Assembly: GCF_004341445.1 (NCBI RefSeq)
Contig: NZ_SLXV01000007.1
Coordinates: 56,039-95,972, forward strand
Source of the DNA: Baia soyae
GTDB lineage: Bacteria; Bacillota; Bacilli; Thermoactinomycetales; Thermoactinomycetaceae
DNA length: 39,934 nt
Direction of reading: 5' to 3'
Positions 1 to 39,934 of the stretch are shown here, piece by piece. The stretch's first letter is position 1, and each line of letters begins with the position of its first letter. A program made the translations under genes and the position numbers. The notes under the pieces were generated by a model. That model was not told where the DNA came from. It saw nothing but the letters and a program-made list of their open reading frames with translations, and did not search any database.

Positions 1-261
1 AATCGAGATAGCTGGCGAGAGACCTTCGATCGCCTCTACATCTGGTTTATCCATCTGCCCGAGAAATTGACGAGCATAAGCGGACAACGACTCCACATAG
101 CGACGTTGTCCTTCTGCATAGATCGTATCAAATGCCAACGATGACTTTCCTGAACCACTTAAACCGGTTAGGACCACAAATTGATCACGTGGGATGGTAA
201 CATCGATATTTTTGAGATTATGCACCTTCGCCCCACGGATTACGATAGAATCTTGAGCCAT
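1..261 (-). CDS. uvrA: Excinuclease ABC subunit A, N-terminal fragment (runs off window)
   Basis: UvrA is the damage-sensing ABC-type ATPase of nucleotide excision repair; it loads UvrB onto lesions in the cytoplasm. Only the first 87 codons are inside the window and the rest lies beyond base 1. The start is the ATG at 261-259, preceded by a GGGAG element that sits in the last codons of uvrB. The visible protein begins [18 protein letters not shown] and carries the N-terminal Walker A motif [12 protein letters not shown] followed by the typical [20 protein letters not shown] stretch, which is diagnostic of UvrA. It starts 7 bases after the uvrB stop, so uvrB and uvrA are cotranscribed in the usual Bacillales order. 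Identification is very secure. Confidence 0.97.
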
Positions 262-268
262 ATGCGTG

Positions 269-2254
269 TTATACTCCCTCTGCTTTTAATTCAATCAGCA
301 AGTCACGCAATTCTGCAGCTCGTTCGAATTGCAGTTCCTTTGCTGCTTTTTTCATCTCATGCTCTGTCTGTTCAATTAGCTTCATTCGCTCTGCTTTAGA
401 TAATTTTTTAGCCGCTTTGCTGGTAGCATATGTTTCTTCACTCTCTGCTACTTTCGTCGCTTCGATCACATCACGAATCTTCTTCTGAATCGTGGTCGGC
501 GTAACTCCATGCTTTTCGTTATAAGCCATCTGAATCGAACGGCGACGCTCTGTTTCTCGGATCGCGACATCCATCGATCGGGTCACTTTATCGGCATACA
601 TGATCACTTCACCATTTGCATTACGTGCTGCCCGGCCAATCGTCTGAATAAGAGACTTCTCTGCACGAAGGAATCCTTCTTTATCTGCATCGAGAATCGC
701 AACTAATGAAACCTCTGGTAAATCTAAGCCTTCCCGTAATAAATTAATCCCAATCAGTACATCAAATTCACCGACGCGAAGATCCCGTAAAATTGCCATC
801 CGTTCAATCGTCTTAATATCAGAATGAAGGTATCGCACCTTAATCCCAATCTCTTTTAGATAGTCCGTTAGGTCTTCTGACATCTTCTTGGTGAGTGTCG
901 TAACCAACACACGTTCATTTCGCTTGATTCGCTTGTGAATCTCGCCAATCAAGTGATCAATCTGTCCTTTAATCGGATGAATGTGAATCACAGGATCAAG
1001 AAGGCCTGTCGGACGAATGATCTGCTCAATCACTTCAGGAGCTTTCTCTAGTTCATATCCTCCTGGAGTAGCGGAAACGAAGATTAACTGATGAATTTTT
1101 TGCTCAAACTCTGCAAACTTCAAAGGTCGGTTATCTTTGGCCGATGGTAAACGGAAGCCATGATCCACCAATACACCTTTTCGTGCTTGGTCACCGTTGT
1201 ACATGGCATTAATTTGTGGAATGCTAACATGAGACTCGTCCGCCACAATTAAGAAATCATCTGGAAAAAAGTCGATCAACGTATACGGCGCTTCCCCCGG
1301 TTGATTCCCTATCAAATGACGTGAGTAGTTCTCAATCCCCGAACAAAAACCAATCTCTCTCATCATCTCAATATCGTAACGGGTGCGTTGTTCCAGTCTC
1401 TGTGCTTCCAATAGTTTATTATCAGCACGAAACTCTTCCAACCGTACCTCCAACTCTTCTTGAATCGTTCCAATCGCTCGTTCCATTACTTCCGCACTAG
1501 TTACATAGTGAGACGCCGGGAAAATCGCTACATGCTCACGGTCTCCTATGATTTCTCCTGTAATCACATCAATTTCACGAATACGCTCAATCTCATCGCC
1601 AAAAAACTCGACACGGACTGCTTGTTCACTCTTCGAAACAGGGAAAATCTCAATCACATCGCCCCGCACACGAAAGCTTCCCCGTGTAAAATTGATATCA
1701 TTTCGCTCGTATTGGATATCCACGAGCTTGCGTAAAATCTCGTTGCGCTCCCGCTCCATCCCCACTCGGAGCGATAACACTAAATCCCCGTACTCCTTAG
1801 GAGACCCCAAACCATAAATACAGGAAACACTTGCCACGATAATCACATCTTGGCGCTCAAATAAAGCACTCGTAGCAGAGTGGCGTAATTTATCTATCTC
1901 GTCATTAATCGAAGAATCCTTTTCGATAAATGTATCCGTCGAAGGAACATATGCTTCAGGTTGATAATAATCGTAATAACTTACAAAGTACTCGACAGCA
2001 TTATGAGGAAAAAACTCTTTTAGCTCCCCACATAACTGAGCTGCAAGTGTCTTATTATGGGCGATTACCAATGTCGGTTTGTTCACACGAGCAATGGTCT
2101 GGGCAATCGTAAACGTCTTCCCCGTCCCAGTTGCTCCTAACAGCGTTTGAAACTTTTTGCCAGATCGAATTCCTTCTGTCAACTGTTCAATCGCACGAGG
2201 CTGATCCCCTTGCGGCTGAAACTCTGACACAAGTTGGAACACATTCTCTTGCAT
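269..2254 (-). CDS. uvrB: Excinuclease ABC subunit B (UvrB helicase)
   Basis: UvrB is the central damage-verification helicase of nucleotide excision repair, handed to DNA by UvrA and then recruiting UvrC. The product is 661 residues, the usual length. Visible motifs are Walker [11 protein letters not shown] near residue 40, the beta-hairpin region [14 protein letters not shown], the DEAD-like box VADESH, helicase motif VI around QTIGRAARN, and a C-terminal UVR domain ([27 protein letters not shown]) that contacts UvrC. I choose the ATG at 2254 (MQENVFQL) because GAGGTG lies 6 bases upstream; the frame stays open to a TTG at 2275 but that has no ribosome binding site. It is followed directly by uvrA. 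Confidence 0.97.
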
Positions 2255-2428
2255 GGTAGTCACCTCAATTTCCAAATCTCGTAAAAAATATTATATCATA
2301 ATTTATATCAATACGAACATAAGTTCTTTTAATTCTTTACCATCATTCTCTAATCTAATCCATTTCATACCGTTAGAAGTAAAAAACGCTAGGAGCACAC
2401 AACTCCTAACGTACGTGATAGAAAGACC

Positions 2429-3634
2429 TTACGTTCCCGTACTCATTTGCTCTTCCACTTCATGGCTAACCGTTTCTTGTCCCCTCTTAGAAATCGCTGG
2501 AATAGCTCCAATCATACCTAGATGCTTCGGCGTATCTTCATAAATCGCAGTATGCAAAATTTGATGATCATTTCGCTCATCTAGTAATTCAAACTTACTA
2601 TACGCAGAAGTCGCCAGTGCACTTTCCATATCATCCATCGTATTCACGCGGATTCCGTTTACCTTTTGAATCGTATAGCCAGGGCGGATTCCCATCTCCG
2701 CAGCAGGGGTCTCTGGTACGACAGCGAGTACCTTCACTCCCCGTTCATCTGATACGAATACAGGCTCTTTTCGTTTCTCTCTATATTTTTCACTTAAATA
2801 GATCCATTCATGACCCACCAACGTTAGAACGGATGCGATCCAGATAAAAGGTTGCCATTGCAAAGAGATCCAGCTACTTACAAATAACAAGGTAGCAAGC
2901 ATTAAAACATATGTAGACGTTAACCGTTGCTGACGGGCTAACGATTTTGTGCAATTATTACTGGCAAAGCTGAGTGGGATCGGTAATGGTAACCAACCAC
3001 TTGAAGTTTGAACCATGGAAAAGATAGTCCATACACGACTTAAGAGATATCCACTTACAGCTTGTCCATGATTCTGTTTGAGTTCGATGGGAATCATACC
3101 TCGATTTCCCTCTAAACGAATAAGGGCCCACTCTATTAGTTGTGCACTTGCTACAATCATGATCCAATCTAAGACTGCAAAAGTCCGAATCGGCTCTAAC
3201 CATGACTCATATTCAGCCGTCAAATGAAACTCCGGATTCGCCGCGAGGATAAGACTTACCACCGACAACAGGCCAACTGCATAAGACAAGCCTGCAAAAC
3301 GGAAACGGAACAACGAAACAGCGAAACAGACAGCCCATACATACACAATCTGCTGGACTGTAATATCAAAAGAAAATGTCATCCAAGCAAGGGAAGCTAC
3401 AAAGCCCCAGCCAATCCCGACGAAGCAAGTTCGCAATAACAAACGGATTGGGGATTCAATCGTTCTTCCATATAAACGATATTCACGCCACGCAAGAGAG
3501 AAAACTTGAATGAATGGTAACAAAAAGGCAACGAACCACCACGGCTGTTCCCACATCTGAACCCAAACTAACCCGACATCGCCAATTGATTTCAAAACAT
3601 CTATTCCGTATTGTAACCAGACCGACCAATCCAT
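2429..3634 (-). CDS. minJ: MinJ-like polytopic membrane protein with C-terminal PDZ domain
   Basis: MinJ of Bacillus subtilis bridges DivIVA and MinD at cell poles and septa, keeping division at midcell. This 401-residue protein has the same architecture and nearly the same length: six or more hydrophobic segments spread over residues 1-290 (for example around PWWFVAFLLPFIQVFSLAW and LLFVSSWISLQW), then a single PDZ domain at about 300-385 with the core VPETPAAEMGIRPGYTIQKV. It lies directly downstream of ctpB, as minJ does near ctpB in B. subtilis, though swrA is absent. A terminator (3656-3695) separates it from ctpB. A GAGG/GGGGGG element precedes the ATG. The family call rests on architecture and synteny rather than a conserved catalytic motif; a generic PDZ membrane protein is the alternative. 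Confidence 0.8.
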   Translation of the reverse strand: MDWSVWLQYGIDVLKSIGDVGLVWVQMWEQPWWFVAFLLPFIQVFSLAWREYRLYGRTIESPIRLLLRTCFVGIGWGFVASLAWMTFSFDITVQQIVYVWAVCFAVSLFRFRFAGLSYAVGLLSVVSLILAANPEFHLTAEYESWLEPIRTFAVLDWIMIVASAQLIEWALIRLEGNRGMIPIELKQNHGQAVSGYLLSRVWTIFSMVQTSSGWLPLPIPLSFASNNCTKSLARQQRLTSTYVLMLATLLFVSSWISLQWQPFIWIASVLTLVGHEWIYLSEKYREKRKEPVFVSDERGVKVLAVVPETPAAEMGIRPGYTIQKVNGIRVNTMDDMESALATSAYSKFELLDERNDHQILHTAIYEDTPKHLGMIGAIPAISKRGQETVSHEVEEQMSTGT

Positions 3635-3655
3635 GAGACTTCGCCCCCCAACCTC

Positions 3656-3695
3656 AAAAAAATTACCCCCAAAAAATATAGCTAAGGGGGTAATT
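3656..3695 (-). terminator. Rho-independent terminator after ctpB
   Basis: Two perfect 10-base arms, AATTACCCCC at 3661-3670 and GGGGGTAATT at 3686-3695, enclose a 15-base loop. Read on the minus strand, the stem is followed by a run of T (3662 down to 3656). It sits between the ctpB stop and the minJ-like start, so it should end or attenuate the ctpB transcript. The T run overlaps the minJ 5' leader. Confidence 0.85.
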
Positions 3696-3732
3696 TCGAC
3701 GGGATTTCCATAAAATCCTTTTTATGACATCA

Positions 3733-5172
3733 TCACTTCATATTCTTTTTTACAGTTTGAACGGCAACTTGTAATTGAGCATCTTGCTTCGGATCTTGTA
3801 AATGCTCACGGAACTTATTCAGAAGCTTCTCTGCTGTATTTTTATCAACCACACCTGAAGCAGATAAACCATTCGCCTTTTGGAATGCTGTAACAGAGGT
3901 TTCGGTTTTGCCATCAAAGTAGCCATCTGTTCTTCCTGGCGCAAAGCCAAGGGCATCCAGCATCCATTGTGCATTTTTCACTTGGAGATCATTGGAATCC
4001 TTTTTCCATGGTGTATCCGCATTAATCGGACCTGCCGCTGTATACGCAGGAGGCTTTACTTCAACATCTGGTTTAATTCCTTTTGTTCCTCCATGCTGAT
4101 CCACCCAGTTGCCATTCGGTGTAAGCCATTTGGCAACCGTGATTTTAAGATTACTAGCATCTGCCAAATCAATCGCTGTCTGTACGGTTCCTTTGCCAAA
4201 AGTGGTTTCCCCGACTAACGGAACCCCTGCACTCTCTTTTAAGGCGCCTGCTAAGATCTCAGAAGCACTTGCGCTTCCTTTATTGATCAACATCGCAATC
4301 GGGTATGGCTTCCCTTCTGATACTTTGGAAGTAAATTTCTTTTTGGGTCCATCTTTTGCTTCCACTTGAAAGATCGGCTTCTTACTAGGAACGAGTTGTT
4401 CTGCCATCTGCTGAACAGCTGGAAGGAGCCCCCCTGGATTTTGGCGTACATCAATGATAAGCCCTTTCATGCCATCTTTCTCCAAGCTAGCAATACTCTT
4501 TAGAAACTCAGCTGCTGTGTCCTTCGAGAACTGGGTAACTTGAACATACCCAACTTGGTCAGGTAACATCTTCCCATGTACCGTGATCAATGGGATCTCA
4601 TCACGAACCACACTTATTTTTTGAACAGTTGATACACCTGGACGAAGGATTTCTACGTTTACCTTCGAGCCTTTTGGACCTCGTATTTTGGCTACTGCCT
4701 CTTTCACACTGAGGCCCTCCATACTCATCTCATTTACACGTAAAATCTGATCATCCGGTCGAATCCCTGCACGCTCGGCAGGAGATCCCTTAATAGGCGA
4801 CACAACGGTTAAACGACCATTTTTAATCGTAACCTCTGCTCCAATTCCGGAAAAAGAGGAATCCAAGTCTTGTAGAAACTCTTTTGCCTCTGTTTGGTTC
4901 ATATAATCGGAGTAAGGATCGCCTAAAGCTTGAACCATTCCTTTCAAAGCTCCATCAATCAACTTATCATCCGCTACATCACGCACATACCGTTCTTTAA
5001 TGATGCGATATGCTTCATCCATTTTCGCCTGATAGGGGGTACTATTTTTCCCGCTGGTCTGGACAAGGGATTCCTTCCCCCACGGGGTCATCATCACCGC
5101 TGATGTAACAACGCCACCTATTAGCATCGACCCAGCCATTAAAAGTGCGACTGTCTTTTTTCTAAACTCCAC
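3733..5172 (-). CDS. ctpB: Carboxyl-terminal processing serine protease CtpB (S41)
   Basis: CtpB-type proteases cleave unstructured C-termini outside the membrane; in B. subtilis CtpB acts during sporulation by cutting SpoIVFA and helping activate sigma-K. In order the 479-residue protein shows an N-terminal membrane/signal segment, a PDZ domain (about 100-185, with core SPAERAGIRPDDQILRV), the S41 protease core with the Ser-Lys-Gln triad visible at about S302 (in GSASASE), K327 and Q331 (in FGKGTVQ), and a C-terminal peptidoglycan-binding domain (about 395-455). The frame is open to an ATG at 5193 without a ribosome site; GAGGGTG placed 8 bases upstream favours the GTG at 5172. Length, domain order and the nearby ftsEX and minJ-like genes support the call. 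Confidence 0.9.
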   Translation of the reverse strand: MEFRKKTVALLMAGSMLIGGVVTSAVMMTPWGKESLVQTSGKNSTPYQAKMDEAYRIIKERYVRDVADDKLIDGALKGMVQALGDPYSDYMNQTEAKEFLQDLDSSFSGIGAEVTIKNGRLTVVSPIKGSPAERAGIRPDDQILRVNEMSMEGLSVKEAVAKIRGPKGSKVNVEILRPGVSTVQKISVVRDEIPLITVHGKMLPDQVGYVQVTQFSKDTAAEFLKSIASLEKDGMKGLIIDVRQNPGGLLPAVQQMAEQLVPSKKPIFQVEAKDGPKKKFTSKVSEGKPYPIAMLINKGSASASEILAGALKESAGVPLVGETTFGKGTVQTAIDLADASNLKITVAKWLTPNGNWVDQHGGTKGIKPDVEVKPPAYTAAGPINADTPWKKDSNDLQVKNAQWMLDALGFAPGRTDGYFDGKTETSVTAFQKANGLSASGVVDKNTAEKLLNKFREHLQDPKQDAQLQVAVQTVKKNMK

Positions 5173-5318
5173 GTTCACTTCACCCTCATTCATCTGCGTT
5201 GCCGCTAAACTTGTCTCATAAAATATATGTTATCAGAAATCAAATCAGAACGTAATTGATATAGTTGAATTAAGCTAGACATATCAATTAGTTCAGCACC
5301 AAAGCACGAAAAATTTAG

Positions 5319-6078
5319 TTAATTGAAAATGGAATACAAACATGTTGTTAGGGAAGAAAACGAGAAACGGGCTTCTTCAGATGAGTCGGCTACAGTAGCT
5401 GACAATCCTACCATGACATATGGTTTATCCAATGTTTTAGAAGGGATAAAAGCACTCCGATACAACTCTAGCGCAGGGAGCAGATAGTCCGGAGCAAAAT
5501 GGCTGGCAAACGCAAAGGGAAGACCAAGCCTTCCTGCCAACTGGGCAGTAAAGCCACCGGATCCTAGAAGCCAGATCGGAACATCCAGACCTTCTCCGGG
5601 ATTAGCCCGAACCTTATTAACACCTATTTCTTCGGGATGAAAATAAGCATGTAACTCGTTTACCATCTCTGGGAAATCCTCACCGCTTCTCTCAGAGATT
5701 CCTCTGATTGCACGATTAGTAAGTATATCGCTTCCCGAAGCTCCTTCCCAAGCCCAAGTCAATACGGCCCGGAAATAGCGATTCTAGCGTTCCAAACTGT
5801 TCAGCAATAATTAATGGAGAATGGTTAGGTAGCATAATCCCTCCCGATCCTACACGTATTTTTTGCGTTCCGGCAGCTATATGGCCAATCAAGACTGAGG
5901 TGGCCGAACTGGCAATCCCGGGCATGTTATGATGCTCAGCAAACCAATATCGATGATAGCCTAGCTGTTCGGCATGACGAGCGAGTTCCAATGAATGTCG
6001 AAATGAATCCCTTGGAGTCCCACCTTTTAAAACAGGGGAAAGATCCAATACCGAAATTTTAGGACTAAGTGTATTCAT
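5319..6078 (-). pseudogene. Broken LLM-class (luciferase-like) flavin-dependent oxidoreductase
   Basis: The 5' part (6078 to about 5743) encodes the start of a luciferase-like monooxygenase of the MsnO8/YvbT type: [49 protein letters not shown] and the end [10 protein letters not shown]. The following residues, [14 protein letters not shown], are in the next frame; one extra base near 5742 explains the break. The second frame continues through WLLGSGGFTAQLAGRLGLPFAFASHFAPD and then stops after only about 250 residues in total, whereas the family is about 330-350 long, so the C-terminal third is also missing. Two independent lesions make a functional protein unlikely. A sequencing error could explain the frameshift but not the truncation. 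Confidence 0.85.
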
Positions 6079-6165
6079 CTTAATAACCTCCTATATCGTT
6101 TATATTATAGATTGAACGGTCCGAAAAGAGTAAATCATATATGAAGCATTCGAAATGCTCCTTAA

Positions 6166-6252
6166 TTAGTCTAAAGTGGATTGGATGACGGCTACTATAT
6201 CATCCCATACTTGCGGATTTGAAGTTATTTTGACCGCTTCAGTCAGGGCCAT
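6166..6252 (-). CDS. Putative 28-residue microprotein
   Basis: A 29-codon frame starts at ATG 6252-6250, preceded by AAGGAGG with a 9-base spacing, one of the best ribosome binding sites in the window. The product begins MALTEAVKITSNPQVWDD and ends VIQSTLD. Hydrophobic residues recur at 3-4 residue intervals (A2, L3, A6, V7, V15, W16, I19, V20, V22, I23, L27), so an amphipathic helix is plausible; net charge is about -3. It lacks a signal peptide and cysteines. It lies between a decayed oxidoreductase and the terminator of an M23 peptidase gene, and a small hairpin (6143-6160) follows it. I recognise no family. A short membrane-active or regulatory peptide, or a remnant of a longer gene, are possible. 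Confidence 0.5.
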   Translation of the reverse strand: MALTEAVKITSNPQVWDDIVAVIQSTLD

Positions 6253-6310
6253 CTAAGTTCGCCTCCTTCTTGAGCTATCTTACCATTTACAGACCATTCA
6301 GGTTATATAG

Positions 6311-6349
6311 AAAAACGACTGTTACATATAAATGTAATAGCCGTTTTTT
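6311..6349 (-). terminator. Terminator after the last M23 peptidase gene
   Basis: An inverted repeat pairs AAAAACGACTGTTACAT (6311-6327) with ATGTAATAGCCGTTTTT (downstream arm ending 6349) apart from two G-T type pairs. On the minus strand it ends in TTTTTC just past the stop of the gene at 6357, so it closes the ftsEX-M23 transcript; the A/T-rich flanks would let it work in both directions. Confidence 0.85.
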
Positions 6350-6356
6350 CTAGTTC

Positions 6357-7466
6357 TTATTGGAGAGGCGGCAACCACGAGCGTGGATTCACAGCACCTT
6401 CCTTATTTACATTGCCTACTCTTACTTCGAAATGCAGATGAGGGCCTGTTCCAACACCGTTATTCCCCACTGAGGAAATACGCTCGCCTCTCTTAACAGG
6501 GTCCCCAATCAGCTTCGTGATAACTTGCTGAGAAAAACTATGAGCATATGCACTATAGATCGCTTTTCCATCTTTATGGCCATGATAGATTACAATCAGC
6601 CAACCGTATCCACTAGAAGGCTTACTAGCCACCACAACTCCATCTGCCACTGCATTTACTGCCGCTCCATAGGAGGCATCTAAATCCAAACCATCATGCC
6701 TACTCCGTTTCTTCGTAACCGGATGGATTCGCACTCCAAATTCAGAATTCACCTTCGTACAATCACACGGCAAACTCATCGGACCTGTAAAAGGGAAGTT
6801 TAACTTGCCACTCTTTAATAAGTCTTGATTAATATCAATGATCTCATCTTCATAATGCTCTAATTCTTGATCGTATCCATCTACTTTCGTTTGACTAGCC
6901 TTCTGTTTCTCACGCAATTGATTTTGGGCCAGAGCAATCTTCTTCATTTTTTCCCCTAATTCATTTTGAATCCCTGAAAGCTTTTTTCTCTGTTGGTCCA
7001 CTTGATCTGTTGCTTTTTTGTAGTGTTGAAAGTCTTCCACCATAAAGCCCATCACTGATTTTAATAGGTCAAATTGTTCTGCGAACTCGTTAAACCCATC
7101 CGATTGCAATAGATTCGCTAATGGACTATCTAAATATCCTTCTTCATATAAACCTTTCGTAGCCGCTATTACTTTCTTCATAGCCGCTGCCTCTTGCTCT
7201 CTGGCTTTCAACAAATCCTTCTCGACAGCTTGATATGTCTGACCTAGCTCGTCCATCTCTTTTTGATATCCAGCAACTTCGGACTCAAGCTGAGTCATTT
7301 GTCCATTCATATCATTTAACTTGACCTGTTCTTCTTTTTTCTTATTAGTAAGGTCATCTACTTTCTTCTTCGTATCCGTTGGTGACCCTGCATAAGCTGT
7401 AACAGCTGGTATGATCGCTACCTGTAGTACAAGCACCGCGAAGAATAAACGCTTCCACATACGCAT
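6357..7466 (-). CDS. Secreted coiled-coil M23 peptidase 4 (EnvC/CwlO-like position)
   Basis: A 369-residue exported protein: signal peptide (MRMWKRLFFAVLVLQVAII, cleavage near AYA-G), long coiled coil at about 30-215, and a LytM/M23 zinc peptidase domain at about 240-365. All expected site residues are visible: H257 and D261 (HDGLD), H309 (YAHS), and H343/H345 (GPHLHFEV), so it should cut peptidoglycan cross-bridges rather than merely activate an amidase. It carries an insertion IYHGHKDG before the middle histidine and the link LNFPFTGPM, both shared with the copy at 8734-9819 but not the other two. Two cysteines in PCDC just before the domain are unusual. It is the most distal of four tandem paralogues behind ftsEX; AGGAG precedes the ATG by 11 bases. 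Confidence 0.9.
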   Translation of the reverse strand: MRMWKRLFFAVLVLQVAIIPAVTAYAGSPTDTKKKVDDLTNKKKEEQVKLNDMNGQMTQLESEVAGYQKEMDELGQTYQAVEKDLLKAREQEAAAMKKVIAATKGLYEEGYLDSPLANLLQSDGFNEFAEQFDLLKSVMGFMVEDFQHYKKATDQVDQQRKKLSGIQNELGEKMKKIALAQNQLREKQKASQTKVDGYDQELEHYEDEIIDINQDLLKSGKLNFPFTGPMSLPCDCTKVNSEFGVRIHPVTKKRSRHDGLDLDASYGAAVNAVADGVVVASKPSSGYGWLIVIYHGHKDGKAIYSAYAHSFSQQVITKLIGDPVKRGERISSVGNNGVGTGPHLHFEVRVGNVNKEGAVNPRSWLPPLQ

Positions 7467-7519
7467 AGATGTTGGATCTCCTATCGTTTAGGTATATGAA
7501 AATGAATCTACTAAAAGTA

Positions 7520-7581
7520 AAAAGTTTGAACCATCTTGTTAGTGAATCTACTATTTTCGTCCAATAACAAGATGGTTCAAA
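7520..7581 (-). terminator. Strong hairpin terminator between M23 genes
   Basis: Perfect 17-base arms at 7525-7541 (TTTGAACCATCTTGTTA) and 7565-7581, with a 23-base loop. On the minus strand the stem is followed by CTTTTTACTTTT, so it should end transcription after the gene at 7606. A ten-base direct repeat GAATCTACTA occurs at 7504 and 7544, once in the flank and once in the loop. The last M23 gene therefore needs read-through or its own promoter. Confidence 0.8.
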
Positions 7582-7605
7582 TTTTATATCACAAACATAT
7601 CTCTA

Positions 7606-8664
7606 TCATTTAAGATAGTTTAATGGATTTACAGGAGTAGAACCTTTATGAACCTCAAAATGTAAATGCGGACCAGTAGAACGACCTTCATTTCCTGAGT
7701 AAGCAATCAATTGACCTTTTTGCACGGTTTGACCTACGCTTACATTAATTCCTGAACGTTTCATATGTGCATACAAAGTAGATAAATTGTTCCCATGGGC
7801 AATGACTACATAGTTCCCGTATCCACCTGGATTGGATTTAACTAATACCACTCTCCCAGAATCGGCTGCATAGATCGGTGTTCCTACTGGGACAGGGAAG
7901 TCAATTCCTTCGTGCATACGACCACCACGCGGACCAAACCCCGAAGACACTCTGTGGTTTTTCATTGGCCAACCAAGTTCACCTGAACCAGCTGGGCCAT
8001 CATAAAATTGGGTTGCTTGTTGAACTTGTTTATTCTTCTCTGCGATTTCATCCTTGGCAACCTCTTCATCTGCTTCTAATTGCTTTACATCTTTCTTTAA
8101 CTTCTCTTGTTCCTTGACTAACTCTTCATACTTCTTCTCTGCTTCTGCGAGTAACGGCTTTTGTGCTTCTAGCTTGACTTTCATCTCATCCTGCTGGCTC
8201 TCTAATTTTTTCTTCGAAGCAAGGTAGCGTTTAATTTGATCGTTTTGTGCATCTAGTACCAAACGAGTCTGATCTATCTTTTCAAAGAAGTTAGCAAAGT
8301 CTGCAGAGGAGAGTAATTGTTTAAAGAAGCTATATTCTCCTGATTCGTACATCTGACGAACCTGTCCTTGCAATGATTCTTTAGACTTATTCATCTTCTG
8401 CTCTTCTAATTGGATGTTCTTATTTAAATTGTTTAATTCTTCATCCAATTTCTCAATGTCTTTCTCTAGAGACTTCAGTTCCTTTTCTTTCTCTTCCATA
8501 CTTTTGGAAGCATCCTTCAATTCATTCGTCGCCTTATCTTTCTCCTTTTGGATCTTATCCAACTTCGTCGCAGGATCAGTCTTAGCTGCATAGATATCCT
8601 GCACAGCAAACGGTGAAAAGACAAGACTTAGTGAAAATGTCCCCATTATAATCTGTTTCTTCAT
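7606..8664 (-). CDS. Secreted coiled-coil M23 peptidase 3
   Basis: A 352-residue exported cell-wall hydrolase with signal peptide (MKKQIIMGTFSLSLVFS), a very charged coiled coil (about 30-215) and a C-terminal M23 domain (about 228-350). The zinc and catalytic residues are present: H251/D255 (HEGID), H300 (YAHM) and H333/H335 (GPHLHFEV). The segment YESGEYSFFKQLLSSADF near residue 106 is the PcsB/CwlO-type sequence found in the coiled coils of FtsEX partners. The longer frame opens at 8685, but GGGAGAGGAG 7 bases before the ATG at 8664 fixes the start. It lacks the IYHGHK insertion of the neighbours and so resembles the copy at 9889-10920 more than the adjacent ones. Confidence 0.9.
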   Translation of the reverse strand: MKKQIIMGTFSLSLVFSPFAVQDIYAAKTDPATKLDKIQKEKDKATNELKDASKSMEEKEKELKSLEKDIEKLDEELNNLNKNIQLEEQKMNKSKESLQGQVRQMYESGEYSFFKQLLSSADFANFFEKIDQTRLVLDAQNDQIKRYLASKKKLESQQDEMKVKLEAQKPLLAEAEKKYEELVKEQEKLKKDVKQLEADEEVAKDEIAEKNKQVQQATQFYDGPAGSGELGWPMKNHRVSSGFGPRGGRMHEGIDFPVPVGTPIYAADSGRVVLVKSNPGGYGNYVVIAHGNNLSTLYAHMKRSGINVSVGQTVQKGQLIAYSGNEGRSTGPHLHFEVHKGSTPVNPLNYLK

Positions 8665-8733
8665 TTGGGCTCCTCTCCCTTTCATGTTGCTTCTCTATTC
8701 TATCTCTCTCAAGAAAAGGGGAATGGTCTTTCA

Positions 8734-9819
8734 TCATTGAAGATAACTCGTTGGATTTACTGCATTATTTTCACCTGCATATACCTCGAAGTGAAGATGG
8801 GCACCTGTTACCTGGCCATTTGCACCTACGGAAGTCACTTGCTGACCCTTCATCACATGTTCTCCCACTCTAACTTTAATCTGATTTGGGTAACTATGGG
8901 CATATCGAGAGTAGATCGGAACTCCACTCTTATGACCGTGATAGATCGTTAGCAACCATCCATATCCGCCAGATGCTCTACTCGAAACGACCACTCCATC
9001 TGCGGCTGCATAGATTGGAGTCCCCGTAGGACTCGGATAATCGACGCCTTGGTGCATGATATATCTGCCGTAGATCGGATGTTTCCGCAATCCAAATGGA
9101 GAAGTCATGCTCGCATTAATCGGGCTCTTCATCGGACCTGTATAAGAGAAATTTAATTTACCGCTCGCAATCAGTGCTTTATTTACATCGATCATTTCTT
9201 CTGAATACTGCTCAATGATCTTATTTGCTTCTGCTAAAGCACTATCATCTTTCTTTTTCGCTTCTACTAGCTCTAAATAAAGCTTTTTTGCTTTATCGAC
9301 TTCCTGTTGTTGCAGGTTTTGCCTAGCAACTAGCTCATCTCTTTGTTTCTTGACTTGGTTTCGACCCTCTTTGATCTTGTTAACGAGGTCATACTTTCGA
9401 TCCGCAATCAATTTAACCGTATCCAGATTCGCTATAAATTCATCAAAGCCTTTTGATTGTAGAAGCATAGCAAGTGGTGAAAAAAACCCTTCTTCATACA
9501 TGTTCGATACCAAATCAGCATACTGAGATTCCATCTTGTTTAATACAGTTGTTTCCTGATTGAACTTGTCTTCAATCGGGGTAATATCCTTTTGAATCTC
9601 ACCAATTTTCCCCTCGATTTGCTTCATCTTTTGTTCAAACTCTTTTAACTCCGTATCCTTCACATCAATTTGAGATTGGAGTTTATTTTTTTCATCTTGA
9701 GCATCTTTAAATTTTTCTTGTATCTTACTAGCATTTTCAGCAGATACCTGAACTGAACATAGGATCGATGCGATGAGAACAGAAGCAGAAGACAAAGCGA
9801 TCCATAACTGTTTCCTCAA
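8734..9819 (-). CDS. Secreted coiled-coil M23 peptidase 2
   Basis: About 361 residues: signal peptide, coiled coil to about residue 215, M23 domain at about 235-360 with H256/D260 (HQGVD), H308 (YAHS) and H341/H343 (AHLHFEV), so catalytically complete. It shares with the gene at 6357 the SPLAMLLQSKGFDEF motif, the linker LNFSYTGPM and the IYHGHK insertion. The open frame begins at ATG 9837, but there is no ribosome site before it; GGGAGGG lies 9 bases upstream of a TTG at 9819, which gives a cleaner signal peptide (MRKQLWIALSSASVLIAS). The spacing to the preceding gene is about 70 bases with no terminator, which fits cotranscription from ftsEX. Confidence 0.88.
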   Translation of the reverse strand: MRKQLWIALSSASVLIASILCSVQVSAENASKIQEKFKDAQDEKNKLQSQIDVKDTELKEFEQKMKQIEGKIGEIQKDITPIEDKFNQETTVLNKMESQYADLVSNMYEEGFFSPLAMLLQSKGFDEFIANLDTVKLIADRKYDLVNKIKEGRNQVKKQRDELVARQNLQQQEVDKAKKLYLELVEAKKKDDSALAEANKIIEQYSEEMIDVNKALIASGKLNFSYTGPMKSPINASMTSPFGLRKHPIYGRYIMHQGVDYPSPTGTPIYAAADGVVVSSRASGGYGWLLTIYHGHKSGVPIYSRYAHSYPNQIKVRVGEHVMKGQQVTSVGANGQVTGAHLHFEVYAGENNAVNPTSYLQ

Positions 9820-9888
9820 AAGAGATGTCCCTCCCATATCGATAAAAGGAGAATCTTACAATACCAAAACTTCTTAACCCTCTAAATA

Positions 9889-10920
9889 CTATCTCGATAT
9901 ATACCTCGATGGGTTTGTCGCAACGCCATTTATCATCACTTCAAAATGTAAGTGATATCCACCACGTGCTCCTCTTACGTTTCCTGTATTTCCAACACCT
10001 GCAATCTGTTGTCCCCTAGAAACGCTTTGCCCTGGCTTCACGAGGATCGTTCCGGAGGAAATATGGGCGTAACGAGTCTGTATCCCTCCACCATGACTGA
10101 TGATAATACAGTTACCATACCCGCCACCGCTTGAAACCATCGAGACCACTCCGCTATCTGCGGCTAGAATCGGAGTTTTCGGAGGTGCAGCAATATCTAA
10201 GCCCTTATGACTACCACCACGAGTACCAAATGTATCCGTAATCGTCCCACCGCCTCCAACAGGCCACGTGTATTGTCCTGAACCTTTGGCAACCTTATCG
10301 TGAGGGGCGATCAACGTACGATCCTGCTCATTCAGCTCCGTTTGATCCTCTGTCTCTTTCAACGTGCGGATATCTTTACCCAATTGAGCTATCTTCTTCT
10401 CTAGTTCGTCTTGCTTTTGCTGCGTTTCTTTTAATACCTGATCCTGCTTCTCACCTAAATCAGCTAGCTTTTTTTTCTTTTCTTGAGCTACCTGTTTCGT
10501 CTCTTTCAGCTCTTCTACCGCCCGTTGCTGCTCATTTAAGAAGAACATCGTAAAATCGTACCGCTCTATAAAATCATTTAAATTGTTAGCATCGAAAAGT
10601 TGTGTGAGTGGGTACAGATAGTTTTCTGTATACATAGAGCGTAGGAGGTTCTTCACCTTTTTCTCTTGAAGCTCTAGCTTGTATTCCGTTCCAGCTAATA
10701 GAGAAGCCTGCTCGGTCATCTGTTTGTAATGATCGTCAAGCTTCTGCTCCAATTGCTGTACCTCTTGATCTTGCTTTCGAGCCTCTTCTTCTAGCGTCTT
10801 CTTTTCACTTTCTAGTTTGGTCTGTTCATTTTTGGACTTCTCTGCAAGCACAGGACTACCGAGCGTACTCATCACGGAAACACAAACAACAGCTACCGCT
10901 ACTAAACGTTTATTGCCCAA
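9889..10920 (-). CDS. Secreted coiled-coil M23 peptidase 1, directly after ftsX
   Basis: A 343-residue exported protein starting 20 bases after ftsX, the position held by EnvC-type or PcsB/CwlO-type partners in many bacteria. It has a signal peptide (cleavage after PVLA), coiled coil at about 28-200 containing YTENYLYPLTQLFDANNL, and an M23 domain at about 215-340 with H238/D242 (HKGLD), H286 (YAHI) and H323/H325 (YHLHFEV). All zinc-site residues are kept, unlike E. coli EnvC, which is a degenerate amidase activator. The start is a TTG at 10920 with a GGTGGGGGG ribosome site. By known FtsEX biology the ABC transporter would release this enzyme's autoinhibition; that is inferred from position and the coiled coil. 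Confidence 0.9.
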   Translation of the reverse strand: MGNKRLVAVAVVCVSVMSTLGSPVLAEKSKNEQTKLESEKKTLEEEARKQDQEVQQLEQKLDDHYKQMTEQASLLAGTEYKLELQEKKVKNLLRSMYTENYLYPLTQLFDANNLNDFIERYDFTMFFLNEQQRAVEELKETKQVAQEKKKKLADLGEKQDQVLKETQQKQDELEKKIAQLGKDIRTLKETEDQTELNEQDRTLIAPHDKVAKGSGQYTWPVGGGGTITDTFGTRGGSHKGLDIAAPPKTPILAADSGVVSMVSSGGGYGNCIIISHGGGIQTRYAHISSGTILVKPGQSVSRGQQIAGVGNTGNVRGARGGYHLHFEVMINGVATNPSRYISR

Positions 10921-10940
10921 AATGTTCTATTCCCCCCACC

Positions 10941-11837
10941 TTAGATTTTCAAGAAGCGACGGATAGATAAGACCGAACCAAATACTCCAATAAAAATTCC
11001 GATTCCAAGTATCGAACCAGTTAAGTACATGGCCATATCACCAAAGCCTACCATTTGTAATAGGTTTGCATTTTTGGAACCACCACTTATCATCTTCACA
11101 AAGCCTTGATACACAAGGAGTAGAACCCCAATTGGAAGAACCGAACCAACAAATCCGATAAAGCCTCCTTCAATAAAAAACGGCCAACGGATAAACCAGT
11201 TACTAGCCCCTACCAAACGTTGCACCTCAATTTCACGTCTCCGTGCAATAATGGTCAGTTTAATCGTATTCGAGATCAAAAAGGCAGCTAAAACAGCGAG
11301 TGCAACCCCAAATACAAGAATGATATTTTTAAACAGCAAAACAGAATCAAGAAGTTCTTTTGCTGTACTGCTATTCTTTACACCTTCAACCCCTTCAAGG
11401 CCTTTAACCGCATCCTCTACCTGCTTGGATACAGAGACATTTTTCGGTGTCACCTTGATCAAGTTTGGCAAGAAGTTGTTTTCCCCTTTTTGGAGAACAC
11501 GTGTAAAATCAGCATCTTTCAAGTTCTTCTTAACTTCATCGACTCCCTCATCTTTCGAAATAAAGCGAGCCTCATTCACATTCGGTAATCCTTTGATTTT
11601 GGTCGTTAACGCAGTAGCCTGCTCTTTCGTAACCTCTTCCTTTAGGACCACATTCATCGATACGTTGTCCCCAACTTCATCGGTAATGCTTCCTAAGTTA
11701 ACCGCAAAGATCACAAACACACCAAAGATCATCAACGTTACAGCAACCGCACCCACAGCTGCAAAGCTCATCCAAGAGTTCTTTACAATCCCTCGGTACG
11801 CTTCACGAAAATGGCGACGTAGGGTATCAATCTTCAT
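10941..11837 (-). CDS. ftsX: Cell division ABC transporter permease FtsX
   Basis: FtsX is the membrane half of the FtsEX complex, which converts cytoplasmic ATP hydrolysis into activation of wall hydrolases outside the cell. The 298-residue protein starts MKIDTLRRHFREAYRGIVKNSWMSFAAVGAV and has one membrane segment near the N terminus, an extracellular loop of about 120 residues (about 50-165, the partner-binding domain) and three further segments at about 170-195, 220-245 and 265-290. The start overlaps the end of ftsE by 11 bases, typical for this pair. Four coiled-coil M23 peptidases follow on the same strand. Confidence 0.95.
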   Translation of the reverse strand: MKIDTLRRHFREAYRGIVKNSWMSFAAVGAVAVTLMIFGVFVIFAVNLGSITDEVGDNVSMNVVLKEEVTKEQATALTTKIKGLPNVNEARFISKDEGVDEVKKNLKDADFTRVLQKGENNFLPNLIKVTPKNVSVSKQVEDAVKGLEGVEGVKNSSTAKELLDSVLLFKNIILVFGVALAVLAAFLISNTIKLTIIARRREIEVQRLVGASNWFIRWPFFIEGGFIGFVGSVLPIGVLLLVYQGFVKMISGGSKNANLLQMVGFGDMAMYLTGSILGIGIFIGVFGSVLSIRRFLKI

Positions 11838-12513
11838 AACCGTATTCGCCTCCTATTTCATCACGAACCACGATGCCTTGTTCAATCGCAATGACACGTT
11901 GACGCATCGTGTTCACAATTTCTTTGTTGTGAGTAGCCATTACAACAGTCGTGCCACGCATATTAATCTCTTCTAGCAAATACATGATATCCCATGAGTT
12001 TTCCGGGTCTAGGTTACCAGTAGGCTCGTCCGCAATAATAAATCCTGGATTGTTGACGATCGCTCTCGCAATCGATACCCGTTGCTGTTCTCCACCTGAT
12101 AACTGCGAAGGTAGAGCCTTCATACGATCAGACAGACCCACAAGCTCCAGCGCTTCCTCTACTCTTGGCTGAATCTGTTTCGTTGGGACTTCAACCGCTT
12201 CCAGAGCAAAGGCCACATTATCATAAGCTGACATATGTGGTAATAACTTATAATCTTGGAATACAACTCCAATTTTTCTGCGCAAATGAGGGATTTTCCA
12301 GTCACGAACGCGCTTTACATTTACTCCGTTAATCAAAACAACACCCGAAGTAGGTTTTTCTTCCCGATACATCAACTTGATAAAAGAACTTTTACCAGCT
12401 CCACTCGGACCCACCACATAAACAAACTCACCCGTATCAATTGTGATGTTCACACCACGAAGAGCTTCGATTCCATTTGGATATACCTTCCACACATCAT
12501 GCATTTCAATCAC
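11827..12513 (-). CDS. ftsE: Cell division ABC transporter ATPase FtsE
   Basis: FtsE is the cytoplasmic ATPase of FtsEX. The 228-residue product has the full ABC set: Walker A GPSGAGKSSF near residue 36, Q-loop VVFQDYKLL, signature LSGGEQQRVSIARAI, Walker B FIIADEPTGNLDP and H-loop VVMATHNKEIV. The GTG start at 12513 follows AAGAAGGTGAT. It heads the ftsEX-M23 operon; in B. subtilis the cytochrome gene cccB lies upstream, but here the next gene upstream is a divergent corA. Confidence 0.96.
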   Translation of the reverse strand: MIEMHDVWKVYPNGIEALRGVNITIDTGEFVYVVGPSGAGKSSFIKLMYREEKPTSGVVLINGVNVKRVRDWKIPHLRRKIGVVFQDYKLLPHMSAYDNVAFALEAVEVPTKQIQPRVEEALELVGLSDRMKALPSQLSGGEQQRVSIARAIVNNPGFIIADEPTGNLDPENSWDIMYLLEEINMRGTTVVMATHNKEIVNTMRQRVIAIEQGIVVRDEIGGEYGYED

Positions 12514-12534
12514 AGAATCACCTTCTTACGTTAA

Positions 12535-12942
12535 TAACTTATTTGAATTCCTATCTCTACCATTACCGTTTTCACGTATGTATTCCTACTAACTTAATAG
12601 GATTTTGATCAACAACACTCCTATTATAGCATCCATCTGCTTGCTTTCTCGGACAACATTTTTCAAAATCATGATAGATCAGACACCGAAAATTACATAA
12701 ATACCAGCCAAATGGAGAAAATATACTCCAAAGAACCTCTCTAAAACTAGTATTTAGATAATCATTCTACCAATAACTGGAATAACCTTTAATCCATATT
12801 GGGGCTATTCTATCAACTATCACTCTCTCTTTTTCTAACTTCTTCATTAAGTTATCATCTATCTTTACATACATTTTCCTATGAATCAATGACAAAAATG
12901 TAGATATTATTACCACTTTAAGACCAGAAAGGATGAGAAATC
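12535..12942. other. Divergent intergenic region between ftsE and corA
   Basis: About 400 bases without a credible gene. On the minus strand I see one good promoter core for ftsE (12623-12631). On the plus strand I see no convincing sigma-A promoter for corA and no magnesium M-box riboswitch. The rest is A/T-rich with short imperfect inverted repeats and no recognisable RNA. Confidence 0.6.
12623..12631 (-). promoter_or_regulatory. Extended -10 promoter upstream of ftsE
   Basis: On the minus strand the sequence TGCTATAAT fits an extended -10 (TGnTATAAT), which can compensate for the weak -35 region upstream. It lies about 110 bases before the ftsE start and would drive the ftsEX-M23 genes. 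Confidence 0.55.
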
Positions 12943-13899
12943 TTGATCCGAACGATGGTTATCACTAAGGAAGATAGACTCGTGTTAGATGCACCGATCG
13001 ATGATATTTTAGCGAGAATTGACTTGAAATGGTACTGGATTGACTTCTCAAAACCTACTATAGAAGAACGTGATTCCTTACAAACATTTGGCTTTCATCC
13101 TTTAGCTATCGAGGATTGTCTACATTTAAAGCAACGCCCTAAAGTAGACTATTATGATCACTATCAATTCTATGTCATGAGTGGACTCTATCACAAAACA
13201 TTAAAATCCCATGAAATCGGTGCCTTCTTAAGTTCCACTATGCTGGTAACGTTCCATACTTTGCCGCATGTCGAGATCGATGAAATATGGGACAATCTCG
13301 CATCGAATCAAGAAACGCCACGAAAAGATCCAAAATGGATTTTATATAAGATTATCGATAAAATGGTAGATGCTAGTTTTCCGCATCTAGAAAATATAGA
13401 AGAACAATTAAACCGCTTAGAAAGTAAGTCGTCTCGTTCCTATCAAATTCAAACGTTGATGGACGAATTGTTTGTGGTACGAAGAAAACTATCCCATATC
13501 CGCCACTTTGCCGTTCCTATGCGGGAATTGATCGATCGTATGATTCACTCCGAAAAACTAAACCATAATGAGGAAGAACGTAGACATTACCAAGATATCC
13601 ATGATCATCTAGTAAAGCTTACCGGCATGATTGAAGCTAGTAGAGAGATCACTTCAGACATTCGGGATAACTATCTATCGATTAACTCAAACCGCATGAA
13701 TACCGTTATGATGACCCTAACTGTCATTACAACCATTTTTATGCCCTTAACCTTTATTGTCGGGATCTATGGCATGAACTTCCAAAACATGCCTGAGCTC
13801 AAATGGCAGTATGGTTATTTTCTCGTTCTGGGTGTAATGGCCCTTTTAGGTTCTGCTATGTACCTATTATTTAAGAAAAAAGGATGGTTTGATGAATAA
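12943..13899 (+). CDS. corA: CorA-family magnesium/divalent cation transporter
   Basis: CorA proteins are pentameric membrane channels for Mg2+ and related cations. The 318-residue product has the large cytoplasmic N-terminal domain (about 1-250), then two C-terminal membrane segments, the first ending in the diagnostic YGMNF motif (IVGIYGMNFQNMPEL) that forms the pore selectivity filter, and a short basic tail. AAAGGATGAG precedes a TTG at 12943; an ATG four codons later is the alternative start. The last codons overlap the start of the next gene (GATGAATAA), so the two are translationally coupled. Confidence 0.93.
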   Translation: MIRTMVITKEDRLVLDAPIDDILARIDLKWYWIDFSKPTIEERDSLQTFGFHPLAIEDCLHLKQRPKVDYYDHYQFYVMSGLYHKTLKSHEIGAFLSSTMLVTFHTLPHVEIDEIWDNLASNQETPRKDPKWILYKIIDKMVDASFPHLENIEEQLNRLESKSSRSYQIQTLMDELFVVRRKLSHIRHFAVPMRELIDRMIHSEKLNHNEEERRHYQDIHDHLVKLTGMIEASREITSDIRDNYLSINSNRMNTVMMTLTVITTIFMPLTFIVGIYGMNFQNMPELKWQYGYFLVLGVMALLGSAMYLLFKKKGWFDE

Positions 13900-14770
13900 A
13901 TCGAAGAAAATAGCAACTCTTGTCATGACTGTCGCTGTCTGCTCTATGATCGTGACTGCATGTCAATCGAAACAGACAAGTCCTACTGAGCCATCGGAAC
14001 CAAAGAAGGCAGATGCTCAAACCAGCCCAAAAGATCAGACCACTTCCGACGAAAACCAAATCAAAGCAATCCGATCCCAATTTCAAAACGCTACCCCTAC
14101 TCAGTGGGGCGAGAAAATGTCTGGGATCATCTCCAAGCTTCCCACTAACGAAAAAGTAATCGCACTCACTTTTGATGCATGCGGTGGCAAGCACGGAGAT
14201 GGCTATGATGCGGAACTAATTCAATTTTTGCAAGAAAATCAAATCCCAGCCACTCTCTTTTTAAATGCCCGTTGGATCGAGTCCCATCCAGAACTAACCA
14301 AGCAACTAGCCAATAATCCATTATTTGAGATTGAAAATCACGGCTCTGAACATCGTCCACTTTCTATAAATGGACGTTCTGTTTATGGAATTCAAGGAAC
14401 AAAAAATCTCGATGCCATCATCCAAGAAGTGATCGTCAATCATCGCCTCATTGAAAAAACGATAGGGAAAGCACCTCGATTCTTCCGTGCAGGCACTGCT
14501 TATTACGATGATATCGCCGTTCAGGTAGCCAAACAGTTGGGTGAGCAGATCGCCGGATTCCACATTACAGGAGACGCTGGCGCAACTTTCAATCAAGTAC
14601 AAGTAAAAAATGCGGTGTTACAAGCTAAACCTGGGTCCATCATCCTATTACATATGAACCAACCGAAAGGCGACACAGCAGAAGGCGTAAAAGAAGCGAT
14701 TCCCCTTCTAAAAAAGCAAGGATATCGCTTTGTAAAAATGGATCAGTACATTCCTGCTCAATCTTCATAA
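13892..14770 (+). CDS. NodB-type polysaccharide deacetylase lipoprotein
   Basis: A predicted membrane-anchored polysaccharide deacetylase of 292 residues. The N terminus has a type II signal with lipobox VTAC (lipidated Cys24), then a Ser/Thr/Pro/Gln-rich linker to about 60 and a NodB domain at about 95-285. Motif 1 reads TFDACGG instead of the common TFDDG, so the second Asp, usually a metal ligand, is Ala; motif 2 HGSEH keeps both histidines; RFFRAGTAYY and LLHMN correspond to motifs 3 and 5. I believe TFDACGG-type proteins form a recurrent subgroup, so the change may be ancestral rather than damage. The ATG at 13892 overlaps the corA stop by four bases, and AAAAAAGG upstream serves as ribosome site. 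Substrate (peptidoglycan, chitin or other) cannot be told. Confidence 0.85.
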   Translation: MNKSKKIATLVMTVAVCSMIVTACQSKQTSPTEPSEPKKADAQTSPKDQTTSDENQIKAIRSQFQNATPTQWGEKMSGIISKLPTNEKVIALTFDACGGKHGDGYDAELIQFLQENQIPATLFLNARWIESHPELTKQLANNPLFEIENHGSEHRPLSINGRSVYGIQGTKNLDAIIQEVIVNHRLIEKTIGKAPRFFRAGTAYYDDIAVQVAKQLGEQIAGFHITGDAGATFNQVQVKNAVLQAKPGSIILLHMNQPKGDTAEGVKEAIPLLKKQGYRFVKMDQYIPAQSS

Positions 14771-15210
14771 GGGATGACATAGATCACATATTTTTTTCGG
14801 TTTTCATCCACTTCTGTCGACTGCTTTTGCCAACAACGCCCTTGAATCAAATGCAATTCTGCTAACAAAGATAGCAACACATCCTGCGTAGAGGAATGCT
14901 TCTGTTCTTGTAAAACCGGATATTGAGTCCAATCTGGGTGGAAGTGCCGAAATTCTAATTTTACACCTCGCCAATTGGGCTCAAATACAATCCCCTTCTC
15001 CACAACCTGTTCCTCCAGATTGTGCTGTACATAAATCGAATAAATTATCCCATCTATCTCTGTCGATGTCTGCTCATATACTTTATGATCCTTCACCCAG
15101 TAATCACAAGCAAAGCGGAGGAGGATCTCTTCCTTAGAAATTCTCGGATAGTGGGCAATAACAGGGTATTTCTTATCTGAATCATCCAAAATATATTGCA
15201 AATAATGCAC
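14758..15210 (-). CDS. Protein of unknown function, last gene of the TerC/ATP-grasp cluster
   Basis: A 150-residue soluble-looking protein with no membrane segment or signal peptide, rich in aromatic residues (for example EFRHFHPDWTQYPVL and KYVIYVIPYED). I do not recognise the family. It begins with GTG at 15210 after AAGGAGAG, 13 bases downstream of the DUF350 gene, so it is almost certainly cotranscribed with DUF350 and the ATP-grasp gene. Its 3' end overlaps the convergent deacetylase gene by 13 bases, leaving no room for a conventional terminator. The context suggests a role alongside the ATP-grasp enzyme. Confidence 0.75.
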   Translation of the reverse strand: MHYLQYILDDSDKKYPVIAHYPRISKEEILLRFACDYWVKDHKVYEQTSTEIDGIIYSIYVQHNLEEQVVEKGIVFEPNWRGVKLEFRHFHPDWTQYPVLQEQKHSSTQDVLLSLLAELHLIQGRCWQKQSTEVDENRKKYVIYVIPYED

Positions 15211-15223
15211 TCGAAAACTCTCC

Positions 15224-15658
15224 TTAATAGTAGATAGAAGCCGCTAGGATTAAACTACTAATGAGGCTGATTCGTGAAGAAAAGATCGCTACGGGAACAT
15301 TTCCTTTGGGAATTTCTTTGATCACGCTAAAGGGAGTAATGAGATGGAAAAGATAGAATACCAGTACCTGAAAGACAACACCAATCACACCCCAAATGAT
15401 GAAATCCACTAGATTTTGGGAACTTAAGATAGCAGAAGCTAATACGATGGTCAGCCCTAAAATCTTACCACTCAGATCATAAGCTGCTGCTTTACCCGCT
15501 GCCACCTTACTTGCATCATCCATCTGAGAAGCTTCTTTGAGCAACTGAAATTCTGGATACGGCGTCGTTACAGCAAAAACGACTACCCCTAGGATTAAAA
15601 TAGGGATCGAAACCCCCAAATAAGTTAAAAAATTAATAAATGCCTCCCACTGCGTCAT
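15224..15658 (-). CDS. DUF350 family membrane protein
   Basis: A 144-residue protein with four hydrophobic segments (about 8-30, 62-84, 86-112 and 124-143), typical of DUF350 (UPF0719, YjfL-like). Recognisable stretches are AAGKAAAYDLSGKILGLTIVLASAI and the small-residue-rich first helix. DUF350 genes commonly sit beside glutathionylspermidine-synthase-like ATP-grasp genes, as here (16 bases downstream of one). The biochemical role is unknown. AAGGAGG lies 8 bases before the ATG. Confidence 0.85.
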   Translation of the reverse strand: MTQWEAFINFLTYLGVSIPILILGVVVFAVTTPYPEFQLLKEASQMDDASKVAAGKAAAYDLSGKILGLTIVLASAILSSQNLVDFIIWGVIGVVFQVLVFYLFHLITPFSVIKEIPKGNVPVAIFSSRISLISSLILAASIYY

Positions 15659-15673
15659 AACAAAATAACCTCC

Positions 15674-16915
15674 TTATTTATAACCAAATGGAAGGTAGTA
15701 AGCTAAATTGCCTGTGATCTCCTGATCCAAGCGAGTCACCAAGGCAGAAGCTTGACCTCCCACATAAAAACAACCCCATAATAATTTCCCACGATAGGAG
15801 CCTTTCATTGTCTCTACATCCATAGTGGGTAATTCAGCCAACTCTTGATAGATCATCATCTGATCTTGATATTCGCCCTCTCCATCCTTGGCTATAATCT
15901 CATCTTCAGCTGAATATAAGGTGACTGCTCCACCTTCCCGACCTAAGATCGGTTTTTTAACATATGGCTTTTCACCACGAAATTCATTATCTAAATAAGT
16001 AGGTAAAAAGTAAGTCTCAATCACTTCATGCTCTTCAGCGGTAAAAAATTGATTTTGCTCATGCAAGGACCATATGAGTGCCTGGAGCGCCTTAGTCTGA
16101 GCTACAAATGCGGATGGCGGGTTAATCATCGCAAGTCGCTTTTCCGCTACTAATTGTAGGGTGTGCGCACCAATGGGATAGCCTTGTTCCGTTTGGTCAT
16201 TAGCGAAAAATTCCCCTGCATGTAACCGATACAATACATCTATTGAACTCCAATTTCCTTCATCTAGGTAACATAATTGATGGTTATCCAGAGAAATTCC
16301 TACTTGAGAGAGCGGGATATAGCGTCCGCCAATCCCACTATGTCTCATGAGAAATTTCGCTGTCCCCTCATCTTCTGCATGTCCGCCAATCGAAGTAAAC
16401 ACCTTTGTGTCTACACCGTATCCGGATTCCTGATAGGCCGCTACCGTTTGCCGAAAGGCTCTGGTGATATGAGCTTCCATGCCGTGATTTGGATTCTCCA
16501 TTCCAAAAAAACGACAAACTTGTTCATTCACATAATAAGCCTCTACCACACTAGTTGGTGTATCGCTATTAAACTCCATCATCTTAACCCCTTGAGGAGT
16601 ACAGGCAAAATCGAACCTTCCAATTGTGGTAATAAACGAAAGCGGGAGGGTCGTACGGCAAAACGGAAAGGCCGCACGAGGAATCCCTAGCTCGCTAAGT
16701 AATGGATCCGAACCTTGCTGAAGAAAATGCGTCAGCCGCCCGTAGAGATCTCCGATTCGCTGAGTTGCTTCCCGAATCTCATCGACAAACGACTCTGTTA
16801 CAGTTTCACAATGCCCTAATGCATACTCTTGACCTTGCGTGAGATCCCAAGTGAAAATACCTTGTTTCCGAATGGGCTGGTACATTTGTTCTCGTGTTTG
16901 AATATATTTATTCAT
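15674..16915 (-). CDS. Glutathionylspermidine synthase-like ATP-grasp enzyme (YjfC/YgiC type)
   Basis: A 413-residue protein matching the C-terminal ATP-grasp ligase of glutathionylspermidine synthase, without the amidase half found in E. coli Gss. Diagnostic stretches are GRFDFACTPQGVKMMEFNSD (about 155-177, Mg/ATP site region), TSIGGHAEDEGTAKFL, KKPILGREGGAVTLY and the C-terminal FYVGGQASALVTRLDQEITGNL. Such enzymes form amide bonds between a carboxylate and an amine; the substrate of the stand-alone YjfC/YgiC group is not established. Upstream is a small lipoprotein gene (14 bases) and downstream a DUF350 gene, a known association. The ATG at 16915 has a GGGATGG element upstream. Confidence 0.88.
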   Translation of the reverse strand: MNKYIQTREQMYQPIRKQGIFTWDLTQGQEYALGHCETVTESFVDEIREATQRIGDLYGRLTHFLQQGSDPLLSELGIPRAAFPFCRTTLPLSFITTIGRFDFACTPQGVKMMEFNSDTPTSVVEAYYVNEQVCRFFGMENPNHGMEAHITRAFRQTVAAYQESGYGVDTKVFTSIGGHAEDEGTAKFLMRHSGIGGRYIPLSQVGISLDNHQLCYLDEGNWSSIDVLYRLHAGEFFANDQTEQGYPIGAHTLQLVAEKRLAMINPPSAFVAQTKALQALIWSLHEQNQFFTAEEHEVIETYFLPTYLDNEFRGEKPYVKKPILGREGGAVTLYSAEDEIIAKDGEGEYQDQMMIYQELAELPTMDVETMKGSYRGKLLWGCFYVGGQASALVTRLDQEITGNLAYYLPFGYK

Positions 16916-16929
16916 CTATCGTTCCATCC

Positions 16930-17163
16930 CTAACCACCAGACGAAACAGAGCTATCATTATATTTTACATACCCTGCTTTTTTCCCATCCATAATCAGGT
17001 ACGAGTTGGGATTATACGTACTCTTCCCATCATCATCACAAAATTTATCTGCGTTCTGATCATCACAAAATTCCAAGTCGCTCCCACTACTACATCCAGA
17101 AAGCGGAACCATTGCCACAGAAGCAACAAACAGACCTACTAATTTGGCTGTTCTGCTTTTCAT
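16930..17163 (-). CDS. Small acidic lipoprotein
   Basis: A 77-residue protein with a lipoprotein signal (VAMVPLSGC, lipid-modified Cys24) and a short exported domain containing two FCDD motifs (EFCDDQNADKFCDDDGKS), then a Tyr/Gly-rich tail ending SSVSSGG. Paired cysteines in acidic surroundings could bind a divalent metal or form a disulfide. Small lipoproteins accompany YjfC/YgiC-type ATP-grasp genes elsewhere (YjfM, YgiB neighbours); I cannot assign this one to a named family. AGGGGGTG precedes the ATG by 6 bases. It lies 49 bases after the TerC gene with no terminator between, which suggests the same transcript. Confidence 0.8.
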   Translation of the reverse strand: MKSRTAKLVGLFVASVAMVPLSGCSSGSDLEFCDDQNADKFCDDDGKSTYNPNSYLIMDGKKAGYVKYNDSSVSSGG

Positions 17164-17212
17164 CTTACACCCCCTATAATTTTATTCATCGAATCCACTA
17201 TTATCTAATCTA

Positions 17213-17902
17213 CTATGAGGTTTGTACCCCATCCGATGCTTTTTTATTCTTCTGATTCTGAAGATATCCCCAAGCCAAAACACCAAGTACAGCTAATACT
17301 TGAACCCCGTAGCCACGCATAGAGCCTTCTGGGAAGTACGGTTTCATAAATTTCTCTCCTGTAAGCATCCCACCAGCTGTCCAAGCAACTACGCCAGCGC
17401 CCACATACAAGATCCATGGAAAACGATCCATCAAACGAAGGAAGATAGTACTTCCCCAAACAATAATCGGTATACTAATAACTAATCCTAAAATTACTAG
17501 TAGATAATCACCGTGAGCCACACCCGCCACTGCTATTACATTGTCCAAGCCCATTACTGTATCTGCGATGACAATTGTTTGAATTGCTTGAAATACCGTT
17601 TTCTTGGCTTCAATCTCATGACCTTTTCCGTCCACTAATAACTTGTATGCAATCCATAACAACAGAACGCCACCGACTAATAGTAGACCCGGGATTTTAA
17701 GCAACCATACTACTGCTGATGTCGCTACAATCCTCATGACAACTGCGCCTACAGTCCCCCAAAATATAACCGTTTTTTGTTGCTCTTTTGGAAGGTTTCT
17801 TGCTGCTAAACCAATGACAATTGCATTATCCCCTGCTAATACGAGGTCAATAATCACAATAGATATAAGTGCTGTTAGAAACTCAGTTGTAAAGAAATCC
17901 AT
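17213..17902 (-). CDS. TerC-family membrane protein (YkoY/YceF/YjbE type, Mn2+ export)
   Basis: A 229-residue integral membrane protein with about seven hydrophobic segments. The two TerC hallmarks with buried acidic residues are visible: LAGDNAIVIGLAARNLP (about 22-38) and DTVMGLDNVIAVAGVAHGD (about 113-131). TerC proteins of B. subtilis are linked to manganese export and to loading Mn2+ onto secreted enzymes. Here a manganese-sensing yybP-ykoY riboswitch and a terminator lie directly upstream, which strongly supports Mn2+ as substrate and expression when Mn2+ is high. The ATG at 17902 follows AAAGGAGAAGG. It is the first gene of the probable five-gene cluster down to 14758. Confidence 0.92.
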   Translation of the reverse strand: MDFFTTEFLTALISIVIIDLVLAGDNAIVIGLAARNLPKEQQKTVIFWGTVGAVVMRIVATSAVVWLLKIPGLLLVGGVLLLWIAYKLLVDGKGHEIEAKKTVFQAIQTIVIADTVMGLDNVIAVAGVAHGDYLLVILGLVISIPIIVWGSTIFLRLMDRFPWILYVGAGVVAWTAGGMLTGEKFMKPYFPEGSMRGYGVQVLAVLGVLAWGYLQNQKNKKASDGVQTS

Positions 17903-17944
17903 ATGAACCTTCTCCTTTTTTTAATTAAAATTACGTACCCACGA

Positions 17945-17993
17945 GAAAAGACCTTTATCCTACAAGGAAAAATTCCAAATAGGATAAAGGTCT
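17945..17993 (-). terminator. Terminator of the yybP-ykoY riboswitch
   Basis: Perfect 14-base arms, TAGGATAAAGGTCT in plus-strand reading at 17980-17993 and its complement at 17949-17962, followed on the minus strand by TTTTC. The 5' arm includes the CCTTTAT sequence that also forms the closing P1 stem of the aptamer, so the two structures exclude each other. This arrangement gives gene expression when the aptamer is stabilised by ligand. Confidence 0.9.
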
Positions 17994-18075
17994 TGCTAAC
18001 AACGGTTACGTTGCCAACAAAGCCGGGGAATTCTCCCGTAATGACGACTTTGCTGTAACAGCTACTCCCCTTTAT
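17984..18075 (-). ncRNA. yybP-ykoY manganese riboswitch (aptamer)
   Basis: On the minus strand the RNA has the conserved elements of the yybP-ykoY (Mn2+) class in order: GGGGAGTAGC, the GCAAAGTCGTCATTACGG loop, CCCCGGCTTTGTTGGCAA, ACCGTTGTTAGCAAGACC. P1 is formed by ATAAAGG (18075-18069) and CCTTTAT (17990-17984). The 3' P1 strand is also the 5' arm of a terminator, so Mn2+ binding should prevent termination and switch on the downstream TerC gene. Conservation is strong enough to be confident without a covariance search. Confidence 0.95.
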
Positions 18076-18105
18076 AACGTACATATAAGGTTTTTTGTTA
18101 CTTCA

Positions 18106-18135
18106 ATCATAATCGAGCAATCAAAATGCTGTCAA
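18106..18135 (-). promoter_or_regulatory. Sigma-A promoter for the riboswitch-TerC transcript
   Basis: On the minus strand a perfect -35 TTGACA (18135-18130), an 18-base spacer and -10 TATGAT (18111-18106). The predicted start lies about 25 bases before the riboswitch aptamer. Confidence 0.8.
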
Positions 18136-18170
18136 TGTGTAATTCTTGTAAAACATGACACGAAATTCTA

Positions 18171-18998
18171 TTAGTACAAACGCTTTTTCTTATTAGCTCT
18201 TTTTCTATCTTGAAACCCTTCGGGGTTTACTTTTTCCCGAGTAGCACTTGGCTCTTGTAGTTCCTTACTTTGAGAACGTTCTGGAGCAACCAGGGCCATT
18301 TTCACTGTCTCCATCGCTTCTACCACCGGGACCTGCATAGAGGAATCTAAACCTGTATCTTCCTCGGTAGAATCTACGCCTAGCAGATTTTGCTTATACA
18401 GTCGTCTCGTAATCGCTTTGGAATGAGTAGAAGACGATTGATCTTGATCCTGATCCAGCCCTAGCTCCGGTTTCACAACAGAATGGGCAGAAGTAGGTTC
18501 TTTTCTAGCAAAACGGCGACGTGCAAATGGTTGAGTTTGTGTTAGAAATTCTTCTTCATGATGATCATTCTGTATATTCTCTTTCCTGTCATCTTCCAGG
18601 AGGGTGTTTTGTGCATGTTGCTCTCTTCGACTTCTCCAAGAAGATGGCTGGCCAAATTCTGCTTTATCTACTTCTTTTTTCCTTACTAGTTTATGTTCAA
18701 TTAACGAGGATGGTACATGATCTTTGTTAGTAAATTCTTCCTGCTCCTCGTCTTCTTGCTCTGTCTCTGATAAGTACTGTGCTTGTTGGAGTTTCCGTTC
18801 GCGTCTACGGGTGCTTCGACGCACTTTTTCCACCGATATGCTTGATGTTTCGAACTGCTCATCTTCTGGGAAAAATTGATTCAGCTCTTCCAATTCCTTG
18901 GCACGCTTTTTCCCAATGATGATACTAACTCCAACGATAATAACAATTATGATTACGCCAAGACCAACCCAAAGCATTGGTCCGTTAAGAAAAGACAT
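18171..18998 (-). CDS. Single-pass membrane protein of unknown function
   Basis: A 275-residue protein with one N-terminal membrane segment (about 9-30, WVGLGVIIIVIIVGVSIII) and a long, very polar cytoplasmic part with alternating acidic and basic runs (VRRSTRRRERKLQQ, SETEQEDEEQEEF), probably largely disordered, ending in a basic KKKRLY tail. Topology and composition resemble septation ring regulator-like or EzrA/ZipA-like anchors only superficially; I see no family motif. The frame is open to 19019 but GGAGG 8 bases before the ATG at 18998 sets the start. It begins 20 bases after the enoyl-CoA hydratase stop, so it is probably in the same operon. Confidence 0.78.
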   Translation of the reverse strand: MSFLNGPMLWVGLGVIIIVIIVGVSIIIGKKRAKELEELNQFFPEDEQFETSSISVEKVRRSTRRRERKLQQAQYLSETEQEDEEQEEFTNKDHVPSSLIEHKLVRKKEVDKAEFGQPSSWRSRREQHAQNTLLEDDRKENIQNDHHEEEFLTQTQPFARRRFARKEPTSAHSVVKPELGLDQDQDQSSSTHSKAITRRLYKQNLLGVDSTEEDTGLDSSMQVPVVEAMETVKMALVAPERSQSKELQEPSATREKVNPEGFQDRKRANKKKRLY

Positions 18999-19018
18999 AA
19001 CGAAACCTCCATTGATCA

Positions 19019-19810
19019 TTAATTTCCTTTAAAATGAGGACGACGTTTTTCGATAAACGCATCCATCCCTTCCATCCGGTCCTGCGAGTGGAAAGTGAGT
19101 CCGAAATAGGAGGCCTCCATACGCAAACCATTCTTGAGGTCTACTTCCACACCATTATGAATGGCTTTCTTTATAAAATGAAGTGCCAGCGGAGCCTGTT
19201 TCGATAACTGGCCAGCTAGACGCTTCGCTTCATCCATTAATTGGTCAGCAGGTACAACTTTCTGTACAAGCCCTAATTGATACGCTTCTTGCGCAGAAAT
19301 ACGCTCTCCCGTCATACAGAGATATTTGGCATGATTACGTCCAATCGCACGAGCAAGACGTTGCGTGCCCCCATAGCCTGGGATTACACCTAGATTAATC
19401 TCTGGTTGTCCAAATGAAGCTTGATCTGATGCTAGTATCATATCTCCACACATAGCAAGTTCGCAACCTCCACCTAGAGCAAATCCATTAATTGCCATGA
19501 TAACCGGCTTTGTGAGATCCTCTATTTTTTGGAAGATAGCTTGCCCACGTAAAGCTTTCTGCTCCGCTTCAATCGATGTCTCGATTTGACGTAGCTCAGT
19601 AATATCTGCACCCGCTACAAAAGCTTTCTCGCCTGCACCGGTTATAATGACTGCGCGAACGGACTCTTCTTGCTGAATCCACGTAACAATCTGGTCTAAC
19701 TCCTCTAACAATTCCACATTAAGTGCATTTAATACTTTCGGACGATTTAAGGTGACCATTACCACACCATCTGATTGCTCTACCAATAAATGTTTATATG
19801 TTTCCATCAT
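19019..19810 (-). CDS. Enoyl-CoA hydratase/isomerase (crotonase) family protein
   Basis: A 263-residue crotonase-fold protein, full length for the family, which hydrates 2-enoyl-CoA thioesters in fatty acid or short-chain acyl-CoA breakdown. Oxyanion-hole segments AGEKAFVAGADITEL and NGFALGGGCELAMCGD are present, and both catalytic glutamates of the hydratases are kept: in GGGCELAM and in FGQPEINLGVIPGYGGTQRL. The longer frame reaches 19879, but AAGGGTGG 6 bases before the double ATG at 19810 gives the standard N terminus METYKHLLVEQ. Exact substrate is not readable; 3-hydroxybutyryl-CoA dehydratase is common for this subgroup. Confidence 0.92.
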   Translation of the reverse strand: MMETYKHLLVEQSDGVVMVTLNRPKVLNALNVELLEELDQIVTWIQQEESVRAVIITGAGEKAFVAGADITELRQIETSIEAEQKALRGQAIFQKIEDLTKPVIMAINGFALGGGCELAMCGDMILASDQASFGQPEINLGVIPGYGGTQRLARAIGRNHAKYLCMTGERISAQEAYQLGLVQKVVPADQLMDEAKRLAGQLSKQAPLALHFIKKAIHNGVEVDLKNGLRMEASYFGLTFHSQDRMEGMDAFIEKRRPHFKGN

Positions 19811-20026
19811 ATAAATCCACCCTTCTCCGTCTTTACCTATCATGCTTGATTCATCGCTTTCAAACAAGGGTTCTTTCAATTAGTTCAAGAAAGAGCAATA
19901 TTCTCCTGCTGAATTATACAAAACGAACTATTCATTCATAAAAATATAAAAATTGGAAAATGTTTTCATCTGTCCCACTACTGTGAACCTCCTATATTGT
20001 AACATTTCACTGGGAGAAATGAAATC

Positions 20027-20056
20027 AAAGCGACCGAATTGTAAATCGGTCGCTTT
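20027..20056 (-). terminator. Terminator after prfB
   Basis: Arms AAAGCGACCGA (20027-20037) and TCGGTCGCTTT (20046-20056) form an 11-pair stem with an 8-base loop, followed on the minus strand by a T-rich stretch (TTTGATTTCATTTC). It lies 14 bases after the prfB stop. Confidence 0.8.
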
Positions 20057-20069
20057 GCGTAAGTTAACA

Positions 20070-21171
20070 TTATTTCATTTTGCTACGTAGGTATCCTTCG
20101 ATAAAGGAGGTAATTTCTCCATCCATGACAGCTTGGACATTCCCCATCTCCACCGAGGTACGATGATCTTTTACCATGCTGTAGGGGTGGAATACATAAG
20201 AACGAATTTGGCTTCCCCATCCGATCTCTGCTTGCTCCCCCTTTATAGCATTCATCTCTTTTTGTTGCTCTTCTAGCTGTCTTTCATATAAACGCGCTTT
20301 CAGGATCTTCATCGCTCGTTCACGGTTCTTAATTTGCGAGCGTTCCGATTGACAAGTTACCACCACGTTGGTAGGAACATGCGTGATCCGAACAGCGGAG
20401 TCCGTTGTATTTACGTGCTGACCACCTGCCCCACTCGAGCGATAAGTGTCAATCTTGAGATCTTCTGTGCGAATCTCGATTTCAATATCATTATCTACCT
20501 CAGGCATTACATTACAAGAAGCAAAAGAGGTATGACGACGTCCAGAAGAGTCGAACGGACTAATCCGTACTAAGCGATGGACACCTTTTTCTGCTTTTAG
20601 ATAACCGTATGCGTTTACCCCTTTGATGAGTAAGGTAACACTTTTCACTCCTGCCTCATCTCCAGGCAGATAATCGAGGGTTTCCACTTTATATCCATTT
20701 CGTTCAGACCATCGTGTGTACATACGTAATAGCATCTCAGCCCAATCCTGAGACTCTGTGCCACCCGCTCCCGGATGTAACTCCAAGATGGCCGAATTTC
20801 GGTCATATGGCTCGCTCAGCATCATGTGAAGTTCAAAGGTATCGACATCTTTGACAAGTTGCTTAACTGCCTTCTTCTGTTCTTCTAACAAGTCTTCGTC
20901 TTGCTCTTCTACAATTAATTCCAACATCATATTTTGTTCTTCAAGCGCTTCATCGAGGGATGTGATTTGCTCCACTTGTTCCTTCAATGATTTCATCTCA
21001 TCGATTACTTTTTGAGCGGCTTGCTGGTCGTTCCAAAATGTAGGGTCTGTCATTTGTGTTTCTAGTTCTTGTAGTCTTGCTTTTTTCTGGTCTAAGTCAA
21101 AGAGACCCCCGAATGTCCGCCAGTCGTTTGGCTGTATTCTGGAGCTCGTGTCGGATTTCTGATAGATCCAA
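20070..21171 (-). CDS. prfB: Peptide chain release factor 2, with programmed +1 frameshift
   Basis: RF2 ends translation at UGA and UAA. The gene is split in two frames: codons 1-24 from TTG 21171 ([10 protein letters not shown]) read to an in-frame TGA at 21099-21097; the ribosome shifts +1 after CTT and continues at GAC, giving 366 residues, the usual length. The main part has the RF2 anticodon-like tripeptide SPF ([12 protein letters not shown]) and the catalytic GGQ loop ([14 protein letters not shown]). Coordinates are best written as 20070-21098 joined to 21100-21171 on the minus strand. Upstream GAGGTGAGAG acts as ribosome site. It lies after secA as in B. subtilis. The frameshift autoregulates RF2: low RF2 slows UGA termination and favours the shift. 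Confidence 0.96.
21096..21111 (-). promoter_or_regulatory. prfB +1 recoding site
   Basis: On the minus strand the site reads CGGGGGTCTCTTTGAC: an internal Shine-Dalgarno-like GGGGG, a 3-base spacer, the slippery CTT codon, and UGA followed by C, the weak stop context known for prfB. Reading resumes in the +1 frame at GAC. This matches the conserved bacterial RF2 frameshift signal. Confidence 0.95.
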
Positions 21172-21225
21172 AGCTCTCACCTCTTATGGTTGTGTCGATT
21201 AGTTTGTTCTGGGGCATGTATTCCC

Positions 21226-21231
21226 ATTATA
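21226..21231 (-). promoter_or_regulatory. Probable -10 element for prfB
   Basis: A consensus TATAAT on the minus strand about 55 bases before the prfB start and after the secA terminator. No good -35 is visible at 16-18 bases, so the promoter is tentative. Confidence 0.4.
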
Positions 21232-21273
21232 ACGTATATAAGCAAGAAAACCCATGACTCCAATAAGATAGGG

Positions 21274-21299
21274 AAAAGGTAGCACGGTGGCTACCTTTT
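21274..21299 (-). terminator. Terminator after secA
   Basis: Arms AAAAGGTAGC (21274-21283) and GCTACCTTTT (21290-21299) form a perfect 10-pair stem with a 6-base loop, 22 bases after the secA stop. The T tract is part of the stem and short, so some read-through into prfB is possible. Confidence 0.75.
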
Positions 21300-21320
21300 C
21301 TCTTGTTGGTTGGTTATAAG

Positions 21321-23861
21321 TTACTGTGGCTTTTTCATACAGCACTGTTTGTATTTCTTGCCGCTTCCACATGGGCAGAGGTCGTTACGGCCTGTTTTTT
21401 CCATGTTGCGGACAGGGCGTTTCTTTTTGGCTTGCTGGGAGCGTTCGGTGTCGTCGCCAGAGACTGCTTGCGCATTTACGACGATTTCGTTTGGCTCTAC
21501 TTCAATTACTTCGTCTTCTTCAATGACAGTTTTCATCATATACTTCGCTACTTCTTCTTGAATCTCAGCGGTGAGGGCTTCAAACATGGCGAAGCCTTCC
21601 ATTTGATAGCTACGAAGTGGGTTATCTTGGCCATAGGCACGAAGGTGAATCCCTTGACGCAATTGTTCCATCGCATCAATATGATCCATCCATTTGCGGT
21701 CTACTGTGCGCAGGATCACCACTTTTGAAAACTCTTGGAAACGATCATGACCGATTTCTTCGACACGTTGCTTATAGAATTTCTCAGCCTCTTCAGTAAG
21801 AATATCCATGATTTCTTGTGCCGTTTTATGCTCGAGATCGTCATCATCTAATGTATCATCTGGAAGCAAGTTACTATGGGCATAGTCGACAATTGCATCT
21901 AGATCCCATTCTTCCTCATCACTATCGGCTGTATGGATACTAACAACCCGCTCAATATCAGCCTTAATCATGTTAAGCACAACATCTTGTAGATCAGTCG
22001 AAGTTAAAATATCTTTCCGTTGTGTGTAGATAATTCCCCGTTGTTGGTTCATCACATCATCGTATTGAAGAACCCAACGACGTGTATCGAAGTTATTTCC
22101 TTCAACCTTCTTCTGAGCATTCTCTACAGCACGGCTAAACATGCCACCTTCAATCGGTTGATCTTCATCCATTCCCAGACGATTCATCAAACCTTCGATT
22201 CGCTCCGAACCGAAACGGCGCATTAAGTCATCAGAGAATGAAAGGAAGAATTGAGAGGTACCTGGATCTCCCTGACGCCCTGAACGACCGCGGAGCTGGT
22301 TATCAATCCGACGGCTTTCATGACGTTCTGTACCAATAATATGAAGGCCACCCAACTCACTTACACCTTCGCCTAGCTTGATGTCGGTACCACGGCCCGC
22401 CATATTGGTCGCAATGGTAACAGCGCCCATTTGACCTGCTTGTGCCACAATCTCAGCCTCTTGCGCATGGTTTTTCGCGTTAAGTACTTGATGCGCGATA
22501 CCACGTTTCTTTAGTAGACGGGAAAGCTTCTCGGAGTTCTCAATCGATACCGTTCCCACCAGTACAGGACGTCCTGTTTGGTGGCTCAGTGCAATTTCCT
22601 CAACAACAGCACGGAACTTAGCTTCTTCTGTCTTATAAAGAACATCATTTCTATCATCACGGATCATTGGACGGTTCGTAGGAATTTGGATAACATCCAT
22701 GTTGTAAATCTTGCGGAACTCCTCTTCCTCCGTCTTCGCAGTACCCGTCATACCGCCCAATTTATCGTACATCCGGAAATAGTTTTGGAGGGTAATCGTT
22801 GCTAGAGTCATGCTCTCTCTCTGTACTTCTAGGCCCTCTTTCGCCTCAATCGCTTGATGTAAGCCATCACTATAACGGCGACCTTGCATCAAACGCCCTG
22901 TGAATTCGTCAACGATGACCACTTCGCCCTCTTCAGTAACAACGTAATCTTGGTCACGTTTCATGATCACATGGGCTTTTAACGCCTGTTGAACATGGTG
23001 GTTTAAGGTAATGTGTTTCATGTCAAACAAGTTGTCAACACCTAAGAAAGACTCGACTTTCTTAACCCCATCATCCGTTAATGCCACTTGCTTCGTTTTA
23101 ATATCCATCGAATAATCTTCTTCATCACGAAGGCGTTTGATAATTTGGTCCGCAGTATAATACAAATCAGTCGCTTTCGCCGCTTGTCCACTAATAATAA
23201 GCGGAGTACGAGCTTCGTCGACTAAAATACTGTCAACCTCATCGACAATTGCGAAATTTAATTCGCGTTGCGATAAACTATCCACATCCGAAACCATGTT
23301 GTCACGCAGATAGTCGAAGCCAAACTCATTGTTCGTACCAAATGTGATATCAGCGGCATACGCCTCTCGCTTCTCTTCTGGGGACATAAATGGCAAATTA
23401 AGTCCAACTGTTAATCCTAGGAACTCAAACACTTGCCCCATCCACTCTTTATCACGTTGGGCCAAGTAATCGTTCACGGTAATGATATGAACCCCTTTGC
23501 CTGAAATCGCATTAAGATACGCAGGTAGAGTAGACACTAAGGTTTTCCCTTCCCCTGTCTTCATCTCTGCGATATCACCGTTGTGAATCACCATTCCACC
23601 GATTAATTGCACTTCGAAGTGACGCATGCCTAGCACACGTTTCCCTGCTTCACGCATAACAGCAAACGCTTCTATCAAAAGATCATCTAACGTTTCCCCG
23701 TCTTGATGACGTTTCTGGAATTCTGCCGTCTTTGCTTGCAATGCTTCATCACTTAATGCAATCATCTGTTCTTCCAGCTCATCAACCTGCTTAGCAAGCT
23801 GAAAATACTTTTTCAACTGTCGTTCAGTCGGATCTAAAAACTTCTTCAGCGCTTTAATCAT
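21321..23861 (-). CDS. secA: Preprotein translocase motor ATPase SecA
   Basis: SecA drives post-translational export of unfolded proteins through SecYEG using ATP. The 846-residue protein has all landmarks: N-terminal [19 protein letters not shown], Walker [12 protein letters not shown] near residue 105, DEAD-like box [20 protein letters not shown] near 210, helicase motif [13 protein letters not shown] near 490, the preprotein and helical scaffold regions, and the zinc-binding tail [13 protein letters not shown] that contacts SecB or ribosomes. GGAGGG lies 8 bases before the ATG. It is the classic housekeeping SecA (SecA1). Confidence 0.98.
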
Positions 23862-24074
23862 TTAAACACCCTCCAAGAGGTAGTCTCATACCGTTTTCAA
23901 CATACTATTATTTATTCTATCAAATAACATACCGTTTTTCACTTTAATCCTTTAACAAACAGCAAATAGAAAGAAAACCATCCGGATGATTCAATAGAGA
24001 GAACAGATGCCGAAAAATGTTCAACTCCCCTTTCTCCCTATGAATCCCCACCATGGCCCTAGTACGAATCACTC

Positions 24075-25301
24075 TTATTTCTCTTTCGATACCAATTTTT
24101 TCAAACGCAAGTAAAACGCATGAGCCAGCTTCTTACGATCCCCTTCACGGTCGATATAATCAAGACCGTTTGCGGCAATCTGTGCCTTTCGCTCCTTCGA
24201 ATATTGCCGTACCTGACCAATAGCAGTTGCTAGCCCTTCCGGATTCTCCGCACCAGCAAAAATCCCTACTTCGTTCTTCTCTACAATCTCGCGAACTTCC
24301 CCATCTACCGTGGATACGATGGGTTTTCCTAAGAAGGTATAGTCAAACAATTTATTGGGACGCGCACCGCGAAACACCTCGTTATCAGCTAGAGAAATGA
24401 TGCCACAATCGGCCGCATACGTGTAATCAAAGATTTCCGACTTCGCAACAGGATCTAGTAGATGCACATTCGTTAACCCTAATTCCTCACGGAGGCGAAC
24501 CAATTTCTCTTTTTCAGGCCCATCCCCGATCAATACAATCGACGTTCCTGGTTCGAGATGTTCTCCAGCGCGTACTACGTACTCCAAAGCATTTGCGGGT
24601 CCGTGTGCTCCCGTATAGACCGCCAAAAACTCATCTTCCGGAATTCCCATCCGCTTGCGAAACTCATCTCGTGTCTCCGGAGTAGGCTCCCATGAGCCGA
24701 GTATCACTCCATTAGGAATCAGTTCAATCTTGCATGGATCAATTCCCCGATCCATGATAAACGTACGTTGATGCTCAGTCAGAACGATAATCTGGTCCGC
24801 TTTTTGATACAGATGATTTTCCATCCAAGTCAAGATTCGAATAATATGTTTATTGTTAAGCCCGCCCATCTTGATCAAAGAATCGGGCCACAAATCCCGG
24901 ACTTCAAACACAAACGGAACTCGCTTTAGTGCCGCTAACATCCAGCCGGAAAAGGCCAAAAAGAGATGCGGCGAGGAAGCGATCAACACATCCGGGCGCT
25001 TCTTAAATAAGCCCTGCAAGAAAAATACAACCGCAAAGCTGGCCATATTAATCATTCGACGAAAATCGTTTACCTTATGCGGAAACGACCATAACCAGTT
25101 TAAGCACAAACCTTTTACAGGAGGGATCGCTTGTTTCTCTTCTTCTGTTACCCAACTACGACGCGGGTGAACAAAACGAGACATCCACAGATCCACCTCT
25201 GCTCCCTCTTCTTCCGCCCATTCTTTCGCTAGCTCATAGTGCCTTGTAATCCCTGCTATATTAGGGGGAACAGCATAATGATTCGCCAACCAAATCTTCA
25301 T
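24075..25301 (-). CDS. Glycosyltransferase family 4 (WbuB/Cap-type)
   Basis: A 408-residue GT-B glycosyltransferase that would move a sugar from a nucleotide donor to a surface-polysaccharide precursor. The N-terminal domain begins MKIWLANHYAVPPNIAGITRHYELAK and contains FEVRDLWPDSLIKMG, typical of WbuB/FnlB-like GT4 enzymes; the C-terminal donor domain has NGVILGSWEP, YTGAHGPANALEYVV, and GARPNKLFDYTFLGKPIVST, with the E of the EX7E region near VREIVEKNEVGIF. It follows the UDP-GlcNAc 2-epimerase gene by 46 bases, so an N-acetylmannosamine-type product may feed it or a related polymer. Acceptor and polymer are unknown. Neither gene is between secA and hpf in B. subtilis. Confidence 0.87.
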   Translation of the reverse strand: MKIWLANHYAVPPNIAGITRHYELAKEWAEEEGAEVDLWMSRFVHPRRSWVTEEEKQAIPPVKGLCLNWLWSFPHKVNDFRRMINMASFAVVFFLQGLFKKRPDVLIASSPHLFLAFSGWMLAALKRVPFVFEVRDLWPDSLIKMGGLNNKHIIRILTWMENHLYQKADQIIVLTEHQRTFIMDRGIDPCKIELIPNGVILGSWEPTPETRDEFRKRMGIPEDEFLAVYTGAHGPANALEYVVRAGEHLEPGTSIVLIGDGPEKEKLVRLREELGLTNVHLLDPVAKSEIFDYTYAADCGIISLADNEVFRGARPNKLFDYTFLGKPIVSTVDGEVREIVEKNEVGIFAGAENPEGLATAIGQVRQYSKERKAQIAANGLDYIDREGDRKKLAHAFYLRLKKLVSKEK

Positions 25302-25347
25302 CGCTCTTCACACTTCCTTGTAATAACGAAATCATTCTCGTCTCTCA

Positions 25348-26412
25348 TCACAGTTCTTTTTCTAAGATATCCACGATTTGCGTAGCGGTTGTCCCATCTC
25401 CAAATGCAGCCGGTACCTCTGAGAAGTCTACCGTGAACTGCTCTACCATCTCTAAAATCTGTGCCGAATTGGCTCCAACTAATACATTAGTTCCAAGCTC
25501 TACTGTCTCCGTCCATTCGGTTTCATCGCGCATCGTAATACAAGGAACTTGTGCAAAAAACGCTTCCTTTTGTACGCCACCCGAATCGGTTAAAATCTTG
25601 CTCGCATGCACCTCTAACTGCAACATATCCAAGTAACCCACAGGCGGAATGACTCGCACGTTCGGATTGGTAATCTGTAAGCCGAACTGCTCTAACTTTC
25701 CAACTGTACGTGGATGTAGCGGGAGAATCGCCGTCATCGTAAGCTCGTTCAGTGCTGACACGATCGCTCCCAGACGAGCCGGGTCATCTGTATTTTCGGC
25801 ACGATGCAAGGTAACCAATAGATACGATTTAGGAGTAATCGCTAACTCACTTAGTATATGAGATCGTTCCTCTGCTAACTTCCGATTAAAATTCACCACA
25901 TCTAGCATGACATCCCCTACGAGAGAAATCCCTTCGGTCACTCCTTCAGAGGATAGGTGCCTCACAGCCGTCTCAGTCGGACAAAATAACCAACGAGATA
26001 CATGGTCCGTAAGTACTCGGTTTATCTCTTCCGGCATGCGACGGTTAAAGCTTCTAAGTCCCGCTTCTACATGTGCTACTGGGATATGTAGCTTTGCCGC
26101 GGCAAGCGCTCCTGCCAGAGTGGAATTGGTATCTCCATATACGAGAAGTGCGTCCGGTTTCTCTTTCATCAACACTTCTTCGACTCTTGTTAACATCTCC
26201 CCTGTTTGTGCACCATGCGATTTCGAACCGACATGCAAATGGTATTCAGGATGAGGAATTTGCAGTTCTTCAAAGAAAATATCCGACATCGATTGATCAT
26301 AATGTTGTCCCGTGTGTACAAGAACTTCTTGTCCACGCGCACGGATTGCTCGTGAGACAGGAGCTGCTTTTACAAATTGCGGACGAGCTCCTACCACTGT
26401 TACTACCTTCAT
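25348..26412 (-). CDS. wecB: UDP-N-acetylglucosamine 2-epimerase (non-hydrolysing)
   Basis: Interconverts UDP-GlcNAc and UDP-ManNAc in the cytoplasm; the ManNAc is used for teichoic-acid linkage units and capsule-like polymers. The 354-residue protein has MKVVTVVGARPQFVKAAPVS, VHTGQHYD, VYGDTNSTLAGALAA, HVEAGLRSFNRRMPEEINR, LVTLHRAEN and the C-terminal TDSGGVQKEAFF, all landmarks of WecB/MnaA. Three ATG codons follow GGAGGA directly; the third (26412) has the right spacing. It is probably cotranscribed with the downstream glycosyltransferase. In B. subtilis the same function is provided by mnaA. Confidence 0.95.
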   Translation of the reverse strand: MKVVTVVGARPQFVKAAPVSRAIRARGQEVLVHTGQHYDQSMSDIFFEELQIPHPEYHLHVGSKSHGAQTGEMLTRVEEVLMKEKPDALLVYGDTNSTLAGALAAAKLHIPVAHVEAGLRSFNRRMPEEINRVLTDHVSRWLFCPTETAVRHLSSEGVTEGISLVGDVMLDVVNFNRKLAEERSHILSELAITPKSYLLVTLHRAENTDDPARLGAIVSALNELTMTAILPLHPRTVGKLEQFGLQITNPNVRVIPPVGYLDMLQLEVHASKILTDSGGVQKEAFFAQVPCITMRDETEWTETVELGTNVLVGANSAQILEMVEQFTVDFSEVPAAFGDGTTATQIVDILEKEL

Positions 26413-26504
26413 CATCATTCCTCCAACGACCTAGAGCATAGTGTATGATGCCTATCTTAACACAGAACCCATTCCACTCTAAACCATCCAGACTAATCTG
26501 ACAT

Positions 26505-26555
26505 AAAACAGACGAAAGGCTAATGAGTACAACCCATTAGCCTTTCGTCTGTTTT
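26505..26555 (-). terminator. Strong terminator after hpf
   Basis: Arms of 21 bases (26505-26525 and 26535-26555) pair perfectly around a 9-base loop, with A/T runs at both ends so that a T run follows the stem in either direction. It lies 42 bases after the hpf stop and separates hpf from wecB. Confidence 0.92.
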
Positions 26556-26596
26556 ACCATTCATTCTTTTATATCATCAATTCATTATCCAGCATC

Positions 26597-27184
26597 CTAC
26601 TCCGGAGTAATGAGTCCATACTTACCATCTTTTCTGCGATAAACCACATTTACCTCATCTGTCTCTGCATTTTCAAAGACAAAGAAGTTGTGACTTAGCA
26701 TGTCCATCTGTAACACGGCTTCGTCCATACCCATTGGCTTAAACTGAAAACGCTTCGTGCGGACAATCTCGACATCCGAGACTGCACTAGCATCCCAATC
26801 TTCTTCCACTGCTGTTGCTGCTACAGCTGAATAGGCGGCTAAAGCTTCTTCCATATATTGCGAACGGAGACTACCTTCCTGACGGGCTTTGCGATGAATT
26901 CGGGTCTTGTACTTACGAACCTGACGTTCTAGCTTCTCTACCACCAGATCAATGGATGCATACATATCCTCACCCTGATCTTCGGCTCGAAGAAGTAACC
27001 CTGGAAACGGAATCGTTACTTCCACCTTGTGCTGATCTTTGTTGCCTTGTACGGTTAACGATACATGCGCCTCAGAAGTATCATTACTTATGAGGTAACG
27101 CTCCAGTTTTGCTAAACGCTTTTCGACGTACTCTCTTAGTGCATCCGTCACCACAACATTATTGCCACGGACGATATAATCCAT
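26597..27184 (-). CDS. hpf: Long-form ribosome hibernation promoting factor
   Basis: Long HPF dimerises 70S ribosomes into inactive 100S particles during stress or stationary phase. The 195-residue protein has the N-terminal S30AE/YfiA domain (MDYIVRGNNVVVTDALREYV, about 1-100), a variable linker rich in A, V and D (about 112-135) and the C-terminal dimerisation domain (VRTKRFQFKPMGMDEAVLQM through KDGKYGLITPE). Length and both domains match the long form. AGGAGG lies 8 bases before the ATG. Upstream (about 27235) an AGGAATT resembles the -35 of sigma-H promoters, but I see no clean -10, so stress regulation is only a guess from the family. Confidence 0.95.
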   Translation of the reverse strand: MDYIVRGNNVVVTDALREYVEKRLAKLERYLISNDTSEAHVSLTVQGNKDQHKVEVTIPFPGLLLRAEDQGEDMYASIDLVVEKLERQVRKYKTRIHRKARQEGSLRSQYMEEALAAYSAVAATAVEEDWDASAVSDVEIVRTKRFQFKPMGMDEAVLQMDMLSHNFFVFENAETDEVNVVYRRKDGKYGLITPE

Positions 27185-27273
27185 AAATTGAATCCTCCTT
27201 CCGCTTTATATCTATCTATTACCCTTTTACAGAAAAAATTCCTCCTAAATATTTACGAAAAAAGGAAGTTAAA

Positions 27274-28194
27274 TTATCCCAAAAAGACTTGAGAAAAACG
27301 AAGTCCATGGAACAAGTCTCTCTTCATCGAAACTTGTTCCATGGACTTCGTAAAGCCATATTGCTCTAATGCTTGAAGGAACACCTGATTTTTCTCTGAT
27401 AAATTGACCGTTGTATAAAGTAAAGATGAATCCTGATACGCAGCAAATAGATGATGAATGAGTTGTTCACTTGCCTTAGGGTGCGTTTGAAAATCAGTAG
27501 CAAATCCCACTTGATAAAGAGTTACAACTGTTTGAGCTTTCTCTTCATCTCGTACCAATCGATAAAGAGCATACGCAACAGGGCCGTGCCCAGTATGTTC
27601 AAGGACGATTCCTTTTGCTTCCGGGATGTGATCCCACTGTGTTTGCCAAGGAGCGAAATGCTGGTAAAAAGAAAGCTCACTCACTTCTTTTGGACTCACA
27701 GACCGAACTGCCCAATCCAGCAGGTCCCAAGTAGACCCTGTCCAAGATCCTTCTACCCGGAGGCTGTAAAAATGAAGGCGGTCCACTACTTGATAGCCCA
27801 TGTTCTCATAGAGCCTGATAGCAGGCTTATTCTCTGCAAATGCCTCCAAATACGCGGTCTGGACGCCTTGTTCCTGATAGATTTCGAAGACCTTCTCCAT
27901 AAAGAGACGGCCTAGCTTCTGATTCCGATATGTTGGCATGACCGCAGTACCGCCATTCCATGCAATCTTCTGACTTTTGATGATCTGAAAAGCATTTAGT
28001 ACCAGCCCTACTGGCTCCGACTTCACATAGCCCACGATCGAATGTTCCAACGAAATTTGATCTCGTACGCATCTAGCTTGTAATTGGCTAGCTGTCATCG
28101 TCATATCTACAAAATAACCTTCAAAGCTTTGATTCCAGACTTGGAGGAGTTGATCAATTGATAACTCAGACGCTCTTTTCCATGTAAGATTCAT
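27274..28194 (-). CDS. GNAT-family acetyltransferase with an internal terminator before its stop
   Basis: A 306-residue protein with an N-terminal GNAT domain (about 1-150): the acetyl-CoA binding segment reads YRNQKLGRLFMEKVFEIY and is followed by AYLEAFAENKPAIRLYENMGYQVVDR, as in YobR-like enzymes. The rest (about 155-300) looks like a second, degenerate GNAT half. Substrate unknown. The final codons run through a strong hairpin (27299-27350) with a T run, so transcripts ending there would lack the last six codons and the stop. AAAGGG precedes the ATG. It follows the cold-shock gene after a terminator. Confidence 0.85.
   Translation of the reverse strand: MNLTWKRASELSIDQLLQVWNQSFEGYFVDMTMTASQLQARCVRDQISLEHSIVGYVKSEPVGLVLNAFQIIKSQKIAWNGGTAVMPTYRNQKLGRLFMEKVFEIYQEQGVQTAYLEAFAENKPAIRLYENMGYQVVDRLHFYSLRVEGSWTGSTWDLLDWAVRSVSPKEVSELSFYQHFAPWQTQWDHIPEAKGIVLEHTGHGPVAYALYRLVRDEEKAQTVVTLYQVGFATDFQTHPKASEQLIHHLFAAYQDSSLLYTTVNLSEKNQVFLQALEQYGFTKSMEQVSMKRDLFHGLRFSQVFLG
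27294..27350 (-). terminator. Intrinsic terminator lying inside the acetyltransferase coding region
   Basis: Perfect 19-base arms (27299-27317 and 27332-27350) with a 14-base loop; on the minus strand the stem is followed by TTTTTCTC (27298-27291). The in-frame stop of the gene is at 27276-27274, about 16 bases further on, and no other terminator follows before hpf. Structure is seen directly; function as a terminator is inferred. Confidence 0.75.
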
Positions 28195-28223
28195 TTGCTA
28201 TGCCCTTTCCCTAGATAATAGAA

Positions 28224-28252
28224 AACTCCCTAGCCAATAGGCATAGGGAGTT
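28224..28252 (-). terminator. Terminator after the cold-shock gene
   Basis: Arms AACTCCCTA (28224-28232) and TAGGGAGTT (28244-28252), extended by GCC/GGC pairing in the loop, followed on the minus strand by TTTTC. It lies about 45 bases after the csp stop and just before the acetyltransferase start. Confidence 0.85.
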
Positions 28253-28297
28253 GGACTAGCTTAGTATTAGACTTGAAGAAGTCCTCGAAAAAGCCAA

Positions 28298-28495
28298 TTA
28301 AGCTCTTACTACGTTTGCTGCTTGAGGTCCACGTGGGCCATCAACGATTTCGAATTCTACTGTTTGACCTTCTTCAAGGGTTTTGAATCCGTCGGTTTGA
28401 ATTGCGGTGAAATGTACGAATACGTCGTCTCCGCCTTCGCGCTCGATGAAGCCGTAGCCTTTATCAGCGTTAAACCATTTTACTTTGCCTTGCAT
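28298..28495 (-). CDS. csp: Cold-shock protein (CspB/CspD type)
   Basis: A 65-residue single-domain nucleic-acid chaperone that melts RNA structures, often induced by cold. It starts [18 protein letters not shown] and carries both RNA-binding motifs: RNP1 KGYGFIE and RNP2 VFVHF. Length and sequence are standard for Bacillales Csps. It is monocistronic: its own promoter (28554-28583) and terminator (28224-28252). The 5' leader is about 50 bases, shorter than that of classic cspA. AAGGAAG precedes the ATG. Confidence 0.96.
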
Positions 28496-28553
28496 GAAAA
28501 CACTTCCTTCTTGGTTAAAAAATATTGCAGAAGAGTTACATCTTTGCGATTAA

Positions 28554-28583
28554 ACTATATCACCAGAACTTTCATCATGTCAA
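28554..28583 (-). promoter_or_regulatory. Sigma-A promoter of the cold-shock gene
   Basis: On the minus strand a perfect -35 TTGACA (28583-28578), an 18-base spacer ending in TGA and -10 TATAGT (28559-28554), so it is also an extended -10 promoter. It lies about 60 bases before the csp start. Confidence 0.82.
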
Positions 28584-28648
28584 GTTAACATGAGTATATA
28601 CTCTCCACCGTACGTTGTCCAAAGCCCGTGCAAACTCGCGTATAGGAG

Positions 28649-28682
28649 AAAAAAATAAGGCACCCCCGCGAGGAAGTGTCTT
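28649..28682 (-). terminator. Terminator after the HU gene
   Basis: A G+C-rich hairpin (28657-28682, loop TCG on the minus strand, with one mismatch and two G-U pairs) followed on the minus strand by seven T. It begins 11 bases after the HU stop. Confidence 0.82.
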
Positions 28683-28692
28683 ATAGACGAAA

Positions 28693-28968
28693 CTATACAT
28701 TCACGGCATCTTTTAGTTGTTTGCCAGGTTTAAAAGCAGGAACCTTGCTCGCTTCAATCTGAATTTCTTCACCTGTCTGTGGATTGCGGCCCATACGAGC
28801 AGCGCGTTCTTTCACTTCAAAGTTTCCAAAGCCGACTAACGTCACTTTATCTCCACTTACGAGGGCTTCAGCAATGGCTTGTAGCACAGAGTCCACTACA
28901 GCACTTGCTTCTTTTTTTGATTTTCCAGTAGACTCTGCTACACGTTCCACTAATTCTGATTTATTCAT
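28693..28968 (-). CDS. hup: DNA-binding protein HU
   Basis: HU is the abundant dimeric nucleoid protein that bends DNA. The 91-residue sequence begins [21 protein letters not shown] and has the beta-arm signature [22 protein letters not shown], including the conserved proline at its tip, and the C-terminal [11 protein letters not shown]. Length and motifs are exactly those of HBsu-type proteins. GGAGAG precedes the ATG. It lies 56 bases after comFC with its own terminator; a TATAAA inside the comFC end could be its promoter. Confidence 0.97.
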
Positions 28969-29024
28969 ACCTTACACTCTCCTCATTTTTTCTTATTCAT
29001 CTGTCTTTCCAAAACCTACTCGCT

Positions 29025-29762
29025 TTATACATATTCGGAATTCGCTCTTGCAAATGTACACGCAACAGGCTGAAAGTTAGCCCTTCGCAAGAGCTTTGCG
29101 CACTCTCTCACAGTGGATCCAGTTGTATACACATCATCGACTAAAAGAACAGATTGACCGGATACATCCATCTGTTTCCCTTGGTAAGAAAAAGCGCCCA
29201 CAAGTGCTTGAAGCCTTTGCTCTCGACTTCGTTTACTTTGTTGCTGATCTTGGTAACTCTGCCGAACTAACAAATCCATTACAGGAACATGTAATTGTGC
29301 ACCGATGATATGAGCTAGCTGTTTTGCTTGATCAAACCCTCGTTCATATACTCGATTACGATGGCAGGGAACATATGTAATCAAAAAGCGATCCCTAGAT
29401 AAAAAACGTTGCTTGATCAAAGAAGCCATCCAAAGCCCCATCGGTCTCGATAGTCGCTCATCACCCCGATACTTCCATTGCTGAACAACTAAGCGCGCCC
29501 AATGGTTATACTCGACACAGCTAATATTTACAACCCGTTCATACTCAGGAGTCCGCTGGCAATCGTAGCAAAAAGAATCATCGATCGAACTCGGTTTCCC
29601 ACAAACCTTGCATTGTGGGTATGCTAAAATCTTGCGTTTCTCCATACAACCTGCACATAACTGTTCCCAAACATGATCGCCTATCACCCTAGGACGAGGG
29701 GACTGACAAAACCAACAGGATGCAGACGAATCACCAAATATTTTCGACCACCAACTCCTCAT
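29025..29762 (-). CDS. comFC: ComFC-like phosphoribosyltransferase, competence operon
   Basis: ComFC (ComF family) acts in natural transformation with the ComFA helicase. The 245-residue protein has N-terminal zinc-binding cysteine pairs (CWFCQ, LCAGC, CKVCG, CYDC), then a PRTase domain with the PRPP loop VLLVDDVYTTGST and YERGFDQAKQLA typical of ComF. The longer frame reaches 29822, but AAGGAG 9 bases before the ATG at 29762, which overlaps the comFA stop (ATGA), fixes the start and shows coupling. comFB is absent between comFA and comFC. Confidence 0.92.
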   Translation of the reverse strand: MRSWWSKIFGDSSASCWFCQSPRPRVIGDHVWEQLCAGCMEKRKILAYPQCKVCGKPSSIDDSFCYDCQRTPEYERVVNISCVEYNHWARLVVQQWKYRGDERLSRPMGLWMASLIKQRFLSRDRFLITYVPCHRNRVYERGFDQAKQLAHIIGAQLHVPVMDLLVRQSYQDQQQSKRSREQRLQALVGAFSYQGKQMDVSGQSVLLVDDVYTTGSTVRECAKLLRRANFQPVACTFARANSEYV

Positions 29763-31198
29763 CCGCGAAACTCCTTGCAAGCCTCTCGATTTAAGAGTTG
29801 TATCTCCCGAATCGCTTGGCAAATATCTTCTGTTTTATGATTTGATATAAACCACACTTTTCCTGCTTGGTATTGCAAACTTCTTCCAACCCTACCTGCC
29901 ATTTGGACCAAAGAAGCCCGATCATATACAGGGTGATCTGCACGAAGCACAATCACGCTACATTGCGGGACGGTAATACCACGCTCTAAAATAGTAGTAG
30001 CTACGAGATGATGAATACTTCCATCCCGAAATCGCAACATTTTTCTCGTTCGATTTTCGTCCGTACTGGATACAAAATCCACTTTTCCCTCATCACGAGG
30101 GAATTGTTTTTTTAACCACTCCGCTACCACCCTTACATCCTCGATGCGGGGTACAAACCACAATGCTTGTCCATCTGTACTCGTAATCTCATCCATGATT
30201 CGTTGCACCGTTCGATTCATCTGATGAGATTGGATCTGTCTCCACAGGGCCGTCTCTCTTTTCCAAATCGGGCACGGAATCGGTTTACCATGAAACCTAC
30301 ATGGCAGCAATACGGTAGGTAATACCCCTTTCCTCATCTTACGAATCCATGAATCCGTAGGCGTAGCGGTTAATAGAATCATCGTGCCACCCGTTCTTTT
30401 GGATCTTCGAATCGAATGTTCTAACGCCCGATTCCCCTCTAGCGGAAAAGCATCCGCTTCGTCCACGATGACTAGATCAAAGAGATGAGCCATTCGAATC
30501 GTCTGATGTGCCGTGGCAATCACCAGCGGGCTTAACATCCCTTTATCTGAGCTTCCGGCATAATGTTCCGAGACAATCCCACCTGGAAAAAACCGTTTCA
30601 ACCGTGGGGCTAATTCCTTCACCACATCTTGCCTAGGCGTACACCATAGTACCGACTTCCCTTGACGAATTAACGGTTCGATCACCGGAATCATCGTCTC
30701 TGTCTTACCTGCTCCTGTAACAGCCCAAAACAGGACGGAAGGCACATGTTGTTTCACATAAGCAGATAATTCCTGCATAGCGGCCGACTGCTTCGCTGTT
30801 AATCCAATCGAAAGAGGCTTGACCACTCTCGGAATCTGCTCCCTGTCTCGTTCTTCTCGAACAAACTGGTACAGATACTGACAACTTCTTGCTCGTCCAA
30901 GTAGTAGGCAGTGTTTGCAACTGGCACACGTATCCCGTTCACACCTCCCACAAGGGGTGAAGAAGATAAACGCTTGATCTGCACCGCAACGAAGACACTT
31001 CCATCTCCCGTCCCGAAGCTGCACAGCTGGAAACACAGAAAGCCAGTTCTTCTCCTTCCATCGCTGAATCATTTCGCGCCACTCATCCTCTGATTGCTGT
31101 GGAAAATGAAGTGTTCGAAATCGTTCCACTTCCGGATCGAGTAGCAGACGCCCCTCCCAAAACGAATACACAGATTCGCTTTCTTGCTTCATATTCAC
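29759..31198 (-). CDS. comFA: ComFA DNA helicase/translocase for transformation
   Basis: ComFA is a membrane-associated DEAD-box-like ATPase thought to pull single-stranded DNA into the cytoplasm during competence. The 479-residue protein has an N-terminal zinc finger (CLRCG, CGRC, CASC; about 68-95), Walker A AVTGAGKTETM near 158, DEAD box VDEADAFPLE near 245, ATPTDSWI (motif III), and C-terminal ATTILERGITVPQCSVIVL and QMAGRVGRS (motif VI). GGGGTGA precedes a GTG at 31198, with an ATG two codons later as alternative. Together with comFC it suggests the lineage has or had transformation machinery. Confidence 0.93.
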   Translation of the reverse strand: MNMKQESESVYSFWEGRLLLDPEVERFRTLHFPQQSEDEWREMIQRWKEKNWLSVFPAVQLRDGRWKCLRCGADQAFIFFTPCGRCERDTCASCKHCLLLGRARSCQYLYQFVREERDREQIPRVVKPLSIGLTAKQSAAMQELSAYVKQHVPSVLFWAVTGAGKTETMIPVIEPLIRQGKSVLWCTPRQDVVKELAPRLKRFFPGGIVSEHYAGSSDKGMLSPLVIATAHQTIRMAHLFDLVIVDEADAFPLEGNRALEHSIRRSKRTGGTMILLTATPTDSWIRKMRKGVLPTVLLPCRFHGKPIPCPIWKRETALWRQIQSHQMNRTVQRIMDEITSTDGQALWFVPRIEDVRVVAEWLKKQFPRDEGKVDFVSSTDENRTRKMLRFRDGSIHHLVATTILERGITVPQCSVIVLRADHPVYDRASLVQMAGRVGRSLQYQAGKVWFISNHKTEDICQAIREIQLLNREACKEFRG

Positions 31199-31222
31199 TT
31201 ATCACGTCACCCCACAACCCCC

Positions 31223-31253
31223 AAAAAAACCAGACCCGCACACGGAGTCTGGT
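31223..31253 (-). terminator. Terminator after the small membrane protein gene
   Basis: Arms ACCAGAC (31230-31236) and GTCTGGT (31247-31253), extended by weaker CCG/CGG pairing, followed on the minus strand by seven T (31229-31223). It lies four bases after the stop of the gene at 31258 and before comFA. Confidence 0.88.
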
Positions 31254-31257
31254 GATA

Positions 31258-31689
31258 TTACGATGCTGACCACTTTCCCTTTACTGTATCCTCTTCATAT
31301 GAAACCCGTAGATCCATCACAATAAACCGCTCGCCGACCTTCTGATTCGCCTTCATCCATCGTTCGACCGCTCCATCATCCGAGGTCATATGAATAAACT
31401 CCAACTCCACATATCTACGGTTTAGCTTCTCTAGTAATCGATCCGCCTCTTCCGTATGGCCAATTAACAAGCAACTAACCTTTCCATGACTCCCTGAAAT
31501 ACGACGATTCGTATAATAAGATCGAATCCACCATTCTAATTGCTGTTCTGTATTATCTGCGATGACGACCAAGTGCGATGCTTTATTATGATAATAACTT
31601 CCGTATAGCCAATTTGACCTCTTTACTAACATCCAAATGGCAAAATAGGTCGCCACCCCTGCTAAACAAACCCATAGTAGCATCATCAC
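31258..31689 (-). CDS. Small membrane-anchored protein of unknown function
   Basis: A 143-residue protein with one N-terminal membrane segment (about 3-22, LLWVCLAGVATYFAIWMLV) and a soluble cytoplasmic domain of about 115 residues of mixed alpha/beta pattern (HLVVIADNTEQQLEWWIRSY, VSCLLIGHTEEADRLL, FIVMDLRVSYEE). I do not recognise the family. It lies between degU and comFA, where B. subtilis has the DegV-family gene yviA, but shows no DegV motif. Start GTG at 31689 or one of two following ATG codons after AAGGGGG. Its own terminator follows. Confidence 0.7.
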   Translation of the reverse strand: MMMLLWVCLAGVATYFAIWMLVKRSNWLYGSYYHNKASHLVVIADNTEQQLEWWIRSYYTNRRISGSHGKVSCLLIGHTEEADRLLEKLNRRYVELEFIHMTSDDGAVERWMKANQKVGERFIVMDLRVSYEEDTVKGKWSAS

Positions 31690-31719
31690 AAACCCCCTTC
31701 TCCCATCTCAACTGGATTT

Positions 31720-32460
31720 CTATATTAGTTGAACCCATCCGTATTTGATGGCAAGCAATACAGCTTGTGTACGATCTTGGACGTCTAATTTATATAAGAT
31801 CTTACTTACATGATTCTTAACAGTCTTCTCACTTATAAACAAATGCTCTCCAATCGCCCTGTTATTTTTTCCTTGTGATAGTAGGCGTAAGACCTCCATC
31901 TCACGATTGGTTAAAATCTCTTGCCAATTCACGATATGATACGAAGTATGAATTCGACTAAAGGCACCTTCTTGCCGACTCAATCGACGAAGTTCACTCG
32001 CCATTTTACCTACCAATACGGGATGGATATAAGTCCCACCACAAACAATTACTTTTAATGCCTCAATGAGTTGTTGTGGTTCCATCCCCTTTAGTAGATA
32101 GCCAGTAGCTCCATTACGGATCGCCTCCACAGCATATTGATCTGCTTGATCCGTTAGGATGAGGATTTTTGTTTGAGGAGTCACTCGATTTATGTGATAT
32201 GTTACTTCTACTGCATCCATTCTGGGTAGATATAGATCCATCACAACTACTTGAGGGGTAAGGGTTTCGCATACATGCGCTACCTCTGATCCATCTATAC
32301 AAGATGCTACAATTTGCAGCTCAGGATAATAAGAAAATATATTTTTATATCTATTCAGATAAATGTCGCTGGAATCTGCTAATAAGATACGGATCGGGGA
32401 TATGTTGGAATGCTCGCCTAATTTGGCATTTCGCTGGTGAAGAAACGGACTCTCAATCAA
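31720..32460 (-). CDS. degU: DegU-like response regulator (NarL/LuxR family)
   Basis: DegU controls exoenzymes, competence, motility and biofilm genes. The product (about 246 residues) has an N-terminal extension of about 20 residues, a receiver domain with phosphoacceptor in VVMDLYLPRMD, the conserved Thr (ILILTDQ) and Lys (YLLKG), and a LuxR HTH with LTNREMEVLRLLSQGKNNRAIG and LFISEKTVKNHVSKIL, closely matching DegU. In the acidic pocket the usual DD is D-S (LLADSSD), so phosphorylation chemistry may be altered. No degS kinase gene is adjacent: upstream is metK. GAGGTG six bases before a TTG at 32460 favours that start; GTG 32469 and an open frame to 32493 are alternatives. Confidence 0.85.
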   Translation of the reverse strand: MIESPFLHQRNAKLGEHSNISPIRILLADSSDIYLNRYKNIFSYYPELQIVASCIDGSEVAHVCETLTPQVVVMDLYLPRMDAVEVTYHINRVTPQTKILILTDQADQYAVEAIRNGATGYLLKGMEPQQLIEALKVIVCGGTYIHPVLVGKMASELRRLSRQEGAFSRIHTSYHIVNWQEILTNREMEVLRLLSQGKNNRAIGEHLFISEKTVKNHVSKILYKLDVQDRTQAVLLAIKYGWVQLI

Positions 32461-32544
32461 AACGTTCACCTCACTCCCTTGATGAATATCCAAAATCGCC
32501 TGACATCTCTTTTTATTCTATCATGAATCCTTTTTTGTTTAAAC

Positions 32545-32572
32545 AAAAAGAGCCATCCTTGTTGGATGACTC
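32545..32572 (-). terminator. Terminator after metK
   Basis: Arms GAGCCATCC (32550-32558) and GGATGACTC (32564-32572) pair except for one C/A position, and five T follow on the minus strand. Beyond it the palindrome TTTTGTTTAAACAAAA (32534-32549) overlaps the T run and may add a second weak hairpin. Confidence 0.83.
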
Positions 32573-32587
32573 CTCTTCGTGTTCAGC

Positions 32588-33787
32588 TTATAAGCCTGCG
32601 TCTGTCTTTAGCACTTCTACTTTATCTGTGCGCTCCCATGGAAGATCGATATCGGTACGACCGAAGTGACCGTAAGCGGCAGTTTGGCGATAAAGTGGAC
32701 GACGTAGGTCTAGTTGGCGAATGATTCCGGCTGGGCGGAGGTCGAAGTGTTTGTTGACCAATTCAACTAGAACCGCTTCATCTACCTTACCAGTGCCAAA
32801 TGTCTCCACACGAACGGACATAGGGCGAGCTACTCCGATTGCGTAAGCCAATTGTACTTCACACTTCTCAGCAAGACCCGCTGCGACTAGGTTCTTCGCT
32901 ACGTAACGAGCCGCATATGCAGCAGAACGGTCTACTTTCGTAGGATCTTTACCAGAGAATGCTCCCCCACCATGACGAGCATATCCACCATAGGTATCTA
33001 CGATAATCTTACGACCAGTCAGTCCTGCGTCACCAAGAGGTCCACCGATTACAAATCGACCTGTTGGGTTGATAAAGTACTTTGTATTTTCATCAATCAT
33101 ATCTTTCGGAACGATTGGACCGAAGACATGTTCTCTGATGTCTCGTTGGATTTGCTCAAGTGTCGCTTCTTCAGCATGTTGAGTAGAGCATACAAGCGCA
33201 TCAATCCTAACTGGCTTGTCGTCTTCATACTCAACTGTCACTTGGATTTTACCGTCAGGACGTAAGTAACTTAGCGTTCCATCGACACGTACTTCATGAA
33301 GCTTTCTAGCTAGTTTGTGTGCTAGAGAAATCGGAAGTGGCATCAATTCTGGAGTCTCATTACAAGCGAAGCCGAACATGAGCCCTTGGTCACCAGCACC
33401 AATCGCTTCAATTTCTTCTTCGGTCATCGAACCTTCACGGGCTTCTAACGCTTGATCGACACCTTGAGCAATATCAGCAGACTGCTCATCAATCGAGGTC
33501 AAAACAGCACACGTTTGAGCATCAAAGCCAAATTTTGCACGAGTATATCCGATATCACTTACCGTTTTACGTACAATTTTTGGGATATCAACATAGCAGT
33601 TGGTTGTAATTTCACCAGCAACTAAAACCAAACCAGTCGTAACAGACGTTTCTGCTGCGACACGAGCATTTGGATCTTTCTCTAAAATAGCATCCAAAAT
33701 AGCATCCGAAATCTGGTCACAAATTTTATCTGGATGACCCGCCGTTACGGATTCAGAAGTAAACAACGCACGCTTCTTTTCAGACAT
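32588..33787 (-). CDS. metK: S-adenosylmethionine synthetase
   Basis: Makes S-adenosylmethionine from methionine and ATP. The 399-residue protein is full length with the N-terminal [24 protein letters not shown], the flexible-loop region [38 protein letters not shown] and the P-loop-like [28 protein letters not shown] element precedes the ATG. In B. subtilis metK is elsewhere and under an S-box riboswitch; here the 160-base leader has no S-box but ends in a terminator (33824-33851). Confidence 0.97.
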
Positions 33788-33823
33788 GGATTTATTCCCC
33801 CTAGATAACCGTTATATGTAAAT

Positions 33824-33957
33824 AAAAAAACCTCTCCTCTCTTGGAAAGGTGTTTCTACTCTTCAGCTTGATGACAAACTTCTCGTGTGAACACCTAAAA
33901 AAGAGGCTACTTGATTCCAGTCAATCTCTGTATCACCACTAAGAATACAAGATTATA
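33824..33957 (-). promoter_or_regulatory. metK leader with terminator and competing hairpin
   Basis: On the minus strand a TATAAT (33957-33952) is followed by a leader of about 150 bases that ends in a terminator: ACCTTTCC (33851-33844), loop, GGAGAGGT (33837-33830) and seven T. An upstream AGGTGTT (33896-33890) can pair with AACACCT (33854-33848), which overlaps the terminator 5' arm by four bases, so the two structures exclude each other. Small stems also fit at GATT/AATC and GTTTG/CAAGC. It is not a SAM-I, SAM-II or SMK element by sequence. It may be an unknown regulatory leader. The terminator is well supported, regulation is inferred. Confidence 0.5.
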
Positions 33958-34158
33958 CACATAAACACAAGCAGTATTCGGTATTCGTATAGTTATATTT
34001 CTTAATTAAATAAATATTCCACCACCCCCTACACATATCTTTAACCGTCTTCACTCATTTTTGAGGATTTTGTGTAACTTGCACTGTAATAATGTTAAAA
34101 AAGTAGAAAAGATGATAGGATGTAGAAAAAATTATACAGAATAAGTGAGGGCTAGTTT

Positions 34159-35268
34159 ATGCAAGATGGCTTTGAGCCCGTAAATCCGGACAAACAACCT
34201 ACTCAGAAAAAGAGTCGGAAAAAAAAGGTCTTGATTTGGGCATCCGTTATTCTTTCTACTCTTCTTTGTACAGTTGGTATTTACGCCTATAACCTTTATA
34301 CAACAGTAGCCAGCAGCCAAGACACTACGGCCGGAAAATCTTCCTTACGAGAAGAACAAGTAGATGTAAAGAAAGAGCCCTTTACTATCTTATTCATCGG
34401 TGCGGACCAATACAACTCCAAAAAAGAATCAAAAGAGGGTTGGCGTCCTGACGTGATGATGCTTGCCGTCGTCAATCCAGAAAAAAAGAATATTCACATG
34501 GTAAGTATCCCGCGTGATACCTTTTTCCAAATCCATGGAACAAAGACTCAGACGAAAATTAATGCTTCGGCAGCTTCCATATATACAAGCACAAACAAGC
34601 TTACCCCCATCAACTCCGTACGGGAAACTGCTCAAGATTTCCTGAATCGACAAATCCCTATTGATTATTATGCTAAAATCAACTTTAGTGGATTTATAGA
34701 CCTTGTCGACCAAGTAGGTGGGATTGACGTAGAAGTTCCATATGACTTTAAAATGCAAACGTTTGGCGGGAAATATCTCCACTTTAAAAAAGGGAACCAG
34801 CATGTAAACGGTGAAGAAGCACTTGTTTTTGTACGACAACGAAAGCAGGACCCTGAGGGAGATCTCGGACGTAACAAACGACAACAACAAGCCGTACGGC
34901 AAGTTTTAGATAAAATGCTCAGCTTCAAAAGCTTAACGCAATTCACTGATATCACGAAAGTGATCGGGGACAACTTCCAGTACAGCTTTCAGGTTTCTGA
35001 TATATTACCTCTAATGAGTATCTATGCAGATATCCCTAAAGAAAATAACCACATCATTAAATTAAATACTTACTCTAAAACTCTACCAGCACATGGGGAC
35101 TGTCAGATCACGACAGACGGCGAACGCAAACGAGTCGTCGCAGAACTGCTAAAAGCAATGGATAAGCCGTACAATGAAGCAGATCTGACATACGATTTCG
35201 AACAAGATCTCAAAAACCCGAATCGTAAACAGAAGCCCGGAAAATCGATATCTCTGAAAGGAGAATGA
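34159..35268 (+). CDS. LytR-CpsA-Psr (LCP) cell-wall polymer ligase 1
   Basis: LCP enzymes transfer teichoic acids or other anionic glycopolymers from undecaprenyl phosphate to peptidoglycan on the outer face of the membrane. The 369-residue protein has a basic cytoplasmic tail, one membrane segment (about 25-46) and an LCP domain (about 75-290). Conserved charged residues are in IGADQYNSKKESKEGWRPDV, VSIPRDTF, INFSGFIDLVDQVGGIDVEV and FVRQRKQDPEGDLGRNKRQQ. TGAGGG precedes the ATG. First of three tandem paralogues; the next starts 2 bases after its stop. Confidence 0.92.
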   Translation: MQDGFEPVNPDKQPTQKKSRKKKVLIWASVILSTLLCTVGIYAYNLYTTVASSQDTTAGKSSLREEQVDVKKEPFTILFIGADQYNSKKESKEGWRPDVMMLAVVNPEKKNIHMVSIPRDTFFQIHGTKTQTKINASAASIYTSTNKLTPINSVRETAQDFLNRQIPIDYYAKINFSGFIDLVDQVGGIDVEVPYDFKMQTFGGKYLHFKKGNQHVNGEEALVFVRQRKQDPEGDLGRNKRQQQAVRQVLDKMLSFKSLTQFTDITKVIGDNFQYSFQVSDILPLMSIYADIPKENNHIIKLNTYSKTLPAHGDCQITTDGERKRVVAELLKAMDKPYNEADLTYDFEQDLKNPNRKQKPGKSISLKGE

Positions 35269-35269
35269 A

Positions 35270-36493
35270 ATGATGAACTCCCAACGTAGTCGACTAGATC
35301 GAGTAGAAATGCGTAAAAAGAAGAAGAAAAAGAGAGTCATTATTGTGAGTGCAATCCTAGCTCTCTTCATTGGGGTAGCTGGGTACTATGCAACGAATCT
35401 CCTGAGTGCATTTTCAAATTCGCATGATTCCAATTTAAAAACAGATGCTAAAAAAGTAGACGTAAAAGCGGAACCTTTTACCATGCTTTTAATGGGTATT
35501 GACCAATATAATATTGATAATGAATCCAAAAATGGATGGCGTCCCGACGTATTAATGGTAATTACGGTAAATCCAAAGGAAAAGTCCGTGCGAACCATGA
35601 GTATTCCTCGTGATACGTATGTGAAATTCTACAATTCAACCAGTAAAGGGAAGATTACCGAAACCCTATCTGCCCTTCAACATGGCTCGGATGCCCATGC
35701 AAAAAATCAGCAAGTCGTGAAACAGGTAGAACAATTCTTAGATAACAAAGTCCAAATCAATTACGTAGCGCAGATTAACTTCTCTGGATTTATGGATTTA
35801 GTAGATGCAGTCGGCGGCATTACGGTAGATAACAAATATAAATTCCAAGTTCCTTTCTACGCAGGGAAAATGTTGAAATACGAAAAAGGGCAGCAAAACC
35901 TAAATGGGGAAAAAGCTCTTATGTATGTACGGACTCGTAAAGACCATAAAGGCACTGGCTCAATTGTTCCTCCAGAAATGGAAAACGACAATGATCGAAA
36001 TCGCCGTCAACAAGAAGTGATTGGTGCCATTTTAAGTAAAATGGTTGGTTTTACGGGTATTACCCAGTTTAGCGACATTACCAAAGCAGTCGGAAAGAAC
36101 TTCCGTTATAGCTTTGATATGGGTGAGATTCTTCCACTGTTTAATGTGTATCGTGAATCACAAAACAATAAAGAATCGATTGCTCTGCATAACTACTCAC
36201 TTAACCAAAATGGAAAATGGTTCCAAGTTGTTCCGGAAGGTGAGCGTCAACGTGGTATAGCTGAGTTGCTCAAGCATTTAGGAAAAGAGTACGACAAGCG
36301 TGCTATCACATATGATCATACGTTAGACCCTTACGAGGCAAAAACGATCGAACAAATCCCGAAACAAGTACCTTCTAAAGCATATCGAAATTCCGAAGGC
36401 ACAGGGACTAGTCAATCGAACCAATCGAACCAATCGAATCAACCGTCTGGATCCACTCCTAATGGTGGTAAACCGACAACCAAAACTCCATAA
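35270..36493 (+). CDS. LytR-CpsA-Psr (LCP) cell-wall polymer ligase 2
   Basis: A 407-residue type II membrane protein with basic N terminus (RKKKKKKR), membrane segment (about 24-45) and LCP domain with IDQYNIDNESKNGWRPDVLM, SIPRDTYVKF, INFSGFMDLVDAVGGI and YVRTRKDH. Before the NRRQQE motif it has about 14 extra residues (GTGSIVPPEMENDND) absent from the other two copies. The C-terminal tail is Ser/Asn/Gln/Pro-rich and contains a short tandem repeat. AAAGGAG lies 7 bases before the ATG pair. Cotranscribed with copy 1; terminator at 36504. Confidence 0.92.
   Translation: MMNSQRSRLDRVEMRKKKKKKRVIIVSAILALFIGVAGYYATNLLSAFSNSHDSNLKTDAKKVDVKAEPFTMLLMGIDQYNIDNESKNGWRPDVLMVITVNPKEKSVRTMSIPRDTYVKFYNSTSKGKITETLSALQHGSDAHAKNQQVVKQVEQFLDNKVQINYVAQINFSGFMDLVDAVGGITVDNKYKFQVPFYAGKMLKYEKGQQNLNGEKALMYVRTRKDHKGTGSIVPPEMENDNDRNRRQQEVIGAILSKMVGFTGITQFSDITKAVGKNFRYSFDMGEILPLFNVYRESQNNKESIALHNYSLNQNGKWFQVVPEGERQRGIAELLKHLGKEYDKRAITYDHTLDPYEAKTIEQIPKQVPSKAYRNSEGTGTSQSNQSNQSNQPSGSTPNGGKPTTKTP
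36413..36439 (+). repeat. Three 9-base tandem repeats (SNQ) in LCP 2
   Basis: CAATCGAAC occurs twice and CAATCGAAT once, head to tail, encoding Q-S-N repeats in the low-complexity tail of LCP 2. The unit is a multiple of three, so copy-number change would keep the frame. Confidence 0.9.
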
Positions 36494-36503
36494 TTCCTTT
36501 TAG

Positions 36504-36537
36504 AAAATACCTGATCCCCATTCAGGTATTTTTCTTT
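36504..36537 (+). terminator. Terminator after LCP 2
   Basis: Arms AAAATACCTGA (36504-36514) and TCAGGTATTTT (36522-36532) with a 7-base loop, followed by T-rich sequence. It lies 10 bases after the LCP 2 stop. Confidence 0.88.
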
Positions 36538-36627
36538 TATCCCCGAAACTTGATCCTAATATTTCCCAAATGATAGTATAAGAGCAATTCGTTTTCCAAA
36601 GCTTCTAGTGAAATGAGGAATCATTTG

Positions 36628-37650
36628 GTGAAGAATCAACGCTCAGAACAACGAGCAGCTCGAAGGAAGAAGAGGAATCGAATACTCTTCGTATTCTTGG
36701 CGCTTTTCGCTCTAATCGGTAGCTTTTATATATATCAAATGTGGAATGCTCTAGCAAAAGGGCATGATTCCAATGCAACGAAGTCAGACCTTAGACAAAA
36801 GCAAGTGGAGATTGGGAAAGAACCTTTTACCGTCCTGCTCATGGGCGTCGATTCGAGAACTGCCAAGGGAGAAAAGGAGTCATGGCGCTCAGATGTACTC
36901 ATGATTGCCGCCATTAATCCAGAAAAAAAATCGGCCTCCATCGTCAGTATCCCCCGCGATACGCGAACCACCATCGCCCATACCAATGGCTGGAAAGATA
37001 AGATTAACTCCGCCGCTACATGGGGGAGGGAAAAAGGAGTCGATCCCGTTGCCAATGTAAGACTCACCGTTGAGAGCTTTTTAGAAAGCGTCCCCATCGA
37101 CTACTATGCGAAGATTAACTTCCAAGGCTTTATGGACGTAGTCGATCAACTGAATGGGGTCGATGTCGATGTCAAAAGAGCTTTCACATATCATTCCTTT
37201 AACGATAAAATCCTCAACTTCCGCCTCGGTCCTATGCATTTAAATGGAGAAGAAGCGTTAGCCTATGTCCGCATGAGAAAACAAGACCCTGAGGGAGATC
37301 ACGGTCGCAATCGAAGACAACAAGAAGTAATCAATCAACTTTTAGACAAATTAACAGGCGTTCAAGTGCTGACCCAATTTACTTCGCTCACGGAAATCGT
37401 AGGGAACAACTTTTCCTATAGCTTTAGTCCCTCTGAAATCCCTACACTAGCTAACATCTACCGCAGCATTCCAAAAGAATCCTTAAAACACATCACGATT
37501 GAAGCTCCTTCTGAAAGAATCAACGGAATCTGGTATGATTTAGTTAGCCAAAAAGAGCGTGATCGCGTTAGCAATCTACTAAAAAAAGAGTTGGACCTAC
37601 CATACGATCAAAATAAAATCGAGGTCCCTAAAGCGAAAAAGACAAATTAG
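36628..37650 (+). CDS. LytR-CpsA-Psr (LCP) cell-wall polymer ligase 3
   Basis: About 340 residues: basic cytoplasmic start (RAARRKKRNR), membrane segment (about 18-38) and LCP domain with MGVDSRTAKGEKESWRSDV, VSIPRDTRTTI, INFQGFMDVVDQLNGVDVDV and YVRMRKQDPEGDHGRNRRQQ. More like copy 1 than copy 2. The open frame starts at ATG 36613, but TGAGGA eight bases before a GTG at 36628 makes that the more likely start. It is separated from copies 1-2 by a terminator and has its own terminator. Confidence 0.9.
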   Translation: MKNQRSEQRAARRKKRNRILFVFLALFALIGSFYIYQMWNALAKGHDSNATKSDLRQKQVEIGKEPFTVLLMGVDSRTAKGEKESWRSDVLMIAAINPEKKSASIVSIPRDTRTTIAHTNGWKDKINSAATWGREKGVDPVANVRLTVESFLESVPIDYYAKINFQGFMDVVDQLNGVDVDVKRAFTYHSFNDKILNFRLGPMHLNGEEALAYVRMRKQDPEGDHGRNRRQQEVINQLLDKLTGVQVLTQFTSLTEIVGNNFSYSFSPSEIPTLANIYRSIPKESLKHITIEAPSERINGIWYDLVSQKERDRVSNLLKKELDLPYDQNKIEVPKAKKTN

Positions 37651-37663
37651 AAGCATTCATCTC

Positions 37664-37690
37664 AAGACGGCTCCCATAGCCGTCTTTTCT
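37664..37690 (+). terminator. Terminator after LCP 3
   Basis: Arms AAGACGGCT (37664-37672) and AGCCGTCTT (37678-37686), 5-base loop, then TTCTTT. It lies between LCP 3 and yigZ. Confidence 0.88.
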
Positions 37691-37711
37691 TTGGGAGAGG
37701 AGCTCCATATC

Positions 37712-38338
37712 ATGAAAACACCCTTGTCATACCAGACCATTGCCGGATATGGCGAAACAGAGATCATCATTCAAAAATCTCGTTTTATCTGCCAAGCTGG
37801 ACCTGTCAAAACCGAAGAAGAAGCCCAGAAATTTATCGCTGACATCGCTAAAAAATACTGGGATGCGAGCCATAACTGCTCTGCCTACCTCGTCTCCGAT
37901 CTCATCCAAAAAGCATCCGACGATGGCGAGCCCTCTGGAACAGCAGGCAAGCCCATGCTCGAAGTCCTACATGCTAAGAAAGTTCAATATACCGCAGTCG
38001 TTATTACGCGATACTTTGGGGGGATCAAACTAGGCGCTGGTGGTCTCGTCAGAGCTTATAGCCAAGGAACATCCGCTGCCTTAGAAGCTGCAGGGATCGT
38101 TCAGCCCATCCTCCATCAATCCATCACTATCACCTTTGACTACGCCCATATCGGAAAACTCGAACACGAACTACGCCAAAACTCCTATTTCCTCGAACAG
38201 CCCGTATTTACCGAGCATGTAAGCTGGACCTTGTGGGTGCCTGTTGATGAAACGAGCCAGATCCAATCACAGATCATCGATTGGACCCACGGTCAGGCAA
38301 ACGTGGAACTAGGAGGGTTGGAGTACCGAGTGAAGTAG
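37712..38338 (+). CDS. yigZ: YigZ/IMPACT family protein (YvyE)
   Basis: A 208-residue cytoplasmic protein of the YigZ/IMPACT (UPF0029) family, whose exact function is unsettled; the eukaryotic relative IMPACT affects translation control via GCN1. Signature stretches are FICQAGPVKTEEEAQ, DDGEPSGTAGKPM and VVITRYFGGIKLGAGGLVRAYSQ, followed by the C-terminal DUF1949 ferredoxin-like domain (about 138-200). The open frame begins at 37691, but GAGAGGAG 9 bases before the ATG at 37712 fixes the start. In B. subtilis the orthologue yvyE also neighbours degS and an LCP gene, as here. Confidence 0.93.
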   Translation: MKTPLSYQTIAGYGETEIIIQKSRFICQAGPVKTEEEAQKFIADIAKKYWDASHNCSAYLVSDLIQKASDDGEPSGTAGKPMLEVLHAKKVQYTAVVITRYFGGIKLGAGGLVRAYSQGTSAALEAAGIVQPILHQSITITFDYAHIGKLEHELRQNSYFLEQPVFTEHVSWTLWVPVDETSQIQSQIIDWTHGQANVELGGLEYRVK

Positions 38339-38372
38339 AAAAGATACAGAACCACTATGTTAACTCACATGG

Positions 38373-38845
38373 CTACAGCAACATGATGACCGTTATACCA
38401 CACTGTGGTCTTGTTACCGCTGTTGCAGCCAAATTGGAAACAGTCACAAGTCCAGGACCTTCAATAATCGTTGATGCAGTATGAGGAGCATTCGAGTTAT
38501 TGGTAACTTGCGTTTGCGTCCCTTGAACAAGATTCCCTTCGTAACAGGACCTACCGTATAAATGACTGCGTAAAAATGCCCTGCTGCTAAAGAAATCGCT
38601 CCAGTAGTGGCATCGAGCGTTATATTCGAGCCGGCCTGAGTTAGAACCGTATCGTAGGGTACAGTACTGTTTGCAGGTAGAACAGCGGTATTTCCAGTAC
38701 CCCCTATGGTAGCATAGAAAAAGTTAGCTACCAGTGTTCCCGTAGCACCTGTAGATCCTGTGACCCCGTCAATTCCACTTGGTCCTCTAACTCCTTGAGG
38801 TCCTTGAGGTCCACAACGCTCAGGCTTTCGTCTACATCAGCTCAT
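38373..38845 (-). pseudogene. Broken collagen-like spore-surface-type protein (BclA-like C-terminal domain)
   Basis: From the ATG at 38845, with AGGAG upstream, the second codon is followed by an in-frame TGA, then a cysteine- and arginine-rich start, a short collagen-like run of G-x-y triplets (GPQGPQGVRGPSGIDGVTG) and a C-terminal domain with FFYATIGGTGN, VLPANSTVPYDTV and GSNITLDATTGAIS, like the trimerising head of BclA-type exosporium proteins. One base is missing near 38535; the matching reading continues as NLVQGTQTQVTNNSNAP to a stop at 38373. The early stop and the frameshift together mark a pseudogene. Such proteins coat spores in many Bacillales. Confidence 0.82.
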
Positions 38846-38966
38846 CTTCTCACTCCTAAACTTTTGATATTTATAGAATATGAATCTCTCAACGTAATGG
38901 TATAGGATAAAGAGACTATTTTGGATGCTTGCTCTTCCCGTCCATGCAGCGACCCAGATCCAAGCA

Positions 38967-39004
38967 CATAAAAAAGGAATCCACATTATTGCGGATTCCT
39001 TTTT
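38967..39004. terminator. Bidirectional terminator-like hairpin
   Basis: Arms AAAAGGAATCC (38972-38982) and GGATTCCTTTT (38993-39003) with a 10-base loop. T runs follow the stem on both strands. No intact gene precedes it on the plus strand; on the minus strand it follows the protease fragment. Confidence 0.75.
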
Positions 39005-39215
39005 CTACTACAGCGATTATATTACTCTGGATCAAGAGAGTCATACAAGACAAAGACAGGAAAGAAGTTAGGAGTAGTCTGCAATCCCACTTGATCCAGT
39101 CGCAATTGCTTTTTGAACAAAGGGAATCTGCGCCAGAAGGATAACGATGATGAATGATAGGATAAACTCGACTGCCCTTTTCTCCATTTCATTACAAAGA
39201 CCCTCACCCTAGACT

Positions 39216-39485
39216 CTAGCGATTCATCCAATATGCTATTTTCTTATAGTTTGCGCCGATGAATCGTGGTGACCATGCACCATCAGTTCCATTGTTACCC
39301 ATGCTATTTAATCCAATCACACCTACATAGCCAGATTTTGAATTCCACATTGGTCCTCCACTCATACCAGCTTCGATATAGGCTGAGATTGTGAAATGTT
39401 GACTATATAGGCTATTAAGTAATCCCAGAGAGACTCTATAGAGCCATTCCTTCAAAATCTCTATGTGTAATGAATTTCCTAGCAC
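39216..39485 (-). pseudogene. C-terminal fragment of a trypsin-like (V8/glutamyl-type) serine protease
   Basis: The last 55 residues contain the catalytic serine motif EAGMSGGPMW followed by GYVGVIGLNSMGNNG and RFIGANYKKIAYWM, the end of an S1B secreted protease. The histidine and aspartate of the triad and the whole first half are missing; the first 30 residues of the open frame do not look like the family and there is no ribosome site. It is a truncated remnant. Together with the broken collagen-like gene this marks the area as decaying. Confidence 0.7.
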
Positions 39486-39818
39486 CTTTATTTATATTAC
39501 TGAGTAAGAATGTAGAGGAATGGATCATGGGACTATAGCTCAGTGAGGTCTTTAGGGATATCTGTGCCTAGGACATTTTCTAACTTCTCGTTTGAAATCC
39601 ATTCTTTTTGTCATAAAACAAAGTTTGATTAAATTGAATCCAGTTGTTGAAAATGTAATCATTTCAACAACTGGATTCCTTTAGTTTTCGGATATGAAGA
39701 TACGGAACAAAAAACAATCAGCCCATACCTTAAAATTAGGCTGTGAATAGGTTACTTATTCTTAGTAATAAGAATATTGATAACAAGATTAAGTATTATG
39801 TTTATAAGGAGTGAAAAA
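39486..39818. other. Gene-free stretch before the last gene
   Basis: About 330 A/T-rich bases without a credible gene. It contains one strong hairpin (39636-39678). The sequence just before 39819 has the ribosome site of the next gene; I see no clear sigma-A promoter, which would fit a sporulation sigma factor, but that is only suggestive. Confidence 0.5.
39636..39690 (+). terminator. Orphan hairpin, terminator-like on the plus strand
   Basis: Perfect 17-base arms GAATCCAGTTGTTGAAA (39636-39652) and TTTCAACAACTGGATTC (39662-39678), 9-base loop, then CTTTAGTTTTCGG. No intact gene lies upstream on the plus strand within 1 kb, so it may have served a lost gene. Confidence 0.6.
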
Positions 39819-39934
39819 ATGTCTCAAGCGAATATACCAAATATTTCACCCAATATTCAGATCACAAGGGAAGATGCCATTAACCTGTTGTTGTCCTCGA
39901 TTGCGTTAGAAGAGTTAGGACTTAGCCATATTAT
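39819..39934 (+). CDS. Start of a small protein of a spore-associated-like family (runs off window)
   Basis: ATG at 39819 with AAGGAG seven bases upstream. The first 38 residues read [20 protein letters not shown], then [18 protein letters not shown] before the window ends. This resembles a family of short proteins in spore-forming Bacillales that often lie near collagen-like surface glycoprotein genes; the identification is from memory of the sequence pattern and the function is unknown. The nearby broken collagen-like gene fits that context. Confidence 0.75.

Follow-up and report, generated by a model that had tools for sequence, protein, structure and literature searches.

A manganese riboswitch heads a terC–lipoprotein–ligase cluster in Thermoactinomycetaceae, with a Gly/Ser-tailed lipoprotein as candidate substrate of the ligase

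A stretch of 39,934 nucleotides from Baia soyae (the window) carries five genes on its minus strand: terC, a small lipoprotein gene, a gene for an ATP-grasp ligase, a DUF350 gene and a gene for a 150-aa protein, gene5. On balance we favour, with modest confidence, the view that these genes form an operon under an Mn2+-'on' riboswitch and that the ligase amidates the C terminus of the lipoprotein, most likely with a polyamine and, in this family, under control of Mn2+. New here is the Gly/Ser C-terminal tail of the lipoproteins encoded beside the ligase. The conserved tail gives the YgiC/YjfC-type ligases a concrete candidate acceptor, and the Mn2+ riboswitch is a regulatory signal for such a ligase-lipoprotein module. 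If true, the cell would tag its surface chemically according to its manganese status. The features are as follows.

18135-18106, minus strand: sigma-A-type promoter, TTGACA-18-TATGAT, 11/12 consensus
18084-17996, minus strand: yybP-ykoY Mn2+ riboswitch aptamer with GGGGAGUAGC core (RF00080, family model R1, alignment A5)
18069-18075, minus strand: 5' strand of P1, AUAAAGG, pairing with 17990-17984
17994-17948, minus strand: expression platform, intrinsic terminator hairpin of 22 positions followed by TTCTC
17902-17213, minus strand: terC, YjbE-type metal exporter/metalation protein (PF03741, 1.5e-49; TIGR03717 R_switched_YjbE, 230.6 bits, cut-off 134.8)
17163-16930, minus strand: small lipoprotein, from its translation, without Pfam or NCBIfam family
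16915-15674, minus strand: ATP-grasp acid-amine ligase, YjfC/YgiC type (PF03738 GSP_synth, 1.1e-50)
15658-15224, minus strand: DUF350 (YjfL-type) membrane protein (PF03994, 3e-30, 105.4 bits, cut-off 26)
15210-14758, minus strand: gene5, 150-aa protein without Pfam or NCBIfam match, a recurrent member of the module

Coordinates, order and common strand of the five genes are as the sequence-only reading had given them, and its gaps of 13-49 bases are 49, 14, 15 and 13 bases from terC to gene5. The terC product passes the NCBIfam cut-off of TIGR03717, which places it in the YjbE subfamily, and the DUF350 protein passes the gathering cut-off of Pfam PF03994. The sigma-A promoter proposed ahead of terC was recovered as the top of 10 matches in 5 kb, a number close to the roughly 10 expected by chance; the other nine all score 9.

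The riboswitch that had been read ahead of terC was likewise confirmed, by a less direct route and with strong comparative support. At the Rfam gathering threshold (45 bits) there is no match anywhere in the window; a lower threshold brings up RF00080 at 18090-17998 (27.9 bits, E 5.1e-6, model positions 1-177). Taken alone the gathering result misleads, and it took the lower threshold and a model built on the family to recognise the aptamer. The RF00080 cut-off is exceeded in just 3/23 family genomes and 2/14 control genomes. Model R1, built on 16 family sequences of which the window is one, gives the window aptamer 102.6 bits. The alignment of 16 aptamers (A5) has 47 invariant columns and shows the conserved GGGGAGUAGC core together with paired stems; P1 and, behind it, the terminator of the expression platform were traced in 19 clusters. 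The leader folds far more strongly than shuffled sequences (z -5.3; none of 200 shuffles was as good).

The terminator hairpin, identified with up to two mismatches permitted, is present in all 19 clusters, and in the window the 3' strand of P1, CCUUUAU (17990-17984), forms part of its 5' arm. P1 has 7 pairs in the window and 3-7 across the 19 clusters in a test anchored on the AAAGG/CCTTT strands, an anchoring picked after the window had been inspected. It replaced an automatic search for the longest P1, which mostly took the terminator U-tract and gave a P1/terminator overlap in 3/19. P1 is nearly invariant, and thus covariation lends it little support. At high Mn2+ the aptamer would be stabilised and P1 would take the CCUUUA(U) strand of the terminator 5' arm; since P1 and terminator share this strand, the terminator could then not form and all five genes would be made.

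The arrangement is conserved in the family of the window, whose named members are Thermoactinomycetaceae. Of the family genomes, 19 have an intact ligase, and these cover 12 genera; all 19 carry the riboswitch at the cluster, and 18 have the order riboswitch, terC, module. In the remaining genome (G014) terC is absent from the cluster and the riboswitch lies directly upstream of gene5. Outside the family, terC or the riboswitch stands beside the ligase in none of 90 Bacillota loci (75 plus 15, of which L136 and L063 appear to be the same contig), although six of the 75 (L108, L115, L138, L149, L158, L170) cover the upstream side of the ligase for less than 3 kb, which leaves absence undemonstrated there. 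Six weak matches to the riboswitch model in the 75 loci were not counted; the best (L139, 1135-1218; 23 bits, E 0.0047) is on the opposite strand about 4.8 kb from the ligase, and the remaining ones (L118, L130, L153 twice, L164) reach E values no lower than 0.13. The association of TerC, ligase and DUF350, which the sequence-only reading had expected to recur in other genomes, thus recurs within the family but at none of the 90 loci elsewhere. Judged from these genomes, the link to manganese and TerC is specific to one family and no general property of the ligase system. The Mn2+ riboswitch at the module hints that the lipoprotein could be a dedicated client of TerC.

Do the five genes share one transcript? 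It is conceivable, but rather unlikely, that the riboswitch in practice governs terC alone and that lipoprotein, ligase and DUF350 are a separate envelope-stress unit downstream with its own promoter. The 90 outside loci, where the ligase does without terC and riboswitch, would fit such a separation. So would a promoter-like match (9/12) that spans the terC-lipoprotein gap of the window, with similar matches in three relatives (L034, L043 and L044; 4 of the 15 scanned terC-module gaps in all), and terminator-like hairpins in the long gaps of two relatives (L042, L043). However, the -10 element of the match in the window adjoins the ribosome-binding site, so that RNA would start almost at the start codon; the other 13 of the 15 gaps, including that of the window, are free of terminator-like sites; gaps are short in many genomes, and in three relatives the terC and lipoprotein genes share 4 bases. 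Retention of terC and riboswitch at the module across 12 genera, and the riboswitch directly ahead of the module in G014, with no terC between, also argue against it. In the window, a scan of both strands over 14000-19000 listed six terminator-like sites against 4.4 expected; a single one, inside DUF350 (15618-15601), is on the minus strand, and the riboswitch's own terminator was not among them. A single Mn2+-controlled transcript, as proposed earlier, is therefore supported at the level of sequence by short gaps, overlaps and the 13 terminator-free gaps, and qualified by the promoter-like matches.

The ligase has 413 aa and a single domain: PF03738 covers residues 21-409 and there is no amidase domain. 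It has profile matches to YjfC (PDB 7uk6, 1e-38, positions 18-412) and YgiC (7uk8, 5.4e-37). R100, D102, E114, N116, K275, K321 and R326 align with R316, D318, E330, N332, K498, K533 and R538 of glutathionylspermidine synthetase (GspS; PDB 2io7, 3o98), which we take to be active-site residues; the enzyme is thus of the same family as GspS and, by domain, lack of amidase and these residues, of the YjfC/YgiC type. Unlike GspS it has no amidase domain, and glutathione is not its expected substrate. RefSeq names E. coli YgiC and YjfC peptide--spermidine ligase. In a passage from a 2025 paper they appear as 'peptidylpolyamine synthetases', with Pederick et al. 2023 as the source, and a passage from a 2025 paper reports, on the basis of a 2012 study, that YgiC is without glutathionylspermidine synthase activity. 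Among the papers listed in a literature search, in which Pederick et al. 2023 figured as a citation, none was seen to name physiological substrates of such ligases. The former description, a stand-alone synthase-like ligase with its substrate left open, can be narrowed: the homologues are named for spermidine, and among candidate acceptors the C-terminal tail of the lipoprotein itself ranks first. A spermidine-synthase-family gene is found in 22/22 family genomes tested, that of the window included.

The lipoprotein of the window has a lipobox LSGC at Cys24, a CDDxxxDxxCDDDG motif at residues 33-46 and the C terminus VSSGG. In the family alignment (A2) C24, C33, D35, D39, C42 and D43 are invariant. 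Outside the cell it would present this acidic, two-cysteine, metal-loop-like motif; we infer metal binding from the motif. It was not recognised as DUF1190 (YjfM/YgiB), to which none of 19 family members gave a match with E values up to 1, nor did any other Pfam or NCBIfam family match credibly.

In 102/108 Bacillota loci the lipoprotein encoded next to the ligase has [GS][GS] as its last two residues, 71 with GG, versus 12/406 other neighbouring genes, a count that may be somewhat inflated since the choice of partner leaned on similarity to the Ser/Gly-tailed window lipoprotein. The pattern had been spotted before counting, and the 1019 control frames include a few partners of at least 200 aa. 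L099 was counted from the wrong frame (ending GG); its likely lipoprotein ends AS, which gives 101 and 70. The loci come from 110 non-redundant ones including the window, two of which have no candidate partner (L112, L164); in L164 a lipoprotein ending KGFGG is located further upstream. Six partners end otherwise (L037, L056, L067, L068, L131, L165). L067 has a broken ligase gene, and in L165 the lipoprotein, again with a KGFGG end, is encoded further upstream. The tails often contain a GG(I/F/Y)G motif; the window has lost GG(I/F)G and retains SSGG only, and tails of Paenibacillus and Brevibacillus often end in Ser rather than Gly. Among 16 plasmid records, picked for diversity from 60 listed of 164 and 15 of them non-Bacillota, 14 have a [GS][GS] tail by eye; L195 has no such annotated neighbour and L187 ends CG. 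E. coli YgiB and YjfM also have Gly/Ser tails. Judged from these loci, the tail is common to otherwise different ligase partners across phyla. Among the matches listed in a literature search with partial journal coverage, none described the C-terminal tail or linked an Mn2+ riboswitch to such a ligase.

In the operon model favoured here, TerC would export Mn2+ and hand it over to Sec-exported proteins, as reported for the TerC proteins of B. subtilis. The ligase would convert the C-terminal carboxylate of the Gly/Ser tail to an acyl phosphate and this to an amide with an amine, most likely spermidine; the model, drawn from homology and the conserved tail, is glutathionylspermidine synthetase acting on the glycine of glutathione. 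With a ligase expected in the cytosol and an exported lipoprotein, modification would have to precede export. DUF350 may be a membrane partner and gene5, a tandem-repeat protein, a cytosolic helper. The outcome would be a polyamine-tagged, metal-binding lipoprotein, displayed in Thermoactinomycetaceae only at high manganese. A bolder version is possible, though we would lean against it as it stands: YjfC-type ligases would add a polyamine to the C-terminal Gly/Ser of dedicated GG(I/F/Y)G...GG-tailed partners across Bacillota, Pseudomonadota, Actinomycetota, Deinococcota and Cyanobacteriota, with the Thermoactinomycetaceae placing this tag under an Mn2+ riboswitch together with a TerC that loads the same lipoprotein with Mn2+.

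The flexible tail could also have another purpose. GspS and trypanothione synthetase, the solved relatives, make small metabolites, and the ligase is presumably cytosolic; its product might accordingly be a small soluble peptide-polyamine, a conjugate like that of glutathione or bacillithiol, with the lipoprotein as sensor or binding protein rather than substrate. We judge this improbable, since the ligase adjoins a tailed protein at nearly all loci examined across phyla and the C terminus is the trait that otherwise differing partners have in common; the reported inactivity of YgiC as a glutathionylspermidine synthase points the same way. More improbable still appears a ubiquitin-like or cross-linking mark, with the C terminus coupled to some non-polyamine amine or to a lysine-like one on another protein or on a component of the envelope. 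The terminal GG and flexible tail resemble ubiquitin-type conjugation tails, but the likeness is one of appearance, the E. coli relatives carry spermidine-ligase annotations and no second-protein acceptor was identified.

Parts of the cluster are familiar from other systems. In E. coli yjfIJKLMC and ygiBC, as in the window, the ATP-grasp ligase adjoins a GG-ended lipoprotein, and the yjf operon has DUF350 (YjfL). However, YjfM and YgiB belong to DUF1190 and the window lipoprotein has no match to that family, the yjf operon includes the PspA-family protein YjfJ, which is not among the five genes of the window, and no terC is annotated in the E. coli stretches viewed. The ATP-grasp/DUF350/DUF1190 operons linked to PspA and CesT/Tir (mSystems 2024, PMC11237479, in the part available) likewise combine DUF350 with an ATP-grasp of the glutathionylspermidine synthetase kind and with a lipoprotein, which that study describes as metal-chelating; the window differs in the lipoprotein family, in gene5 replacing DUF2491, in having no PspA among the five genes and in the addition of TerC and riboswitch. 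For B. subtilis MeeF and MeeY, Mn efflux activity and metalation of exported enzymes were reported, and meeY (ykoY), like terC of the window, is a TerC-family gene preceded by an Mn2+ riboswitch (Nat Commun 2023, PMC10550928, in the part available). Set beside meeY, the terC of the window is of the YjbE subfamily and heads four further genes.

The last gene of the cluster, gene5, represents a conserved but uncharacterised family of proteins, and its structure is modelled with confidence (AlphaFold2, pLDDT 91.3). The protein is a tandem repeat of a strand-strand-helix-strand-strand-strand unit, and its halves align with each other (hhalign, probability 97.9%, E 5.5e-13). An assignment to DUF4178 was discarded, since none of 25 members matched it with E values up to 1. 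A profile search against PDB sequences yielded three hits, each with an E value greater than 0.2, and fold searches (Foldseek, VIA-align) gave middling ones, with HisI, MrfA, protein L and the N-domain of glutamine synthetase among the matches listed. A beta-grasp fold was considered for each repeat: a single repeat reached at best Z 6.9 (MrfA), and for protein L at best Z 5.3 (rmsd 4.1, 60 residues); the lowest Foldseek E for a single repeat was 0.058. On plasmids, gene5 occurs in one record.

The cluster holds five genes behind a promoter and an RNA leader; the last four genes are referred to here as the module:

18135 to 14758, minus strand: promoter, RNA leader and five genes, in the order terC, 77-aa lipoprotein, ATP-grasp ligase, DUF350 and a 150-aa protein with no family assignment (gene5)
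G000:C7:74036-74128 (genome coordinates; G000 is the window's genome): match of RF00080, the Rfam model of the yybP-ykoY Mn2+ riboswitch

The sequence-only reading had described same-strand genes following terC at short distances and without a terminator. This is borne out: the intergenic gaps are 49, 14, 15 and 13 bases, a terminator-like site was looked for in the terC-lipoprotein gap of the window and not found, and the single minus-strand site of this kind listed for 14000-19000 is inside DUF350. We infer that the cluster is co-transcribed. Among the 15 terC-module gaps scanned, a terminator-like hairpin was seen in two (loci L042 and L043) and a promoter-like match in four (the window, L034, L043 and L044); in three genomes (loci L057, L060 and L061) terC overlaps the lipoprotein gene by 4 bases.

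Rfam at its own threshold gave no riboswitch match at the window leader, but at a relaxed threshold RF00080 matched over its full length (E 5.1e-6, 27.9 bits versus a cut-off of 45). An alignment of 16 aptamers, 15 of which come from relatives and one from the window, has 47 invariant columns and the canonical GGGGAGUAGC element. A model built from these 16 matched 22 of the 23 Thermoactinomycetaceae genomes at E up to 0.01, in 25 places, nine of them outside the training set and one of these nine partial; RF00080 itself gave a match at E up to 1 in 21 of the 23 and passed its cut-off in 3 of 23 only. On the 3' side of the aptamer, 19/19 clusters have a long hairpin carrying a U-rich tail. Within the hairpin's 5' arm lies CCUUUA(U), which has an alternative partner in A(U)AAAGG, immediately 5' of the aptamer core; the number of pairs is 7 in the window and from 3 to 7 across the 19 clusters. 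Since CCUUUA(U) is common to the terminator arm and to this pairing, a stabilised aptamer would block the terminator and the leader would, by the logic of its sequence, be an 'on' switch, presumably responding to Mn2+. The match in the window is the sole RF00080 match of G000, and a second TerC-family gene of this genome is found at G000:C33:14864-15376. The aptamer model has an extra match (L222, G017:C4:186427-186518) whose fetched flank holds nothing that matches the window's TerC; of the frames listed downstream on the same strand, the nearest lies about 660 bases off and looks to us like a phosphoribosyltransferase.

The ligase was searched for in 61 genomes, the window's and 60 relatives, and matched in 36; 37 stretches around the matches were compared with the window genes, leaving out a match in genome G034 on a 3.8-kb contig. 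The ligase is intact in 19 of the 23 family genomes and broken in one (G018); the remaining three, G008 (68% complete), G009 and G016, have none. The sequence-only reading had named recurrence of the association in other genomes as a check, and it recurs: among the 19 family genomes with an intact ligase, the riboswitch is at the cluster in all 19, from 12 genera, and terC adjoins the module in 18. The one exception, G014, has riboswitch and terminator immediately ahead of gene5, 251 bases upstream of the gene's start, and TerC was looked for at the cluster and not found there. A scan of named organisms, in which the best 80 of at least 520 relatives were kept, included five loci with terC plus the core of the riboswitch, in Paenactinomyces, Thermoflavimicrobium, Laceyella, Seinonella and Shimazuella, all Thermoactinomycetaceae according to NCBI taxonomy.

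Several family loci depart from this arrangement. A stop breaks the ligase gene at L067 (G018:C50), where terC and gene5 are still in place and the riboswitch was not found; at L042 and L051 terC and gene5 are separated by a second DUF350 gene; and L052, L054 and L056 are second lipoprotein-ligase pairs at another site in three relatives, with neither terC nor riboswitch.

The module genes also travel together outside the family. At 15 loci from other families and 75 named loci from the best 80 of at least 520 relatives (one contig is shared by a locus of each set), gene5 is on the ligase strand in 12/15 and 49/75 and on the other strand in 1 and 18 more, and DUF350 is present in 13/15 and 73/75. 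No terC within 5 kb and no riboswitch at the cluster were found at these 15 and 75 loci, six of the 75 holding less than 3 kb upstream. Gene5, lipoprotein, ligase, DUF350 is the order seen most often; gene5 is moved to the cluster end in the window's genus. Of the 22 other family loci, a count that takes in second copies and the locus of the broken ligase, 14 have gene5 and 10 have DUF350, and both are therefore more dispensable than lipoprotein and ligase.

The window ligase matches crystal structures deposited as YjfC and YgiC, and also glutathionylspermidine synthetase (GspS). Its R100, D102, E114, N116, K275, K321 and R326 align on GspS R316, D318, E330, N332, K498, K533 and R538, and T119 and T121 on S335 and S337, which we take to be nucleotide, metal and substrate residues. 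GspS joins spermidine to the carboxylate of glycine, the end of glutathione. A polyamine supply is plausible, since a spermidine-synthase-family gene is present in 22/22 family genomes tested. E. coli YgiC and YjfC are annotated in RefSeq as peptide--spermidine ligases. They are termed peptidylpolyamine synthetases in PMC12568646, which cites Pederick et al. 2023, a paper also referenced in PMC12270671 and PMC10948618; glutathionylspermidine synthase activity is absent from YgiC according to PMC12506659.

Different phyla have different proteins beside the ligase, with similar final residues. A candidate partner was present at 108 of 110 non-redundant Bacillota loci; 102 candidates end in [GS][GS] and 71 in Gly-Gly (101 and 70 after correction of one wrong frame), and 86 have a [KRGSH][GSA]G[IFLYMV]G motif within the last 32 residues. 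A [GS][GS] end is found in 12/406 neighbouring genes of other kinds, among them 6/93 gene5, 0/93 DUF350, 2/113 ligase and 2/18 TerC proteins, and in 23/1019 open frames of at least 200 aa (GG in 6); the tail figures are descriptive and not a probability, because some open frames are not genes, the loci are related to one another and the choice of partner relied in part on resemblance to the window lipoprotein. The window lipoprotein keeps SSGG and lacks the GG(I/F)G motif. The C-terminus of E. coli YjfM is RGGYGRSSSARGHWGG, and YgiB has TRGGFGES and ends in SRSMGG. In 16 plasmid records (Rhizobium, Methylobacterium, Paracoccus, Sulfitobacter, Asticcacaulis, Curtobacterium, Tsukamurella, Tistrella, Indioceanicola, Deinococcus, Acinetobacter, Roseomonas, Azospirillum, two cyanobacteria and B. 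subtilis), counted by eye, a nearby protein ends in [GS][GS] in 14 and in GG in 11; one neighbour ends in CG, and the Azospirillum record lacks such a neighbour. In the window's group the short mature lipoprotein carries a pair of invariant cysteines set around aspartates (conserved C33, D35, D39, C42 and D43 in the window). Many relatives read CxDxNxDGxCDDDG or similar, presumably resembling calcium-binding DxDxDG loops, and the lipoprotein may bind metal.

Operons with such a ligase, DUF350 and lipoprotein (PMC11237479) and TerC behind an Mn2+ riboswitch (PMC10550928) have been described; among the literature matches listed, which cover the field in part, none joins the two or describes the lipoprotein tail as an acceptor. 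Gene content, its recurrence, the build of riboswitch and terminator and the conservation of the tail are shown here; we infer that the lipoprotein is modified with polyamine and loaded with metal. At high Mn2+, transcription would pass the leader; TerC would export Mn2+ and could also supply the lipoprotein with it, on the model of B. subtilis MeeF and MeeY, for which Mn efflux activity and joint action with the secretion machinery are reported (PMC10550928). The ligase would attach a polyamine to the tail before export, with DUF350 and gene5 as possible assistants of this step. This is probably how the system works. For gene5, no credible Pfam match was found among 25 members, and comparison of its fold with known structures gave matches of middling quality. 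Its structure is predicted with confidence (pLDDT 91.3); the two repeats align mutually (probability 97.9%, E 5.5e-13), and a single repeat modelled by itself reaches a pLDDT of 93.8.
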